NCBI RefSeq assembly: GCF_000018365.1
Contig: NC_011529.1
Span: 372,001 to 436,000 of the forward strand
From: Thermococcus onnurineus NA1
GTDB taxonomy: Archaea > Methanobacteriota_B > Thermococci > Thermococcales > Thermococcaceae
Direction: 5' to 3'
DNA length: 64,000 bases
Numbering within the stretch: the stretch's first letter is position 1; each line of letters starts with the position of its first letter. Below are positions 1-64,000 of this stretch, piece after piece. Position numbers and translations under genes: made by a program. The notes under the pieces are model-generated. The model did not search any database and was not told where the DNA came from. It saw only the letters and a program-made list of their open reading frames with translations.

Positions 1-1
1 T

Positions 2-832
2 GCGCCGCTCCTAAAGTGTCCGGACGCAAGAAAGGCAAGAGAAGTTGCGGAGTGGGTCAAGGCAAACATTGGCTACCTCCAGGAGAAGGCTGTCTCTAAA
101 GTTACGCGGCATGGAAAGCTCCGCGACGTTAAGCCCTTTATCGTCGGCAATAACCTCTATCTGAGGTTTGAGTTTGAGACCGGCGACGCCATGGGTATGA
201 ACATGGTCACCATTTCGAGCGAGGAGATAATGAAGGTCATCGAAGAGGAGTTTTCGGACGTTAAGTACCTTGCCCTCTCAGGAAACCTCTGTGTTGACAA
301 AAAGCCCAACGCAATGAACTTCATCAACGGGCGCGGAAAGACGGTCATAGCCGAGGCGATAATCCCACGCGAGATCGTCGAGAAAAAGCTGAAGACCACT
401 CCGGAGCTCATAGCAGAGGTCAACTACCGCAAGAACCTTGTGGGTTCAGCCCAGGCTGGCTCCTACGGCTTCAACGCCCACTTCGCCAACATTGTGGGCG
501 CGATATTCCTTGCAACGGGCCAGGACGAGGCACAGATTACGGAAGGGGCCCACGGCATAACTCTTGCGGAGGTTACCCCAGAAGGAGACCTCTACATCAG
601 CATAACAATGCCAAGCCTCGAGATAGGAACCGTCGGTGGTGGAACTAGGGTCCCGACCCAGAGGGAAGCCCTGAGCATCATGGGAGTTGCCGGTGGTGGT
701 GATCCACCTGGAACGAACGCCAAGAAGTTCGCGGAGATAATCGCTGGTGCAGTCTTGGCTGGAGAGCTTTCACTGCTGGCTGCAATAGCGGCGAAGCACC
801 TCGCCAAGGCTCACAAGGAGCTTGGGCGTTGA
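2..832 (+). CDS. hmgA: 3-hydroxy-3-methylglutaryl-CoA reductase, C-terminal part
   Basis: This enzyme reduces HMG-CoA to mevalonate with NAD(P)H, the committed step toward isoprenoid ether lipids. The frame is open from the left edge, so the N-terminus lies outside the window and 277 codons are seen. Class I hallmarks are present in order: DAMGMNM (nt 185-205), CVDKKPNAMN carrying the catalytic lysine, GQDEAQ carrying the catalytic aspartate, and GTVGGGT (nt 626-646). The final catalytic histidine region (AAKHLAKAH) is just before the stop. A T-rich stretch follows the stop and then a C/D box sRNA. The family assignment is secure; only the start is missing. Confidence 0.96.
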   Translation, partial: APLLKCPDARKAREVAEWVKANIGYLQEKAVSKVTRHGKLRDVKPFIVGNNLYLRFEFETGDAMGMNMVTISSEEIMKVIEEEFSDVKYLALSGNLCVDKKPNAMNFINGRGKTVIAEAIIPREIVEKKLKTTPELIAEVNYRKNLVGSAQAGSYGFNAHFANIVGAIFLATGQDEAQITEGAHGITLAEVTPEGDLYISITMPSLEIGTVGGGTRVPTQREALSIMGVAGGGDPPGTNAKKFAEIIAGAVLAGELSLLAAIAAKHLAKAHKELGR

Positions 833-850
833 GCTTCTTTCCTCTTTTAC
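833..850 (+). terminator. T-rich terminator after hmgA
   Basis: Immediately after the hmgA stop there are pyrimidine/T tracts (TTCTTTCCTCTTTT). Such oligo-T runs without a hairpin are the usual intrinsic termination signal in Thermococcales. Confidence 0.5.
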
Positions 851-855
851 CCAAC

Positions 856-865
856 GCTTAAAAAT
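856..865 (+). promoter_or_regulatory. TATA box of the C/D box sRNA
   Basis: GCTTAAAAAT lies about 25 nt upstream of the predicted 5' end of the C/D box RNA at 884, the usual archaeal TATA-to-start distance. The RNA therefore probably has its own promoter and is not processed from the hmgA transcript. Confidence 0.5.
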
Positions 866-883
866 CCTAGAAGAGACGTATTT

Positions 884-943
884 GGGGATGATGACCATTT
901 CCCTCACTCTGAAGAGTGATGAGGAGCCGATGCTCTGACCCGG
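884..943 (+). ncRNA. C/D box guide sRNA (2'-O-methylation), number 1
   Basis: All four boxes are in the correct order: C box ATGATGA (888-894), D' box CTGA (909-912), C' box GTGATGA (916-922) and D box CTGA (935-938). They are flanked by a short terminal stem (GGG before C, CCC after D). The D' guide is 895-908 (14 nt) and the D guide 923-934 (12 nt), typical archaeal spacing. Nucleotides 898-907 (TTTCCCTCAC) are perfectly complementary to GUGAGGGAAA, a universally conserved domain I segment of 23S rRNA as I remember it. By the N+5 rule the modified base would be the A of GUGAG. The D guide pairs more weakly, with wobbles, to the UCGGCUC segment near the peptidyl-transferase centre. Target assignments are inference. 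Confidence 0.82.
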
Positions 944-1072
944 ATATCCCTGTACTTATTGTAATCTAAACTGGTGAGAAAGCCCAAATTTATCCTTAGC
1001 CCCTCTATTATATTCCTGGATAACATAAAGCAAAAGAAAAATTAATTAGGATGTTTCCCAAAAAATGTTGGG

Positions 1073-1765
1073 ATGTCTATGATGGTTACAGTTGAAATAG
1101 ATGGGGACGCCTGCAGTGTTGTATCAATGAGCAGTCACTCAAAGTTGTTTGAGTTTTTATTTGAGAACATGCCAATACAGTCCCTTCATTACAGGACCTT
1201 TCTCGCAGATAAAGGTGTGTACATTGTAGAAACCCACGGGACGAAACTTTTAAGACTGGAATGTCCTGAGGGAAAGAAAGCCCTTCTGCATGAGCTTCAT
1301 CATAGTGAAATTACTCCCCAGGTATTTCTCGAGACGTATCTGAGGGCTCTCTTCAACGTGCTTGACTTAGCCAAGATCAAAGAGAAGGTCGTTCTTCAGT
1401 ATTATGTCGTCGATAAGTTCGTGCAACCAGTAAAAATTGAGATCAAGGATCATCCCGCTGGGTTTAGGAAGGGCTCCTTTACACTAATCGACGAGTTAAT
1501 TGCTCAAAACTACGGAAAAGTTGGGCTAGGAAACGTTCGAAAGCTGACAAAGATACGATATGACCCATTGGACATCTTTGGTGGGAAAACCATTGGAAAC
1601 ACGATCCTGATTTTCAATAAGCGTGACTTACGTGAGCTGGCGTTCTTGTATTTCGACGACTATAAGACTGCAAAGACGCTGTTTACCCACACAACTGATT
1701 TTTATCTGAACAGTGTGTTTTTTGGTCATCTCAAATTCAAAATACGCAAATTCCTTGGCATTTGA
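1073..1765 (+). CDS. hypothetical protein, 230 aa
   Basis: I do not recognise this protein. It is soluble-looking, without signal peptide or membrane segments, and without a conserved catalytic motif I can name. The DNA is visibly more AT-rich than the flanking hmgA and gatE, which suggests lineage-specific or transferred DNA. Three in-frame ATG codons (1073, 1079, 1082) compete as start. A 5-bp inverted repeat, CCCAA(1057-1061)/TTGGG(1068-1072), abuts the first ATG and no clear Shine-Dalgarno is seen, so translation may be weak or leaderless. It is convergent with gatE. Confidence 0.7.
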   Translation: MSMMVTVEIDGDACSVVSMSSHSKLFEFLFENMPIQSLHYRTFLADKGVYIVETHGTKLLRLECPEGKKALLHELHHSEITPQVFLETYLRALFNVLDLAKIKEKVVLQYYVVDKFVQPVKIEIKDHPAGFRKGSFTLIDELIAQNYGKVGLGNVRKLTKIRYDPLDIFGGKTIGNTILIFNKRDLRELAFLYFDDYKTAKTLFTHTTDFYLNSVFFGHLKFKIRKFLGI

Positions 1766-1802
1766 TGAATTCAAAGAATAAAATGGAACTTAAAAGGAAA
1801 CT

Positions 1803-3695
1803 TCAAGGTGCGGATCCTTGGACTTCCTTCAGCTTTTTCTTTACGAGCTGGCTCACGAGCTTTCCGTCGGCCCTTCCGCGGAGCTTCGCCATAGCGCGGC
1901 CCATTATCATACCCATCGCTCCCATGCCCTTGGCCTTTATGACTTCGATGTTCTGCTGGATGACTTCGTCTATGATGCGCTCAACTTCCTCCTCGCTGAG
2001 CAGCGTCAGGCCCTTTTCTTCAGCAACCTGCTGGGCCGTCTTCTCTGGGTGAAGCGCGAGTTCCTTGAATATCTCTTCGAAGGCCTCCTTGGCTATCTTG
2101 CCGTTGAGATAGAGCTCAAAAGCATCCCTGATGTGCTCGTCGGTGATGTTTTCGATGGGAACCTCCTTTTTGAGACCCTTGAGTACGACGACGAGTATTG
2201 ATGCAGCGAGGGACGGCTTGACACCCTTCGCTATGAGCTCTTCGAAGAGCTCGTCGCGTTCGTCATTTACAAGGGTTTCAGCAAGGCTCTTGTCGATATT
2301 GTACTCCTTTACGTAGCGTTCGGCCCTCTCCTGCGGGAGCTCTGGCAGGTTGGCGAGTATCTCCTCTTTCATATCCTCCGTGATGAGTATCGGCGGTATG
2401 TCTGTCTCGGGATACATCCTCGCCTTGCCGGGAAGCGGGCGCATGTACTGGGTGTTTCCATCGGGTAGAGCTCTTCTTGTTTCCTCCGGCACGCCGTCTA
2501 TAGCCTCCCTCGCCCTCTGGAGAACCTCGCGGAGTGCTTTCTTGGCAGTTTCCTCCTCTGCGGCGACGAGGACGAAGGCGTCATCCTCGCCGAGACCGAG
2601 TTTTTCGATAACTGCATTAACCTCCAATTCTGTAATTCCATAATTCGGTAATTCATCAATGTGGAAGATACCTTTCACGTATTTCTTGGCTCTGTCAGCC
2701 ATCTCAGTTCCGAGCCTCCTGCCGGGCTGAATCTCTTTCCCGATGAGCCCGCGGAACTTGGGGAGCTTAACGGCGAGGACCTTTCCACCGTTATTTATCG
2801 TGCGCGCTATTATCTTAGAGCCAGTGTTCTCGAATATCTCAGTGACGTCGTAGAATTCCTCTTTGATGTCCTCTGGCTTGACTCCGCGCCTCCTCAGCTC
2901 GTCTCGTATCTCGAGGAGCTTGAGCTGCCTTTCGATTTCTCTCTCAATGATGATTGGTATCATATCTAGCTCCTGGACCCCCTTGATCTCTACTCTGGCA
3001 CCGCCCTTTATTGAAATGTTGAGATCCTGCCTGATGGTTCCAAGACCGCGCTTGACTTTCCTCGTCGCTCTCAGAGCGTCGCCTATGTATTTGGCGACCA
3101 CCTTTGCCTGCTCCGGGTGGTGTATGTCCGGAGTCGTGCTTATCTCAACGAGAGGAATACCCAGCCTGTCGAGGCGGTAGATTACCTCCTTGTCTTTCCT
3201 CTCGACTATTCTACAGGCGTCCTCTTCAAGGCAAATCGTTGGGATTCCAACACTTCCCCACGGTGTGTCCACCTTTCCGTTCATGGCTATTATTGCCGTC
3301 CTCTGGAAGCCTGAGACGTTGGAGCCATCTATGACGATTTTACGCATGAAGTGAACCTCGTCAATGGGAGTGGCGTTGAGAAGGTAGGAAATCTGAAGGG
3401 CGACCTTGAGGGCTTCTTCATCCGGCATGTGTGGCGGCTCTTCGTCAATGTAAACGAGGTCTGCCAGTTCGTAACTGCCCTCGTAGATGTAAGTCCTCCC
3501 CTTCTTGAACTCCTCCAGAGCAGCCGGATCAATCTCGCCGAGCTCGCTTATAGTTGGCCTTAAACGACGCTGGAAGGTAAACTCCACCTCGTCGCTCAGC
3601 TCGCTTGGAACGGGTGAGAATAGCTTTTTGGTGTCGAGTTGCCTGTGGATTTCAAGACCGACCTTAAGACCAAGCTTCTCGTAATCGTACGCCAT
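1803..3695 (-). CDS. gatE: Glu-tRNA(Gln) amidotransferase subunit E
   Basis: GatE is the tRNA-recognising kinase subunit of archaeal GatDE, which converts Glu-tRNA(Gln) to Gln-tRNA(Gln). It binds misacylated tRNA and activates the glutamyl group with ATP. The 630-aa product begins MAYDYEKLG, carries the GatB/E cradle motif [13 protein letters not shown] near the N-terminus and ends with the helical YqeY-like tail. The size matches archaeal GatE, which has an AspRS-like insertion. I chose ATG at 3695 because GAGGTGA lies a few bases upstream; an in-frame ATG at 3701 overlaps the gatD stop as TGATG. It is translationally coupled to gatD directly upstream. Confidence 0.95.
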
Positions 3696-3700
3696 TGTCA

Positions 3701-5020
3701 TCACCTCAGGAACGTGTCAAACCTCGTGTAGGGCGTTATCTCGCCCGCATAGTTCGTGAGCATCATTTCCCTGACCTCTTTTGGATCATCAGTGTGGCCA
3801 AGCACCCACATAAGCTTGACGTAAGCCGTCTCTGGAAGCATGTCTTCGCACGGAATAACGCCCGCCTTGAGGAGCCTTCTTCCAGTGGAGTAAACGTTGA
3901 GATTCACCCTGCCGTAGAGACACTGACTCGTCATGCAGACGGCAACGCCTTCCTCAGTAGCGCGTTGTATTGAGTCTATGACGTAGGTCGGCACGTGGCC
4001 GAGACCGGTTCCCTCTATGACTATGCCCTTGTACCCCTTGTCCACGAAGAAGTCTATTATCTCGGTGCTCATTCCGGGGAAGGCCTTTACCAAAGCGACC
4101 TTCTCCTCCATCTCGTCGTCGACCCAGACCTCGCTTTCAGTCCTTCTGCGGTAGTCCTTTCTGAGGAACTCAATCTCACCACCCGGCCATATTCTGGCTA
4201 TCGGTATATCGTTTATGCTCCTGAAGGCGTCCCTCCTGCTGGTGTGCATCTTCCTGACCTTGGTTCCCCTGTGAGCGAGACAGTATGTGTCACTCGTCTC
4301 CCCATGCATTACAACGGCAACCTCGCCGAAATCAGCCCTTGCCATCCTGACAGAGCATATGAGGTTCATCGCCGCGTCGCTGCTCGGCCTGTCCGAGCTT
4401 CTTTGAGCGCCGACGAGTATGACCGGTTTGCCCAAGTCCCTGAGCATGAAGCTCAAAGCCGATGCGGTGTATGCCATCGTATCCGTCCCGTGGGCTATGA
4501 TGACGCCGTCCTCGCCGTTGTTCAGTATGCCCGCAACTTCGTGGGCTATCCTGACCCAGTACGTCGGGCGCATGTCCTCACTGAGGATGTTCATAAGGAG
4601 CTTCGGTGTTATGTTGGCTATTTCAAAAATCTCCGGAACTGCCTTGGCAAGTTCCTCCGCAGTGAAAGCCGGATGGACGGCTCCAGTCTTGTAGTCTATC
4701 CTGCTTGCTATGGTTCCGCCCGTTCCAAGGATAGCAACGTTTGGAAGCTCTGGCCTTTTCGGAAACACTTCTTCGAACTCTACTTCCTCTCTTGGCTTCG
4801 CCTTCTCGATGATTTCAACTGAAACTATCTGATCAACGAGGATTCCAATGTTGTAGCCATTGTCAAGCTTGAGCGTAAGCGTCTCGCCGGTGGAGAGCTC
4901 GTAGGGGTTCATGACTATTCCTTCATAGATGCTCTTGTTTCCGTTATCCTTTTCGATTATTCTGACGTAATCCCCAACACTGAGGCCCTTTTCCTGCATA
5001 AACCGCTCAACTTTGCGCAT
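3701..5020 (-). CDS. gatD: Glu-tRNA(Gln) amidotransferase subunit D
   Basis: GatD is the glutaminase subunit of GatDE: it releases ammonia from an amide donor and channels it to GatE. The 439-aa protein has an N-terminal beta domain of about 90 residues, then an L-asparaginase-like domain with GTGGTIAS (99-106, nucleophilic Thr) and HGTDTM (177-182). The length fits archaeal GatD. It is the first gene of gatDE, with a TATA element (TTTATATTAACC on the minus strand, near 5052-5064) about 35-40 nt upstream of the start. An exact palindrome lies further upstream (separate entry). Confidence 0.95.
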
Positions 5021-5112
5021 AGCCTTTCCCTCCGCCTTATACTGGTGAGAGGTTAATATAAACCTTCGGGCTGGATGAATGACAAGAATCTCCCAAAAAT
5101 TTAGATGAATTC

Positions 5113-5125
5113 TGTCATAATGACA
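5113..5125. promoter_or_regulatory. Palindrome TGTCAT-A-ATGACA, possible operator
   Basis: A perfect 13-bp palindrome sits in the gap between the HTH/zinc-ribbon gene and gatD, upstream of the gatD TATA box. A third half-site, ATGACA, is at 5079-5084. Placement upstream of BRE/TATA would suit an activator or a dimeric regulator. No regulator is assigned. Confidence 0.35.
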
Positions 5126-5126
5126 A

Positions 5127-5420
5127 TTACTTAGGTGCTATCTTAAATCTAGGCTCCTCTATCCACTCTGACTTGCACTTCGGACAGCGGGAGGGTATGT
5201 TTATCTCCGGCCTGAAGATAAAGCCACACTTCCTACACTCGGCGGGCTTTATGAGAAGAACCTTTCCCTCACGCTTAAGGGTCTTTTGTATGGCCTTCAG
5301 GTCTTCGAGGATTACCTTTTTCGCCCCTCTGCCGCGGAGTTCCAATGCTACTGCCAGCTCACCCGGTGAGTAATCGCGCTCCTCCAAAAGCTTTATTATG
5401 CGCTGCCTACGAGTCATCAT
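5127..5420 (-). CDS. Small HTH/zinc-ribbon putative transcriptional regulator
   Basis: The 97-aa protein begins MMTRRQRIIKLLEERDYSPGEL, a winged-helix-like N-terminal half, and ends in a rubredoxin-like zinc ribbon with CRKCG and CPKC pairs. This architecture is common in small archaeal transcription-associated proteins. I chose ATG 5420 (5417 is adjacent) over the longer frame because a TATA-like TTTATATC on the minus strand (5442-5449) is centred about 26 nt upstream, predicting a leaderless mRNA starting at this codon. It is divergent from pus10. The target genes are unknown. Confidence 0.75.
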   Translation of the reverse strand: MMTRRQRIIKLLEERDYSPGELAVALELRGRGAKKVILEDLKAIQKTLKREGKVLLIKPAECRKCGFIFRPEINIPSRCPKCKSEWIEEPRFKIAPK

Positions 5421-5465
5421 CGCGAGATTGTCGAAAAGGTGAGATATAAAGCTTAGGGTGGGAAC

Positions 5466-6626
5466 ATGATAGTCGAGAAGGCTGAAAAGGTTCTTAAAGC
5501 ACATAGCCTCTGTGACCACTGCCTCGGCAGGCTCTTTGCCCGCCTTGGAAGAAGTACTAACGAGGAACGCGGGAAGGCAATAAGGTTCGTCCTCAACATG
5601 GAGCGCTCAGCGAAAGGATTAGAGCCAATAGAAGAGGCTGAGAAGTGTGAGCTCTGCGGGAACGTTTTTGAGAGGATTCCCGAACTCATTGAACTCATGA
5701 AAAAGGTGAGCAAAGGGATAGAGTTCGACACTTTTTTAGTCGGTTCCCGCTTCTCCAAGGAGATAAAAGAGAGGGAAAAAGCCCTCTGGGAGGAGTTCGG
5801 TATAGACACTGGCGAGCCCATAAACAGAGAATTCAACCGCGAGCTTGGCAAGGCCTTTGGCCTCGCAACTGGAAAGGATACCTCAAAAACTCCGGATGTT
5901 GTTTTCATAGTCGAGCCATATTCGGGGAAGATCGAGCTTCAGATAAATCCCCTCTACATTTATGGCCGCTATAGAAAGCTTGTTAGGGGCATTCCGCAGA
6001 CGCCTCTCCCGGAATTGGAGGAGAGCGTTGCGTCTATAATTTGCCGTCCATTTTCCAGGGCTGCGGGGGGGAAGTGCGTCTTTAAGGGCGCCGGCAGGGA
6101 GGATGTTGACGTTAGGATGCTCGGCAATGGCAGGCCCTTCATCCTCGAGATAAAAGGTCCAAAGAAAAGGAAGCTTGATCTCGGAGCTATAGCAAAGGAG
6201 ATAAATGCGAGCGGAAAGGTGGAGGTTCTTGACCTTCGTTTTGTGACCACTAAGGAGGCTGAGGAAGTTCTCACAAAGAACCATCGGAAGGAATATCTCG
6301 CCCTGGTTCTCGTCGAAGATGGTGTAACTCCTGAGGAAGCCAGGGAAGTGGCGGGAGAGCTTAGAGGGCTTGAGATACACCAAAGAACGCCCTGGCGCGT
6401 GAGGAAGGCGAGAGCCGACAAAGTAAGGGTCAAAAGGATTCATGAAGCGGAGGCAAGATGGATAGACGAGAAGCACTTTGAGTTGAGGCTAATCACCGAT
6501 GGCGGCCTCTACATCAAGGAGCTCATCTCGGGTGATAAAGGAAGAACCAAGCCTTCCGTTAGCGACCTCCTCGGGAAGCCAGCCTGGTGCGAAAGGCTGG
6601 ATGTTCTGAACATCCTCGATGAGTGA
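5466..6626 (+). CDS. pus10: tRNA pseudouridine synthase Pus10
   Basis: Archaeal Pus10 makes pseudouridine 54 (and often 55) in the tRNA T-loop. The 386-aa protein has the N-terminal zinc-binding CxxC pairs C16/C19 (CDHC) and C61/C64 (CELC), a THUMP-like middle region, and the catalytic motif REDVDVRMLG (211-220) containing the nucleophilic aspartate. The C-terminal half has the typical RVKRIHEAE and LRLITDGGLYIKELISGD segments. It is followed by rpl21e, rpoF, DUF655 and rsmA, a neighbourhood I associate with Thermococcales. The start is supported by AGGGTGGG shortly before the ATG. Confidence 0.94.
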   Translation: MIVEKAEKVLKAHSLCDHCLGRLFARLGRSTNEERGKAIRFVLNMERSAKGLEPIEEAEKCELCGNVFERIPELIELMKKVSKGIEFDTFLVGSRFSKEIKEREKALWEEFGIDTGEPINREFNRELGKAFGLATGKDTSKTPDVVFIVEPYSGKIELQINPLYIYGRYRKLVRGIPQTPLPELEESVASIICRPFSRAAGGKCVFKGAGREDVDVRMLGNGRPFILEIKGPKKRKLDLGAIAKEINASGKVEVLDLRFVTTKEAEEVLTKNHRKEYLALVLVEDGVTPEEAREVAGELRGLEIHQRTPWRVRKARADKVRVKRIHEAEARWIDEKHFELRLITDGGLYIKELISGDKGRTKPSVSDLLGKPAWCERLDVLNILDE

Positions 6627-6773
6627 AAACTTTATAAACGCTTTTCGCCGATTGGGTAACGGAGCCATAATAGGCTTAGTCCATACGCCGAAAAGGTTTG
6701 AAAGTCTGAAAAAGCCCTAATGGATGTCTATATACCCTTTGCGGGATGGGTAAAAATCTGTGAGGTGATTGAT

Positions 6774-7070
6774 ATGGTTCAGAAGGCCCACAGCTTTAGG
6801 AGGAAGACCAGGGGGAAGCTCAGCAAGAAGCCGAGGAGGAGAGGTCTCCCGCCACTCACCAGGTTCCTCCAGGAGTTTGAGGTCGGGCAGAAGGTTCACA
6901 TCGTCATCGAGCCTAGCTACCACAAGGGCATGCCCGACCCAAGATTTCACGGAAGGACCGGAACCGTTGTTGGCAAGCGTGGCGATGCCTACATCGTCCA
7001 GATTAGGGACGGCGGCAAAATAAAGACCTTCTTCATCCACCCAGTCCACCTCAGGGCTCAGAAGGGATGA
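6774..7070 (+). CDS. rpl21e: 50S ribosomal protein L21e
   Basis: This is a small, basic large-subunit protein of archaea and eukaryotes. The 98-aa product starts [16 protein letters not shown] and contains the family segment [24 protein letters not shown] 6774 is chosen because GAGGTGATT lies just upstream. The longer frame has no ribosome binding site and lacks family similarity. A TATA element (CTTTATAAACG, about 6630-6640) gives a leader of roughly 110 nt. The stop overlaps the rpoF start region. Confidence 0.95.
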
Positions 7071-7072
7071 GC

Positions 7073-7435
7073 ATGATAGGAAGGAAAAAGCTCGAGGAGC
7101 GTTATCTTACCATAGCGGAGACCAAAGAGCTCCTCGAGAGGCGTAAGGCCGAGGGTGTGGAGGAGAACCCGGAGGAACCGATGTTCTACGAGGCCAGAGT
7201 TAGCTTGGAACATGCCGAGCGCTTTGCCAAGCTCAAGCCTGAGCAGGCCGTTGAGCTAAAGGAGAAGCTCATAGGCCTCTTCGAGTGGCTCGACGAGAGG
7301 CTGGCAGCTAAGCTCGTTGACCTCATGCCAGAAGACTACTTCGACATCCGTGTTATCTTTACCAAGGAAGACTACATGCCTACCCGGGAAGAGGCTGAGG
7401 AGATAATAAAGCTCCTCGACGACTACAGGGAGTGA
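7073..7435 (+). CDS. rpoF: DNA-directed RNA polymerase subunit F (Rpb4 homologue)
   Basis: RpoF (Rpo4) pairs with RpoE (Rpo7) in the polymerase stalk. The 120-aa protein begins MIGRKKLEERYLTIAE and has the helical HRDC-like C-terminus characteristic of Rpb4. ATG 7067 overlaps the rpl21e stop as ATGA; I prefer ATG 7073, which also lies in the GGGATGAGC context, but either start is possible. Linkage to rpl21e is conserved in archaea. Confidence 0.93.
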   Translation: MIGRKKLEERYLTIAETKELLERRKAEGVEENPEEPMFYEARVSLEHAERFAKLKPEQAVELKEKLIGLFEWLDERLAAKLVDLMPEDYFDIRVIFTKEDYMPTREEAEEIIKLLDDYRE

Positions 7436-7436
7436 C

Positions 7437-7460
7437 TCCTTTCTTTCCCTTTTCTCGACA
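7437..7460 (+). terminator. T-rich terminator after rpoF
   Basis: Repeated TTT/TTTT tracts with interspersed C (CCTTTCTTTCCCTTTT) follow the rpoF stop, fitting archaeal oligo-T termination before the next transcription unit. Confidence 0.45.
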
Positions 7461-7504
7461 AAGTATAAAAACTCCTGATGGGTATAATTTCTGGGGGAGA
7501 GAAA

Positions 7505-8940
<1,436 letters not shown>

Positions 8941-8973
8941 TGAAATTAAGGGTAAAGAAGGTACGGAATTATC

Positions 8974-9528
8974 TCATTCTTCTTCCTCTTCCGGATAATC
9001 TCCAAAGAGTGTCACATAGAGCCTCCTCAACTTTTCGTAATGTCCATTTTCAATCTCCGCCAGCCAGATGAGAGTCGCCCTTACTTTTTCGTCGGTAGTT
9101 TGTTCTGCCAGATATGAATAAACATCGTGTGCAATTTTCTCTGTACCCATCAGGTATTCGAGAATGCCCCGGAGGTTTCCCTTAAACACCAGCTCTCTGA
9201 GGCGATCTTCGGACAGCTCTACCTCTAGGGCGGGGACATTAACCTTAATAACTTCCTCGCCTGGATACATAGTACGGTACAGCTTTAGCAGTGCTTCGGC
9301 GTGTTCCAAGCAGTCTTTATATATACTGAAGAAAAGCTTTGGAATCTGCTCATCCCAGTTGACCTCCTTACTCATTGTGTAGAGTCTGTAGTACATTTCA
9401 GCTTCCTTCACTTCTTGATCTATCCAATGAGCTATAAGCTCCTTGGTATCGAGCTGGGAAAGTGCTTCGAGAATTTTTTTAAACTTGATTCTCTCTCTTT
9501 CTTTTGTTTTGTAAATGGGGGTGGTCAT
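8974..9528 (-). CDS. Ferritin-like (rubrerythrin-type) protein
   Basis: The 184-aa all-helical protein carries carboxylate/histidine motifs typical of ferritin-like di-iron proteins (EAEMYYRLY, CLEHAEALLKLYR, EIENGHYEKL). A role in iron or peroxide handling is plausible but not shown. The C-terminus is a run of acidic residues. I chose ATG 9528 since GGAG lies 6 nt upstream. A TATA element (AAAGTATAAACG on the minus strand, about 9560-9571) is well placed. It is divergent from the radical SAM gene. Confidence 0.75.
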   Translation of the reverse strand: MTTPIYKTKERERIKFKKILEALSQLDTKELIAHWIDQEVKEAEMYYRLYTMSKEVNWDEQIPKLFFSIYKDCLEHAEALLKLYRTMYPGEEVIKVNVPALEVELSEDRLRELVFKGNLRGILEYLMGTEKIAHDVYSYLAEQTTDEKVRATLIWLAEIENGHYEKLRRLYVTLFGDYPEEEEE

Positions 9529-9621
9529 GATCATCTCCAAATATACATTGGAAAGCAAACCGTTTATACTTTTCGATTTGATATCGATTGATTTTTAAGA
9601 GGCACAATAGACTCATCCACC

Positions 9622-11367
9622 ATGATAGTTGCTATCATCGATGGCTATACCGATGAGCCTGCTGGATTGGGTGTTCCCCCGTACCTTGGTATATACCCGC
9701 GCTACGCATACGGTGCCATTAAAAAGGCACGTAAAGATGTTAGCATGTTCTATTTGACCATAGATGACCTTCGGGCAACGTTTGATGGTGAAAGGGGAGT
9801 TGCCACTAAAAACAAGACACCAAATTTCCCAAAAACGAAAGAGATACTCGAAAGGGCTGACGTTATAATCTACATCGGGGGTCTCCACACTCCGGGTAAG
9901 TACCTCTCAGCTGTCCCATCTCAGGTTGAAGAGGTTGCCCTGTTCCTAAAGCCCTTTAAAGGAATTAAAATACTTGGAGGACCGGCTTTCATGGGTTCTG
10001 CCCACCAGGGTGGGACAAAGATAACCTCTCGGGAGCTGATGTTTGCTCAGACGGTCTTTGACCACATCGTTTACGGGGACTTGGAGGCTTTTCTTTATGA
10101 TTTCTTCCGGAATCCCAGAGAAGCCGATCCCTTCAGGTTTCGAACCTATGACGAGCTTCGCGATTACGCCCTCCTGGGTGCAGAGGTCGTGACGCAATTT
10201 CCTGACTTCCCAGATTTCGTCATAGTTGAGATTGAGACCCAGCGTGGCTGTCCAAAGGCTATGGGCATAGGCGGCTGCTCCTTCTGCACGGAGCCCGTGA
10301 GATATAGAAAGGTCGAGGACAGATCCATTGAGGATATTGTGAGGGAAGTTGAAGTTCTCTACAACCTTGGCGTGAGACACTTCCGCGTCGGTAGGCAGAG
10401 TTGCATCTTTTCCTATATGGCAAAATCAAACGGCCGCGTTCCCATACCCAATCCCAAAGCCATTGAAAGACTCTTCCGCGGAATCCGCTTAGTCGCTCCT
10501 GACATAAAAACCCTCCACGTGGACAATGCAAATCCTGCGGTGATAGCGAACTATCCTGAGGAGAGCAGGGAGATAGCAAAGGCACTCATTGAGTACGGTA
10601 CACCCGGAAACGTCGTTGCCTTCGGACTTGAGAGTGCTGATCCAAAGGTGGCCAAGCTCAACAACTTGAACGCCACTGCCGAAGAAACCTACAATGCAGT
10701 TAAGCTGCTCAATGAGGTAGGGGGAAAGAGGGGCTACAACGGAATGCCATGGCTCCTCCCAGGAATAAACATACTCTTTGGTCTTCCTGGAGAGACAAAG
10801 AAGAGTTACGAGCTGACTTTCCAGTTCCTCAAAAAGCTCCTCGACGATGGCCTGATGGTCAGGCGCATAAACATACGTCAGGTGGTTGTCTTCCCCGGAA
10901 CCCCTCTCTGGCATATGAGAAATAGAGTAAAGACCGAGAAGCACAAGAAGCTCATCCAGCACTACAAGTACAAGATAAGGCATGAAATCGATCTTCCAAT
11001 GCTTAAGAGGGTCGTGCCCGTTGGAACGGTTCTCAGGGACGTTAGGGCTGAGGTTTACGACAACGGCCTTACGTACGGCAGACAGATAGGGAGCTATCCA
11101 CTGATAGTTGGCATTCCCAAAGAAGTCGAGCTTAACAGGTTCTACGATGTTTTAATAGTCGATCACGGCTTTAGAAGCATAACAGGCATTCCGATACCCA
11201 TAAATGTGAACCAGGAGAGTCCAAAGATTCTTCAGTACATTCCTGGTATCGGTAAGAAGAGGGTTGTGAAGATTCTGTCCAAGAGACCTTTCAGAGATGA
11301 AAAGGAATTCTTTAATGTGGTTGGGGATGAGGGAAAAAGAATACTGAAAGATTTAATCACTCTGTAG
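9622..11367 (+). CDS. Radical SAM protein, YgiQ/UPF0313-like, with C-terminal HhH
   Basis: The 581-aa protein has an N-terminal Rossmann-like (B12-binding-like) region, then a cluster motif of form C-x8-C-x2-C (CPKAMGIGGCSFC, about nt 10249-10287) in the context TQRGC...GGCSFCTEP seen in YgiQ-type enzymes. It ends in a helix-hairpin-helix (IPGIGKKRVVKIL) that may bind nucleic acid. The substrate is unknown. The gene appears leaderless: a TTTTTAAG element is about 25-30 nt before ATG. Its 3' end overlaps the convergent membrane protein gene by 11 nt. Confidence 0.85.
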   Translation: MIVAIIDGYTDEPAGLGVPPYLGIYPRYAYGAIKKARKDVSMFYLTIDDLRATFDGERGVATKNKTPNFPKTKEILERADVIIYIGGLHTPGKYLSAVPSQVEEVALFLKPFKGIKILGGPAFMGSAHQGGTKITSRELMFAQTVFDHIVYGDLEAFLYDFFRNPREADPFRFRTYDELRDYALLGAEVVTQFPDFPDFVIVEIETQRGCPKAMGIGGCSFCTEPVRYRKVEDRSIEDIVREVEVLYNLGVRHFRVGRQSCIFSYMAKSNGRVPIPNPKAIERLFRGIRLVAPDIKTLHVDNANPAVIANYPEESREIAKALIEYGTPGNVVAFGLESADPKVAKLNNLNATAEETYNAVKLLNEVGGKRGYNGMPWLLPGINILFGLPGETKKSYELTFQFLKKLLDDGLMVRRINIRQVVVFPGTPLWHMRNRVKTEKHKKLIQHYKYKIRHEIDLPMLKRVVPVGTVLRDVRAEVYDNGLTYGRQIGSYPLIVGIPKEVELNRFYDVLIVDHGFRSITGIPIPINVNQESPKILQYIPGIGKKRVVKILSKRPFRDEKEFFNVVGDEGKRILKDLITL

Positions 11368-12136
11368 TGTTCCTCTTTTCTGGCCATGAGAAACCTATGA
11401 GGTTCTCGATGAACACAACCTCAGCCCTCAAAGTTTCGTCGGTGACTCCCTCTATTACCAGCACTCCCTTGCGGGGAGTGAATATTCTGTTTTCTGTTGC
11501 TCCTTCTGCTGGACCGATCAGGAGCACAACAAGGTGGTCCGGATTCCCTATCTTGCCGCGGCCGATATCGAGCTTAGTCCAGAAGTTCAGGTAAGTCTTT
11601 CTGTATCTCAGCCACGTCTGGTTGAAAGCGTACTGCTTGGCGGTTATGTTGTCGTAGCCCATTTCGAGGCCCTTAATGTAGTAGTTTGTTGTGAAGATGT
11701 TGGACACTACCCCAGATATCTCAGAGACTGTGAGTGTTCTGTATCTGCAGTCCCCGACATACAGCTGGGGGTTATCTTTACAGTTCTCTACGGAGGGGTC
11801 GCCGATAACTATCGTGAAGTACTCATAAAAGCTTCTAATAGTCAGATTCAGGTCAACTTCTGGGCTGCCTGTAATGTAACTGTCCACGGTAATGTTGAAT
11901 ATCTTGGAGCCCGCTGGGGGGGCAGTTCCCTGCTCGATGAGCTTCTGGTACTGCTCAGCGGTGAGGGCGTAGAACTGAGCAGAGGGCGTGTATATTACAA
12001 CGTATTGGGTGGATGCTTTGGGTGGCTTTGGGCTGATGACGTTGTTGAAGTTATGATACGAGTACATTACATAGCTGATTGGAGCAATGACTATGAGGAG
12101 AACTACAAGAACGACTGCGAGCCTCTTTTGATTCAA
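11357..12136 (-). CDS. Membrane-anchored extracellular protein next to the S-layer gene
   Basis: The 259-aa protein has one N-terminal hydrophobic segment (about residues 7-27) after a basic MNQKR start, then a long polar domain with two cysteines close together (ENCKDNPQLYVGDC). This suggests a signal-anchored surface protein. It starts with TTG; GGGGGT about 9 nt upstream supports this start. It lies 45 nt downstream of the S-layer gene on the same strand and is probably co-transcribed, so a role in S-layer assembly or anchoring is plausible. I recognise no domain. Confidence 0.7.
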   Translation of the reverse strand: MNQKRLAVVLVVLLIVIAPISYVMYSYHNFNNVISPKPPKASTQYVVIYTPSAQFYALTAEQYQKLIEQGTAPPAGSKIFNITVDSYITGSPEVDLNLTIRSFYEYFTIVIGDPSVENCKDNPQLYVGDCRYRTLTVSEISGVVSNIFTTNYYIKGLEMGYDNITAKQYAFNQTWLRYRKTYLNFWTKLDIGRGKIGNPDHLVVLLIGPAEGATENRIFTPRKGVLVIEGVTDETLRAEVVFIENLIGFSWPEKRNTTE

Positions 12137-12181
12137 GGCTAAAACCCCCAGAAGAGAGAATTAAAAGAGAAGGAAAGGCCT

Positions 12182-14038
12182 TCAGAGGCCAGCGAGGTAC
12201 TCCATAAGGGCCTCGGCAGCAGCCTTGGTCTCGTCCCTGGTGGCACCAGCGACGATGACAACGTCGTAGCCACCAAGGGCATCCTGGATGTACTCGATGT
12301 CGCCTGGGCTGTTGTACCAGTCAACCTGGCTGATGCCCTGCTCGACGAGGTACTGGGTGACGCTGTTGGCGACTGGACCACCAACGAGGATGAGGTTGCT
12401 TCCTGGGTCCTCAAGGTTGACCTCATAGTCCATGACGGTTATCGGGCTGGCGACCGGCTTGACCATTACCTGGTCAGCGTAGATGCCAGCAACGTAGTAC
12501 TCGGTGTCAAGGACATTGTCGCCAACGCTGAGCTCGATCTCGCTGACAGTACCCTCCTTCTCGGTGAGGGCTATATAGGCGTAGGCTACCTTGTAGGTGG
12601 TTCCCTCTGGGGCCTGAACGATGCTGTCGTTGGCCGGGTTGTAGTAGGCGTCATGCTCCTTGATCTCGAACCAGTACTTAAGGTCGTAGGTGCCGAAGAT
12701 GTCAACCGGGTTGCCCTCGAGGGTGTCGCGGTTAGTGAGGGTTATGTTGGTTATGTACCAAGCCTCATCGTTGTTGTCGTAGTAAGTGTTGATAGTCATT
12801 GACCATTCCTTGCCGTCGTAGACTACAGTGGCATCGTTGGTGTAGTCAACGACGTCAACTTGGGCCCAAATGCTGGCTATGAGGTGGCCGTCGATACCGA
12901 CAAAGGTGTCCGTGAGGAGGAGCTTTACCCTGCCGTCACCAAAGACGTCCACAGCGTAGTTCTCGTCCCAGGTTTCTCCGTCCCACAGTTCAGATGGGAC
13001 CTCGAGGATAATCTGGCCGCTCTCCTCGCCGGTGACGGCGTTCTTGACGACGACGAGGGCCCTCTGGTCGATGATGCTTATGTCGAGGACGGTGACGATC
13101 CAGTCAGTGCCCTCGATGGCCTGCGGCTGGCCGACCTGATACCAGGCCTTGCCCTTGTCGAGACCTGCAGTGAAAGTGCCGTTGTTAACATCCAAGACAT
13201 AGTAGGTCTGTCCGAAGACAGAGAAGGTGTCTCCGACTGTGACACCCTTGACAACTGGATTGGGGTCGGCAAGGGTTCCTCCGTCCTCAGCATCGTCGAG
13301 ATACCAGCTCTCAACAGTGTCGTAGGTGGCATCAATGCCCCACTCTGGGTAAGCCGGGCTGACTTCGACAGTGGTGGATGTTGTATAGTTGTAGAGTACA
13401 TAGTCAACGAGGACAGTGACGTTGCCCGGGGTGATTACGAGGTCGGCGTCCTTGGGCGGCATGGTGCCGTCCCACTCGGCGGGGTCCTTGGAGCTGAGCT
13501 GAACGTTCTGTATAGTAATGTGCCAGTCAATTAGTTCGTCCACGCCATCTATCATATCCTTGTCGTCAATGTCGGTGGTAACCATGAAGTTGCTTACCCA
13601 GTCAGTGTAGGTGCCAGCGTAGGCAGCACCATTCCACCAGTAGTCACCTGGAAGCTCGTCATAGCTGGTGGCCCAGCTGGTAATGTTCGTTATGCCGTGG
13701 TCCTCAGTTATCGTGGTAAAGTTGTAAGCGTAGATGGTCCACTCATCGAGGGTGGCAGGTGGGTACTCGGCCTTGATCTTCACGTAAGCGTTCTGGGCCT
13801 CGACCTGCTCGGTGGTGTAGAGTAGGCTTCCAAGGGCAACGGCTATGTCAGCGGCGCTGGCAACGTCCATGGCAGCAGCGTTACTTCCGACAACGATTTT
13901 AACGTTCGGGGTTCCATCGGCGTTAACGAAGAAGTCCTTCGGAATCTCCGGAACGGTCGGCTGGGCACTGGCAAAGCCGACGGTGGCTCCAACCATTGCG
14001 GCACCAACTGCAAGGGCCGCGATCTTCTTCACTTTCAT
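12182..14038 (-). CDS. S-layer protein
   Basis: This is the major surface-layer subunit. The 618-aa precursor has a clear signal peptide (MKVKKIAALAVGAAMVG..., predicted cleavage after ASA at about residue 25), a long Asp/Thr/Tyr-rich extracellular region, and a C-terminal block (LILVGGPVANSVTQYLV) typical of archaeal S-layer C-domains. A perfect AAGGAGGTG ribosome binding site and a strong TATA/BRE promoter are consistent with very high expression. Codon use is strongly biased toward GCC, GTC and AAG, as for abundant proteins. Confidence 0.92.
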   Translation of the reverse strand: MKVKKIAALAVGAAMVGATVGFASAQPTVPEIPKDFFVNADGTPNVKIVVGSNAAAMDVASAADIAVALGSLLYTTEQVEAQNAYVKIKAEYPPATLDEWTIYAYNFTTITEDHGITNITSWATSYDELPGDYWWNGAAYAGTYTDWVSNFMVTTDIDDKDMIDGVDELIDWHITIQNVQLSSKDPAEWDGTMPPKDADLVITPGNVTVLVDYVLYNYTTSTTVEVSPAYPEWGIDATYDTVESWYLDDAEDGGTLADPNPVVKGVTVGDTFSVFGQTYYVLDVNNGTFTAGLDKGKAWYQVGQPQAIEGTDWIVTVLDISIIDQRALVVVKNAVTGEESGQIILEVPSELWDGETWDENYAVDVFGDGRVKLLLTDTFVGIDGHLIASIWAQVDVVDYTNDATVVYDGKEWSMTINTYYDNNDEAWYITNITLTNRDTLEGNPVDIFGTYDLKYWFEIKEHDAYYNPANDSIVQAPEGTTYKVAYAYIALTEKEGTVSEIELSVGDNVLDTEYYVAGIYADQVMVKPVASPITVMDYEVNLEDPGSNLILVGGPVANSVTQYLVEQGISQVDWYNSPGDIEYIQDALGGYDVVIVAGATRDETKAAAEALMEYLAGL

Positions 14039-14119
14039 TTCCCAACACCTCCTTAAGTTTGGGCTTACGCCCTAGGATGGTCTAACATGTGTTGTCAATC
14101 ACTCTCTACCGGATAAGGG

Positions 14120-14136
14120 TATATATACTTTTCGCT
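14120..14136 (-). promoter_or_regulatory. Strong TATA/BRE promoter of the S-layer gene
   Basis: On the minus strand GCGAAAAG (BRE-like) is followed by TATATATA (14120-14127). A start about 26 nt downstream (near 14097) would give an mRNA leader of about 59 nt ending in AAGGAGGTGTTGGGAA before the ATG. This is long for this group. Confidence 0.7.
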
Positions 14137-14237
14137 TTCAGACCCTTTCTCTGCTTAAAAAGAGCACGCTAATTGCCGTAAAAATGAAAGGGAGCTTAAT
14201 TAAATGCCTATAAGGTATTCGCCTTTTGCCGATAATA

Positions 14238-15074
14238 TCATGGGTTGAGCTTGAACTCGGTGTTCTTTTTCTCCATGATCCGTCTTTTTATGGGCCTTGT
14301 AACGAGTTCGTTGACGAAGCTACCCAAGTCTGTTAGTGTGTTCTGGAGCTCATTGGCTGTGACGTCGATGATCTCGGGCTCCAGGATAGAAATTGCTACT
14401 GGAGCGTACTTTGCAGTCAGCTGGACGAGAGTTTCGAAGGGGGAAAGAAGCTCCGCCGCCAGAAGACCCTTAAACTGGTCATCTTCCTCCTGCCCCTGAA
14501 CGGCGAGCTTGTTTATCCTGCACCCTTCAATCGTCAGGGCCTTTGCCATCGTGGTTTTTATACCCTCCTCGTTCTCCCCGAAGACTTCTATGACGAAGCG
14601 GTAGAGGATGTTCCTGTCTTCGACTATAAAGTCCTCAATTTCATCCCTTGAATAGCCGATTCTTGGCTCTGGAAGGTCGTCGAGCTTTGGATAGACTGCT
14701 AGCCCTCCGAATTCTTTCATGAGCTTGCCCATGAAGAGTGAGACCTCTCCGAGAATTTTCATGAGTCTCTTAGACTCTATCTCAATCTTTCCGGGTTTGA
14801 GAACCTCAACGATGGCTGGAGAATATTTAAGGGCCAGTCGGATTACGTTTTCTAGATCTCCGGAAATTCCAGCTTCTATAACCCCAGAATACTTAAGGAG
14901 CTCCTCATCTTCGTTTTCCAGCACGTCTTCGACGTTTATGTATTTGATTTTGACACCCTTCTCGTTTTTGAGGCTCTTGGCAGTCTCCTCCAGAGCCCTT
15001 TCTAAAACTTTCTTGTCGTTTCCAAGGGCTTCTATGTAGAAAATAACCTCAATCTCCGCCAATTTCACCACCAC
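14238..15074 (-). CDS. Hypothetical protein with internal duplication
   Basis: I do not recognise the family. The roughly 279-aa protein consists of two similar halves: EVIFYIEALG...LALKYSPAIVEVLKP...FMGKL aligns with RFVIEVFGEN...LTAKYAPVAISILEP...FVNEL. Each half looks like an alpha/beta ACT- or ferredoxin-like unit, suggesting an internal tandem duplication or pseudo-dimer. No ATG start exists; GTG 15074, 15071 or 15068 or TTG 15080/15062 are possible. The start overlaps the end of the AmrS-type gene, so the two are probably coupled. Confidence 0.7.
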   Translation of the reverse strand: MVVKLAEIEVIFYIEALGNDKKVLERALEETAKSLKNEKGVKIKYINVEDVLENEDEELLKYSGVIEAGISGDLENVIRLALKYSPAIVEVLKPGKIEIESKRLMKILGEVSLFMGKLMKEFGGLAVYPKLDDLPEPRIGYSRDEIEDFIVEDRNILYRFVIEVFGENEEGIKTTMAKALTIEGCRINKLAVQGQEEDDQFKGLLAAELLSPFETLVQLTAKYAPVAISILEPEIIDVTANELQNTLTDLGSFVNELVTRPIKRRIMEKKNTEFKLNP

Positions 15075-16111
15075 ATCCAATCATATCGCTTTTTCATGTA
15101 AGTACCAATTATCGGAATCGGTTCACCGCAGTATTCACACTTCCCGTCCTTCACGTGGTACTCAGTGATTTTGAATCCCCAGCGGACTATTAAAGGTTTG
15201 CCACACCTCGGGCAGTAGGTGTTCTCCCCTTCGTGTCCGGGCACGTTGCCAGTATAGACGAACTTCAATCCCTCTTCCTTTGCCACGCGATATGCCATCT
15301 CGATGGTTTCAAGCGGTGTTGGCGAAAGGTGAGTCAGCTTGTAGTGCGGGAAGAAGCGCGAGAAGTGAACGGGCGTATCGTCGCCGAGGCTCTCGACGAC
15401 CCACCGAGCGAAGGCCCTTATCTCCTCTTCCCGATCATTGAGCGTTGGAATGATAAGATAGGTCAGCTCAACGTGAATTCCGAATTCTTTCTTTGCTATC
15501 TCAGCAATTCTCTTGCTTGGCTCTCTGCTTGGTACGCCCGCTATCTTCATATAGAACTCATTACTGAAAGCCTTGATGTCGATGTTCATGGCGTCTATGT
15601 AGGGTGCTAGTTCCCTAAACGGCTCCTCGCGGATGTAGCCGTTGGTGACGAGGATGTTGTTCAGGCCTTCCCTCCGCGCTATCTTTGCAGTATCTAGCAC
15701 AAACTCGTACCAGATTACAGGATCATTGTATGTGTACGCTATGCTCTCACAGCCGTAGCGTTTAGCCAATTCAACTACTTCGGGAGGAGAAACGTCTCGG
15801 ATATAGAGGAGGCTCTCATCTGCCTGGCTTATCTCCCAGTTCTGGCAGTGCTTGCAGTGCATGTTGCAGCCGACGGTTCCGATTGAGAATGCACAGGAAC
15901 CAGGCCAGAAGTGGAACAGGGGCTTCTTCTCAACGGGGTCTGTCGCCATGGACGAAACCTTTCCATAGTTAAGTGTGTAGAGCTTCCCTCCTATGTTCTT
16001 CCTTATCCTGCAGGAGCCCCTCTGGCCCTCATTGATGATGCAGTTAAGCGGGCACAAGCGGCATCTCACCTTACCCCCCTCTAGGGGCTCCCAGTACATC
16101 GCTTCTCTCAT
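15065..16111 (-). CDS. amrS: AmmeMemoRadiSam-type radical SAM enzyme (PflA-like)
   Basis: The 348-aa protein has a radical SAM cluster motif CNMHCKHC after the GSCAFSIGTVG segment, an N-terminal CRLCPLNCIINEGQRGSC block typical of the AmrS (pyruvate-formate-lyase-activase-like) group, and a C-terminal zinc-ribbon-like CPRCG...CEYCG pair. Its partners AMMECR1 and Memo are not in the window. Start at 16111 has GGTGATG four bases upstream. The substrate is not established. Confidence 0.88.
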   Translation of the reverse strand: MREAMYWEPLEGGKVRCRLCPLNCIINEGQRGSCRIRKNIGGKLYTLNYGKVSSMATDPVEKKPLFHFWPGSCAFSIGTVGCNMHCKHCQNWEISQADESLLYIRDVSPPEVVELAKRYGCESIAYTYNDPVIWYEFVLDTAKIARREGLNNILVTNGYIREEPFRELAPYIDAMNIDIKAFSNEFYMKIAGVPSREPSKRIAEIAKKEFGIHVELTYLIIPTLNDREEEIRAFARWVVESLGDDTPVHFSRFFPHYKLTHLSPTPLETIEMAYRVAKEEGLKFVYTGNVPGHEGENTYCPRCGKPLIVRWGFKITEYHVKDGKCEYCGEPIPIIGTYMKKRYDWMWW

Positions 16112-16136
16112 CTATCATCACCAAGGGGAGGTATTC

Positions 16137-16859
16137 TTACTTCCGTTTAAGCTTTTGGTATCTATCGTAGTACTCACGCATTGTCAAAAATTCGGCGCCC
16201 TGGCTCTTGTAGTAATCGATCAGCTTTCCGAGTAGCTCTATAGCTTTATCGCCCGTGTTGAATTTACAATCAAGTCTTATCTTTTCCTTCTGCATCGGCA
16301 CGAATTCCCAGGGATGGGCAAAGTAAATCTTTGGTTCGCTTAGTTTTGCATGTATGAGCTTCTGGACGCTCCAGGGGAGCCTTATAACGGAAGAAGTAGT
16401 AGATGCTGGGACTTCAAGTACGCTTCCAAAGAACTTAACCCCATCTTGGTAGCCCTTGTACCTTGCCTTGGAGGAGTCAACTAAGATGCCGTTCTTTTCC
16501 AGTATATCATAATAGTAATTTGGGAACTGCAGGTTGGGGGCCCTAAAGGAGACTACTTCGCCAAACTCCCTGAGAACCTTAATGGATTTCTCTATGGCCT
16601 TTCTTCCTTCGTCTCTGGATAGCTTATCCAGTCTCTCGTGGTTGTAGTTATGGCTGCCCAGCTCATGACCCTCATCAATCACCCGCCTGACCAACTCTGG
16701 AAAGCGCTTCGCCATCTCGGCCGTGAAGAAGAATGTGGCCCTAATTTTTTTCTCGGCCATGAGGTCCAGGAGCTTTGGCAGGCCTTCCCTCATTCCTCTC
16801 GTTGTCGTTAGGTACGGCGGACAGTCGTGCTCAACGTCAAAGGTTATCGAAACCAGCAT
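16137..16859 (-). CDS. Polysaccharide deacetylase (NodB family)
   Basis: The 240-aa protein has NodB homology motifs: TFDVEHD (motif 1, metal/catalytic Asp), RATFFFTAEM, HELGSHNYNHERL (motif 2, HxxxH), and SFRAPNL (motif 3, R-x-P). It would remove acetyl groups from N-acetylated sugars. It is encoded directly after a GT4 glycosyltransferase with a TGATG stop/start overlap, so it probably deacetylates the product of that enzyme. No signal peptide is seen, suggesting a cytoplasmic lipid-linked substrate. Confidence 0.88.
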   Translation of the reverse strand: MLVSITFDVEHDCPPYLTTTRGMREGLPKLLDLMAEKKIRATFFFTAEMAKRFPELVRRVIDEGHELGSHNYNHERLDKLSRDEGRKAIEKSIKVLREFGEVVSFRAPNLQFPNYYYDILEKNGILVDSSKARYKGYQDGVKFFGSVLEVPASTTSSVIRLPWSVQKLIHAKLSEPKIYFAHPWEFVPMQKEKIRLDCKFNTGDKAIELLGKLIDYYKSQGAEFLTMREYYDRYQKLKRK

Positions 16860-18082
16860 CAGCTGCTCCTCCTGATGAGTTTGTACAGCAGGTATCTTTT
16901 GTCCGTTCCATCGGCACTCTCCATCGTGAGTCTGTAAACCCTCAGGAGCTTTTTAAGTATGATATCCCAGGAAAACTCCTTTTCCGCACGTCTCCTGGCC
17001 TCTGTCCCCATTCTTTCTATGAGGTCCTCGTTCGTGAGAACCTGCGCAAGCTTCCGGCTAAGCTCTTCCTCACTGTTTCCAAGGAATCCTGTGACGCCGT
17101 CCACTATAAGGTCCGACAACCCGCTCTCGTTCCTGCCAACTATTGTTCTCCCTGTCGCCGAGGCCTCGAGGCCCACCATCGGGAACGCTTCAAGCATTCC
17201 AGGCATAAGCACTATATCTGCCGCCCAGTAGAATTCCATCACCTTCTCTCTAGGCATGAAGTCGAAGAGTGTTGTGCGTTCGGCCAGTCCAGTTACCTTG
17301 AGATTTTCTTCGAGTTTGGGTCTCATAACACCGTTTCCGACCGCTATCAGCCGTATCATCCTCTTGTCGATCCCCGAAAGCTTGATGGCTGAGGAGATGA
17401 CGAAGGGCAGCCTGTGAGCCTGTTTTCTCTCCGTCATCCTGCCTATGTAAAAGAGGACTATCTCATCGGAAAGTCCAAGGGCTTTTCTGGCCTTCTCTCT
17501 CTCCTCTGGCTCAGGAGGCCTCCATTTTTCGACATCGATACCGTTTGGAACGACGACCACTGGCCTGCCGTTCAGCTTATTTTCGAGCAGATGCTTCGTG
17601 TCATTGGCCACAGGGGTGCTTACGGCGATGAAGGAATCGATCCTCCTTAGGTGATATCTTAGCATAGGGCCCAGAATCGGGCCGATCCGGGGATTCCCGT
17701 AGAAGGAGTGGTTCGTGGCAACGACTGGAACTCCTCTGATACCCCTGGATAGGTTAGCGACGGCTATCGAAAATGGTGAGTAGATGCTGTGGACGTGAGT
17801 TATATCGAAGCCAACCTCTTTATAGAACTCGTTTATCTTCCACAGCTGGCCGAGACCCACGCTGATGTGATGACTTTTCACGTAAATAGACGCTGGAAAT
17901 CTCCTGACAGGATATGGAAAGTCATCTCCGTAAGGTCTTAGATGGCGGTAGTCATGGGTGATGACGTAGGGCTCATGCCCTGCCTTGAGAAGATTACGGG
18001 CGAGCTCATCCATGTGGGTCTCGATTCCACCGATTTTGGGAAAAAACCAGTCGGAGGCTATTGCGATTTTAAGGCTTTCCAT
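16859..18082 (-). CDS. GT4 family glycosyltransferase, PIG-A-like
   Basis: The 407-aa GT-B fold enzyme starts with SDWFFPKIGGIETHMDELA, closely resembling the N-terminal motif of PIG-A-type GlcNAc transferases, and has the C-terminal donor-binding E-x7-E region (MLEAFPMVGLEASATG). It likely transfers an (N-acetyl)hexosamine to a lipid acceptor. GGGAGGT precedes the ATG. It overlaps the upstream flippase-like gene by 25 nt and the downstream deacetylase by 1-3 nt, a tight operon. Confidence 0.88.
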   Translation of the reverse strand: MESLKIAIASDWFFPKIGGIETHMDELARNLLKAGHEPYVITHDYRHLRPYGDDFPYPVRRFPASIYVKSHHISVGLGQLWKINEFYKEVGFDITHVHSIYSPFSIAVANLSRGIRGVPVVATNHSFYGNPRIGPILGPMLRYHLRRIDSFIAVSTPVANDTKHLLENKLNGRPVVVVPNGIDVEKWRPPEPEEREKARKALGLSDEIVLFYIGRMTERKQAHRLPFVISSAIKLSGIDKRMIRLIAVGNGVMRPKLEENLKVTGLAERTTLFDFMPREKVMEFYWAADIVLMPGMLEAFPMVGLEASATGRTIVGRNESGLSDLIVDGVTGFLGNSEEELSRKLAQVLTNEDLIERMGTEARRRAEKEFSWDIILKKLLRVYRLTMESADGTDKRYLLYKLIRRSS

Positions 18083-18936
18083 ACCTCCCGCCCTCCGGAC
18101 GTTAGCAGTACAATGAATCCCACGAGGCTGCTGAGCACGTAGGAGACGAAGCGCTCCAGTAGAGTTATAGAAACTGCGAAGCCTAGTGGAATGCCGAAGT
18201 GGGTCAGCGTTCCAACAAGACCCCCTTCGATGATGCCAATGCCCCCGGGAGTAAAGGCCACAAGGCCCAGGAGCAGGTTGGCTATGGAGATAACCGCGAT
18301 AAGGCTAAGGCTCAGGTCAAATCCAAAGGCTAGTGTTATGAGCTTGAGCCTTACGACGTCGAGTATCCAGACGGCGGAGCTGAGAAGGATTCCTGCTAGA
18401 GTTATGTTGTGGCAATCCCTAAGGGAGAGAATTTTCTCCATATCCTCATCACTCACGGGAGTCTTGAAAATCTTGAGGGAGAAGCTCACGAAGGAGCCCC
18501 ATTTAATCCATATTGCTGCAGCGCCGGCGATTCCTATCAGGAGCAGAATATCCGGCATGGTTGAAAAGTACATCATTCCAATCAGGAACAGGACAAAGAC
18601 AGGCACCGTCTCAAGGATACGCTCGTATATTATACTCACCGTGGATATCCCAACGGGAACCTTGCTTCTCCTGCTTATCCAGGTAATCCTCAGCAGTTCA
18701 CCGCCGCTGCGACTCATGGGTGTTATGTTGTTCATAAATATGGACGCCAGAATGGCTTTTACCAGCTCGAGGAGCGGGACCTCTTTTCCCATGCCCCTGA
18801 GGACGAGCTTCCAGCGGATGGCGTAGAGTACGACGCTTATGTAGTATGTGAAGAGTGCTAGGGCTAGGTAATACAGGGGAATTTCTCCAATGAGGGTTAG
18901 ATACTGCTCGGTTGATGCGACGATGTTCTCGAACAT
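18058..18936 (-). CDS. Flippase-like integral membrane protein (UPF0104/LPG synthase TM domain)
   Basis: The 292-aa protein has about 7-8 hydrophobic segments and family-typical sequences (YAIRWKLVLRGMG, NNITPMSRSGGELLR, GIGIIEGG). Members of this family are lysylphosphatidylglycerol synthase/flippase-like proteins that are often found with glycosyltransferases. Here it heads a three-gene operon with a GT4 enzyme and a NodB deacetylase, so handling of a glycolipid intermediate is likely. A TATA element (GATTTATAAACTG, minus strand, about 18967-18979) lies about 35 nt upstream. Confidence 0.85.
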   Translation of the reverse strand: MFENIVASTEQYLTLIGEIPLYYLALALFTYYISVVLYAIRWKLVLRGMGKEVPLLELVKAILASIFMNNITPMSRSGGELLRITWISRRSKVPVGISTVSIIYERILETVPVFVLFLIGMMYFSTMPDILLLIGIAGAAAIWIKWGSFVSFSLKIFKTPVSDEDMEKILSLRDCHNITLAGILLSSAVWILDVVRLKLITLAFGFDLSLSLIAVISIANLLLGLVAFTPGGIGIIEGGLVGTLTHFGIPLGFAVSITLLERFVSYVLSSLVGFIVLLTSGGREVWKALKSQ

Positions 18937-19026
18937 GCTCTCGCCAACCTTTACTCACGATGACAGTTTATAAATCTTATCCGAGTTCTGAGGGTAAGGG
19001 AGAAGAACAAAGCGAGGATGCCCACT

Positions 19027-19968
19027 TCAACGGCTATCAAGGTGTTCCCAGCCTATAGGAGGAACCTCCATCCGTTTTTCCTCAGTGGTAATGAACACTC
19101 CGGCCCCTTTATGGACTGTACCTATGACTGTGAAGTCGAAACTCAGTTCCTCAGTGTATTTCGGAGGAATAGTGAAAACCAGCTCAAACTCCTCCCCGCT
19201 TGCAAGGGCTATTTCAAGGGGATCCCTTCTGAGCAGTTCGGCCACTTCAAAAACCTCCTCCATTATGGGGAGCTTTGAGGCATCCACCTCTATCCTAACG
19301 CCGCTCATCTCTGCTACGAGATGGAGTTCCTTGGCAAGACCGTCACTGATGTCTATGGCAGCGTTTGCGTAATTTCCTATTTTAATCCCCTCCTTTACTC
19401 TTGCACGCGGTTCGAGGAGCTTCTCGTATAGAATCTCTTTCGTCGAGAGCGAAACGTCGAGATCGTTCTTCCATACGAGGAGTCCTGCCAGTGGCCTGCC
19501 GATATCCCCTGTGATACAGACTAGGTCTCCCGGCTTTGCTCCGCTCCTTGTTAACAGATGCCTGGTTCTTCCGAGTGCAATTCCATCTATTATCAGATCA
19601 TCTGCCTCGTTGGTATCGGCGCTTAGGACGGGAATCTCGTAGAACTCAAGGGCATTTCCTATTCCCTTCGCTACTCCCTCAAGATATAACCCATCAAAGC
19701 CTCGGGGAACACCTAAAGAGAAAAGGAAGCCTATTGGTCTCGCTCCCATAGCCGCGATGTCACTCACGTTCATCGTCACGGCCTTAAAGCCAACCTGCTC
19801 GGGCGTCATTATATCCGGAACGTCTGTCTTCCCCACGAGCATGTCATTTGTCGCCACCAGCCATTCATCACCGATCCTCAGTGCCCCTGCATCATCGCCG
19901 AGTGGCAGATCACCTTGCTTTTTGAGATATTTCATGAAGAGTTCGATGATTTCGCGCTCCATGGACAT
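19027..19968 (-). CDS. thiL: Thiamine-monophosphate kinase
   Basis: ThiL phosphorylates thiamine monophosphate to thiamine diphosphate with ATP. The 313-aa protein has LPLGDDAGAL (ATP/Mg-binding N-terminal motif), ATNDMLVGKTD, VSDIAAMGARP and DISDGLAKE, all hallmarks of the ThiL/PurM fold. Start candidates are ATG 19968 and ATG 19962; the context GCGTGATGTCC favours one of these over the upstream GTG. It stands alone between the flippase-like gene and the divergent lipid-kinase-like gene. Confidence 0.93.
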   Translation of the reverse strand: MSMEREIIELFMKYLKKQGDLPLGDDAGALRIGDEWLVATNDMLVGKTDVPDIMTPEQVGFKAVTMNVSDIAAMGARPIGFLFSLGVPRGFDGLYLEGVAKGIGNALEFYEIPVLSADTNEADDLIIDGIALGRTRHLLTRSGAKPGDLVCITGDIGRPLAGLLVWKNDLDVSLSTKEILYEKLLEPRARVKEGIKIGNYANAAIDISDGLAKELHLVAEMSGVRIEVDASKLPIMEEVFEVAELLRRDPLEIALASGEEFELVFTIPPKYTEELSFDFTVIGTVHKGAGVFITTEEKRMEVPPIGWEHLDSR

Positions 19969-20103
19969 CACGCCAAGGTTCAGATGGGATAGTTATTAGG
20001 ATTGCTTTCGGCATCCGTCGAAGGTTTGCTAGACAAAGCGAGAAATTTATAAATGAAATTTGTGATAATTTGATTAATTCACCCAACTGCGGAGGGGAAT
20101 AAG

Positions 20104-20712
20104 ATGTTAAAATATCTGCTACTTGCGGTGTTCTTTCCTGTGCTGGCGATAGCATTGACGAAAAAGCTGGGAGAAGACTATGCGTGGGTAAACAGGAAGA
20201 TAATCCACTTCAGCAGTGTTCCGGCAATTCTCATGTTCAGAGAAGGCCTTGTTTCTGGCATTGAACTTGCTGGAGCAGTTATGGTCTTTGCTATCGTCCA
20301 GCTCATAACCCATATAATGAAAAAGGAGCTCAACTGGTATCAGATAAGAGACAACTACGGCGAGGTCTTTTACTGCATCATGTTCAGCGCCATGGCGGTC
20401 TTTATGGATGTCAACTACGCCTCCGCGATAATGCTCGTGATGGCCATCAGCGATGGTATCACTGGTGTGCTCAGGTTCTACTATTTCAAAAAGAACGGCT
20501 TCAACGTCAAGCTCAGGAAGCACTGGATCGGCAGCGTGGGGTACATCCTCAGCGCCCTTATCATAGCCTTTGTAATGCTGCCTGATCTGAACGTTGTCAT
20601 GAAGTTTGCTTGGTCTGGCATACTGATGCTCGCCGAGTATCAGAAAGTCATCGATGATAACATTGCCGTTCCAGTAGTTGCGGTTCTGATAAAGCCCCTC
20701 TTCATGCTTTGA
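20104..20712 (+). CDS. Membrane CTP-dependent polyprenol/lipid kinase-like protein
   Basis: The 202-aa polytopic protein (about 6 segments) contains WVNRKIIHFSSVP near residue 29, matching the R-K-x-x-H motif of the dolichol kinase/phytol kinase/DGK1 family, plus AISDGITGVLRFYYFKK and KHWIGSVGYILS, matching later family motifs. It may phosphorylate a polyprenol, archaeal diether glycerol or similar lipid using CTP. A TATA element (AATTTATAAATG, about 20042-20053) and GGAGGGGAA ribosome binding site support the start. Confidence 0.72.
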   Translation: MLKYLLLAVFFPVLAIALTKKLGEDYAWVNRKIIHFSSVPAILMFREGLVSGIELAGAVMVFAIVQLITHIMKKELNWYQIRDNYGEVFYCIMFSAMAVFMDVNYASAIMLVMAISDGITGVLRFYYFKKNGFNVKLRKHWIGSVGYILSALIIAFVMLPDLNVVMKFAWSGILMLAEYQKVIDDNIAVPVVAVLIKPLFML

Positions 20713-20733
20713 TTTCCTATTACTTTTTCTCTT
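20713..20733 (+). terminator. T-rich terminator
   Basis: T tracts (TTACTTTTTCT) follow the lipid-kinase-like gene directly upstream of the GC hairpin at 20739-20758. Confidence 0.4.
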
Positions 20734-20736
20734 GAG

Positions 20737-22024
<1,288 letters not shown>

Positions 22025-22095
22025 GAGCATCAACCAAAGGTTGAGGGGGTTAAAGCTTTATAACGGCTTCTCCATAGGTTCAATCGGTGGAAACT

Positions 22096-22566
22096 ATGAA
22101 AGTCGAAGGATTCGTTGCCTCTCTGAGAAACGCCGAGACCATCGGCGAGCTGTTCAAGATACTCCAGAAAAAGGGAGTTCCGATAGTCGAGCTCGACGGT
22201 AAGAGGTTTCTTATCATCGTCGAGGGAGACTTCGAGGGGAGGAAGTTCTGGACCGAGATAAACGGTGAGAAGGCCAACCAGATGCTCGGTGATGCCATGC
22301 TAAACTCCGCCAGCTTCCCCTTCAAGTGCAAGAAGCCGTACACAGGTGGAAATGCCATCTTCGTTGCCTTCGATGACATTGAAGCTGACGAGTTTCTCGT
22401 TGCCTACCGCGACGAGGACTACGGCATCTTCTATCGTGTGAAGGACGGAAAGGCTGAAGAGATAACGAAGGAAGAGTACGAAGAGCTGAAAGATAAGATT
22501 CCTGAGTTCAAGGTCAAGGGCTTCTCGGAAGAACAGATGGACATGATGGGGGCATTCTTCGGCTGA
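22096..22566 (+). CDS. Hypothetical acidic protein, 156 aa
   Basis: I do not recognise this protein. It is acidic, soluble and has two cysteine-free halves around a CKKP segment. GGTGG lies five bases before ATG 22096, which I prefer over the GTG at 22087. It is divergent from EndoQ and 20 nt upstream of the ClC gene, so may be co-transcribed with it. The C-terminal EQMDMMGAFFG superficially resembles a PIP box but the spacing is one residue off. Confidence 0.75.
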   Translation: MKVEGFVASLRNAETIGELFKILQKKGVPIVELDGKRFLIIVEGDFEGRKFWTEINGEKANQMLGDAMLNSASFPFKCKKPYTGGNAIFVAFDDIEADEFLVAYRDEDYGIFYRVKDGKAEEITKEEYEELKDKIPEFKVKGFSEEQMDMMGAFFG

Positions 22567-22586
22567 AAACTTCCACGAGGATAACC

Positions 22587-24308
22587 ATGGACTGGGAGAG
22601 CCGGCGCTACGTCAGGAAGTGGGTCACAGTCCTAGTACTGGCAGTCCTGGCTGGATTAGCTGGTGGTATAGGCGCCGTGCTCTTCAGGCTCATGGTGGCA
22701 TCCGTAGGAAAGCTTTTCTTCTCTTTTCTCCTTCCGCTAATCGCCTATGAATACCACGGCTACAACCTCGGCTACATTTTCCTCCCGGCCTTGGGAGGCC
22801 TCCTTATAGCCCCCCTAGTTCGCTATGCGCCCAACATAAAAGGCAATGGAGTTCCCGAGGTCATTGAGGCGGTCATATTCAGAAGCGGCAACATCGGGGG
22901 AAAATTCGCCTTTCTGAAGATAATCGCCACCTCAATCTCTATAGGCACAGGTGCAAGCCTCGGAAGGGAAGGGCCCATCGCCTTCATAGGTGCCGCCATG
23001 TCCTCTGGTGTTACCCAGCTCCTCAAGCTTCCGCCGGAAAAGAAAAAGCTGCTCACCACCTGTGGTCTCGCCGCCGGAATAGCCGGGACATTCAACACTC
23101 CCCTCGCCGGCGCGATGTTTGCCCTTGAGGTTATATACATGGGGGCTTTCTCAATAAACCTCGTTCCTATATTTCTTTCCGCAATCGTCGGCAACGCGGT
23201 GACACTTCTAATCCTTGGAAGCGCATCGGGGATAACCATCCCCTCCGGGCTTAGCTATCATGTCTCGGAGCTGTTCTTTTTCTTTGCCCTTGGCATACTC
23301 TTTGGACTTATGGGTGTTGTCTATATCAGGGTCCTCTACACCCTTATAGACAGGTTCGAGGGAAGCAGACTTCCGGTTGAGGGCAGGCTTTTCCTCGGTG
23401 GAATGGCAGTTGGAGTTATGGGCATGTTCTTCCCAAACTATGGCATCTTTGGGGTTGGCTATAAAGGGATGGACTTGGCTATGCTTGGCGAACTGACCCT
23501 CACCATGCTCATAGCCCTCGGTCTCGTTAAGATGGCCGCGACGACCTTCTCCATAGCGAGCGGCTACAGCGGTGGTATCTTCGCCCCGAGCCTCTACATC
23601 GGAACCATGTTTGGCTCGGCCTTTGGAATACTCGTTCAGAATCTTTGTCCCTCCCTGCCGGTTCATCCATCGTCCTACGCCCTTGCGGGAATGGCGGCCT
23701 TCTTCAGCGCGATAACCCAGGCGCCGCTTACTCAAATCATCATGATAACTGAGATGACGAAGAGCTACACTATACTGCCTCCGATAATGCTCTCTTCCAC
23801 ACTCAGCTTCCTTGTTGCCAGAGCCTTTCTCAGGGGATCATCTGTTTACACACTCAAGCTTGAGAGAAAAGGTCTCCACGTAAAGACTGGCAAGCCAGTT
23901 ATCCTAGAGACAATCTCCGTCCGCGAAATAATGACATCCATCCCGGTCTACGTCCATGAGAATGAGACTCTCTTCAGGGTGGAAAAGCTGATAGCAAAAA
24001 CCGGCCACGACTGCTTCCCTGTTGTGAACGATGAGCACAGGGTCGTTGGAGTAATTGGTGTTAAAGACATCCTTGGAAAGTCGACGAAGCTTAAAGCACT
24101 TCCGGTCAAGAGGTTTCTGCGTAAAAACTATGCTGTTACTTGTCCAATGGAAACGGCCCAAGATGCCCTGGAGAAGCTTCTTGAATCTGATCAAAACCTC
24201 CTCCCTGTTGTGGAGAACTTTGAGAATATGAAACTTATAGGTGTTATTACCAAAAAAGACATATATAGGGCATACTATCGCGGGCTGGAGGGTATGTACA
24301 TAGAATAA
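22587..24308 (+). CDS. ClC family chloride channel/transporter with C-terminal CBS pair
   Basis: The 573-aa membrane protein has the ClC selectivity motifs GASLGREGP and GTFNTPLAGAMFALE, and AIASGYSGGIFAPS-type sequence (here SIASGYSGGIFAPSL). It is followed from about residue 440 by two CBS domains (VREIMTSIPVYV... and VKRFLRKNYAVTC...), which usually bind adenine nucleotides and gate transport. GAGGAT precedes the ATG. The usual proton glutamate of exchangers was not assigned, so channel versus antiporter is open. Confidence 0.93.
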   Translation: MDWESRRYVRKWVTVLVLAVLAGLAGGIGAVLFRLMVASVGKLFFSFLLPLIAYEYHGYNLGYIFLPALGGLLIAPLVRYAPNIKGNGVPEVIEAVIFRSGNIGGKFAFLKIIATSISIGTGASLGREGPIAFIGAAMSSGVTQLLKLPPEKKKLLTTCGLAAGIAGTFNTPLAGAMFALEVIYMGAFSINLVPIFLSAIVGNAVTLLILGSASGITIPSGLSYHVSELFFFFALGILFGLMGVVYIRVLYTLIDRFEGSRLPVEGRLFLGGMAVGVMGMFFPNYGIFGVGYKGMDLAMLGELTLTMLIALGLVKMAATTFSIASGYSGGIFAPSLYIGTMFGSAFGILVQNLCPSLPVHPSSYALAGMAAFFSAITQAPLTQIIMITEMTKSYTILPPIMLSSTLSFLVARAFLRGSSVYTLKLERKGLHVKTGKPVILETISVREIMTSIPVYVHENETLFRVEKLIAKTGHDCFPVVNDEHRVVGVIGVKDILGKSTKLKALPVKRFLRKNYAVTCPMETAQDALEKLLESDQNLLPVVENFENMKLIGVITKKDIYRAYYRGLEGMYIE

Positions 24309-24394
24309 CACTTGCCTGGAATGATGGGCTATCAAATGTACAGAACATAAATTAATTCAGGAAGCGAGTCAGAACTATACTGGAGGAATACAGA

Positions 24395-25735
24395 ATGACG
24401 GGAGCATCGAACGTCCTGATTCCCAGCGTGGATCTCCTGGCCTATGTCTTCTTCGTAGTTCTGAGTATAGGCCTCGTGTCCCTGCTGATGAGCAAGAAGT
24501 TCAACATCTCATACATCCCGCTTTTCATTTTCTTCGGGATATTGGTCGGGCCGCTCCTCGGGCTGCTCAACAGAACTCTTGCCCACGAGCTGTTCAGCTA
24601 CATCCGTGTGTTCGGTCTCGTGATGATACTGTTTACGGAAGGACATACCCTCAGCTGGAGGATGCTCAAACGGAACTTTGGAACTATAATAACCCTTGAC
24701 ACTCTGGGGCTTTTGATAACCGCCCTTATCGCCGCGCTTTTCTTCTCTTGGATCTTTGACGTTCCCCTTGTTGTCGGTTTCCTCTTCGGGGCAATAGTTG
24801 GGGCAACTGACCCGGCGACGCTCATACCCCTCTTCAGGCAGTACCACGTTAGGGAAGACATCGAGACAATAATAGTCACGGAATCTATCTTCAACGATCC
24901 GCTTGGTATCGTGCTCACTTCTGTTGCCGTTGCCCTGCTCGTTCCCGAGGCCTCGAGTGCCAAGGTTCTTGAGGGCATAGCTGGCTACGTTGGCATTTAT
25001 CCCGCGGCGGTGCTATTTTTCTTTTACCAGATGTTCATGTCAATAGCCATTGGCGTGGCCCTTGGAATGGTGGGCTACAGCATCCTCAAGAGAGCAAGGG
25101 TAATGAACTTTCCCGAGGTCATTATATTCTCTCTGGCACTGGCCTTCGGCGGCTTCCTCCTTGGTGAGTTTGCCCAGGCCTCGGGCTACCTCGTGGCAAC
25201 CGTTACTGGCATAGTCCTGGGCAATCACAAGGTTTTCTTCAGAGATGATCCGGGAACCGTCAAGAGGATCATGCGCGCCGTCGAGAGGGAGGTTCACTTC
25301 AACGAAAGCCTGGCGACGATATTTACAATATTCATTTTCACACTCCTTGGCGCGAGCCTCGATCCGACGATAATAACTTCCCACCTGCTGCCGGGTCTCG
25401 CAGTGGCTTTGGGTTTAATGCTAATTGCCAGACCTCTGGCCACACTCCCAATACTTAGGTGGCGCAGTTTCAAGGAGTACCTGTTCATAGCACTTGAGGG
25501 CCCAAGAGGTGTTGTTCCTGCGGCTTTGGCGAGCTTTCCTCTGACGCTTGGAATTACGTACAACAATCCACAGCTCGTTCAGTGGGGCGAAATAATCCTC
25601 AGTGCCACCATAATAACCGTGCTTGCCTCTGTCATTGTGGAAACGCTCTGGGTTCCCTTCCTCAGGAAACGGCTTCTCGAGGTAAGGAGCATTGAAAAAG
25701 AGATGAGGGCGGCCGGCTACAGGCTTTCCTCCTAA
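24395..25735 (+). CDS. Na+/H+ antiporter, CPA1 (NhaP-type)
   Basis: The 446-aa polytopic protein (about 12 segments) has the ion-binding motif SIFNDPLGIV (the ND pair of CPA1 exchangers), the unwound-helix motif GATDPATLIPLF, and GPRGVVPAALASF near the C-terminus. It would export Na+ in exchange for protons or the reverse. CTGGAGGAAT precedes the start. An unrelated NhaC-type antiporter is encoded at 37.7 kb. Confidence 0.92.
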   Translation: MTGASNVLIPSVDLLAYVFFVVLSIGLVSLLMSKKFNISYIPLFIFFGILVGPLLGLLNRTLAHELFSYIRVFGLVMILFTEGHTLSWRMLKRNFGTIITLDTLGLLITALIAALFFSWIFDVPLVVGFLFGAIVGATDPATLIPLFRQYHVREDIETIIVTESIFNDPLGIVLTSVAVALLVPEASSAKVLEGIAGYVGIYPAAVLFFFYQMFMSIAIGVALGMVGYSILKRARVMNFPEVIIFSLALAFGGFLLGEFAQASGYLVATVTGIVLGNHKVFFRDDPGTVKRIMRAVEREVHFNESLATIFTIFIFTLLGASLDPTIITSHLLPGLAVALGLMLIARPLATLPILRWRSFKEYLFIALEGPRGVVPAALASFPLTLGITYNNPQLVQWGEIILSATIITVLASVIVETLWVPFLRKRLLEVRSIEKEMRAAGYRLSS

Positions 25736-25737
25736 CC

Positions 25738-26601
25738 CTATGGCCCCTTCCCCATAGCCCCAATGAAGTAAAAGAGCAGCTTTGCCGCTGTGAGTGCAGT
25801 TACATCCCCCAGTTCGGTTCCGGCGACTTCCATGATATCGAAGCCAGCAATTTTCTTGTTTTCTGCCAGCCACTCGATAGCCTCGATGATGTCCCAGAAG
25901 GCCAAGCCGCCAGCTTCGGGTGTTCCGGTTGATGGAACGAGCGAGAGGTCGAAAACATCGATATCGATGGATAGGTAAACCGGCTCCGGCAGGGGCTTCA
26001 CGAGTTCGACGAATGCATCGAAATCGTAGTCCCTGGCGTGAACCCAAGCGATGCCGTTCTCTTCGGCGTACTCGACTTCCTCCTTTGTCCCGCTCCTTAT
26101 GCCAAACATTGCCTCATTGACGCCGAGTTCGCTTATTCTTCTGGCGACGCAGGCGTGGCTGTAGGGGTTGTCTTCGTACTGGTCGCGAAGGTCGAGGTGA
26201 GCATCGAAGACAACGTAGCTTGCCGGATTCAGCGCTTCCACTGGACCAAGGGTTATTGAATGTTCACCGCCGAGGGTTATCGGTATCGCTTCCGGATTCA
26301 CTCTTTTCAGCTCCTCGATGGTCTCCCTAACGCGCTCGGCAGTTTTTTTTGCATCACCTGCTATGACTGCGATATCTCCTATATCAGCTATTGGAAGCCC
26401 GGCTATGTCTATGTCATAGTCAAGGATGTAGCTCTCGAGGTTGAGCGTGGCGTGCCTTATGAGTGTGGGCCCGAATCTTGTTCCTGGCTTGAAGCTCGTG
26501 GTTCCATCGAAGGGGACACCGAGGAGTACGAATTTTGCTTCTTCAGGCTCAACGAGAGGGAATTCGAGCTTAAGTGTTTCGTAAGTGTAGAGGAAGTCCA
26601 T
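25738..26601 (-). CDS. speB: Agmatinase / aminopropylagmatine ureohydrolase
   Basis: This ureohydrolase-family enzyme (287 aa) has the manganese-binding motifs GGEHSITLG, DAHLDLRD and SIDIDVFDLSLVPSTGTPEAGG. In Thermococcus kodakarensis the equivalent enzyme acts on N1-aminopropylagmatine to give spermidine. It lies 75 nt downstream of the aIF5A gene on the same strand. This is a meaningful link because spermidine donates the aminobutyl group that modifies aIF5A. GGAGGTGAGGGT precedes the ATG. Confidence 0.93.
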   Translation of the reverse strand: MDFLYTYETLKLEFPLVEPEEAKFVLLGVPFDGTTSFKPGTRFGPTLIRHATLNLESYILDYDIDIAGLPIADIGDIAVIAGDAKKTAERVRETIEELKRVNPEAIPITLGGEHSITLGPVEALNPASYVVFDAHLDLRDQYEDNPYSHACVARRISELGVNEAMFGIRSGTKEEVEYAEENGIAWVHARDYDFDAFVELVKPLPEPVYLSIDIDVFDLSLVPSTGTPEAGGLAFWDIIEAIEWLAENKKIAGFDIMEVAGTELGDVTALTAAKLLFYFIGAMGKGP

Positions 26602-26676
26602 ACCCTCACCTCCGGAGAGAATTAAATAAGCTGTTTAAAAGGTTGCGCAGAAATGGAAGGAAAGACGAGAAGAGAA

Positions 26677-27087
26677 TCACTCGCCCTTTATCTTCATGAT
26701 CTTGATCCTGCCAAGGGTCTCCCAGTACTCGACGTTGATGCCTTCTTTGAGCTGGCCCTTTATCTCGTCGGCGACGCCGGTCTCGATCGGGACGTCGTAA
26801 AGCTCGTAGGTCTCCATGTCCATAATCTGGACGGTGTCTGGAGTCATGGCGATGATCTGGGCGGTTCTCTTGTCGATTATCGGAACGTCAACTTCAGCGC
26901 TGGTGGGCTTAACGATGCTTCTGACCTTACCGTCAAAGATGCCAACTGCCTCGATCCTGGCCTTGGCTGAACCGTGCTTGCCCGGTGAGGAAACGGTTAT
27001 GTTGCCGATTCTGCAGGGCTCTCCATCGATGAGGATGTACCTTCCCGGCTTGAGCTTGCTAACCTGAACCTTGGTCTTGTCTCCCAT
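26677..27087 (-). CDS. eif5A: Translation initiation factor aIF5A
   Basis: aIF5A promotes peptide bond formation at stalling sequences and carries (deoxy)hypusine. The 136-aa protein has the modification loop [10 protein letters not shown] with the target lysine at position 37, an SH3-like N-domain and an OB-fold C-domain. GGGGGT sits upstream of the ATG, and a TATA-like TTTTTTAAAG element is about 45 nt upstream. It is followed by speB, the spermidine-pathway enzyme. Confidence 0.96.
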
Positions 27088-27162
27088 TTTTCAGACCCCC
27101 ATAAGCGTTCTAAGGGGGATTGGGAAGGGTCTTTAAAAAATTTTTGAATAAAGGAAAAGACC

Positions 27163-28542
27163 TCAGCGCCTGCTCTTCAGCAGCGTGGTGTTCATAAACA
27201 CCGGAACGAAGAGGACGAGGCCGAGAAGTGCACCTATCTTCACGGTGATGGCTGGTGCTCTGATGGCGTAGTAAAGGGTCATAAGGCCGGCGAGGAAGAG
27301 CACTCCTATAACTGCAGCCACTATTCCGTTGTTGCGGGTCAGCTCCGATGCGAGGAGCGGGTAAGCCTCTACTGCAGCTATGAGCGCCCCGACGCTGAAT
27401 GGCACAACGAGGAACATCGTCCTGATGTCCCCCACTACCATGACGCCGGCTAGTATCATGCCGAGGACGGCTACAAACGTGAGGCTTTTGCTCCTGTCCA
27501 ACTGCATGACCTCAGAGAGTATCTGACTGCCCATCTCAATGAGGACTATTATCGTAGTCAGGCCAGCGAAGTACAGCGAGAGCATGAGGAGATAGATTAA
27601 CCTGTCGGCGTGGGCTATGTTGCCCCTGAGAACCTCCGGAATGGAGTAGAAGACCTCAATGGAATCCATCGGGCTCTTCTCGCTGTTGATGACATACTCT
27701 TTAAGATCCTGGAACTTGAGATAAAGGTTCATAGACTCTTCCGCGGGGATGTTTGGGTTCTGGAAAGCCTTTCCAAATCCCTGATAGGCCGCACCGAGGG
27801 AGTAGGCGACGGTAAATGCGGCCGCGAAGCTGAGGATTATCTGAAGTATGAACACTATGCCAAGAACCTTCTTGAGGTCAAGCTCTTCAGGAGTGAAACT
27901 TCCTATCACGTAGTAGACTCCAGCACCAATGCCAAAGGAAACAAGCACGGAAACGAGCATGTAGAGGACTCCTCTGAATGTCAGGGACTGGTCAAATGAA
28001 GTTATCGATGACACTGCCATCTTCATATACTGGACGGCCTGTGGGGCTGTAACGGTGCTGAGGGCTTGGTTCCTAACGAGGATTGCCGAGACTATGGCGA
28101 ATAGCACGAATAGGATAGATACAACAGAGATGAACTCCAAGGTTTTGCCCTTCGCCATCAGGAGAAGAATTACGGAGAGTATGATTGTGCCAACTGCAAT
28201 AACTGGGACGTATTTCGCTCCGATTCCAAAGATGTACACGAGGCTGTAGGCGGAGTAGTAAGTAGTTATGCCGAGCATTATCAGAAGAAACATCACCAGT
28301 GTGAAGATCAGCGCCGGGGTTCTTGCTATCTTAAAGAACAGTTCGTAGATGAGGTACCTCGTCCGCTTGGTGCTCTCAGCTTCACTGTAGATTAGGAACA
28401 GCGCTATCAGCATTGGAATCAGCGAGATCAGAAAGCCCTTCAGTCCGAAGGTTATGTAGTATTTAGGCAAAACAAGGAAGTTCCATATCCCAAGAATGTA
28501 GCCCGTTATTAAGAACGCCATAAGGACGCTTATTTTCCTCAT
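27163..28542 (-). CDS. NSS/SNF-like sodium-dependent transporter
   Basis: The 459-aa protein has about 12 hydrophobic segments. The N-terminus (GYILGIWNFLVLPKYYITFGLKGFLISLIP) resembles the first helices of the neurotransmitter:sodium symporter family (G-x-G-N-x-W-R-F-P pattern, but with the Arg changed). The substrate cannot be told; amino acids are typical. ATG 28542 is chosen on GGGGGTG upstream. The longer frame runs into the nep1 end. A TATA element (TTTTATATTTTG, minus strand, about 28609-28621) fits. Confidence 0.75.
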   Translation of the reverse strand: MRKISVLMAFLITGYILGIWNFLVLPKYYITFGLKGFLISLIPMLIALFLIYSEAESTKRTRYLIYELFFKIARTPALIFTLVMFLLIMLGITTYYSAYSLVYIFGIGAKYVPVIAVGTIILSVILLLMAKGKTLEFISVVSILFVLFAIVSAILVRNQALSTVTAPQAVQYMKMAVSSITSFDQSLTFRGVLYMLVSVLVSFGIGAGVYYVIGSFTPEELDLKKVLGIVFILQIILSFAAAFTVAYSLGAAYQGFGKAFQNPNIPAEESMNLYLKFQDLKEYVINSEKSPMDSIEVFYSIPEVLRGNIAHADRLIYLLMLSLYFAGLTTIIVLIEMGSQILSEVMQLDRSKSLTFVAVLGMILAGVMVVGDIRTMFLVVPFSVGALIAAVEAYPLLASELTRNNGIVAAVIGVLFLAGLMTLYYAIRAPAITVKIGALLGLVLFVPVFMNTTLLKSRR

Positions 28543-28643
28543 CGAATTACACCCCCGAGGAGATAGTTGGAGTTGTTTCAAGAGGCCTAAAAGAATTAAA
28601 CATCGGCAAAATATAAAAACATTATGTAGCCCTTCTACCCTTT

Positions 28644-30369
<1,726 letters not shown>

Positions 30370-30398
30370 GGTAACACCGGAGAGAACCTTGGCGAAGG

Positions 30399-30407
30399 TA
30401 TATATAA
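30399..30407. promoter_or_regulatory. Symmetric TATATATAA element between divergent genes
   Basis: GGTATATATAAGCC can be read as a TATA box on both strands. It is centred about 26 nt from ATG 30429 on the plus strand (predicting a leaderless mRNA) and about 34 nt from ATG 30369 on the minus strand. No second candidate promoter is visible in the 59-nt gap. Confidence 0.55.
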
Positions 30408-30428
30408 GCCCTGCTCCTAATTCCTAAG

Positions 30429-31007
30429 ATGCCCATCAGACTCCCAACCTTCCGGAAAAAGGTACTGGAGCTGCTCGCGTCATCCGACGAAGTCAAGGTC
30501 ATGCACGTAAGCGACACTCCGGAAAGTTCCTACCGCTTCATCGAAGAGCTCATCGAGAAGACGAAACCGAACTACCTGATCCACACTGGAGATTTTGCGG
30601 ATAACATAAAGCTCGAGAGAAGGCCCGAGTTGAAGCCCCTCTATCGGGAGGCGCTTAGAAAGCTCGCACGAATTTTAAAGGATTCTGATGCAGTAATCTA
30701 CGTTGTTTCTGGCAACGAAGATGATCCGGAGATAGTGCGCGAGTTTTTCGGCGAAAGTATTGTCGAACCGGGGAGCACCGTGGAAATAGAGGGTTTCCGC
30801 TTTGCCCTAGGTCATACTTGGAAAGACGTCGTCAGCCTTGAAGCTGACTTTAGGCTCTATGGTCACAACTTTAAGCTGATTGAGAGAGGTCTGAACGGTG
30901 TTCTTGGGGTTAACTTTGTCTTACTCCCGAGTAGGAGGACTTGTCGGGTGAAATATCCATCAGGAACGGATTTTGATAGGGGCTACAAACTCTGGAGGGG
31001 TATGTGA
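30429..31007 (+). CDS. Calcineurin-like metallophosphoesterase
   Basis: The 192-aa protein has HTGDFADN (metal motif 2, G-D), SGNEDD (motif 3, G-N-x-D/E), GHTWKD (G-H) and LYGHNFK (terminal G-H). The first motif is unusual: HVSDTPES stands where D-x-H is expected, so one metal-ligand histidine appears lost. It may be a phosphodiesterase with altered metal use. Overlap with the next gene (TGATG) suggests they work together. Confidence 0.75.
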   Translation: MPIRLPTFRKKVLELLASSDEVKVMHVSDTPESSYRFIEELIEKTKPNYLIHTGDFADNIKLERRPELKPLYREALRKLARILKDSDAVIYVVSGNEDDPEIVREFFGESIVEPGSTVEIEGFRFALGHTWKDVVSLEADFRLYGHNFKLIERGLNGVLGVNFVLLPSRRTCRVKYPSGTDFDRGYKLWRGM

Positions 31008-31969
31008 TGAGGTTCCTGCGTTTTGGGCCCTTGATGGTCTTTTTAAGAACCAAAGACGTAGGGGCTGTAAAGTCCCGTCTCGGTGAGATTTTTGGAGTTG
31101 AAGAGATATCCATCGAAGATGCGATACGCGAGAGCAATGAGTTTGAGACCGTAGTCTTCGTCACAGACGAGTGGAAGAAGGAGACGATTCCGCCGGAGAT
31201 GGCTTTTCTCATCGACAGACACGCTTCTGTTGTCTTGAGCGAGGTCATAAACCGAGCTCTACCCGTGGAGAAAGTCCACATAGAGAGTACCATAATAATG
31301 ATACGCGTACCTGCCAACGTCAAAGAAGGCCTCAAACTGCTCGCGGAGAAATACAATGGGGAGATAATGAACATCAAAACGGCACTCGACAAAGGAGAAG
31401 CAAGCGATACGATAATAGCAGTAACTGAGAAGAAGCTCAACTCCCCAATAGGGCCGGAGGACATAAAGGGGGCCGTTCTCATAAAGAAGGACTTCCTCAG
31501 CGTTTATCGCGAGCTTAGCATAGACGCTCCGGTACTGCTAATGAAGTTAATGCCGGAGTGGAAAGATATCACAATAAAAATCTACGATACAGACAAGCGC
31601 TACAATGAGAACATAGAGAGGCTCATGATGGTCATAGAAGACCTCGACCTGGGATTCATAGTTGCGGAGGGTTGGGACTGGGACTACCCGAGGCCGTTTA
31701 TGCGCGTTCCGATCTACAAGCTCAAGCTGCTGACGTGGGAAGACCCTCTCCGGGTGAAGTTCCTACTGAAGGGGCTTGAGTACGTGGGCTACCAGAGGCT
31801 GTGCGACATAGATGTCTTTTTCGAGGGTAGGAAGATAAGCTGGGTAAGTGTTTCAAAGGGCTTGGAGAAGTTCGAACTCTCAAAAAAAGCGAGGGAGGAG
31901 CTCGAATCCCTATTAAGCGATGAAGTTAGAGAGAGGCTCAAGATCCTTGATGGGGCTCTGACTCGATAA
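31007..31969 (+). CDS. Hypothetical protein, 320 aa, coupled to metallophosphoesterase
   Basis: No domain recognised. The protein is soluble, with alternating alpha/beta segments and an aromatic patch (AEGWDWDYPRPFMR). The start ATG 31007 overlaps the phosphoesterase stop as TGATG, with GGAGGGG upstream, so the two are translationally coupled. The 3' end overlaps the convergent DUF257 gene by 32 nt. Confidence 0.75.
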   Translation: MRFLRFGPLMVFLRTKDVGAVKSRLGEIFGVEEISIEDAIRESNEFETVVFVTDEWKKETIPPEMAFLIDRHASVVLSEVINRALPVEKVHIESTIIMIRVPANVKEGLKLLAEKYNGEIMNIKTALDKGEASDTIIAVTEKKLNSPIGPEDIKGAVLIKKDFLSVYRELSIDAPVLLMKLMPEWKDITIKIYDTDKRYNENIERLMMVIEDLDLGFIVAEGWDWDYPRPFMRVPIYKLKLLTWEDPLRVKFLLKGLEYVGYQRLCDIDVFFEGRKISWVSVSKGLEKFELSKKAREELESLLSDEVRERLKILDGALTR

Positions 31970-32609
31970 TATGGTCCATGGGTACAAGTATCTCGACTCC
32001 CTGTTCCTCGGGTTTTATGCTCTTCTTGATTTTTACCAATATGCCGTTGGAGCACTCCACTGAGATAACCCTTGTGGAGAGCTCTTCCAGCTGAGCCCGC
32101 GCACGCTCGCTGATCAGGCTGGGGTTGATGAAATAAACCGCGATTCTCTGGGGGACGTTAAGAAAGGATCTGAGAAGGTCCATAAAGAACATCTCATCCC
32201 TAATTCCGGCGTTGCTCTTCATAACGAACTCTTCCAACCCAAGGACAAGCAACACAGTTTTAGAATGAGAACTGAGGTACCTGCGGAACGTATCCCTGTA
32301 CTTTCTAATGTAAACCCTTTCGTCGTGGGACACATCAATGTGTGCTATTATGTTTCCTGTTCTTAGCGTTCCCCCACCTTTTATAACATCAAGATTGTCT
32401 AGATCGACATCAATGCCGACGCTCTTAAGGTCTTGAACAATGATTGCTAGCCGGTCAAACCCATCTAGGATCAGAACGTTCGTACCCTTCTCCTGCGCGA
32501 ACTTAAGGGCACTATAGAAAATAAGATGAAGCGGTGAACATGATGACAGCTCAACGGTTACAGTTTCTCCCATTTTGAACGACCTCACAAAATCTTCCAG
32601 AGCTTTCAT
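31938..32609 (-). CDS. DUF257 family protein, second of tandem pair
   Basis: The 223-aa protein belongs to the Thermococcales-specific DUF257 group: an N-terminal G-E-T-V-T-V-E-L strand, then FYSALKFAQEKGTNVLILDGFDRL, a RecA/KaiC-like beta-alpha pattern but without a Walker A motif. It overlaps the upstream paralogue by 4 nt (ATGA). Function unknown. Confidence 0.75.
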   Translation of the reverse strand: MKALEDFVRSFKMGETVTVELSSCSPLHLIFYSALKFAQEKGTNVLILDGFDRLAIIVQDLKSVGIDVDLDNLDVIKGGGTLRTGNIIAHIDVSHDERVYIRKYRDTFRRYLSSHSKTVLLVLGLEEFVMKSNAGIRDEMFFMDLLRSFLNVPQRIAVYFINPSLISERARAQLEELSTRVISVECSNGILVKIKKSIKPEEQGVEILVPMDHIIESEPHQGS

Positions 32610-33238
32610 GGTACCACCTCCAAACCAACGAACTCCAGACGAAGATGCTTAATGATCTCAGCTTTCTTTCCGCCCTCTTTGATCTCAAGGATAATTGGAA
32701 GGTAAAACTCCAGCTTCTCGAAAGTTTCAGGCCTCAGTACCCCTACATTGGCAAAGATGACACTGTGGAATCTCTTCTTGATACGGGTTTTCATGACCAA
32801 CTCAATGAAGAACCTACTCAGGTCGTAGGGGTTGTTCTCCCAGATTGATAAGAGCTTTCCAGCCCCGAGGAAGAAAATCCTGGTCCCTGGAGTCGCAATC
32901 TCTTCAATTTTCCTGGCGAACTCTCGAGCAAAGATGGATACATCGTTGAATGGATTGATGGTTGATACGACTCTTCCCTCTTGGGCGATGCCCCCGATTC
33001 TAACTGTGGGTATGTCCTTCAAAAAAGTGACGTCCCTGCCACTCAATGCAAGAAATGTAGTAAAAATGTGGAACGTGCTGAAAGCATCTACAATAATTAC
33101 GTTCTCTTCCTTTTCAAGCGCGTGCCTGACGGTACTGTAAAACAGGAGTTCCGGATGGTCGGTTGGGAGGTATCTAACTAAAATTGTATCCCCTAGAGTG
33201 GGAGATTCCAAAAACCTATCGATTCTCAATTTCATCAA
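32606..33238 (-). CDS. DUF257 family protein, first of tandem pair
   Basis: This 210-aa paralogue of the next gene shows the same framework: GDTILVRYLP, FYSTVRHALEKEENVIIVDAFSTFHIF, VRIGG, and a hydrophobic GTRIFFLGAGKLLSIW strand. No P-loop is seen. It lies upstream in a two-gene operon; the pair probably arose by tandem duplication. Function unknown. Confidence 0.75.
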   Translation of the reverse strand: MMKLRIDRFLESPTLGDTILVRYLPTDHPELLFYSTVRHALEKEENVIIVDAFSTFHIFTTFLALSGRDVTFLKDIPTVRIGGIAQEGRVVSTINPFNDVSIFAREFARKIEEIATPGTRIFFLGAGKLLSIWENNPYDLSRFFIELVMKTRIKKRFHSVIFANVGVLRPETFEKLEFYLPIILEIKEGGKKAEIIKHLRLEFVGLEVVP

Positions 33239-33295
33239 TGACCCCTCCTAGTTTAGCTACTTTATCTCTATGACTATATCTGATAAAAACTTTCC

Positions 33296-34225
33296 CTAAA
33301 GCTTCCTGAGCTTTGCCACGAAGAAGCCGCTGGTTCCATGTCTGTCAGGGTAAAAGCGCCTTGCCTTCTTTATCTCTCCGCTCAGCTTGACTCCGAAGGG
33401 CTTGATCAGGGCAGGCTCCCCGTATCTGAGAGGTAGAAGTTCGACGTCAAAGCTGTCGAGAGTCCACTGGATCACAAACTCGTTCTCTTCCGGCTCGAGG
33501 GAACAGGTTGAGTAGACGAGTATTCCACCCGGCTTGAGGTTTTCAAGGGCGACCTTAATCATCTGCATCTGCAGTCCCTGACAGAACTTTATATCTTCCA
33601 TAGTTCTGTTGGACTTCCGCTCTGGGTTCTTGTGGATTGTGCCGGAGCCTGTGCATGGGGCATCGAGAAGGATTTTGTCGAACTCGATGCCAAGCTCACC
33701 CATGTGGAGTGAGGACTTGTGAATGAGTATCGTGTTGGTGATCCCGAGGCGAGAGAGGTTCAGGCGTGTCTCCTTTAACCGCTCTTCTCCAACATCAAAG
33801 GCGTAAATGATACCCTCGTTCTTCATGAGTTGAGCGAGATAGCTTGTCTTTCCACCGGGGGCGGCGGCCATGTCTGCTACAATCTCTCCGGGCTTCGGGT
33901 CTAAAGCCACGGGAGGATACATCGAGCTGGCCTCCTGGATGTAGAGGAGGCCGCTCAGGTATTCAGGCGTAGAGGTTATCGAGAAAGGCTCGCGCGTGAG
34001 GCAGAAGCCTTCCCGAGCCCACGGAACGCGCCTGAACTGAAAGCCCTTCTTGTTGAGGAGCTTCGTGAGCGTTGGAATCTCAACGCGAAGAGTATTCACG
34101 CGGAAGCATCTTGGAAGGGGCTTTTCCATGGCCTCCGCTATTGCTAGGGCCCTCTCACCCCAGAGCTGGTAATAGCGCTCCGCGAAGGTCTTGGAGTAGC
34201 CGAGGCTGAAGAGTCTTTCTAGCAT
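33296..34225 (-). CDS. RNA m5C methyltransferase, NOL1/NOP2/sun family (Trm4-like)
   Basis: The 309-aa SAM-dependent enzyme has ADMAAAPGGKTSYLAQL (SAM loop), DAPCTGSGTIHKNPERK (motif IV cysteine, release) and YSTCSLEPEENE (motif VI cysteine, nucleophile). It lacks a PUA domain. Size and sequence resemble the Pyrococcus Trm4-type tRNA m5C methyltransferase, but an rRNA target is possible. ATG 34225 is taken because similarity begins there; the longer frame runs antisense through the end of argF. Confidence 0.9.
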   Translation of the reverse strand: MLERLFSLGYSKTFAERYYQLWGERALAIAEAMEKPLPRCFRVNTLRVEIPTLTKLLNKKGFQFRRVPWAREGFCLTREPFSITSTPEYLSGLLYIQEASSMYPPVALDPKPGEIVADMAAAPGGKTSYLAQLMKNEGIIYAFDVGEERLKETRLNLSRLGITNTILIHKSSLHMGELGIEFDKILLDAPCTGSGTIHKNPERKSNRTMEDIKFCQGLQMQMIKVALENLKPGGILVYSTCSLEPEENEFVIQWTLDSFDVELLPLRYGEPALIKPFGVKLSGEIKKARRFYPDRHGTSGFFVAKLRKL

Positions 34226-34292
34226 GAATAGAGTTTGAGCGGAGAATTTTAAACTTTTAGCCCTTTTTCGAAGATAATAGGGAAAAGAAAGC

Positions 34293-35240
34293 TCAGACCT
34301 TAATTCCACCCATAACCAGAGCCATAACCGCCTTCTGGGCGTGGAGCCTGTTCTCGGCCTCGTCGAAGACGACGCTGTTCGGGCTGTCGATGACGTCGTC
34401 AGTAACCTCATCGCCCCTGTGGGCCGGGAGGCAGTGCATGAAGATGTAGTCCGGCTTGGCGTGCTTGACGAGGTCCTTGTTCACCTGGAAGGGCTTGAAT
34501 ATCTTCCTCCTCTCCTCAGCCTCGGCCTCCTGACCCATTGAAGCCCAGACGTCAGTGTAGATAACGTCGGCGTCCTTAACGGCCTTGACAGGGTCGTGGA
34601 GGAGCTCAAACGAGCCGCCGCTCTCGGCCGCGTTCTGCTCGGCCCACTTGATTACGCGCTTGTCAGGCTCATAGCCTTCTGGAGTAGCAACCACGACGTG
34701 GGCACCGAGCTTGGTTCCGGCTATCATGAGGGAGTGGGCGACGTTGTTTCCGTCGCCGACGTAGACGACCTTAAGCCCCTGAATCCTGCCCTTCTTCTCG
34801 AGTATGGTCTGGTAGTCGGCGAGAGCCTGGCACGGGTGGGAGAAGTCGCTCAGACCGTTGATGACCGGAACGTCGGCATACTTGGCGAGGTCAACGACGT
34901 CCTGGTGGTCGAAAACACGAGCCATTATTCCATCCACATAGCGGCTGAGAACGCGCGCGGTGTCGGCTATGGTCTCGCCTCTCCTCAGCTGGAGGTCGTT
35001 GGCGTTGAGGTAGAGACCGTAACCGCCGAGCTGGTAGATTCCAACCTCGAAGGAAATCCTCGTCCTGGTCGAGGGCTTCTGGAATATCATAGCGAGAGTT
35101 TTGCCCTCGAGAACGCGGTGCGGCTTTCCAATCTTGTTCCAGATCTTCATCATTTCGGCCGTCTTGAGAATGGTCTCAATCTCCTCCCTCGTAAAGTCCT
35201 GGAGGCAGAGAAGGTCTCTTCCGGCTAGGCTAACCACCAT
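34293..35240 (-). CDS. argF: Ornithine carbamoyltransferase
   Basis: This enzyme condenses ornithine and carbamoyl phosphate to citrulline. The 315-aa protein has STRTR (57-61, carbamoyl phosphate), HPCQ, VYVGDGNNVAHS and HCLPAHRG (ornithine/catalytic Cys). It is nearly superimposable on the Pyrococcus furiosus enzyme as I recall it. ATG 35240 is preferred since GGTGATG lies just upstream, and MVVSLAGRDLL is the family N-terminus. Confidence 0.96.
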   Translation of the reverse strand: MVVSLAGRDLLCLQDFTREEIETILKTAEMMKIWNKIGKPHRVLEGKTLAMIFQKPSTRTRISFEVGIYQLGGYGLYLNANDLQLRRGETIADTARVLSRYVDGIMARVFDHQDVVDLAKYADVPVINGLSDFSHPCQALADYQTILEKKGRIQGLKVVYVGDGNNVAHSLMIAGTKLGAHVVVATPEGYEPDKRVIKWAEQNAAESGGSFELLHDPVKAVKDADVIYTDVWASMGQEAEAEERRKIFKPFQVNKDLVKHAKPDYIFMHCLPAHRGDEVTDDVIDSPNSVVFDEAENRLHAQKAVMALVMGGIKV

Positions 35241-35374
35241 GTGCATCACCGCTTAAAGCTGGCGCTCGGTTTTAATAACCCTTTCGTCGAATAAATCTGC
35301 TTCCTGCTGAAATCTTTTGAGCATTAACGCTCTGGAGCTTTCCAAACGTAATGGACATCAATGGATTACTTATG

Positions 35375-35395
35375 CCATCGGTGTCTTTCCGATGG
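35375..35395. repeat. Perfect 7-bp hairpin in the argF/DUF996 gap
   Basis: CCATCGG-TGTCTTT-CCGATGG lies in the 234-nt region between the divergent argF and DUF996 genes, about 80 nt upstream of the latter's TATA-like CTTTTATAAG (about 35433-35442). It may be an operator or part of a small RNA; nothing else is seen in the gap besides the two promoters. Confidence 0.35.
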
Positions 35396-35474
35396 AGATG
35401 TGTCCAAAAATTTATGGTTCAAAGTAGAAAGCCTTTTATAAGATTGAAACCACAGATACCTTGAGGTGTGGCTC

Positions 35475-35981
35475 ATGGGGAAGCTTAGCAATGCCAAAAT
35501 TCTCGGTGGGGTTGGTGCCCTGCTGGGTATCGTGGGACTTGGCTTTATAGGCTTCATACTGAAGCTGCTGGCCGTGAAGAATATATCCGAGGCCACGGGG
35601 AATGAGGAGATATTCAGCAAGTACCTCTGGGCGGCGATCTTAAACATAATAGCCGGCATAATACTGTTCATAGCGTTCATCCCAATGATGAGCGGTCGCG
35701 AGAAGATTGGCATGGCATCGTTCGGTATAGGCGGCATAATAGCAGTTGTCCTGATGATCGTCGGAGTCTGGTTCATGAAGCAGAGCTACGACATGATAGC
35801 AGAGGAAACCGGTGTTGGCATGTTCCACACTGTAGCACTTCTCTACATAGCCGGCGCAATCCTGCTGCTAATAATGATAGGAGCCCTGCTGATAGTCATA
35901 GCAGCCATCCTTGAGGTTGTGGCCTTCTTCTCCCTCCCGGACGAGGTTCCTGGGAAGGAAGAGGCTTCTCCGGCCATCTGA
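35475..35981 (+). CDS. DUF996 family membrane protein
   Basis: The 168-aa polytopic protein (four to five segments) matches the archaeal DUF996 pattern: a GGVGALLGIVG-like start, LKLLAVKNISEATGNEEIF loop, and alternating glycine-rich helices. The ATG at 35475 follows GAGGTGTGG; a GTG three codons earlier is an alternative. Function unknown. Confidence 0.78.
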   Translation: MGKLSNAKILGGVGALLGIVGLGFIGFILKLLAVKNISEATGNEEIFSKYLWAAILNIIAGIILFIAFIPMMSGREKIGMASFGIGGIIAVVLMIVGVWFMKQSYDMIAEETGVGMFHTVALLYIAGAILLLIMIGALLIVIAAILEVVAFFSLPDEVPGKEEASPAI

Positions 35982-36003
35982 TTTCTCTTTTTACCATGTT
36001 TTT
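35982..36003 (+). terminator. T-rich terminator after DUF996 gene
   Basis: TTTCTCTTTTTACC and a following TTTTTAATT tract lie directly after the stop, fitting oligo-T termination before thyX. Confidence 0.4.
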
Positions 36004-36066
36004 AATTCCCATGTCTCTCCGAGTAAACCTAATAAACCTGAAGCGGTTTTACCTTCGGTGGCGCTC

Positions 36067-36804
36067 ATGAGAGATGGAATCAAGGTCAGACTTGTCAATT
36101 ATACGAAAAAACCCCTCGAAACTGTCACCTGGGCAGCACTGATAAGCTACTGGGACGAATGGGAGACAGAAGCTTTCGAGAGACTGGGCGAAAAAGACGT
36201 TGAGATGCATCTCCCGAGGATTCTCGGCTATGGTCACGAGTCGATTCTTGAACACGCGGTTCTTACGTTCGCGATAGAGGGCTGTTCTCGTGTGTGCAGC
36301 CATCAGCTTGTCCGCCACAGGATAGCTAGCTACACCCAGCAGTCTATGAGGTACATCAAGATAAATCCCAGGGATGTTGAAGAGACCTTTGTTATCCCGG
36401 AAAGCGTTAAGAAAAACCCAGAACTCTACGAGAAATGGAAGAAACTTATGAGGGAGACGATTCAACTATACGAGGAAACCTACAAAGCTGGGGTCCACCA
36501 GGAGGACGCGCGCTTCATCCTTCCCCAGGCGGTGAGGACCAAAATCGTCGTAACCATGAACCTTCGCGAGCTAAAGCACTTCCTCGGCCTTAGAGCCTGT
36601 GAGCGGGCCCAGTGGGAGATAAGGGATGTCGCCTGGAAGATGCTGGGAGAAATCGCCAAGAACGAAGAGCTGAGGCCGATAATCAGGTGGGCCAAGCTCG
36701 GGCCGAGGTGCGTTCAGCTTGGTTACTGTCCTGAAGGAGAGCTCATGCCGCCAGGCTGCTGGAAGAGGACGAGGGAGAAGTGGAAAGAAGTGGCTCTGGG
36801 GTGA
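36067..36804 (+). CDS. thyX: Flavin-dependent thymidylate synthase
   Basis: ThyX makes dTMP from dUMP using methylene-tetrahydrofolate-type cofactors, FAD and NAD(P)H. The 245-aa protein has the ThyX signature RHRIASYTQQSMR (83-95) and HESILEH. GGTGG precedes ATG 36067; the upstream extension of the frame is spurious. No thyA is in the window. Confidence 0.96.
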   Translation: MRDGIKVRLVNYTKKPLETVTWAALISYWDEWETEAFERLGEKDVEMHLPRILGYGHESILEHAVLTFAIEGCSRVCSHQLVRHRIASYTQQSMRYIKINPRDVEETFVIPESVKKNPELYEKWKKLMRETIQLYEETYKAGVHQEDARFILPQAVRTKIVVTMNLRELKHFLGLRACERAQWEIRDVAWKMLGEIAKNEELRPIIRWAKLGPRCVQLGYCPEGELMPPGCWKRTREKWKEVALG

Positions 36805-36854
36805 AACCCCCGTTAAATTTCTTTTACAAGGTCAGCTCTTGGTGGGTGAAGCTT

Positions 36855-37511
36855 ATGAGTGATGAGAGGAGGAGTATAACCGACGTTATACGGGAAGAGA
36901 TAATGAGGAGGCCCTTTGTGAGGGAGTGCATGAGCTTGGGAATTGTTAACTATAGCGCCCTTGCGAGACTTCTTGCTGAGGAGCTTGATCTGGACTCTTC
37001 GATTCCTGCCATTAAAATGGCACTGATAAGGCTCGGCGAAGAGCTCAAAAAAGAAAAATCCCTCTTGGAAGGCAGGGTTAGGGAGGTTATCGGGAACAGC
37101 ATCATAGAGTTACAGTCAGACGTGAGCGTGATAACGGTTTCAAAGGAGCGCATTACTGGAGTTATAAAAGATATCTCCGAGATAATGAGTGAGTCACGAT
37201 TCCTCCAACTGACCCAAGGGAGAGAAACATTTACAATCGTTATTGCAAGTGAAGATGAGGAAAAAGTGTGTCAATTGGTGGGAGAAACCGTCAGCATACT
37301 GAGGGATCAAACGGCACTCACCATAATAAGCCCAGGGAGAATAATTGAAACTCCTGGTGTAGTGGCCTTCATGACATCAGCACTCTCATCAAACGGGATA
37401 AATATAACTCAAGTGATTTCCTGCTACAAAGACACGATCTTTGTAATTGACCGAAAAGACGCCCCAAGGGCATACCAAATTCTAGAAGAGCTGATAAGAA
37501 GGATGCGGTAA
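36855..37511 (+). CDS. ACT-domain protein with HTH-like N-terminus
   Basis: The 218-aa protein has an N-terminal helical segment (about 1-75) with winged-helix character and a C-terminal ACT-like domain (TPGVVAFMTSALSSNGINITQVISCYKDTIFVID). This suggests an amino-acid-responsive regulator. GGTGGGTGAAG precedes ATG 36855. It overlaps nothing and lies 51 nt after thyX, so may be co-transcribed. Confidence 0.75.
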   Translation: MSDERRSITDVIREEIMRRPFVRECMSLGIVNYSALARLLAEELDLDSSIPAIKMALIRLGEELKKEKSLLEGRVREVIGNSIIELQSDVSVITVSKERITGVIKDISEIMSESRFLQLTQGRETFTIVIASEDEEKVCQLVGETVSILRDQTALTIISPGRIIETPGVVAFMTSALSSNGINITQVISCYKDTIFVIDRKDAPRAYQILEELIRRMR

Positions 37512-37668
37512 ATCGTTCTAAATAAACTGTTTCAAATATAACAAAACTTGACTATTTTGAAATATTTGTTACAGAAAACATAAAAACGTTTCGATTATTC
37601 CTCGAGTGCTCCAGTTTCGGGACTTGCAGGATAGCGGATGGTTGCTGGAACTGTAAGGAGGGATGACC

Positions 37669-39300
37669 ATGTCAGACTTTGGAGTGCTCTCACTCTTGCC
37701 GCCTCTGGTGGCTATAGGCTTGGCAATACTCACCAAAAGGGTCTTATTCGCTTTGTTTTTTGGAGTGTGGGTAGGTGGATTTCTGGTTGCAGGTGGAGAT
37801 CCAGTAGGTGCAACCACTGAGACACTGAAGTGGATAGTCTTTAACATAGCTTCAGCATGGGAAGAAGACGGCCAGATCATGACAGATCTGTGGAACACTA
37901 GAATACTGTTGTTCGACGCACTCATTGGTGCCGGTGTTGCACTTATATACAAAGCGGGTGGAATGAACGCCATCGCCAAAGCCGTAACTCGGAAGGTCAA
38001 GACTAGCAGGGCCGCTTCATTGATGGCGGCTATCTTTGGTACCATAATATTCTTCGACGACTACACGAACACAATCATTGTCGGAAACACCATGAGGCCC
38101 ATCACCGACAGGGCAAGAGTTTCGAGGGAGTTCCTGGCTTACGCTGACGATTCCACCGCCGCCCCGGTGGCAGTTCTGGCCGTGGTTTCAACGTGGATAG
38201 GCTACGAGCTTGGACTCCTAAAGGACGCCATAGCAAGTGTGGGCGAAAACATAAGCGCTTACTCGGCTTGGTTCGCGAGCTGGCCTTACAGGTTTTATCC
38301 AATCCTCGCGGTCATCCTTGTCTACCTCGTAGCAGCTACTCACAGGCACTACGGTCCGATGTTGAAGGCCGAGTACAGAGCCAGAAAGGAGGGTAAAGTG
38401 CTCCGCGACGGCGCCCAGCCGATGATGACCACCGAGGTCGATGTTGGAATGCCTATAGGGGGCAAGGAAAGCGTCTGGGTATTCATACTACCCGTCCTAG
38501 CACTGGTTCTCATGACCTTCCTCGGCCTGTGGATCACCGGAGGTGGAAGTGCTGCCTATGCAGAGGGAGGATTCCAGGAGGTTCTGTCGAATGCAGACTC
38601 GACGTGGGCCCTCGTGTGGGGTTCGTTCTCAATGGTCATAGTTGCAATGGCGCTCGTCTTGGCTATGAAGATAATGACCCTTGAAGATGTCGAGCACACC
38701 TTGGTCGCAGGAATGAAGCAGATGCATTTCGCCATGATGATACTCATCCTCGCGTGGAGCATCAAGAGTGCCTGCGACGCCGTTGGAACTGCTGACTACA
38801 TAGTCAGGGTGGCCTCAAACGTGCTCTCCCCTGGACTGGTTCCCTTCGTCATCTTTGTGGTGGCAGCGTTCATATCGTTCACGACTGGAACGAGCTGGGG
38901 AACCTTCGCGATAATGATGCCTATAGCGGTTCCGCTCTCCTACCAGCTTAGTGGAAGCTTTGGCCCGATTGTTTACGCCAGCATTGCCTCAGTCTTTGCG
39001 GGTGGAGTATTTGGTGACCACTGCTCCCCGATCAGTGACACAACCATCATGAGCTCGATGTTCTCTGGCTGCGACCATATCGACCATGTGAACACTCAGA
39101 TACCCTACGCCCTCACCGCGGGTGTCGTTGGTGCAGTGATGCTTCTGCTCTTCGCCGCTGGACTAAGGAACGGCTGGGTGCTACTGGCGATAGCGGTGCT
39201 CCTTCTTGTGGTGCTTCACCGGGTCCTCAGCGAGTGGTACGGCAGACGGGCGGGTATCCCACACGGCAAGGTTCCCATCTATATTGTAGAGGAAAGCTGA
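37669..39300 (+). CDS. Na+/H+ antiporter, NhaC family
   Basis: The 543-aa polytopic protein has FDDYTNTIIVGNTMRPITD and TGTSWGTFAIMMPIAVPLSY plus GDHCSPISDTTIMSS, the three signature regions of the NhaC-type transporters (which include amino acid/cation exchangers). AAGGAGGGATG directly precedes ATG 37669. A TATA-like CATAAAAACG lies about 85 nt upstream. The substrate could be Na+/H+ or an organic acid. Confidence 0.88.
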   Translation: MSDFGVLSLLPPLVAIGLAILTKRVLFALFFGVWVGGFLVAGGDPVGATTETLKWIVFNIASAWEEDGQIMTDLWNTRILLFDALIGAGVALIYKAGGMNAIAKAVTRKVKTSRAASLMAAIFGTIIFFDDYTNTIIVGNTMRPITDRARVSREFLAYADDSTAAPVAVLAVVSTWIGYELGLLKDAIASVGENISAYSAWFASWPYRFYPILAVILVYLVAATHRHYGPMLKAEYRARKEGKVLRDGAQPMMTTEVDVGMPIGGKESVWVFILPVLALVLMTFLGLWITGGGSAAYAEGGFQEVLSNADSTWALVWGSFSMVIVAMALVLAMKIMTLEDVEHTLVAGMKQMHFAMMILILAWSIKSACDAVGTADYIVRVASNVLSPGLVPFVIFVVAAFISFTTGTSWGTFAIMMPIAVPLSYQLSGSFGPIVYASIASVFAGGVFGDHCSPISDTTIMSSMFSGCDHIDHVNTQIPYALTAGVVGAVMLLLFAAGLRNGWVLLAIAVLLLVVLHRVLSEWYGRRAGIPHGKVPIYIVEES

Positions 39301-39320
39301 TTTTTCTATTTCTTTTTGTG
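39301..39320 (+). terminator. T-rich terminator after nhaC-like gene
   Basis: TTTTTCTATTTCTTTTTG directly follows the stop codon. Confidence 0.5.
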
Positions 39321-39405
39321 TATGCAGTCGTTGACGGGTTCCAAACCAACGGTTTAAGAAATCCTTTTTATGCCTTCTTCTTTACGAATCCCCGGTGAGG
39401 ACACT

Positions 39406-40101
39406 GTGAAAACGAAAAGCTGGGAAGTGGAAATACCTCATCCATGGGAGAGTCTCGAAGTAATCCTCAGCGAGCCTGAAAAAACGCTTCCGTTCTTCCC
39501 ATACTTCGAGAGCATTAGCGGGGATACCGTCAGATTCAAGGTACCACGCTTTATCTTCGACTTCGGCTATGAGTTCAAGCTTGCCGTTGGATTCCGGAAA
39601 ATGGGTGCAGTATATACCTTCACCGGCGATAAGGGAGTACTCACCGTTACTTTCGAGATGATTGGGAACAAACTTAAGATCACGGCCAGCTGGTCGGGCT
39701 TTGGCGAGATGTTCATGGGAAAGCCTCTGGAGATCTTTGCCAAGGGCATAGCCGAGGCCATACGTGACTTCTGCAACGCTCAGGCAGCCTGTCCGGTAGT
39801 GGCAATAGCAGGAGAGGAAGGTATTGTAGAGCATATAACTCCTGAAACAGCCCCCGCTTTAATAAAAAGGATTTCGTGGGAACTGCAAGGGCAGGATTTT
39901 ACCATTGAGGGAGTATCGGAGGATGGGACGATACTATCGGCAACGGTGAAAAATGGCTATCTTGTACAGCTTGCGGTCAGGGACGCCCAAGGAATGGAGA
40001 CGACGATAGAAGCTGAGGTTCCCGTACTGGAGCTCACGTCTGAACTCTTTGAGGGACTACCTCTCCGTGAAAAGTTCAAAATAAAGGTGAAAAGGCTTTA
40101 G
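39406..40101 (+). CDS. Hypothetical protein with SRPBCC/START-like N-terminal domain
   Basis: The 231-aa product has an N-terminal region of about 120 residues (EIPHPWESLEVILSEPEKTLPFFPYFESI...) that follows the pattern of SRPBCC/START-like lipid-cavity domains, and a C-terminal beta-rich half. I place the start at GTG 39406 because GGTGAGG lies 5 nt upstream and the upstream ATG at 39370 lies inside a TATA-like CTTTTTATGC. It is convergent with the HIT gene, overlapping by 4 nt. The domain call is tentative. Confidence 0.6.
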   Translation: MKTKSWEVEIPHPWESLEVILSEPEKTLPFFPYFESISGDTVRFKVPRFIFDFGYEFKLAVGFRKMGAVYTFTGDKGVLTVTFEMIGNKLKITASWSGFGEMFMGKPLEIFAKGIAEAIRDFCNAQAACPVVAIAGEEGIVEHITPETAPALIKRISWELQGQDFTIEGVSEDGTILSATVKNGYLVQLAVRDAQGMETTIEAEVPVLELTSELFEGLPLREKFKIKVKRL

Positions 40102-40601
40102 GGCTTTTCTTCTTCTCTTAGAACTTCTTCCAGAGCTTTCTTCAGTTCGTCGTAGGCTTCTTCGAGTGACTCCGGAATTACTTTAGTGTCAGCTATGACG
40201 GGCATGAAGTTCGTATCACCGTTCCACCTCGGCACGATGTGGAGGTGCACGTGGTCATCTATGCCCGCCCCTGCAACGCGGCCAATGTTCACGCCCATGT
40301 TGAAACCGTGGGGATCCATAGCTTTCTTCAGGGCCTTTATCATGATCTGGGAGAGCTTCATAATCTCGAGGAGCTCCTCATCTGTTAGCTCTTCCCACTT
40401 TCCGACATGCCTGTAAGGAGCGATCATGACGTGACCCGGATTGTAGGGGTAGTTGTTCATTATTATGAAGCTGTGCTTTCCGCGGTAGAGTATGAGCCTC
40501 TCCCTGTCGCGGTTCTCCTTCGGGAAGTCGCAGAATATGCATCCGTCGTATTTGGGTGAGCGTATGTACTCTATCCTCCAGGGTGCCCAGAGCACTTTCA
40601 T
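40098..40601 (-). CDS. HIT family hydrolase (Ap4A phosphorylase/hydrolase-like)
   Basis: The 167-aa protein has the histidine triad HVHLHIVPRW (H117, H119, H121), a zinc-binding-like CIFC (21-24) and PGHVMIAPYRH. It probably cleaves dinucleoside polyphosphates or AMP conjugates. GGAGGTGAGAG precedes the ATG. It is divergent from apgM. Confidence 0.93.
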   Translation of the reverse strand: MKVLWAPWRIEYIRSPKYDGCIFCDFPKENRDRERLILYRGKHSFIIMNNYPYNPGHVMIAPYRHVGKWEELTDEELLEIMKLSQIMIKALKKAMDPHGFNMGVNIGRVAGAGIDDHVHLHIVPRWNGDTNFMPVIADTKVIPESLEEAYDELKKALEEVLREEEKP

Positions 40602-40701
40602 TCTCTCACCTCCAGTGGGAGAAACGGGGCAGGGTTAAAAGCTTTTTTGAACAATCTGAAATACCTTTCGAGGTTCAGAAACATCTGACAAAGCTTTTAA
40701 C

Positions 40702-40716
40702 GGTTGGCCACCAACC
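40702..40716. promoter_or_regulatory. Inverted repeat GGTTGG-CCA-CCAACC in apgM promoter
   Basis: A perfect 6-bp inverted repeat with 3-nt spacer begins directly downstream of the apgM TATA box (AAGCTTTTAAC, about 40691-40701), between TATA and the start codon at 40733. This is a classic repressor position in archaea. The sequence is not the known TrmBL1 site (TATCAC-N5-GTGATA). Confidence 0.45.
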
Positions 40717-40732
40717 ACCTCTGGTGATAGAC

Positions 40733-41965
40733 ATGAAAAGGAAGGGACTTCTGATAATCCTCGATGGTCTTGGAGACAGACCAATCAAAGAGTTCGGTGG
40801 AAAGACCCCACTCGAGTACGCGAATACGCCTAACATGGACAGGCTCGCCAAGATGGGAATCCTTGGCCAGCAGGATCCGATAAAGCCGGGCCAGCCAGCC
40901 GGCAGCGATACCGCTCACCTTTCGATATTCGGCTACGATCCATATAAGGTCTACCGCGGCAGGGGCTTCCTCGAGGCGCTGGGAGTTGGCCTCGACCTTG
41001 ACGAGGACGACCTCGCCTTCAGGGTTAACTTCGCCACCATCGAGAACGGCATCATAACCGACAGGAGGGCAGGAAGAATAAGCACAGAGGAAGCCCACGA
41101 GCTCGCCAGGGCCATTCAGGAGAACGTCAAACTGCCTGTTGACTTCATCTTCGTTGGGGCGACCGGCCACAGGGCCGTTCTTGTGCTCAAGGGCATGGCC
41201 GCCGGCTATAGAGTCGGCGAGAACGATCCCCACGAGGCCGGAAAGCCGCCCCATGAGTTCACCTACGAGGACGATGAGAGCAAGAAGGTGGCGGAGATCC
41301 TGGAGGAGTTCGTGAGGCAGGCCCACGAGGTTCTCGAAAAGCACCCGATAAACGAGAAGAGGAGGAAGGAGGGCAAGCCGGTAGCGAACTACCTCCTCGT
41401 CAGGGGCGCGGGAACTTATCCGAACATACCGATGAAGTTCACTGAGCAGTGGAAGGTTAAGGCTGCTGCAGTCGTCGCCGTTTCCCTCGTCAAGGGCGTT
41501 GCAAGGGCGATAGGCTTTGACATATACACGCCCGAAGGGGCGACCGGGGAATACAACACCGATGCGATGGCCAAAGCCAAGAAGGTCGTTGAACTCCTCA
41601 AGGACTACGACTTCGTGTTCCTCCACTTCAAACCTACCGATGCTGCCGGCCACGACAACAACCCGAAGCTCAAGGCTCAAATGGTAGAGAAGGCCGACGA
41701 GATGATAGGCTACATCATTGACAACATCGATCTCGAGGAGGTTGTCATAGCAATAACCGGCGACCACTCAACTCCATGTGAGGTTATGAATCATAGCGGC
41801 GACCCGGTTCCGCTCCTCATCGCCGGCGGTGGCGTCAGGGCCGACCACACTGAGGCCTTCGGCGAGCGCGAGTGCATGCGCGGTGGAATAGGCAGAGTGA
41901 AGGGTCACGACATAGTGTCTATGATGATGGATCTCATGAACCGCTCCGAGAAGTTCGGAGCCTGA
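40733..41965 (+). CDS. apgM: 2,3-bisphosphoglycerate-independent phosphoglycerate mutase, archaeal type
   Basis: ApgM interconverts 3- and 2-phosphoglycerate in glycolysis/gluconeogenesis. The 410-aa alkaline-phosphatase-superfamily enzyme has the N-terminal ILDGLGDRP, the phosphoacceptor region GQPAGSDTAHLSIFGYDP, HFKPTDAAGHD and ITGDHSTPCEVMNHSGDPVP (metal ligands). ATG 40733 follows GGTGATAG. It is followed by an aldo-keto reductase and a tungsten oxidoreductase, the order I recall for P. furiosus PF1959-PF1961. Confidence 0.96.
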   Translation: MKRKGLLIILDGLGDRPIKEFGGKTPLEYANTPNMDRLAKMGILGQQDPIKPGQPAGSDTAHLSIFGYDPYKVYRGRGFLEALGVGLDLDEDDLAFRVNFATIENGIITDRRAGRISTEEAHELARAIQENVKLPVDFIFVGATGHRAVLVLKGMAAGYRVGENDPHEAGKPPHEFTYEDDESKKVAEILEEFVRQAHEVLEKHPINEKRRKEGKPVANYLLVRGAGTYPNIPMKFTEQWKVKAAAVVAVSLVKGVARAIGFDIYTPEGATGEYNTDAMAKAKKVVELLKDYDFVFLHFKPTDAAGHDNNPKLKAQMVEKADEMIGYIIDNIDLEEVVIAITGDHSTPCEVMNHSGDPVPLLIAGGGVRADHTEAFGERECMRGGIGRVKGHDIVSMMMDLMNRSEKFGA

Positions 41966-41990
41966 ACTCTTTTCCTCTTTTCTCTTCCGT
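41966..41990 (+). terminator. T-rich terminator after apgM
   Basis: CTCTTTTCCTCTTTTCTCTTCC follows the stop, a strong oligo-T/pyrimidine signal. Confidence 0.5.
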
Positions 41991-42073
41991 GTCGCTTGAA
42001 ATGAACTTCATTTTAACGTTCAAATGAAAAACTTAATAAGATTCCGAGACGAACCCCCAAAATAGGTGATGGT

Positions 42074-42910
42074 GTGAAGAGAGTTCCGGTTTTTAACGAC
42101 CTCAAGAGGATAGGAAGTGACAGGGTCACTGCTATAGGCATAGGTACGTGGGGCATCGGCGGCTACGAGAGCCCTGATTACTCGCGAGATAAGGAGAGCA
42201 TCGAAGCTCTCAAGCATGGTCTCGAGCTGGGCATCAACCTCATCGACACGGCGGAGTTCTACGGTGCCGGTCACAGCGAGGAGCTAGTGAGAGAAGCGAT
42301 AAGGGAGTTTGAGCGGGACGATATATTTATCATCAGCAAAGTATGGCCGACGCACTTCGGATACGAAAGCGCGAAGAAGGCCGCCAGAGCGAGCGCCAAG
42401 AGACTCGGCACCTACATAGACCTTTACCTTCTCCACTGGCCCAGCGACAGCTTTGAGAAAATCAGGGAGACGCTTCACGCCTTGGAGGAGCTCGTTGATG
42501 AAGGATTAATCCGCTACATAGGAGTGAGCAACTTCGACCTTGAACTTCTCAAGCGCTCCCAGGAAGTCATGAAAAAGTACGAGATAGTCGCCAACGAGGT
42601 GAAGTACTCCCTCAGAGACCGCTGGCCAGAGACAAGCGGCCTGCTCGACTACATGAAGCACGAGAAGATTGCCCTGATAGCCTACACACCGCTCGAGAAG
42701 GGTTCCCTCGCAAGGAACGAGTGCCTGGCAAAAATCGGTGAGAGATACGGCAAAACCGCCGCTCAGGTCGCGCTGAACTACCTCGTCTGGGAGGATAACG
42801 TCATAGCCATCCCGAAGGCCGGGAGTAAAGCCCACCTTGAAGAGAACTTTGGAGCCATGGGCTGGAGGCTCTCGAAGGAAGACCGTGAAAAGGCCCGGAG
42901 GTGCGTCTGA
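42074..42910 (+). CDS. Aldo-keto reductase
   Basis: The 278-aa NAD(P)H-dependent reductase has LIDTAEFYGAGHSEELV (catalytic Asp/Tyr), DLYLLHWPS (catalytic His region), IGVSNFDLELL and IPKAGS (cofactor). The catalytic Lys lies in FIISKVWPTH. It starts with GTG; GGTGATG lies directly upstream. The stop overlaps the ATG of the tungsten oxidoreductase (TGATG), suggesting a shared aldehyde/alcohol pathway. It corresponds to the P. furiosus AdhD-like gene as I recall. Confidence 0.93.
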   Translation: MKRVPVFNDLKRIGSDRVTAIGIGTWGIGGYESPDYSRDKESIEALKHGLELGINLIDTAEFYGAGHSEELVREAIREFERDDIFIISKVWPTHFGYESAKKAARASAKRLGTYIDLYLLHWPSDSFEKIRETLHALEELVDEGLIRYIGVSNFDLELLKRSQEVMKKYEIVANEVKYSLRDRWPETSGLLDYMKHEKIALIAYTPLEKGSLARNECLAKIGERYGKTAAQVALNYLVWEDNVIAIPKAGSKAHLEENFGAMGWRLSKEDREKARRCV

Positions 42911-44766
42911 TGTATGGCTACCACAACAGGATAGCACGGGTGAACCTGAGCAAAGGTAAGGTAACCTACGAGAAGCTTGACGACGAGACGATCAGGAAGT
43001 TCATAGGAGGAAAGGGGCTTGGCTACTACATCATCTACCGTGAGGTTCCGCCGGGAACCGATCCGCTCAGCCCGGCGAACAAGCTTGTCTTCGCTCCAGG
43101 AGGAATGACGGGCTTAGTTCCGGGCTCGAGTAAGGTCATAGCCGTGAGCAAGAGCCCAGAGACTGGGTTAATAAGCGACTCCAGCGGTGGAGACGCCTTC
43201 GGGCCCAAGCTCAAGGGCCACTTCGACGCCCTGATAATCGAGGGGAAGGCAGAGGAGCCAGTATACCTCTATATCCATGATGGTGAGGTCGAGATAAGGG
43301 ACGCCGAAGGCCTGTGGGGCAGAGGGACTTACGAAGTTGCTAAGGAAATCTGGAAGGAGCACCCAAAGGCCAGCATGGCCATGATAGGGCCCGCTGGAGA
43401 AAAAACTGCCAGGATAGCGAACATAATCTACGACACCGAGAGGGCCAGTGGAAGGGGCGGTCTTGGCGCGGTTCTTGGAAGCAAGAAGGTTAAGGCAGTC
43501 ATTGTGGAGCCGGGCCAAAAACCGAATGTTGCTCATCCGGAAGAGTTTCAGCGGCTCTGGAAGGAGTTCTACAGTGAGTTCGCCACCAATCCGAAGTACG
43601 GGCACACGAGGAACTACGGAACCACCGATGCCCTCAGGAGCTCGGCGAGCCTCGGCATGAGTCCTGCCTACAACTTCTCGAGGCCTTACATCTCGGACGA
43701 GCTGGCGAGCAAATTAGCGGGCGACGAGGTCAAGAAGTATGAGATCGAGCCGGAATGGTTCGTGCACGGCAAGAGCTGTCCGATAAAGTGCGCTCGCTAC
43801 GTCGAGGTAGAATACAAGGGGAGGAAGATACGCGTCAAGCCCGAATACGAGAGCATAGCCATGCTCGGAGCAGCAACGGGAGTCTTCAACTTCCCGGCTG
43901 TTGCGTACTTCAACTGGCTTGCCAACAACCTCGGGCTGGACAGTATAGCAGCCGGAGCTACAATAGCGTGGCTCTTCGAGATGGTCGAGAGGGGCCTAAT
44001 CGGCGAGGACGAGATAGGTTTCCCCGTTAAAGGCTGGGGTGACGAAGAGGCCGAAGAGAAGCTCCTCAAGCTCATGGCCGAGAGGAAGGGCATCGGTGCG
44101 ATCCTTGCCGATGGAGTAAAGCGTGCCTGCGAAAGGCTCGGAAGGGGCTGCGAGTTTGCAGTCCACGTCAAGGGCATGGAGTCACCGGCCTGGGACCCGC
44201 GTGGAAGGAGAACCTACGCCCTGAGCTACGCTACAGCCGACGTCGGAGCGAGCCACCTGAGGGGCTGGCCGAGGCCGCATCAGCTGCCCAACCAGGGGCC
44301 AGCTAAGGAGCTCGTGCCGTCCCTTATCGAGGGCAGGGATGAGAGCTACATCACCGACATGCTCGGCGTCTGTAAGTTCGTGCCCTACAAGATGGAAGAC
44401 CTAGCGAGGCTCTACAGCATCGTCACTGGCGAGGAGTGGACGGTCGAGAGGCTGAGGAAAGTTGCCCAAGCGGTGGAGAGCATCGCCAGAATCCACGACG
44501 CCCTCGACTGGATCACGCCGCCGTACGACGATACCATACCGCCGCGCTGGTGGGAGCCCGAGCCTGAGGGGCCAGCGGAAGGCAACGCGGCCTTCATTGA
44601 TTACAACGACTTTCTTGAGGCCAGAAGGGAGTTCTACAGGCTGAGAGGCTGGCACGAGGAGCTTGGCGTCCCGCTACCTGAGACGATGGAAGAGCTTGGC
44701 TATCCGGAGTTCAAGAGCGATGCTGAGAGGGCTTTGGAGACAGTGAAGAAAAGAATGGAAAGCTGA
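42910..44766 (+). CDS. Tungsten aldehyde:ferredoxin oxidoreductase family protein, WOR4-like
   Basis: The 618-aa protein starts MYGYHNRIARVNLSKGKV and has the pterin-binding regions (IGGKGLGYYIIY, GPAGEKTARIANI, GGLGAVLGSKKVKAV). The family binds a tungsto-bispterin and one [4Fe-4S] cluster through C-x2-C-x3-C plus a distant Cys. Here C290 and C294 (SCPIKC) and C488 (GVCKF) are present but the first ligand position is Gly287. Three ligands match WOR4 of P. furiosus, reported to hold a [3Fe-4S] cluster. The gene is coupled to the aldo-keto reductase; the substrate is unknown. Confidence 0.9.
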   Translation: MYGYHNRIARVNLSKGKVTYEKLDDETIRKFIGGKGLGYYIIYREVPPGTDPLSPANKLVFAPGGMTGLVPGSSKVIAVSKSPETGLISDSSGGDAFGPKLKGHFDALIIEGKAEEPVYLYIHDGEVEIRDAEGLWGRGTYEVAKEIWKEHPKASMAMIGPAGEKTARIANIIYDTERASGRGGLGAVLGSKKVKAVIVEPGQKPNVAHPEEFQRLWKEFYSEFATNPKYGHTRNYGTTDALRSSASLGMSPAYNFSRPYISDELASKLAGDEVKKYEIEPEWFVHGKSCPIKCARYVEVEYKGRKIRVKPEYESIAMLGAATGVFNFPAVAYFNWLANNLGLDSIAAGATIAWLFEMVERGLIGEDEIGFPVKGWGDEEAEEKLLKLMAERKGIGAILADGVKRACERLGRGCEFAVHVKGMESPAWDPRGRRTYALSYATADVGASHLRGWPRPHQLPNQGPAKELVPSLIEGRDESYITDMLGVCKFVPYKMEDLARLYSIVTGEEWTVERLRKVAQAVESIARIHDALDWITPPYDDTIPPRWWEPEPEGPAEGNAAFIDYNDFLEARREFYRLRGWHEELGVPLPETMEELGYPEFKSDAERALETVKKRMES

Positions 44767-44768
44767 TC

Positions 44769-45269
44769 TCATCCTTTTTCAATTTTCTGCAACAGACAGT
44801 CCTTTTCTGTGCAGTTAAAAGTTAGGACAACGTTCGTACGCTGGGGCACAATAACCCCGATCCACCAGACGTCATAGATCCATACCCTGAGTTTGAGTGT
44901 TCCGTTTCCTCTGAAATCGGGAGGTATTTTGATTATTGCGTCTTCTCTGGCTGTTTCAAGTTCAAATGGTTCTGATGACTCGGCTGAGAAGTCAACTTTA
45001 AACCCTCTGCTTATGAAAGCTTTCCTGGATGCACTGAAGCGGCAGACGAGGTAACGATAGTTGATGGCTTTCTTCGTCGAGTTCCAACAGGTTAGATTGC
45101 CCTTATAGGTTATTCCCGCAATACTGATTTCTTTCCCGTTAATGGGCGCATAATTTTGCTCCGCCAGTAAAGACGACTGGTGGACTACCAAATTAAAAAG
45201 GAGAATATAAAGGAAATAAACGACCAAGATCTCTCTAAAGTTGTTTGATATCCGATTTTTGAGGCTCAT
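44769..45269 (-). CDS. Hypothetical signal-anchored protein, 166 aa
   Basis: No known domain. It has one N-terminal hydrophobic segment (about 13-32) after a basic stretch, then a beta-rich extracellular domain with four cysteines, including NCTEKDC near the C-terminus, and N-x-S/T sites. AT-rich DNA. GGAGGT lies 8 nt upstream of ATG. It follows the larger secreted protein by 16 nt, so the two form an operon and may act together at the surface. Confidence 0.7.
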   Translation of the reverse strand: MSLKNRISNNFREILVVYFLYILLFNLVVHQSSLLAEQNYAPINGKEISIAGITYKGNLTCWNSTKKAINYRYLVCRFSASRKAFISRGFKVDFSAESSEPFELETAREDAIIKIPPDFRGNGTLKLRVWIYDVWWIGVIVPQRTNVVLTFNCTEKDCLLQKIEKG

Positions 45270-45285
45270 ACATGGTTACCTCCAG

Positions 45286-46662
45286 TTACGGCCTTTGGAG
45301 CGGAACCCAGATTGGTATTGAGTAATATCTAGTGTAGAGCCTGTCTGTTTGGTATAAGGAATGAGGTACTGCTATTCCCGGTCTTACTGTGAGACAGAAT
45401 TTTATCATATCTTCATCTAGCTCGTAGGGCAAGTGGACCGTGTATGTATAATACTGGCCTATCTCATCAGCTCCGAGATAGCCCAATATTACTCCCCGTG
45501 ATGTTATAGTTACTGACCCTCTGTAATACTTCTTTAGAATGTTTGTACCTCTGTTGTTCCGGCTTTCTGCAGATAGGCCATTGAGTAGAATACTTATAAA
45601 TCCTCCTCCTTCAATGTAATTGGAAACAAGGTCTATGAGGGTTCGATGCACTTCAGTAAATTGTCTGCTAGTACGATGTCCACCTATGGCTTCATAATTG
45701 AGTTCTATCGGAACATTTGGATATCCAGAACCGAAATAACCTCCACAAAACTCAAATTTAGTGTATAGTGAATGAAACTTTCCATATTTGGGAGCTACTG
45801 CATAGCCAACTGAGGTAAATCCTTCCATTCCGTCCTCAAGGTATGCGTAGTTGCTTCCTCTTTTTCTGCTTCCGTAGATTGTCACAACAGCCCTACCAAC
45901 GACGTTGCCATCGTGGTCGTAGATGTCGAAATACCTTTTTATTGGATACCTAGCCGGTGATGGGGTGTAGTAATAATATCCCATAGGGATTATCTTGTTA
46001 GCAGGGGCTCTTTGAATAGATATTTCAAACTCCCCGATATTGAGTGTTTCGTGTTGGGATAGGTTAAATGGCCCAAATGTTAGAGAAATGCCTTGCCGGG
46101 TTATGATTGAGGATTTAAATTTTGAATATACTTCACCATACGACAAGGTAAATCTAATGTTATTGCTTTGGCCTATGATCGCTGGGGAAATTGTTCCGGT
46201 GGGATGAGCTTGCTTAGTGTTCACAGTGTCAAAATCTCTGAAGACAGGGGAATAAACATTCCACAATATTGTTAGATTTGTTACTTCTTTGGAACTAACG
46301 ACAAGAATAGTTTTTAGTTTACCTCTCTCAACAAATATTATTTCTGAAACAAGTATTTTTCCTAGGTGGTATTTTCTGATAATTTTTGTGGCTCCACGGT
46401 CTCTCTTGATACTAATGTTTGCAGGCTCTCGAGCCAAGTTGAAGATTGTTCCATCGTCCGATAGCAATTTGAATTCTTGATTGAGTCCTGTATATTTGAA
46501 AAATGGGATTTCCCTTAGACTGTTTGGCATAGAATTATTCTTTAGAGATACTAAGAACTTCCCCTCATCCCCTATTGGAGGCGATATTGCGCTTGCCGTT
46601 CCTGCAGTCATTCCAACCATCAGCAATCCTAGTAGGGCTACCAATAACGATTTCCACTTCAC
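45286..46662 (-). CDS. Hypothetical secreted protein, 458 aa
   Basis: No recognised domain. It has a clear signal peptide (MKWKSLLVALLGLLMVGMTAGTASA, given here only as residues 1-25 in part: MKWKSLLVALLGLLM), followed by a large beta-rich mature region with no further membrane segment. GTG start with CGGAGGGATC upstream. The DNA is clearly AT-richer than its neighbours. A TATA element (TTTTATAAAG, minus strand, about 46706-46716) is well placed. Likely a cell-surface or exported accessory protein. Confidence 0.72.
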   Translation of the reverse strand: MKWKSLLVALLGLLMVGMTAGTASAISPPIGDEGKFLVSLKNNSMPNSLREIPFFKYTGLNQEFKLLSDDGTIFNLAREPANISIKRDRGATKIIRKYHLGKILVSEIIFVERGKLKTILVVSSKEVTNLTILWNVYSPVFRDFDTVNTKQAHPTGTISPAIIGQSNNIRFTLSYGEVYSKFKSSIITRQGISLTFGPFNLSQHETLNIGEFEISIQRAPANKIIPMGYYYYTPSPARYPIKRYFDIYDHDGNVVGRAVVTIYGSRKRGSNYAYLEDGMEGFTSVGYAVAPKYGKFHSLYTKFEFCGGYFGSGYPNVPIELNYEAIGGHRTSRQFTEVHRTLIDLVSNYIEGGGFISILLNGLSAESRNNRGTNILKKYYRGSVTITSRGVILGYLGADEIGQYYTYTVHLPYELDEDMIKFCLTVRPGIAVPHSLYQTDRLYTRYYSIPIWVPLQRP

Positions 46663-46874
46663 CCAGATCCCTCCGAGGTTTCTGCATCCAATATCTGGTA
46701 GTTGACTTTATAAAATTTCCTATTATTAATAGTAATCATTTCTTTGTTAATTATAATTATAGTACAATTCACACATAAATGTAAAATGTGAAAGAGGTGG
46801 AATACACCAGAAATGTCACAGAAACCTTAGAAGAAAAAAGAATACCTCAAAATTCTAGTCTGGGGGATAATATT

Positions 46875-47600
46875 TCACCCCTTCAAAAACGCCTCTACAA
46901 GGTTCCTCGTCTCGTTGAATGCCTCGAGCGGGATTCCCTTCGGCAGGCCGCCGATCTCTCCCTTGACGTCCTTGAGGACGCCTTCACCGGCGCCGAGGAA
47001 CATCCCCTCGCTGACTATTCCGCGGAAGTTCGCCGGCGGGAGCAGGGCAACGGCAACGCGGTTACCCTCCTTAACGGTGAGGTCGTTGGTGACCACAGTT
47101 ATTGCCCTCTCGCCGATGTTGACGTTCGTAACCAAAAGCCTGTCCGCGTTGGGGTGCTTCCCGACGCTCATGACCTCGCCGACCCTTATGTCCACCGCTA
47201 TGACCGGATCGTTTATCTTACCTAATGCTAGGCGCTTGTCAAGGTTGAGGATAGTGTTGAGGAAAAACCTGATTTTTGCCACAGCCTCCTCAACCTTCTC
47301 GCGCTCGCTCTTGTCGGCCAGGCTGAGGAACTTGTGATGCCAGTCGTCTCCACCAAGAGCCTCGATTATGCCGTTGGCCTTCTCCTTCAGAGCCTGCATC
47401 TGCGGAGTCTCTATGAGTTCCTTCGGCTCGATATAGGAGTAGCGCATGGCCTGTATCTCGGGGATCATCTCCTTGGCAAGCTGGATGGCCTTCTTCTTGT
47501 CCCACTTGCCCTTGAACTTTGCTCCCTCAATCGTCTTCAGGAACAGCTCCACGCTCTTCTCCGCCACCAGTAAGCGGTAGTCCTTGCTCGTGTCCCACAT
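46875..47600 (-). CDS. tRNA-binding domain protein (EMAP/Trbp111-like)
   Basis: The 241-aa protein has a helical N-terminal region (about 1-125) and a C-terminal OB-fold tRNA-binding domain ([30 protein letters not shown] ... [21 protein letters not shown]), as in MetRS C-domains and Trbp111; quoted in parts. It may act as a tRNA chaperone or aminoacylation cofactor. GGGTGAAGA precedes ATG 47600. Its start lies inside the 3' end of the upstream helical-repeat gene. Confidence 0.85.
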
Positions 47601-48645
47601 CTTCTTCACCCTCCAGAGCTTTCAGAACGCGGTTCTTAACGCTTTCGTCCCTTATTCCCTCAGCTATAGAACGGGCCTTCGCTTTGTCTCCCCAGCGTGC
47701 GTAAGAAAGCGCAATCTCACCGAGGAGCTCTGAGGCCTTTTTATCGTCTCGAACAACCCCCGCGATTATCAGCGGCTCCTCGAGGAAGCCTATGCGAAGG
47801 AACCTCCTTGCGATGCGCTCCAGCTCAACATCTGTCGGCCTGAACTTGCCCACGAAGATTATCTCAAAGGCGTCGTCGAAGACCCTCCTCCCGAGTCTCG
47901 GCTGCTCGTGGAGGAAGAGCCAGTAGGCAAGCTCGAGCATCGAAATTGCTCTGCTCTCCAGCGGGAGGAAACGCATCATTTCTATCGCCAGCTCGACTTC
48001 ACCTTTCTCGAGGAGCTCCTCAACTGCAGCCTTACCCCGCTTGAGGACGTCCCTTATCAGCTCTATTTTGTCCTCCAGGTGCTTGGCCTGGAGCTTGAAG
48101 AATATCGACGTGTAAACGTCCCTCGCCAGCTCGTAGAATTCAATGGCTATCTGGTTTGGAATCTCGTCCGCGCTCTTCTCTATGAGTCTTGCTATTCTTA
48201 TCAGGGAAGAAGTCGCGGCGGAGGAGAGCCCCCTTGAGGCCTGGAGGAGTTCAACCGCTTCCCTGAAGAGTCTGAGCGCGTCTTTATACCTATCGGAGAG
48301 AACGAGGTTTCTCGCTATTCCCGCTAGAGCCTCTCCCCGTATCCTCGGGGAGTCTATCGAGTTCGCCAGCTCGATGGCCTTTTCAAAGTATGCCTCTGCA
48401 TCGCGGTCCCTATCGAGCGTGTACAGCGCCCTCCCCAGAAGGGAGTATGCCAATGCCCTTTCTGGGGTAGCGCTTATGGACTCAAGGGTATCGAGCATGT
48501 TTGCGAGAACCTCATCCCTCGGGAAGGCCGTTAAAATCTCAGTTAGAGCAACAAGCCTCTTTATTGGATTATCTATTCCCAGGGCGCTTCTGAGGGCACC
48601 CTTGTAATCCCCTTTTGATAGGTAACGCTCCACCCCCTCCGCCAC
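47527..48645 (-). CDS. Helical-repeat (TPR-like) protein
   Basis: The 372-aa all-helical protein is built from TPR-like repeats ([58 protein letters not shown], each quoted in parts). It resembles the short protein at 61.6-62.1 kb (AKALSRIAVVLAKRG). Its last 24 codons overlap the start of the tRNA-binding gene in another frame for 74 nt, which is long for this genome. GTG 48645 follows GGTGGTTCTC; GTG 48654 is possible. A scaffold role is likely. Confidence 0.75.
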
Positions 48646-48695
48646 GAGAACCACCGACCGCTAGGAATGGGAAACCAAAGTAAAAAAGGCTATCG

Positions 48696-49022
48696 CTAAC
48701 CCTTTACCTTTCTGTCCCACTGTTCGAGCATCATGTCAAGGGCAAGCAGACTGTTGAGTCTAAGGCGAACTTTCTTATTCTCCCAGTCTATCGAGCCCTT
48801 GAACTCGTTGAGGAGATCAAACACCTTTTCCGCTTCTTTTGTCGGCAGGTTCCTGCCGTAGAACTCCTCACCGCAACTCGGACACTTAAAGACAAACCCT
48901 TCAAAAGCCTCCATGAACCCATCCTTATCGCTGAAAATCTCCCGAGCGTTCTCCATCGGGAGCATCTGTCCAATGAGCTCTGCCCAGTCAAGAGTTGCTC
49001 CACAGAGCGGGCACTTGGCCAT
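48696..49022 (-). CDS. Hypothetical zinc-ribbon protein, 108 aa
   Basis: It begins MAKCPLCG and has a second CPSCGEEF pair about 45 residues later, forming a zinc ribbon, followed by a helical tail. Function unknown. GGAGGGTT lies four bases before ATG 49022. It follows the DHH gene by 2 nt in a long operon. Confidence 0.78.
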   Translation of the reverse strand: MAKCPLCGATLDWAELIGQMLPMENAREIFSDKDGFMEAFEGFVFKCPSCGEEFYGRNLPTKEAEKVFDLLNEFKGSIDWENKKVRLRLNSLLALDMMLEQWDRKVKG

Positions 49023-49024
49023 TT

Positions 49025-50011
49025 TCAACCCTCCAGATTTCTCAAAAATTTCTCTATTTCTTTCAAAATCAGCTTAATTCCCTCATCGAGGTTGGCTTTG
49101 CCGTTGGCTCCCGCGGCCCCGGCGTGACCGCCACCGGAACCCTCTATAATCGGACCGACTTTCTCCATGATCTTACCTAGGTGCAGGCCCTTCTTCACGA
49201 GGCTCTCCTTCGCTCTCGCAGAAATTCTAACGCCCTTCTTCTCGCTTCCAACTATTGCTATATCTGCCCCGAGCTGGATAAATGTCTTGCATGCCAGGGA
49301 CTCGTAGGCCGAAACCTTGGAGACAGCGATTATATACTTCCGGAATTTCCTTATCTCCAGCCTCTGACAGGCCTTTAACACGGCCATCCTCTTGGCCTGG
49401 TCAATGTTCTCATCGCTAACCGGGGCAACAAGCTGGAATATCTCGCCCATCTGAATTGGGAACCTTTCCAGAATCTCGCTCACGGCTTTGAAGGTTTTGG
49501 CATTGGAATATCGGAACGTCGCGGTGTCGGTGACTATTCCCGCCAGGAGGGCCTTAGCTGAGGTCTCGTCATAAAAGCCGAGATATTTAAACAGCTCCCA
49601 GACGATTTCAGCGGTCGAAGTTCTTGAGGAATCAACAATCATTATATCGGCCCTTATCGGATTCTCCTTCTCGGCGTGGTGGTCTATCACGATTATGAAC
49701 TTGTCCTTGGGAATTTCAATAGGTTCGAGCTGCTCCATGGAGGATGTGTCGAATATCACCACGACGTCCTCACGAACCTGTGGATCCTTCTCGATAGGGA
49801 CCGGAGAAAGAGTCAGAAGCCTTTTGGTGTATGAGGATATGCTTTGAGCAACACCGATTCTGACATCCTCTATTCTAGTGGATTTAAGGTAGAGGGCGAA
49901 GGCTATCGCCGAGCCGAGGGAGTCCGGATCAGCGTTGTGGTGGCAGAGCAGGAGGAAGGACTTGTCCCTTGAGCTTTGCAGGAAGCGCTTAAGCTTGATT
50001 TTCCCTTTCAT
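49025..50011 (-). CDS. DHH/DHHA1 phosphoesterase (nanoRNase/RecJ-like)
   Basis: The 328-aa protein has the DHH-family motifs HHNADPDSLGSA (24-35), VVVIFDTS, IDHHAE (the DHH motif) and, at the C-terminus, the DHHA1 motif GSGGGHAGAAG. It likely degrades short oligonucleotides or pAp, or acts as a single-strand nuclease. It overlaps the DUF3194 gene by 23 nt in an operon with KEOPS and prefoldin genes. It is distinct in length from GINS-associated nuclease GAN. Confidence 0.9.
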   Translation of the reverse strand: MKGKIKLKRFLQSSRDKSFLLLCHHNADPDSLGSAIAFALYLKSTRIEDVRIGVAQSISSYTKRLLTLSPVPIEKDPQVREDVVVIFDTSSMEQLEPIEIPKDKFIIVIDHHAEKENPIRADIMIVDSSRTSTAEIVWELFKYLGFYDETSAKALLAGIVTDTATFRYSNAKTFKAVSEILERFPIQMGEIFQLVAPVSDENIDQAKRMAVLKACQRLEIRKFRKYIIAVSKVSAYESLACKTFIQLGADIAIVGSEKKGVRISARAKESLVKKGLHLGKIMEKVGPIIEGSGGGHAGAAGANGKANLDEGIKLILKEIEKFLRNLEG

Positions 50012-50321
50012 TGGCTATCTCCCTCAGCTTCCTCTCAACAATTTCGTAGGCCCTCTCGACGGCCTCGTCGATGAGCTTATCAACGTCCACCTTGACGAAG
50101 ATTGGAACCTCTAGATAAACCTCAATCTCAAGGTCGAGGGTCTCCTCCCTGTTTATCCTCATCGTGACCTCGATGTCCTTGACCTCGCTCCTCGTGAGGT
50201 GGTCGAAGACGTAGTCTATTATCGTCTCCTGGGCCAGTTCGCCTATCTCGATGAGCTGCTCTTCGCTCAGCTCTGGAAGACCTATATGGATAACCCTCTT
50301 TCCGCTGCTTCCCTTGTCCAT
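49989..50321 (-). CDS. DUF3194 family protein
   Basis: The 110-aa protein matches the archaeal DUF3194 pattern (LPELSEEQLIEIGELAQ, then a beta hairpin with DLEIEVYLEVP and a helical tail). Function unknown. It lies between prefoldin beta and the DHH gene, an arrangement conserved in Thermococcales. GGTGGTAGC precedes ATG 50321. Confidence 0.8.
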   Translation of the reverse strand: MDKGSSGKRVIHIGLPELSEEQLIEIGELAQETIIDYVFDHLTRSEVKDIEVTMRINREETLDLEIEVYLEVPIFVKVDVDKLIDEAVERAYEIVERKLREIANERENQA

Positions 50322-50350
50322 CGCTACCACCCCAAAGGAAAGAGAAGAGA

Positions 50351-50701
50351 TCAGCCGGCGGTCGGCCTTAGAGCAGTCTGTATCTTCTGGGTGAGCTCCT
50401 TGAGCTTTTCGTTGAGCTTCTTCTCCTGCCTCTCGAGGGCGTTGAGCCTAACTTCGAGGGTCTCGACTTTCTCCTTCAGCTCCTCGAGAGCCTTGGCCTT
50501 GTCGGTCTTAACGATGAGCGTCCCAACGGTCTTGTAGATGACGGTTCCCTCCTCAACCTTCTCGATTTCCTCCAGAGCCTTCTTTGCCTCGGTGAGCTCG
50601 AGCTGGACCTTTTGCTTCTGCTGGATGACGAGCTGGAGCTGCTGCTGGTAGCCCTCAAGCTGTCCCAACATAGCCTGAACCTGCGGCGGGATGTTCTGCA
50701 C
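50351..50701 (-). CDS. pfdB: Prefoldin beta subunit
   Basis: This is the beta subunit of the alpha2beta4 chaperone that captures unfolded proteins for the thermosome. The 116-aa coiled-coil protein has QNIPPQVQAMLGQLEGYQQQ near the start and TVIYKTVGTLIVKTD at the hairpin, nearly identical to P. furiosus prefoldin beta. It starts with GTG 50701 after GGAGGTG. Confidence 0.95.
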   Translation of the reverse strand: MQNIPPQVQAMLGQLEGYQQQLQLVIQQKQKVQLELTEAKKALEEIEKVEEGTVIYKTVGTLIVKTDKAKALEELKEKVETLEVRLNALERQEKKLNEKLKELTQKIQTALRPTAG

Positions 50702-50764
50702 GACAAACACCTCCGTAATCGTAATGTCAGGTTAGAATAAGGACGGGGCTTTAAATAGTTTAGG

Positions 50765-51043
50765 CTAAACTTCTAGAGAATCCATCGCGACCTTAATCCA
50801 GCGAAGGTATGAGTTGAGGGTTCCCCTCAAAGCCGAGTTGTCCCTCGCAAGAAAGTGGATAATGATTCTACTTCCCTCGAGGAGAAAATCGATTTTGCTC
50901 CTTCTATACGGCACGCTCTTATGCTCGTAAAGGACACTCTCATAAACTACCCTAGCCGTCTCCTCGTCGGGAAAGGAGAGCTCAATTACTCCCTCGATTG
51001 GCCAGGCTTCTTCTTTATTCCGAGGGCCTCCTTGTAGTCCCAT
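50765..51043 (-). CDS. pcc1: KEOPS complex subunit Pcc1
   Basis: Pcc1 forms the dimerisation core of the KEOPS complex that makes t6A in tRNA. The roughly 92-aa protein contains YESVLYEHKSVPYRRSKIDF and SALRGTLNSYLRWIKVAMD, the family signature. The start is uncertain: ATG 51043 and ATG 51067 both lie inside the 3' end of the Brix gene, giving overlaps of 58-82 nt. Next to prefoldin beta, as in other archaea. Confidence 0.9.
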   Translation of the reverse strand: MGLQGGPRNKEEAWPIEGVIELSFPDEETARVVYESVLYEHKSVPYRRSKIDFLLEGSRIIIHFLARDNSALRGTLNSYLRWIKVAMDSLEV

Positions 51044-51624
51044 CTCCGGCCGTCCTCCATTATCCATATCTTGACGCTTATGAGCGGGCCAACTGCCCTC
51101 TCTTTCGTCACGTCGAGGCGGTAGAAGTTGACCGCCATTCCGCGCGGGTGTCTCTCGATGACGCCGAGAACATCTGTATTGTATCTGTCAGCTATACCGA
51201 GAAGGGAACGCTCCTTTCTGGGAACGAACTTCCCTCCAGTCAGCTCGGCGAAGGCCTGCGCGAAGGCAACGTGATCGAGGCCGACGCGTTTGGCGGTGGT
51301 GACGATGAAGGGCATCTCCTCGCGTATGGGCCTTATGTTTCTGAAGCCTATCTCGCGCTGGAGCTTTATGCCGTGGAGGTAGAGGTAGCCGAGGTAGCCC
51401 CAGTCGTCGGGGTCGACCTTGATGAAGGTCATCTTTAACGGGTTGCCTTTCCAGACGTTGACAATGAGAAGCCTCTCGTAGTTCCTGTCGTAGGCCTCCA
51501 TGAGAAGGTCTTGGATGGTCTTCTTACCCCTCGTCAGGTAGAGGGAGTTGGGGAACACCCTCTCCAGGTCGTGCCCGAAGCTCCTCGTCCTCCTGGTGGG
51601 TCTGTGTGAAGTCGTTATCAGCAT
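50986..51624 (-). CDS. Brix domain rRNA-processing protein (Imp4-like)
   Basis: The 212-aa Brix/IMP4-like protein begins MLITTSHRPTRRTRSFGHDL, the archaeal Brix signature, with GYLYLHGIKLQREIGF in the middle. It is inferred to assist rRNA processing/ribosome assembly. It lies between rpoP and pcc1. ATG 51624 (or adjacent 51627) follows GTGAGG. Confidence 0.92.
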   Translation of the reverse strand: MLITTSHRPTRRTRSFGHDLERVFPNSLYLTRGKKTIQDLLMEAYDRNYERLLIVNVWKGNPLKMTFIKVDPDDWGYLGYLYLHGIKLQREIGFRNIRPIREEMPFIVTTAKRVGLDHVAFAQAFAELTGGKFVPRKERSLLGIADRYNTDVLGVIERHPRGMAVNFYRLDVTKERAVGPLISVKIWIMEDGRRWDYKEALGIKKKPGQSRE

Positions 51625-51682
51625 CATGGCCCTCACTCAAAACTCAGTTGATTGGATAAAAGCCTTTCGAAATTGGAAAGAA

Positions 51683-51832
51683 TCAGATTGCCTTTACGCG
51701 CCTGGCCACCCTGGGCCTGGGCTTGTAGAGTATCTTGCTGCCGCAGTAGGGGCAGCGAACCTCTCTGGTGTTCTCGAGGTCGAGCTCGACCTCCTTTCCG
51801 CATTTCGCACAGCGGTAAACGGCCATCACCAT
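51683..51832 (-). CDS. rpoP: DNA-directed RNA polymerase subunit P (Rpb12 homologue)
   Basis: The 49-aa zinc-ribbon protein reads MVMAVYRCAKCGKEV at the start, CPYCGSKILYKPRPR in the middle and ends RRVKAI, a full match to archaeal Rpo12. Cysteines form C-x2-C...C-x2-C. ATG 51832 follows GGTGATAACT. It is too short for many gene finders but clearly real, sitting between rpl37ae and the Brix gene. Confidence 0.95.
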   Translation of the reverse strand: MVMAVYRCAKCGKEVELDLENTREVRCPYCGSKILYKPRPRVARRVKAI

Positions 51833-51865
51833 AGTTATCACCCTAAACTAAGCAAAGGAAAGGGG

Positions 51866-52126
51866 TCAGGCCTTGGAGGCCGTAACACGCTTGGCGACCT
51901 TTCCAGCCGGGGTAACCGGCAGGTAGGCGCCGCCGGCAAAGGTGGCACCGCACTTCTGGCACTGCCATATGCCGGTACTTATCCTTCTGACCGCCTTCCT
52001 TCCGCAGACCGGGCAGATGTGCTTCTGCTTCATCTTGGCCTCAACGGCCGCGACCCTTCTTCTGATCTTGAGACCGTACCTCGGACCGAACCTTCCGGCT
52101 GAACCGACCTTAGTAGTCCTTCCCAT
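51866..52126 (-). CDS. rpl37ae: 50S ribosomal protein L37Ae
   Basis: The 86-aa zinc-binding ribosomal protein begins [18 protein letters not shown] and has [11 protein letters not shown] and [16 protein letters not shown] 52126 follows GGTGATGCTC. It heads the long minus-strand operon through rpoP, Brix, pcc1, pfdB, DUF3194, DHH and beyond. Confidence 0.96.
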
Positions 52127-52182
52127 GAGCATCACCCCTAATTATCAGCAATTTTCACGACTGAAGGGTTTTTCCGGGGACG

Positions 52183-52193
52183 TTTTATAAACC
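52183..52193 (-). promoter_or_regulatory. TATA box of the rpl37ae-rpoP operon
   Basis: On the minus strand GCAAAGG-TTTATAAAACG gives a BRE/TATA pair about 60 nt upstream of rpl37ae. A second, very similar GAAAGGTTTATTAGG lies about 45 nt further upstream (about 52225-52239), suggesting tandem promoters. Confidence 0.6.
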
Positions 52194-52560
52194 TTTGCAT
52201 ATACCTGGACACCGAGCGGGCTTATGCCTAATAAACCTTTCGCGTGGAACTTTGCCAAACAACGTTTCATCAGGAAGCTTTTGGAAAAAGCTTCATTAAA
52301 AGTTCGTGATTCCTTTCAATATTGCGTCCGGTAAGACGTATTTCACAAAAAGAATGTAATTCAAGAGTTAAAAACTGTGTTGGGTTGTGCTCTTAAAATG
52401 GATTTGCTCTTTTTGAGGCACCCGCAGGTGCCGATGGAGTGAATCCATGCAAATTACGCGGTTTTAAAAGGTTTTGAATTCAGAACAGGAATTTCGATAG
52501 GAAATACACTTTTTTCATTGGACTCGGCAGTTCAAGAATCACGAATCTTGATCAAACTCA
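52194..52560. other. AT-rich non-coding stretch with several hairpins
   Basis: No plausible gene is seen on either strand. It holds a 9-bp hairpin (52274-52294), GGCACC-CGCA-GGTGCC (52417-52432), ATGGA-GTGAA-TCCAT (52434-52448) and CAAGA/TCTTG arms (52533-52550). TATA-like TTTTAAAA at about 52461-52468 on the plus strand could drive a transcript covering the GC-rich hairpin block that follows. Confidence 0.5.
52274..52294. repeat. Perfect 9-bp hairpin GAAGCTTTT/AAAAGCTTC
   Basis: The arms 52274-52282 and 52286-52294 are perfectly complementary with a 3-nt GGA loop. It lies in the non-coding gap upstream of the rpl37ae promoters. The role is unknown. Confidence 0.5.
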
Positions 52561-52691
52561 ACGGGACTGTCGTCCCGTGCGTTGGAGCTTTGCTCCAACG
52601 TCGCGCAGGCGAAGTTTGTATCGAAAGGGGGCCTTTGGGAGTGTCGGCCCCCTGGGGGTCCCGAGGTCATCGCAACCCAATACTCCTCGGG
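52561..52691 (+). ncRNA. Candidate structured RNA: five consecutive perfect hairpins
   Basis: Within 131 nt there are five perfect stems in a row: ACGGGAC/GTCCCGT (52561-52578, TGTC loop), CGTTGGAGC/GCTCCAACG (52580-52600, TTT loop), TCGC/GCGA (52601-52612), GGGGGCC/GGCCCCC (52627-52652) and CCCGAGG/CCTCGGG (52660-52691). The block is much more GC-rich than its AT-rich flanks, which is the usual signature of structured RNA in hyperthermophiles. It has no coding character. It does not match RNase P RNA, SRP RNA or C/D box RNA as I know them. Strand is inferred from a TATA-like element upstream and a T tract (CCAATTTT) after it. Confidence 0.5.
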
Positions 52692-52728
52692 CGTTCCAAT
52701 TTTAGCATAAAGCCTTATAACACTTACA

Positions 52729-52742
52729 CTAACCTCGGTTAG
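52729..52742. promoter_or_regulatory. Palindrome CTAACC-TC-GGTTAG at a gene start
   Basis: A perfect 6-bp inverted repeat lies about 15 nt downstream of a TATA-like CTTATAAC (about 52713-52720) and touches the GGTGA ribosome binding site of the gene at 52751. It is positioned to block initiation if bound by a repressor. Confidence 0.4.
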
Positions 52743-52750
52743 GTGAAAGT

Positions 52751-53251
52751 ATGGGTGGAACGATCAGCAAGATAGTTCACTTTCGCGATGAGGAAGAGTT
52801 TCTCGACGACATGACGGAGATAATGGAGCGCTTTACCTATCTGGCGAGCCGCTACGGCCACAACCCGATAGAGGGCATTCTCCTCTGGGACTACATAGGA
52901 ATTCAGGACGAGGAAGGCATTAAGATATTCCGTGTTGGCGAGTTTCCTTACTTCGAGGGCACGCTGAAGCTCGACCTTGAGACTCTGCGCGTCATGGAGC
53001 GCTACTTCGACGAGATGGAGAGCAAGTGGGACGAGCTCCGCGTGGAGGACATCGCCTACTTCGTGGAGATGCTGAACGAGGCTCTTGGGAGGGAGATAGT
53101 CTTCTACGAGGCCTATGATCTTGGTCTCGACAGGGACACGGCTTACATAATCCTCAACCTCGTGAGCCTCCATTACCTCGAGAGCGTTCTTGACGGGAAG
53201 GACCGGGAGATATTCGAGGAAGCCGTTCAAATGCTCATGAAGTATATTTGA
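52751..53251 (+). CDS. Hypothetical protein, 166 aa
   Basis: I recognise no domain. It is a mostly helical acidic protein without signal peptide; the last third (DTAYIILNLVSLHYLESVL) is hydrophobic-helical. TATA, palindrome and GGTGA precede ATG 52751. It starts a plus-strand run of genes leading to queE. Confidence 0.75.
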   Translation: MGGTISKIVHFRDEEEFLDDMTEIMERFTYLASRYGHNPIEGILLWDYIGIQDEEGIKIFRVGEFPYFEGTLKLDLETLRVMERYFDEMESKWDELRVEDIAYFVEMLNEALGREIVFYEAYDLGLDRDTAYIILNLVSLHYLESVLDGKDREIFEEAVQMLMKYI

Positions 53252-53304
53252 TTCAATGATTACAGAATCATGTAATTATGCAATTGCAGAATGGGGTGGT
53301 GGCT

Positions 53305-53568
53305 ATGCTCGTCAAAAAGAGGGGCATCTTCACTGAAGAGGATGCGAGAAAGGTCATAGAGATAGCGAACAGTGAGAATGTCACGGAGATAATAGTCATG
53401 GCCGAAAGCGTAACCGAGGAGGCCAAGAGGCGCCTCTGGGACTACGCGAGAGGAGTCCAGCTCATGGCTGACCTCACTGGCGAGGATAGGAGCGTGAGGG
53501 TTGAGATACTCGAGGGTTACGTGAGCGATAAGGTAAAAGGAATAGACCTCAGTGAGGTGTCGGAATGA
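53305..53568 (+). CDS. Hypothetical small protein, 87 aa
   Basis: Unknown family. Alpha/beta with TEIIVMAESVTEEAKRRLWDYARG. ATG 53305 follows GGTGGTGGC; the in-frame start at 53278 lacks one. The stop overlaps queE by 4 nt (ATGA), so it is translationally coupled to queE; a role near 7-deazaguanine synthesis is possible but unproven. Confidence 0.75.
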   Translation: MLVKKRGIFTEEDARKVIEIANSENVTEIIVMAESVTEEAKRRLWDYARGVQLMADLTGEDRSVRVEILEGYVSDKVKGIDLSEVSE

Positions 53569-54326
53569 AACTCATAATGGCCGAGGTGTTCAACAGCTGG
53601 CAGGGGGAAGGAGGGAGCGTTGAGGGTTCTGCCTTTGGACGGAGGCAGATATTTGTCCGATTCGCAGGCTGTGATCTTAACTGTGTATGGTGCGACTCGA
53701 AGGAGTTCATAGATGCCTCCAAGGTCTTGCGGTGGCGCTATGAGGTGGAACCTTTCACCGGAAAGTTCGAATATAAACCTAACCCGGCGAGCTTGGGTGA
53801 GGTAGTCGATGCCATTCTGCGGCTTGATACGGGGGATATACATTCCATAAGCTACACCGGCGGCGAGCCAACGCTTCAGGTCAGGCCGCTCAAGGCCCTC
53901 ATGGAGAGGATGCACGAGCTTGGCTTTTCAAACTTCCTTGAGACCCACGGCGGCCTTCCAGAGCTGATTAAGGAAGTAGCTCATCTCACGGACTACGCCA
54001 GCATCGACATAAAGGACGAAACGGCTAAGGCAACTGAAGACTGGAAAGCTCTCGTTCTCCGTGAGGTAGAGAGCATCAGAATCCTGAAGGAAGCCGGCGC
54101 AGAGACCTACGCCAAACTCGTGGTGACGAAGGACACAAAGATAGAGAACGTCCGCTGGTATGCCTCCCTCCTGAAAGGCCTCGCACCACTTGTTATCCAG
54201 CCGCGAGAACCCATTGACATCTCCCAGCCAAAACTGATGGAGTTCTACCGCGAGGCGGCTCTGATAATGGGTCGGAAGAACGTTGGACTGAGCTTCCAGG
54301 TGCACAAGTATCTCAACGTCTTGTGA
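53565..54326 (+). CDS. queE: 7-carboxy-7-deazaguanine synthase (radical SAM)
   Basis: QueE converts carboxytetrahydropterin to 7-carboxy-7-deazaguanine, a precursor of archaeosine in archaeal tRNA. The 253-aa protein has the compact C-x3-C-x2-C motif (GCDLNCVWCDS), the N-terminal EVFNSWQGEGGSVEG and YTGGEPTLQ. The length and motif order fit QueE. It overlaps the preceding small gene. Confidence 0.92.
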   Translation: MKLIMAEVFNSWQGEGGSVEGSAFGRRQIFVRFAGCDLNCVWCDSKEFIDASKVLRWRYEVEPFTGKFEYKPNPASLGEVVDAILRLDTGDIHSISYTGGEPTLQVRPLKALMERMHELGFSNFLETHGGLPELIKEVAHLTDYASIDIKDETAKATEDWKALVLREVESIRILKEAGAETYAKLVVTKDTKIENVRWYASLLKGLAPLVIQPREPIDISQPKLMEFYREAALIMGRKNVGLSFQVHKYLNVL

Positions 54327-54335
54327 GGTGTAGGC

Positions 54336-54770
54336 ATGAAAAAGGCCCTCGGGCTTGTAGGTCTTTCGGCGGTTTTTGTGCTCATCTCTATGTACACTCA
54401 GAACTCCAATCCGACAGCTTCCCAGGTAAGCGCTGTTCTATCTCTCGTCATTCTCATCATAGGCTCTTTCTACCTCAATCGCGACGAGAGGGGAGGTAAG
54501 ATAGTCCCATGGGCAGGTTTGGTGCTGCCCCTTCTCCTCTTCCTGAACTACGGGAACCCGCTCTACCTGCTCGCTGGTCTTTTCCTTGGAATCGGCTTTC
54601 TCTGGAGATCAGAGCTCTCAGTAATTCCACTCGTTTTGGCAGGCTTTCTCCTTGGCTGGCTCGCCCTTCAGGAGGATGCATATCTCGTAAGAACCATCGG
54701 TGCCTTCATCCTCGCAGCGAGTATAATCACGGGCGTCGCTTCGCTATATTTTGCTCTCAAACTTAGGTGA
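54336..54770 (+). CDS. Hypothetical membrane protein, 144 aa
   Basis: About five hydrophobic segments, with almost no polar domain. No family recognised. ATG 54336 follows GAGGTGTAGG and lies 9 nt after queE, probably in the same operon. The gene ends at a TATA element of the following sRNA. Confidence 0.72.
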   Translation: MKKALGLVGLSAVFVLISMYTQNSNPTASQVSAVLSLVILIIGSFYLNRDERGGKIVPWAGLVLPLLLFLNYGNPLYLLAGLFLGIGFLWRSELSVIPLVLAGFLLGWLALQEDAYLVRTIGAFILAASIITGVASLYFALKLR

Positions 54771-54772
54771 GT

Positions 54773-54782
54773 TTTTAAGTCC
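54773..54782 (+). promoter_or_regulatory. TATA box of second C/D box sRNA
   Basis: GTTTTTAAGT lies about 25 nt upstream of the predicted 5' end of the C/D RNA near 54799, mirroring the arrangement of the first sRNA at 856-884. Confidence 0.5.
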
Positions 54783-54798
54783 GCTCGCGAACTTCCAC

Positions 54799-54856
54799 CG
54801 GCGATGATGACATTGGCCTTTGGGGTTAGTGATGCCCGGGATCGACGGCCTGAGCC
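54799..54856 (+). ncRNA. C/D box guide sRNA, number 2
   Basis: C box ATGATGA (54804-54810) and D box CTGA (54850-54853) are flanked by GGC (54800-54802) and GCC (54854-54856) forming a terminal stem. The internal C' is GTGATGC (54829-54835, last base off consensus) and the D' is degenerate (GTTA, 54825-54828). Both guide regions are 14 nt (54811-54824 and 54836-54849). The symmetric spacing, terminal stem and own TATA box make it convincing despite the weak D'. Targets were not identified. Confidence 0.68.
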
Positions 54857-54892
54857 AAAAACTTTTAACCTTTAACTTCCTCCCAATCTCTG

Positions 54893-55924
54893 GTGGTAAT
54901 AATCGAAGTCCTCAAGTGCGAGCACTGCGGCGCTCCGCTCGAGACGACGCCGGAGGATATAATAGTCGTCTGCCCTTACTGCGGCTATCCGAACGCCTAT
55001 GATGAAGTCTTCTCCAAGGATAACGTCTTCTTCGTGGAGAGCCTTCCAAAGAAGGAGATCCTGCGCCTATTCTGGGAGAGGGTTGAGAATGACAAAGACT
55101 TCCTCGGACTCCGGGGAAAGATAAAGATTGCGAAGGTTGAGGGGGTTTACGTTCCCCTCTGGTTCGGCAAGGTGGAGGGAAGAGGGTACGTCCGCTTCGT
55201 GGACTACGAAAGAAAGGGCAACAAAAAGAGGAAAGTCGTGAAGTACCATGAGTTCGAGGACGATTCAGTCGTCTGTATTCCTGCCAGGAGAAGTGTTTAC
55301 GACATAGCTGTCGAGGCATTGGCAGAGAAATTCGAGCGCGGCGGATACATTACGTTCAAGGAGCTCAGAAACACGCTCAAATATATGATGGAGGTCAGAC
55401 CGATCAAAGAATTAACGCCCGAGAAGTGGGAGGGCCTTAAGCTGGAGTTCCTGAACACCGATTTTGGCAAGGAGCAGGCTAGAGCAGCGTTGCTTGATAG
55501 GGCTTCTGACTTTGCAAAGGAAAGACACGTTCCCAAGGACAAGCCCTTGAAGGCTTTCTCTTTTGGCGGTGATGTCGAAGAAGTTGCCCTTGTCTTCTAC
55601 CCGCTCTGGAAGGTCTACTACGACTTGGAGGGTGGAACGTATTTCGTGGCCTATGACGGCAGCAAGGGGAGGGAAGTTATAGCGCTGGAGCCCGTCAGGA
55701 TATGGCGTAAGGTGGCTTACTTGACCACGGCCCTCTTGGGGGTTGGAATTGCGGCTTTCTTCTCCATGTTATACGGAAACTTAGCTTACTGGGAAGTGGT
55801 TGCCCACGCTAGACAGGGTGCCCTGGGTATGCTGATCCTTCCGGGTCTTGGGGCTTACTTTGGCTACGAGCTTGCGAGGGGATACGGAAGGAAGATGGCG
55901 CGCGACGTGAGGGTTGAGAGATGA
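54893..55924 (+). CDS. Zinc-ribbon membrane protein, first of paralogous pair
   Basis: The 343-aa protein has an N-terminal zinc ribbon (CEHCGAPLE...CPYCGYPN), a middle domain of about 240 residues with PLWKVYYDLEGGTYFVAYDG, and two C-terminal hydrophobic helices (about 280-330). It shares this plan with the next gene, including the VPLWF/FYPLW and Y-x-A-Y-D-G repeats. It starts with GTG 54893, apparently leaderless (TATA-like CTTTTAACC about 25-30 nt upstream). Function unknown. Confidence 0.75.
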   Translation: MVIIEVLKCEHCGAPLETTPEDIIVVCPYCGYPNAYDEVFSKDNVFFVESLPKKEILRLFWERVENDKDFLGLRGKIKIAKVEGVYVPLWFGKVEGRGYVRFVDYERKGNKKRKVVKYHEFEDDSVVCIPARRSVYDIAVEALAEKFERGGYITFKELRNTLKYMMEVRPIKELTPEKWEGLKLEFLNTDFGKEQARAALLDRASDFAKERHVPKDKPLKAFSFGGDVEEVALVFYPLWKVYYDLEGGTYFVAYDGSKGREVIALEPVRIWRKVAYLTTALLGVGIAAFFSMLYGNLAYWEVVAHARQGALGMLILPGLGAYFGYELARGYGRKMARDVRVER

Positions 55925-56868
55925 AGGTCAAATGTCCTAACTGCGGAGCGGAGTTTGAGAGTGAGGAAGCTGGAATAGTCACCTGCCCCTACTGCGGCTT
56001 CCAAATCAAGCTCGGTGAAGCTAAGACCTTCACCTACGACCTAAAGGTCGAAGACCCCTGGAGGCCTTTAAGCTCGTTCATCAGACTCCAGAGGCTCTCG
56101 CCCAATGACGTCGAGTGGAAGGCAAGAATCCTGGAGCGAGAACTGTTGTACATTCCCTTCTACGTCTTCTTTGTGAAAGCCGAAGGGCTTGCCCACAGCG
56201 GTGGACTCTCGACGGCCGATGGGCGAGTTGAGTTCTTTAACTACGTTACCGTTCCAGCCGCTGATGGCTTTGACGAGCTTATTAACTACCCGTTGCCGAC
56301 GAGGGGCAGGCGCTACTTCGATGGAAATGTGGGGGGAAGGCTTGTCGAGAAGAGCCTCAATGAGGGAGATGCTGAAAAGAGGCTGAAGAGGGAGATACGC
56401 GAGCTGCTGAAGATGGAAGCCAAACGCTATTTCCACTGGAGAAGCGTGAGCATGGGCATGCCGACTTTCGAGCTCCAGTTTGATGGCCTCGTTTACTATC
56501 CCATCTGGAAGCTGAAGTACAAGTACGGCCCCTTCACCTATCGCGCGTATGTTGATGGCGCCGACGGCAGAATTCCCTATGCGGAGTTTCCCATCTCCTT
56601 CACGAAGAGAATTGTTAATGCCCTCCTCGGATTCGGTCTCCTCGCATCGGGCTTCTTCTTCGGGAGGTTCTTCATGCCCTATGGAGCCACTGCAGTTCTT
56701 GGCTCCATGGCAGGGGCGCTCTTCGGGGCTTGGCCGTCCCTAAAGCGAGCCTTCCGCTTCCACGGGAAGGCCAGCGAACACAGGCTTTTAAGCGAAGTTG
56801 CTGAGGATTTCGCTCCGGAGGGGGAAGCCTTTGAGGCAATAAGACGCTTCTTGAAGGCCCACTTCTAA
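55921..56868 (+). CDS. Zinc-ribbon membrane protein, second of paralogous pair
   Basis: The 315-aa protein has the same order as its upstream neighbour: zinc ribbon (CPNCGAEFE...CPYCGFQIK), central domain with YYPIWKLKYKYGPFTYRAYVDG, and two hydrophobic helices (about 225-265). A 4-nt overlap (ATGA) couples the two. They may form a hetero-complex in the membrane with cytoplasmic zinc ribbons. Function unknown. Confidence 0.75.
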   Translation: MKVKCPNCGAEFESEEAGIVTCPYCGFQIKLGEAKTFTYDLKVEDPWRPLSSFIRLQRLSPNDVEWKARILERELLYIPFYVFFVKAEGLAHSGGLSTADGRVEFFNYVTVPAADGFDELINYPLPTRGRRYFDGNVGGRLVEKSLNEGDAEKRLKREIRELLKMEAKRYFHWRSVSMGMPTFELQFDGLVYYPIWKLKYKYGPFTYRAYVDGADGRIPYAEFPISFTKRIVNALLGFGLLASGFFFGRFFMPYGATAVLGSMAGALFGAWPSLKRAFRFHGKASEHRLLSEVAEDFAPEGEAFEAIRRFLKAHF

Positions 56869-56936
56869 GCCGTCAAATTTTTAAATCCTCACTATTTTAG
56901 TAACCGGCGGGAAGATTAATTGGAGGAGGTGAAAGC

Positions 56937-58259
56937 ATGCCGGTCATCGAGGAGGTCGCAAAGGTTTCCTTCGAGAGGGTCGGCATGCACTCCCATATAA
57001 GGGGCCTCGGCCTCGACGAGAACGGAAAGGCGAAGTTCATGGCCGACGGCATGGTGGGGCAGGTTAAAGCGAGAGAAGCGGCTGGAATAGCCGTCGAGCT
57101 CATCAAGCGCGGAAAGCTCGCTGGGAAGGGAATCCTCCTCGTTGGCCCGACCGGGAGCGGTAAGACGGCAATAGCCATGGGAATAGCTAGGGAGCTCGGC
57201 GAAGATGTGCCCTTTGTCCAGATTGCCGGAAGTGAGATTTACTCCGCCGAGGTCAAGAAGACCGAGTTCCTGAAGCAGACCCTCAGGAGGGCCATAGGCG
57301 TTAGAATCAGTGAGGAGAGGAAGGTCTACGAGGGTGAAGTCAAGGAGATTGAAGTCAGAAAGACGAGGCACCCGTTCAATCCGTACGTGGAGATTCCCGA
57401 GAGCGTGATAATAACGCTCCGCACGAAGGACGACGAGAAGACCATAAGGGCCGGCAGGGAGATAGCCTACCAGCTCATGGAGCTGGGCGTTGAAGAGGGC
57501 GACGTCATACAGATAGACGCTGAGACGGGCAGGATTTCAAAGCTCGGAACTGTCAAGGAGGAGGAAGGCCTCTTCTTCAAGAGAAAGGTCAACCTGCCGA
57601 GCGGTCCGGTGCTCAAGATAAAGGAGTTCACCTACACTGTCACGCTCCATGACCTCGATGTTGCGAACGCGAGGGGAAACATCTTCGGACTGCTCTTTAG
57701 CTCTGGGGCGGAGATAAGCGACGACATCAGAGAGAAGGTCGACGAAATGGTCAAGAAGTGGATTGAGGACGGCAAGGCAACGCTTGTCCCGGGAGTGCTC
57801 TTCATCGACGAGGTTCACATGCTCGACATTGAGGCCTTCTCGTTCCTCGCGAGGGCCATGGAGAGCGAGTTAGCACCGATACTGATACTGGCGACCAACC
57901 GCGGAAGGACGAAGATTAGAGGAACGGACCTCGAGGCCCCGCACGGCATACCGATAGACATGCTCGACAGGCTGCTCATAATCAACACCGAGCCCTACAA
58001 GAGGGACGAAATCCGCGAGATAGTCAAGATTCGTGCGAGGGAAGAGAAGATTGACATAAGCGAGGAGGCGATTGAGTACCTGGCAGAGCTCGGCGGGAAG
58101 ACCAGCTTGCGCTATGCCGTCCAGCTGCTCGCTCCCGCCAGCATCTTAGCGAGGGGTGGAAGGGTGGAGAGGGAACACGTAGAAAAAGCTAAAGAGTACT
58201 TCGCCGACCTCAGAAGGAGCATAGAGTTCGTCGAGAAGCTGGAAGGAATGCTCCAGTGA
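56937..58259 (+). CDS. TIP49/RuvB-like AAA+ ATPase (RuvBL homologue)
   Basis: The 440-aa protein is the archaeal homologue of Pontin/Reptin, which assemble nucleoprotein and snoRNP complexes in eukaryotes. It has Walker A GPTGSGKT (70-77), an OB-fold insertion (about 120-240), Walker B LFIDEVHMLD, sensor LATNRG and the arginine finger region. GGAGGTG precedes ATG, with a TATA-like TTTTTAAATC about 60 nt upstream. It is also known as a TBP-interacting protein. Confidence 0.94.
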   Translation: MPVIEEVAKVSFERVGMHSHIRGLGLDENGKAKFMADGMVGQVKAREAAGIAVELIKRGKLAGKGILLVGPTGSGKTAIAMGIARELGEDVPFVQIAGSEIYSAEVKKTEFLKQTLRRAIGVRISEERKVYEGEVKEIEVRKTRHPFNPYVEIPESVIITLRTKDDEKTIRAGREIAYQLMELGVEEGDVIQIDAETGRISKLGTVKEEEGLFFKRKVNLPSGPVLKIKEFTYTVTLHDLDVANARGNIFGLLFSSGAEISDDIREKVDEMVKKWIEDGKATLVPGVLFIDEVHMLDIEAFSFLARAMESELAPILILATNRGRTKIRGTDLEAPHGIPIDMLDRLLIINTEPYKRDEIREIVKIRAREEKIDISEEAIEYLAELGGKTSLRYAVQLLAPASILARGGRVEREHVEKAKEYFADLRRSIEFVEKLEGMLQ

Positions 58260-58263
58260 TTCC

Positions 58264-59268
58264 TTATCTTCTCTTCTCCCCCATTATTTCTATGAGCCTT
58301 CTGCACAGCTTGAGGTGGAACATGAACTCATGGTATGTTCTATTCTGCTCCGGAAAGATTACTTTCAGCTCGTTGAGCCCCCGCTTGCCTCCAAACTCAC
58401 CGAAGATTGTAACCCCGTTCACCTCGACGACGCCAAAAACAGCGGCGAGGTTGAAGATGAGCGTCCTCAGCTGGTAGGCTGAAACTTCGTGCCTCCCTAG
58501 CTCTGCCGTTGGGTATTCGAAGAGGAAGTACTCCAGCCCTTCTATTTTGGCAACATCCGTTATCGCTATGTCCGCCGTCAGGAAGACGAGCAGGGTTGGT
58601 GTCATCTCGTCGTAGCGCTTGAGGGACTTGATAATGATCTCGTCGTTGTTGTGGGCGAGCTCATTGACGCTTTCGGCTATGATTATCCTGTCTTTCAGCC
58701 TCTCAAACTCTTTTAGGGCAATGTATGCAGCCTTTCGAGACTTCTTGACGCGCCGGTTGCTGAACTCCTTGAGCAGGTGGGCGTTCTTGACGGCTTTCCT
58801 CATCTCGCTCAGCTGACCGTGGCGGTATTTGTAGTTCATTGAGTTCTCTATCTCCTTCTGCACACCCTCTGCGACGACTATCTGGTAACCGTCGAGTGGC
58901 CGGAAGCCCGAGATAAAGCGGTGGTAGAAGAGATTAGTGTCGGGAGCGAAGGCAACCCCTTTGCGGAGGTACTTGTAGAGCTCGAGGCTCTTCATGAACC
59001 CGTTTATGTTGTCGTAGCGCAGAATTCCGGCCGAGATGAATGCCTCATAGAAGTCGCTGTATGTCGGCAGTTCGTAGGAGAGGTGCTCGGGAACGGCCTC
59101 GTTGAATTCATGGCGGTTTACCAAAACGTCCAGTTCGTAGCCTTTCTCGCTTGGTTCTACCCTGAATAGGGGAAGTTCGTAGAGGGGGTAGCTTACCACT
59201 ATCTCTGGCAAGATATTGATGAGCACCTGAAGCTCGGGCTTCTCAATTATTTCATAGCTCAACGACAT
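58264..59268 (-). CDS. PIN-domain nuclease in CARF operon
   Basis: The 334-aa protein has an N-terminal region of unknown fold (1-105), a PIN domain with acidic residues in canonical order (D110 in APDTN, E134/E139, D209 in HNNDEIII, D233 in LTADIAITDVA), and a C-terminal extension (about 255-334). PIN domains are metal-dependent RNases. ATG 59268 follows GGTGATGGG and lies 17 nt inside the CARF gene, so translation is coupled. Ligand-controlled RNA cleavage is the natural hypothesis; a conventional ribosome-maturation PIN role is the alternative. Confidence 0.8.
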   Translation of the reverse strand: MSLSYEIIEKPELQVLINILPEIVVSYPLYELPLFRVEPSEKGYELDVLVNRHEFNEAVPEHLSYELPTYSDFYEAFISAGILRYDNINGFMKSLELYKYLRKGVAFAPDTNLFYHRFISGFRPLDGYQIVVAEGVQKEIENSMNYKYRHGQLSEMRKAVKNAHLLKEFSNRRVKKSRKAAYIALKEFERLKDRIIIAESVNELAHNNDEIIIKSLKRYDEMTPTLLVFLTADIAITDVAKIEGLEYFLFEYPTAELGRHEVSAYQLRTLIFNLAAVFGVVEVNGVTIFGEFGGKRGLNELKVIFPEQNRTYHEFMFHLKLCRRLIEIMGEKRR

Positions 59269-59746
59269 TCCCATCACCGAGGAAGTTCTTGAGGCGCTGC
59301 ATATGCTTCGGGATCATCATATAGGGCCTGTCCGGAAAATCCATGTCCAGCAGGGCCATGTAGATTATCCTGTCGACTGGAAAATCCCTTATCTGAACTA
59401 CTGCTGCCGTTGCGAGGGCCTTCCTTCCCGAGGTTATGTCGAGCCCGATAGTGTATCCCTCTTCCGCAAGCCTCTGGAAGAGCTCCTTGAACTTCTTATC
59501 CGCCTCGAGAAAGCTGTTGTTGGGTATCACGACGGTCTCTATCTCAGGGTTGAAGTTGTAGGCCTGCGAGATAACCTTTATGGCCTCCACAACTTTGGGC
59601 AGCTTTTTCCGGTAGACTTCCTCCGTAAAGATGAAGACCTTTCTTGGCTTCCTGTTCCTTGAAACGACGGCATAGTAGGTGTTTACGAGCGCCCATTCCG
59701 AGCGACCGAGCAAAGTTACGTAGGCTATCTTTCTCGGATTTATCAT
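59252..59746 (-). CDS. Free-standing CARF-like domain protein
   Basis: The 164-aa protein is a single Rossmann-like domain with the CARF hallmarks: a first-strand loop TLLGRSEW (11-18) and the later DITSGRKAL (103-111) matching the D-x-T-x-G-x-K motif that binds cyclic oligoadenylates in CRISPR-associated proteins. It lacks any fused effector, but the gene downstream encodes a PIN nuclease. ATG 59746 overlaps the membrane-protein stop (ATGA). No CRISPR array or cas gene is in the window. The family call is from motif pattern only. Confidence 0.68.
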   Translation of the reverse strand: MINPRKIAYVTLLGRSEWALVNTYYAVVSRNRKPRKVFIFTEEVYRKKLPKVVEAIKVISQAYNFNPEIETVVIPNNSFLEADKKFKELFQRLAEEGYTIGLDITSGRKALATAAVVQIRDFPVDRIIYMALLDMDFPDRPYMMIPKHMQRLKNFLGDGNVVEL

Positions 59747-60195
59747 GCAAAATTCCCCCATGCGAAGGCGATTACTTTATAGGCGAACGCCCGCAGGGAT
59801 GGTCTAGGGGTTATCCTCCCCTCAACGGCTTTATGGGCGAGAGTGAATGGCACGAGCGGGAGGATGAAATACTCCACGCCGTAGGTTTCTATCCCTAGAC
59901 CTCTTAGGATGAAGAGAACGAGCAGAGCCGCGAAAACACCCGCTGGAAGTGTCAGTACTGTGAGGAGAATCAAATCCGCGGTCTTATCCTTCTTTTCTAT
60001 GCCTGGGATCGCGACAATCCAGAAGAGGAAAATCAGAACGAGGAAGTGGAGCAGGAGTTCCTCGAATGTGACATCTATCAGCGGCTCGCCCTTGGCGAGC
60101 AGATAGTAGAACCAGGCCGCTCCAAAGGAATAAACAAGGGACATCGGGATAGACACTCCCCACTTCATTCGAGGGAAGCCTTTCTCATTCTCCAT
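59743..60195 (-). CDS. Membrane protein upstream of CARF gene
   Basis: The 150-aa protein has about three to four hydrophobic segments (residues about 15-35, 48-66, 75-97, and a weaker one near 105-120). No family recognised. The stop overlaps the CARF start by 4 nt, strongly suggesting co-translation. It might anchor the CARF/PIN pair or be the target of the response. Confidence 0.72.
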   Translation of the reverse strand: MENEKGFPRMKWGVSIPMSLVYSFGAAWFYYLLAKGEPLIDVTFEELLLHFLVLIFLFWIVAIPGIEKKDKTADLILLTVLTLPAGVFAALLVLFILRGLGIETYGVEYFILPLVPFTLAHKAVEGRITPRPSLRAFAYKVIAFAWGNFA

Positions 60196-60204
60196 GCTTC
60201 CACC

Positions 60205-60666
60205 TCATTCAACTAACAGCATCCCGTACAAAACGCTTTCGGAGAAGTCTATCTCCACGAGCCGGCTGATCTCTATGCCGATAGCATCTACCGACGGTCT
60301 CACTTTCGTTGGCATCCTGCAGGGCTCTCCCCTCTCAAAGGTACAGTCGTCACAGAGGTTGCAGCTGCCCGGGAAGAGTGCCATTGCGTACATCTTGCCC
60401 TCCTTGAAGAGCTCTTCTTCGCGCTTGAGAAGGTAGAGGATGGCCTTTCTCTTCTCGGCTTCAAAATCGTCCATGTCAATTTCAAACTTTATGATGAGTG
60501 CCTTTCTGAAGTGGCTCACCCACTCCCTGGCTTCCCTCCAGTCCGGGGCATGCGGGGGACAGCTCGGCCTCTTCCCGTACATGGGACAGGTCATGCACTT
60601 CCAGACGGGTCTTGGTGAAACAACTATCTCCCCCGCGTTAATTTCTCTCTCCCAGAGCGCCCTCAT
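60205..60666 (-). CDS. DUF2284 metal-binding protein
   Basis: The 153-aa protein has two cysteine clusters, CMTCPMYGKRPSCPPHAP and CNLCDDCTFERGEPC, typical of DUF2284 predicted metal-binding proteins. It is the first gene of the minus-strand run with the membrane, CARF and PIN genes, with a 9-nt gap to the next. Whether it belongs functionally to that system is unclear. Confidence 0.82.
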   Translation of the reverse strand: MRALWEREINAGEIVVSPRPVWKCMTCPMYGKRPSCPPHAPDWREAREWVSHFRKALIIKFEIDMDDFEAEKRKAILYLLKREEELFKEGKMYAMALFPGSCNLCDDCTFERGEPCRMPTKVRPSVDAIGIEISRLVEIDFSESVLYGMLLVE

Positions 60667-60764
60667 AGAGCATCGAATGTGATACTCTTGGGAGACTTAA
60701 AACCTTAGCCGTAGGATGGGTGACTGCTATTGTCATTAACAAATCTTTGGGCCAAAACATTTTT

Positions 60765-61223
60765 ATGTTTGAAAACCTATTCACTGATATAAGGATAGTT
60801 GCGCTCGTGCTGGTTTCGGTTTTGCTGCTCTCAGCCGGTGGGTGTCTATCCCCCAATAACGAAGATTGGGATGTGAGAATGGATTTGGAGATAGGCTCCG
60901 TCTTCCACAACGGGGATTTCATCCCGGTGGAATTCACCTGCGACGGCGAAAACGTAAACCCACCGATATTCATTGGCCACATTGACTCAAGGGCCAAGAG
61001 CCTTGTGATTAGTCCCACCAATGGGAGAAGTCGATGCCCCAATCCACGTCGTCCAAGGAGTGAATGACTTCGGAAAGATAGGTTATAGCGGACATGTCCA
61101 CAGAGGGGACACAGGGTGCACCACTATCAATTCAAGGTCTATGCCCTTGACACAGAACTCAACCTCAAGCCCGAGGCAACGAGAAGGGAGTTGGAAAAGG
61201 CCATTGGGGGTCATGTTATCTAG
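60765..61223 (+). pseudogene. PEBP (YbhB/YbcL-like) lipoprotein pseudogene
   Basis: The reading begins as a lipoprotein (hydrophobic segment then lipobox LSAGGC, Cys27), followed by FHNGDFIPVEFTCDGENVNPP, the PEBP start. At about 61011 the conserved DDPDAP...THW block (about 20-25 residues) is missing and the frame shifts; PMGEVDAPIHVVQGVNDFGKIGY continues in frame +1 (quoted with 21 letters split here: PMGEVDAPIHVVQG, VNDFGKIGY). Near 61092 a 1-nt deletion shifts it back, giving VHHYQFKVYALDTELNLKP and a TAG at 61221-61223. So the gene is broken by one internal deletion and one frameshift. Confidence 0.82.
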
Positions 61224-61261
61224 TGGGGAGAGCCGGTAGGCCTCTACGAAGAAAATAAAAG

Positions 61262-61513
61262 TCATGAGTAGAGCAGTTTCACCACGAGATTTATTGCACT
61301 CTGAAGTGCAGACAGGAAGTTCAGGGTAAAGAATATCCAATCTCCTATTATATAGGAATATATCGTCAGCAGTGTTGCCGCTACAACGTAGATTACGATA
61401 AACTTCAGGTTCAGCGGGCAGTGTTTTTTCTTCACGGTCTCGATGGTCTGAGGCAACCACGAGCTGACCAGCAGTAGCATTCCCAGGAGTCCTATTATCT
61501 CTCCACCGTTCAT
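61262..61513 (-). CDS. SemiSWEET-like PQ-loop membrane protein
   Basis: The 83-aa protein has three helices and the PQ-loop signature SSWLPQTIETVKKK, matching SemiSWEET half-transporters that dimerise to move small sugars. GGGTGAGAAAA precedes ATG 61513. A CACCCG/CGGGTG inverted repeat (61520-61540) overlaps the ribosome binding site and could control translation. Substrate unknown. Confidence 0.8.
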   Translation of the reverse strand: MNGGEIIGLLGMLLLVSSWLPQTIETVKKKHCPLNLKFIVIYVVAATLLTIYSYIIGDWIFFTLNFLSALQSAINLVVKLLYS

Positions 61514-61613
61514 TTTTCTCACCCGAACGGGAAACGGGTGAGCCTAAAAAAGCCTTGTGGATGTATACATGTTAAAACCAGGTAATAGAATGTCCTAAAT
61601 AGGCAAGTCTAAG

Positions 61614-62078
61614 CTAAAGCTGGCTCGCGAGCCGAGACATTGCCCATGTTTTAACGTCTTCATCAAGGATACTGTTGATAATTCCCATTGCATCGGAGAT
61701 CTTACCTGCTTTGGCAAGGGTTAGCGCAACTTCAGCCTGTATCTTCGAGCGGTTTGAAAGGTCAGTTATGTAGTTGGCTATTTTCATGGCCTCTTCGGGT
61801 TTGTCAAGGTTCAGAAACTCAAAGGCGAGACTCATTAAAGCCTTGGTGCTTTCGTCACGGTTGTCTATATCGAGGGCGGATTTTATGGCCCTTTCCAGGA
61901 CTTCCCTATAATCGGCCCCTCTCTTTGCCAGCACGACAGCAATGCGTGAGAGGGCCTTTGCCCTGATGCCTTTGTCGGGTATATCTTCCGTCATCTTGAC
62001 GGCTTCTTCGAAGTTTCCGGAATCAACAAGCTTGAGGACCGCCTCATAGAGCGCCCGAGAGCGATACCACTCCTGCAT
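61614..62078 (-). CDS. Small helical-repeat protein
   Basis: The 154-aa all-helical protein has repeats such as IRAKALSRIAVVLAKRG, DESTKALMSLAFEFLNL and RSKIQAEVALTLAKAG, similar to the TPR-like protein at 47.5-48.6 kb, of which it may be a truncated relative. GGGGAT precedes ATG 62078. Function unknown; probably protein-protein interaction. Confidence 0.72.
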   Translation of the reverse strand: MQEWYRSRALYEAVLKLVDSGNFEEAVKMTEDIPDKGIRAKALSRIAVVLAKRGADYREVLERAIKSALDIDNRDESTKALMSLAFEFLNLDKPEEAMKIANYITDLSNRSKIQAEVALTLAKAGKISDAMGIINSILDEDVKTWAMSRLASQL

Positions 62079-62171
62079 GATTATCCCCACAATTTTTGGG
62101 CTTTGGAGGATTTAAGCTTTCCGCGGCCAAGGTTTATAACCTCCCACGAGAAGTATCTGACAGGTGAGAAA

Positions 62172-62789
62172 ATGAGGAGGACTGCTTTACTGTTGCTTTT
62201 CCTCCTGACAGTTTCGCTGCTCTCCTACGCAGTGGCCGAAACCCAGATAGATTCAAACAAAGTTCACTTTTACATGTATGGCATGAGCACCTGTCCGCAC
62301 TGCCAGAACATGAAAAAGCTCATCCCAGAAATCTATGGCCCCGAAAGTCTGACCTATTACGAACTCGTGAACAATGAGGAGAACCAGAAGCTCTTCGGCG
62401 AGCAGTACAAATACACAGGCATTATGGGAGTTCCTGCGGTAGCAATAACCTACAACGGAACCCTTTACGCTATAATCGAGGGAGAGTTTAACGTCTCGGC
62501 GACGCCCGAGATAATAGAGGCTGCCATGGAGAACAACGGGCTTATCCTCTTTGTTGCCGGCCAGGCTTACATCATTAAGAACGAGACAATCATACAGAAG
62601 CTCCAGACTATATATGTCGAGCACAGGCTTCCCGAGGCTGATACAACTGAGACTTCAGAGATTACAACTTCCACGCCGTCTGAAGATGAAACCACAAGCA
62701 CAAGCGAAAACAACGACAAAGTGTGCGGTCCGGGAATAATGGCCGTTCTCGTGATAGTTCCCATTGTTCTCCTGAGGAGAAGGCGCTGA
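62172..62789 (+). CDS. Secreted thioredoxin-fold protein with CGP-CTERM anchor
   Basis: The 205-aa precursor has a signal peptide (1-22), a thioredoxin-like domain with active site CPHC (41-44) and the cis-Pro region MGVPAVAI, a Thr/Ser/Glu-rich linker (about 157-180) and a C-terminal CGP motif (185-187) followed by a hydrophobic helix and RRRR. This is the CGP-CTERM surface-sorting signal of Thermococcaceae. It sits upstream of a CcdA-like gene, pointing to extracytoplasmic disulfide chemistry. GGTGAGAAA precedes ATG. Confidence 0.86.
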   Translation: MRRTALLLLFLLTVSLLSYAVAETQIDSNKVHFYMYGMSTCPHCQNMKKLIPEIYGPESLTYYELVNNEENQKLFGEQYKYTGIMGVPAVAITYNGTLYAIIEGEFNVSATPEIIEAAMENNGLILFVAGQAYIIKNETIIQKLQTIYVEHRLPEADTTETSEITTSTPSEDETTSTSENNDKVCGPGIMAVLVIVPIVLLRRRR

Positions 62790-62814
62790 CCTTTTGTTCT
62801 CAACTTTTTGTTTT
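62790..62814 (+). terminator. T-rich tract after thioredoxin-fold gene
   Basis: CCTTTTGTTCTCAACTTTTTGTTTT follows the stop in part (TTTTTGTTTT at about 62805-62814). It may terminate a fraction of transcripts before the CcdA-like gene. Confidence 0.35.
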
Positions 62815-62851
62815 AGAAATCCACAAAAAGTTATGGGATGGAGTGACTACC

Positions 62852-63580
62852 ATGAGGAGTGAAGTAAAGGCGTTGGCTATCATCCTACTAACTTCCTTTG
62901 GGATAAGCTCCTTAGCACTCTGGGCACTCGGTTTAACTCACTTCATCCCCCAGTTTTTCACGCTTGCAATGAGCGACTCCATAAACCCGTGCACCTTTGT
63001 CATCTACACCATGCTCCTCATAGCACTCTCCGTTAGAGAGATTTCACGGAGGAGGCTCTACATCGTTGGGGCGTCATTCATAGCGGCCGTATACATCTCA
63101 TACTATCTTCTGGGCGTTGGCCTTCTCTACTTCGCTGGCCGCCTGCCTCTCTGGGCTGCCGGCGTTGCGGCCATAATCTTCGGCCTTTATACTATCGTTA
63201 CTGGATTAATGGAGAGGTCTAGGGTTTTTGGTAAGAGCGGCCTCAGGAAGAAGATATTCAGCAGCGACGCGACACTCTTAGGAGCTTTTACCCTCGGTGT
63301 TATAGTGTCGACGACTCTCCTTCCTTGCTCTGCCGGGAGCTATCTCGTCTATGCGATAATAATCTCAAAGAGCGGAAAAACGCTCGCTTTTCTCCTGCTT
63401 GCGCTCTACAACCTCGTCTTCGTGCTCCCGCTGGTGGTCATACTGTTGGCGATGGGAAGCGTCACAGAGAGCAAGCGCTTCTCCCAGGCGATGGTGAGGC
63501 ACAGCAGGGAGCTGTCCGTGATAGCAGGGATACTGCTCATAGCGATAGGGATCTGGGTTCTCACGGGGGCCTCACTGTAG
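62852..63580 (+). CDS. CcdA/DsbD-like thiol-disulfide membrane protein
   Basis: The 242-aa protein has about six hydrophobic segments and two cysteines in matching membrane contexts, SINPC (C47) and LLPCSAGS (C159), the reductant-transfer pair of the CcdA family. It would pass electrons from a cytoplasmic thioredoxin to the extracellular CPHC protein encoded upstream. The convergent glutaredoxin-like gene could be its cytoplasmic donor. Confidence 0.85.
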   Translation: MRSEVKALAIILLTSFGISSLALWALGLTHFIPQFFTLAMSDSINPCTFVIYTMLLIALSVREISRRRLYIVGASFIAAVYISYYLLGVGLLYFAGRLPLWAAGVAAIIFGLYTIVTGLMERSRVFGKSGLRKKIFSSDATLLGAFTLGVIVSTTLLPCSAGSYLVYAIIISKSGKTLAFLLLALYNLVFVLPLVVILLAMGSVTESKRFSQAMVRHSRELSVIAGILLIAIGIWVLTGASL

Positions 63581-63922
63581 GCCTAGCAGCATCCTTACTT
63601 TTCTCTCGAACTCCCCAAAGTTCGGCACGCCTATAAACTCTACTCTGTTGTTTATCAGTATGGTGGGAGTTCCTAGGATGTTGTGCTCCATAGCCTTTCT
63701 CTGTCCTTCTGGCGTTGCAACACTCAGCTCTCTTGCAACGACGCCGTTATACTTCCTCTCGAGCTCCCTTGCCATCTGGACTGCTATTGGACAGTAGGGA
63801 CAGCCTGGGGCGGTAATAACCTCAATGACGACCTTCGGCCCCTTTGACTTGACCTCTATCATTCCAGTCCTCTTCATCAGCTCGAGCATCTTTTTTCTCC
63901 TGATCATCTCCAGCTCGTCCAT
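63572..63922 (-). CDS. Glutaredoxin/thioredoxin-like protein
   Basis: The 116-aa protein has a helical N-terminal extension (1-28), then a thioredoxin fold with CPYC (41-44) and cis-Pro GTPTILIN. No signal peptide, so cytoplasmic. GGGGTGAGTC precedes the ATG. Its 3' end overlaps the CcdA-like gene by 9 nt. Confidence 0.86.
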   Translation of the reverse strand: MDELEMIRRKKMLELMKRTGMIEVKSKGPKVVIEVITAPGCPYCPIAVQMARELERKYNGVVARELSVATPEGQRKAMEHNILGTPTILINNRVEFIGVPNFGEFERKVRMLLGLQ

Positions 63923-64000
63923 GACTCACCCCCCAATAAAGATGTAGAAAAGGGGGCTTAAAAAGAAATTCTTGAAAAAAGCTTCAATCAACGGCGTTGA

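Follow-up and report, generated by a model that had tools for sequence, protein, structure and literature searches.

What is encoded by a run of five perfect hairpins that follow each other almost without spacer in an archaeal intergenic region? The run lies at positions 52561–52691 of a 64 000-nucleotide stretch of the Thermococcus onnurineus NA1 genome (NC_011529.1, positions 372 001 to 436 000; hereafter, the window), and an earlier note, made from the letters of the DNA, had proposed it as a new structured RNA. All five stems were located at the places described, the fourth being 8 bp long and not 7 as had been given (Table 1). The block was also found to be GC-rich (0.59–0.63 as compared to 0.32–0.49 around it), and the non-coding gap of ~620 nt measured 615 nt between the L37Ae gene and the gene at 52751. 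The whole block folds better than its dinucleotide shuffles (z of −4.2 on the plus and −5.4 on the minus strand). When folded alone, 52545–52622 gave z values of −5.6 (plus) and −7.1 (minus), and 52623–52694 gave 0.0 (plus) and −2.5 (minus). The hairpins of this block exceed what is expected by chance.

We performed a DNA search of the block against 61 Thermococcus genomes and observed the following. Positions 52534–52619 (query 15–100) are present in multiple, dispersed copies, while positions 52622–52720 (query ~103–201) occur once per genome. The block is therefore not a single unit, its halves having had separate histories. We consider it very probable, for the whole explanation taken jointly, that the block is a junction where an ortholog of the published RNA sRk28 adjoins a ~345-bp repeat of tRNA gene flanks. 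The single-copy sRk28 gene on the minus strand (52625–52691) would be transcribed from its own promoter, with a start near 52692. The inverted-repeat element (52274–52620) lies directly 3′ of it, the palindromic tip of this element making up the other three hairpins. The family of the element is nearly confined to Thermococcus, where it mostly follows closely upon the 3′ end of a tRNA gene or of sRk28; it is probably a mobile element of the non-autonomous kind, with the enzyme that moves it encoded elsewhere. The invariant loop and linker would most likely let sRk28 function independently, as a trans-acting or structural RNA, and not as a switch of the downstream mRNA.

Table 1. Features of the hairpin block and its surroundings (window positions)
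Feature	Position	Strand	Remarks
Stem 1 of block	52561–52567/52572–52578		7 bp
Stem 2 of block	52580–52588/52592–52600		9 bp
Stem 3 of block	TCGC/GCGA inside 52601–52612		4 bp
Stem 4 of block	52626–52633/52646–52653		8 bp
Stem 5 of block	52660–52666/52685–52691		7 bp
sRk28 ortholog core	52625–52691	minus	R1 match G000:C1:424625-424691
sRk28 stem 1 with invariant loop	52685–52691/52660–52666	minus
sRk28 linker between stems		minus	ACCCCCA
sRk28 stem 2	52646–52653/52626–52633	minus
Predicted sRk28 transcription start, first G	52692	minus	extrapolated from the 5′ end mapped for P. abyssi sRk28 and from promoter spacing; good to ~2 nt
sRk28 TATA box TTATAA	52715–52720	minus	palindromic
166-aa protein	52751–53251	plus	no Pfam/NCBIfam match; divergent neighbour of sRk28
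Ribosomal protein L37Ae	51866–52135	minus	Pfam PF01780, E 8.7e-34; next gene downstream, outside the RNA
Whole repeat unit	52274–52620	none	~345 bp; interior AT-rich around a GC palindrome (GGCACC..GGTGCC) at its centre; no gene recognised
Repeat right end	52536–52620	minus	four-way-junction palindrome (three block hairpins and closing stem); inverted-repeat core GATCAAGATTCGTGATTC
Repeat left end	52274–52319	plus	hairpin GAAGCTTTT/AAAAGCTTC; inverted core TTCGTGATTC

The core of the single-copy half (GCCCGANGAGU...GGGUUGCGAUGA...CCCCCAGGGGG on the minus strand) is nearly invariant. The covariance model R1 found one copy in 78 of the 94 Thermococcales genomes, covering all six genera (three of the 78 matches being weak or partial), and no match in 21 genomes from other orders of the phylum. 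A search of the Thermococcales had been suggested for the block as a unit; the two halves occur separately. In genome G064, which we take to be that of P. abyssi GE5, the match lies on the minus strand at 527728–527796, followed by a gene for a PP-loop ATPase. The sRk28 of P. abyssi was mapped to 527697–527833, with its 5′ start at 527798 (Phok et al. 2011, PMC3124441), 2 nt away from our match. The gene next to it was described as the QueC-like PAB1992 (PMC3124441), with which the ATPase in G064 is consistent. The minus strand of 52625–52691 is the ortholog of this published RNA. It shares with sRk28 of P. abyssi, known also from T. kodakarensis, the core sequence, the two stems, the strand, the 5′ end to within 2 nt and the single copy across the Thermococcales. 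It differs from the P. abyssi locus in its neighbouring genes and in the repeat element that directly follows it. A conserved, structured and covarying RNA thus exists at this place as had been proposed, but it is a minus-strand RNA made up of the last two hairpins alone, and it had already been published.

Both helices of sRk28 consist of standard pairs in 99.5% of the cases (48 loci). At the same loci, 37 double-change cells were counted as compared to 15.1 in shuffles (0/500), and sliding of the pairing partner abolishes this covariation signal. Only two pairs have double-sided changes because most of the stem positions never vary. No Rfam family matched sRk28 or the rest of the block at gathering score, and the matches obtained up to E 10 over the window were unrelated and at chance level. 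For sRk28, absent from the Rfam families, there is now a model that covers the order, together with a promoter pattern and a genomic context, which weaken its reading as a riboswitch.

Archaeal promoter signals were present on the minus strand at all the 48 sRk28 loci. The BRE is A-rich, with A/T at −33 in 46 and at −32 in 40 of the 48. The box from −28 to −23 has A/T in 41 to 48 loci depending on the position, and at −10, counted from the first G, all 48 have A/T. In 36 of these loci, from several genera, sRk28 has a member of the 52751 gene family as its divergent neighbour; in one further locus this family is placed downstream. As the TTATAA box is palindromic, its use by the divergent gene is possible, and the box may be common to both. 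We also considered a plus-strand leader of the 52751 gene and rejected it, as the plus-strand fold of 52623–52694 does not exceed its shuffles (z of 0.0) and the minus-strand promoter is kept in the loci devoid of this gene.

The right end of the repeat folds as a four-way junction on either strand, and exact inverted arms of 10/10 nt (52303–52312/52536–52545) are present at the two ends of the unit. A copy from another locus (L032) aligns over 52276–52616 at 71%, and the left end is also found in other copies. The other units read likewise have interiors rich in AT, with a GC palindrome at the centre. The model R2, which matches the right end at G000:C1:424536-424619, has matches in 58 of the 94 Thermococcales genomes, those outside Thermococcus being weak. 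The repeat core was found at 17 sites in its own genome and at none for the reversed control. The ORF list of the unit, 347 bp long in the window, holds short chance frames only and no transposase gene. A low-scoring match to RAGATH-34 at 52275–52381 (27.2 bits, the cut-off being 60.7) was taken as chance.

The repeat has the traits of a MITE: it is short and dispersed, has inverted terminal repeats, carries no internal transposase or other recognisable gene, and its orthologous sites are found filled and unfilled. This element contributes the first three hairpins through one of its ends, and the option of mobile-element remains raised in the earlier note holds to this extent. Unlike MITEs, it has no identified parent transposase, strongly prefers the 3′ flank of tRNA genes and has ends that form a four-way-junction palindrome; no target duplication was seen by eye in the few units read. 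No longer element with the same ends was seen at the core sites of its own genome. At L175 (3312–3990), two tandem units with hairpins at the ends stand between protein genes, away from any tRNA. We considered this pair as a longer, enzyme-bearing element and rejected it, as only short chance frames are present inside. At L034 (1080–1600), a short unit without the two extra arms lies behind tRNA-Val, followed ~330 bp on by a long unit, indicating that units can stand head to tail. We found no description of the repeat in the open-access literature searched, and it is seemingly undescribed so far.

The position of the repeat was determined for 36 distinct copies in the fetched loci, 26 of which are intact at the RNA-gene-proximal end (match from position 4 or below). 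For 24 of these intact ends, the start is no more than 13 nt away from where a tRNA (20 copies) or sRk28 (4 copies) has its 3′ end. The 20 are located 1–13 nt behind the tRNA, 19 of these tRNAs being called by ARAGORN and one, an intron-bearing tRNA-Met, by eye. About a dozen tRNA types are flanked by the repeat, and the four sRk28 copies lie directly behind this gene. The tandem pair of L175 is an exception away from RNA genes, as are L181, L182, L092 and L032. We give no probability for this preference, since copies that stand behind orthologous tRNAs do not count as independent. For archaea, the repeat is a testable case of an element that strongly prefers the 3′ flank of tRNA genes.

The presence of the repeat is patchy even at one site. 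We fetched 30 loci of an orthologous tRNA-Gly site, of which 29 were scored (L168 ends at the tRNA and is unreadable). Six of the 29 contain the repeat, two in the long and four in the short form, and 23 were without it by the pattern used; L147, which is counted among the latter, keeps an apparent truncated remnant. Occupied and unoccupied versions of this site show gain or loss, and not the mechanism of it. Other palindrome-tipped sequences (ACAAACTTTTCTGGTGAAAAGTTTGATCAAATAATTC) were observed just 3′ of sRk28 in L055, L062, L063, L071 and L125, as if several related repeat types share one site behind this gene.

A bolder reading, less likely than not, would make the repeat an archaeal mobile element of a new kind, which would target the immediate 3′ flank of stable-RNA genes (sRk28 and tRNAs of many types), have four-way-junction DNA ends and depend for its movement on some enzyme of the host or of a plasmid. 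Insertion at the 3′ ends of tRNA genes is known in archaea from casposons and their miniature derivatives, and the repeat is like them in this respect; it differs in that no duplicated tRNA end was noticed at its far side (a few units, by eye). Archaeal integrases commonly use tRNA genes, so that the repeats could instead be old integration sites of plasmids or viruses and not an element that targets itself. We consider this unlikely, as the end of the repeat lies beyond the tRNA and is found beside sRk28 as well, and as neither the 72 556 plasmid nor the 50 697 phage records yielded a copy at the sensitivity used.

Still less likely is that the end of the repeat works as an RNA, serving for instance as a tRNA trailer, as a terminator or as the omega-type guide RNA remaining from a TnpB element. 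The sense orientation behind tRNAs, the strong fold and the double-sided changes (38 in the helices of 44 copies) are in favour of it, and transposase-related RNAs are known in the Thermococcales (sRk48, sRk52 and HgcC). However, the helix-weakening changes to G-U and to A-C are equally frequent on the tRNA-sense strand (27 each), so that neither strand is favoured. Selection on an RNA from one strand would favour G-U, and the balance makes the palindromes seem to be kept at the DNA level. T residues show no enrichment behind the end (0.365 as compared to 0.383), which argues against a terminator. sRk48/sRk52 and HgcC are repetitive and structured like the repeat, but they relate to OrfB/TnpB genes, a link not observed for the repeat in the loci read; Rfam gave no HgcC match in the window, and sRk48/52 are set apart by their descriptions. 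We also rejected an IS605/TnpB element with omega RNA, since inverted ends, which such elements lack, are present and neither tnpB nor any other transposase gene was noticed in the loci read (part of them profile-scanned). Of the guide-type RNA suggested earlier there is thus no sign, neither a TnpB gene in these loci nor a constraint on an RNA of one strand. These data suggest that the hairpins of the repeat are DNA palindromes and not RNA.

A preQ1 riboswitch was suggested for sRk28 of P. abyssi, whose riboswitch-like features were noted by its authors (PMC3124441). In agreement with this, sRk28 lies 34–36 nt upstream of the PP-loop (QueC-like) ATPase in the four Pyrococcus loci read. Among the 48 loci, however, a place in the leader of a queuosine-related gene is confined to Pyrococcus and is not conserved. 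The first downstream frame on the same strand is of at least six unrelated kinds, at distances up to ~1.2 kb: PP-loop ATPase, topoisomerase, ribosomal-protein or rRNA-biogenesis cluster, CBS/HTH protein, helicase and HEPN-like protein, as assigned from the sequences by eye. In the window, it is the L37Ae gene, ~490 nt away from sRk28 and behind the repeat. In T. kodakarensis, sRk28 is a growth-phase-regulated orphan transcript, and its downstream gene has its own start (PMC4247193). The preQ1 riboswitch class of Rfam did not match sRk28, either at gathering score or up to E 10. A downstream gene that is not conserved counts against a cis-acting riboswitch throughout the order, not against one confined to Pyrococcus. 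Control of the gene just downstream by a preQ1-type switch is accordingly improbable, and an independent trans-acting or structural RNA is the likelier reading of sRk28.

For such an RNA, the invariant loop and linker would point to a conserved partner. We considered pairing between the loops of sRk28 and rejected it: 89% of the cells are paired in 14 close relatives, but over the 48 loci the pairing is no better than with shuffled partners (135/500), although some loops were shortened by the script, so that this is not a strict exclusion. A genome target of the 11-mer of the invariant loop, TCATCGCAACC, was rejected as well, as its three sites, including itself, are near chance.

The five hairpins do fold together without spacer and better than shuffles, but the original reading of the whole 131-nt block as a single structured RNA is hardly tenable, as many tRNA genes are flanked by the repeat with no sRk28 present, and as sRk28 occurs in Pyrococcus and further genera with no repeat next to it. 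Two features that are independent but adjacent can thus look like one striking series of hairpins. None of the archaeal H/ACA or C/D guide families in Rfam, where coverage of H/ACA is incomplete, matches sRk28. An ordinary C/D box guide RNA was observed far from the block, at 884–941 (+), as the sole such match in the window (snoPyro_CD, RF00095; 50.8 bits).
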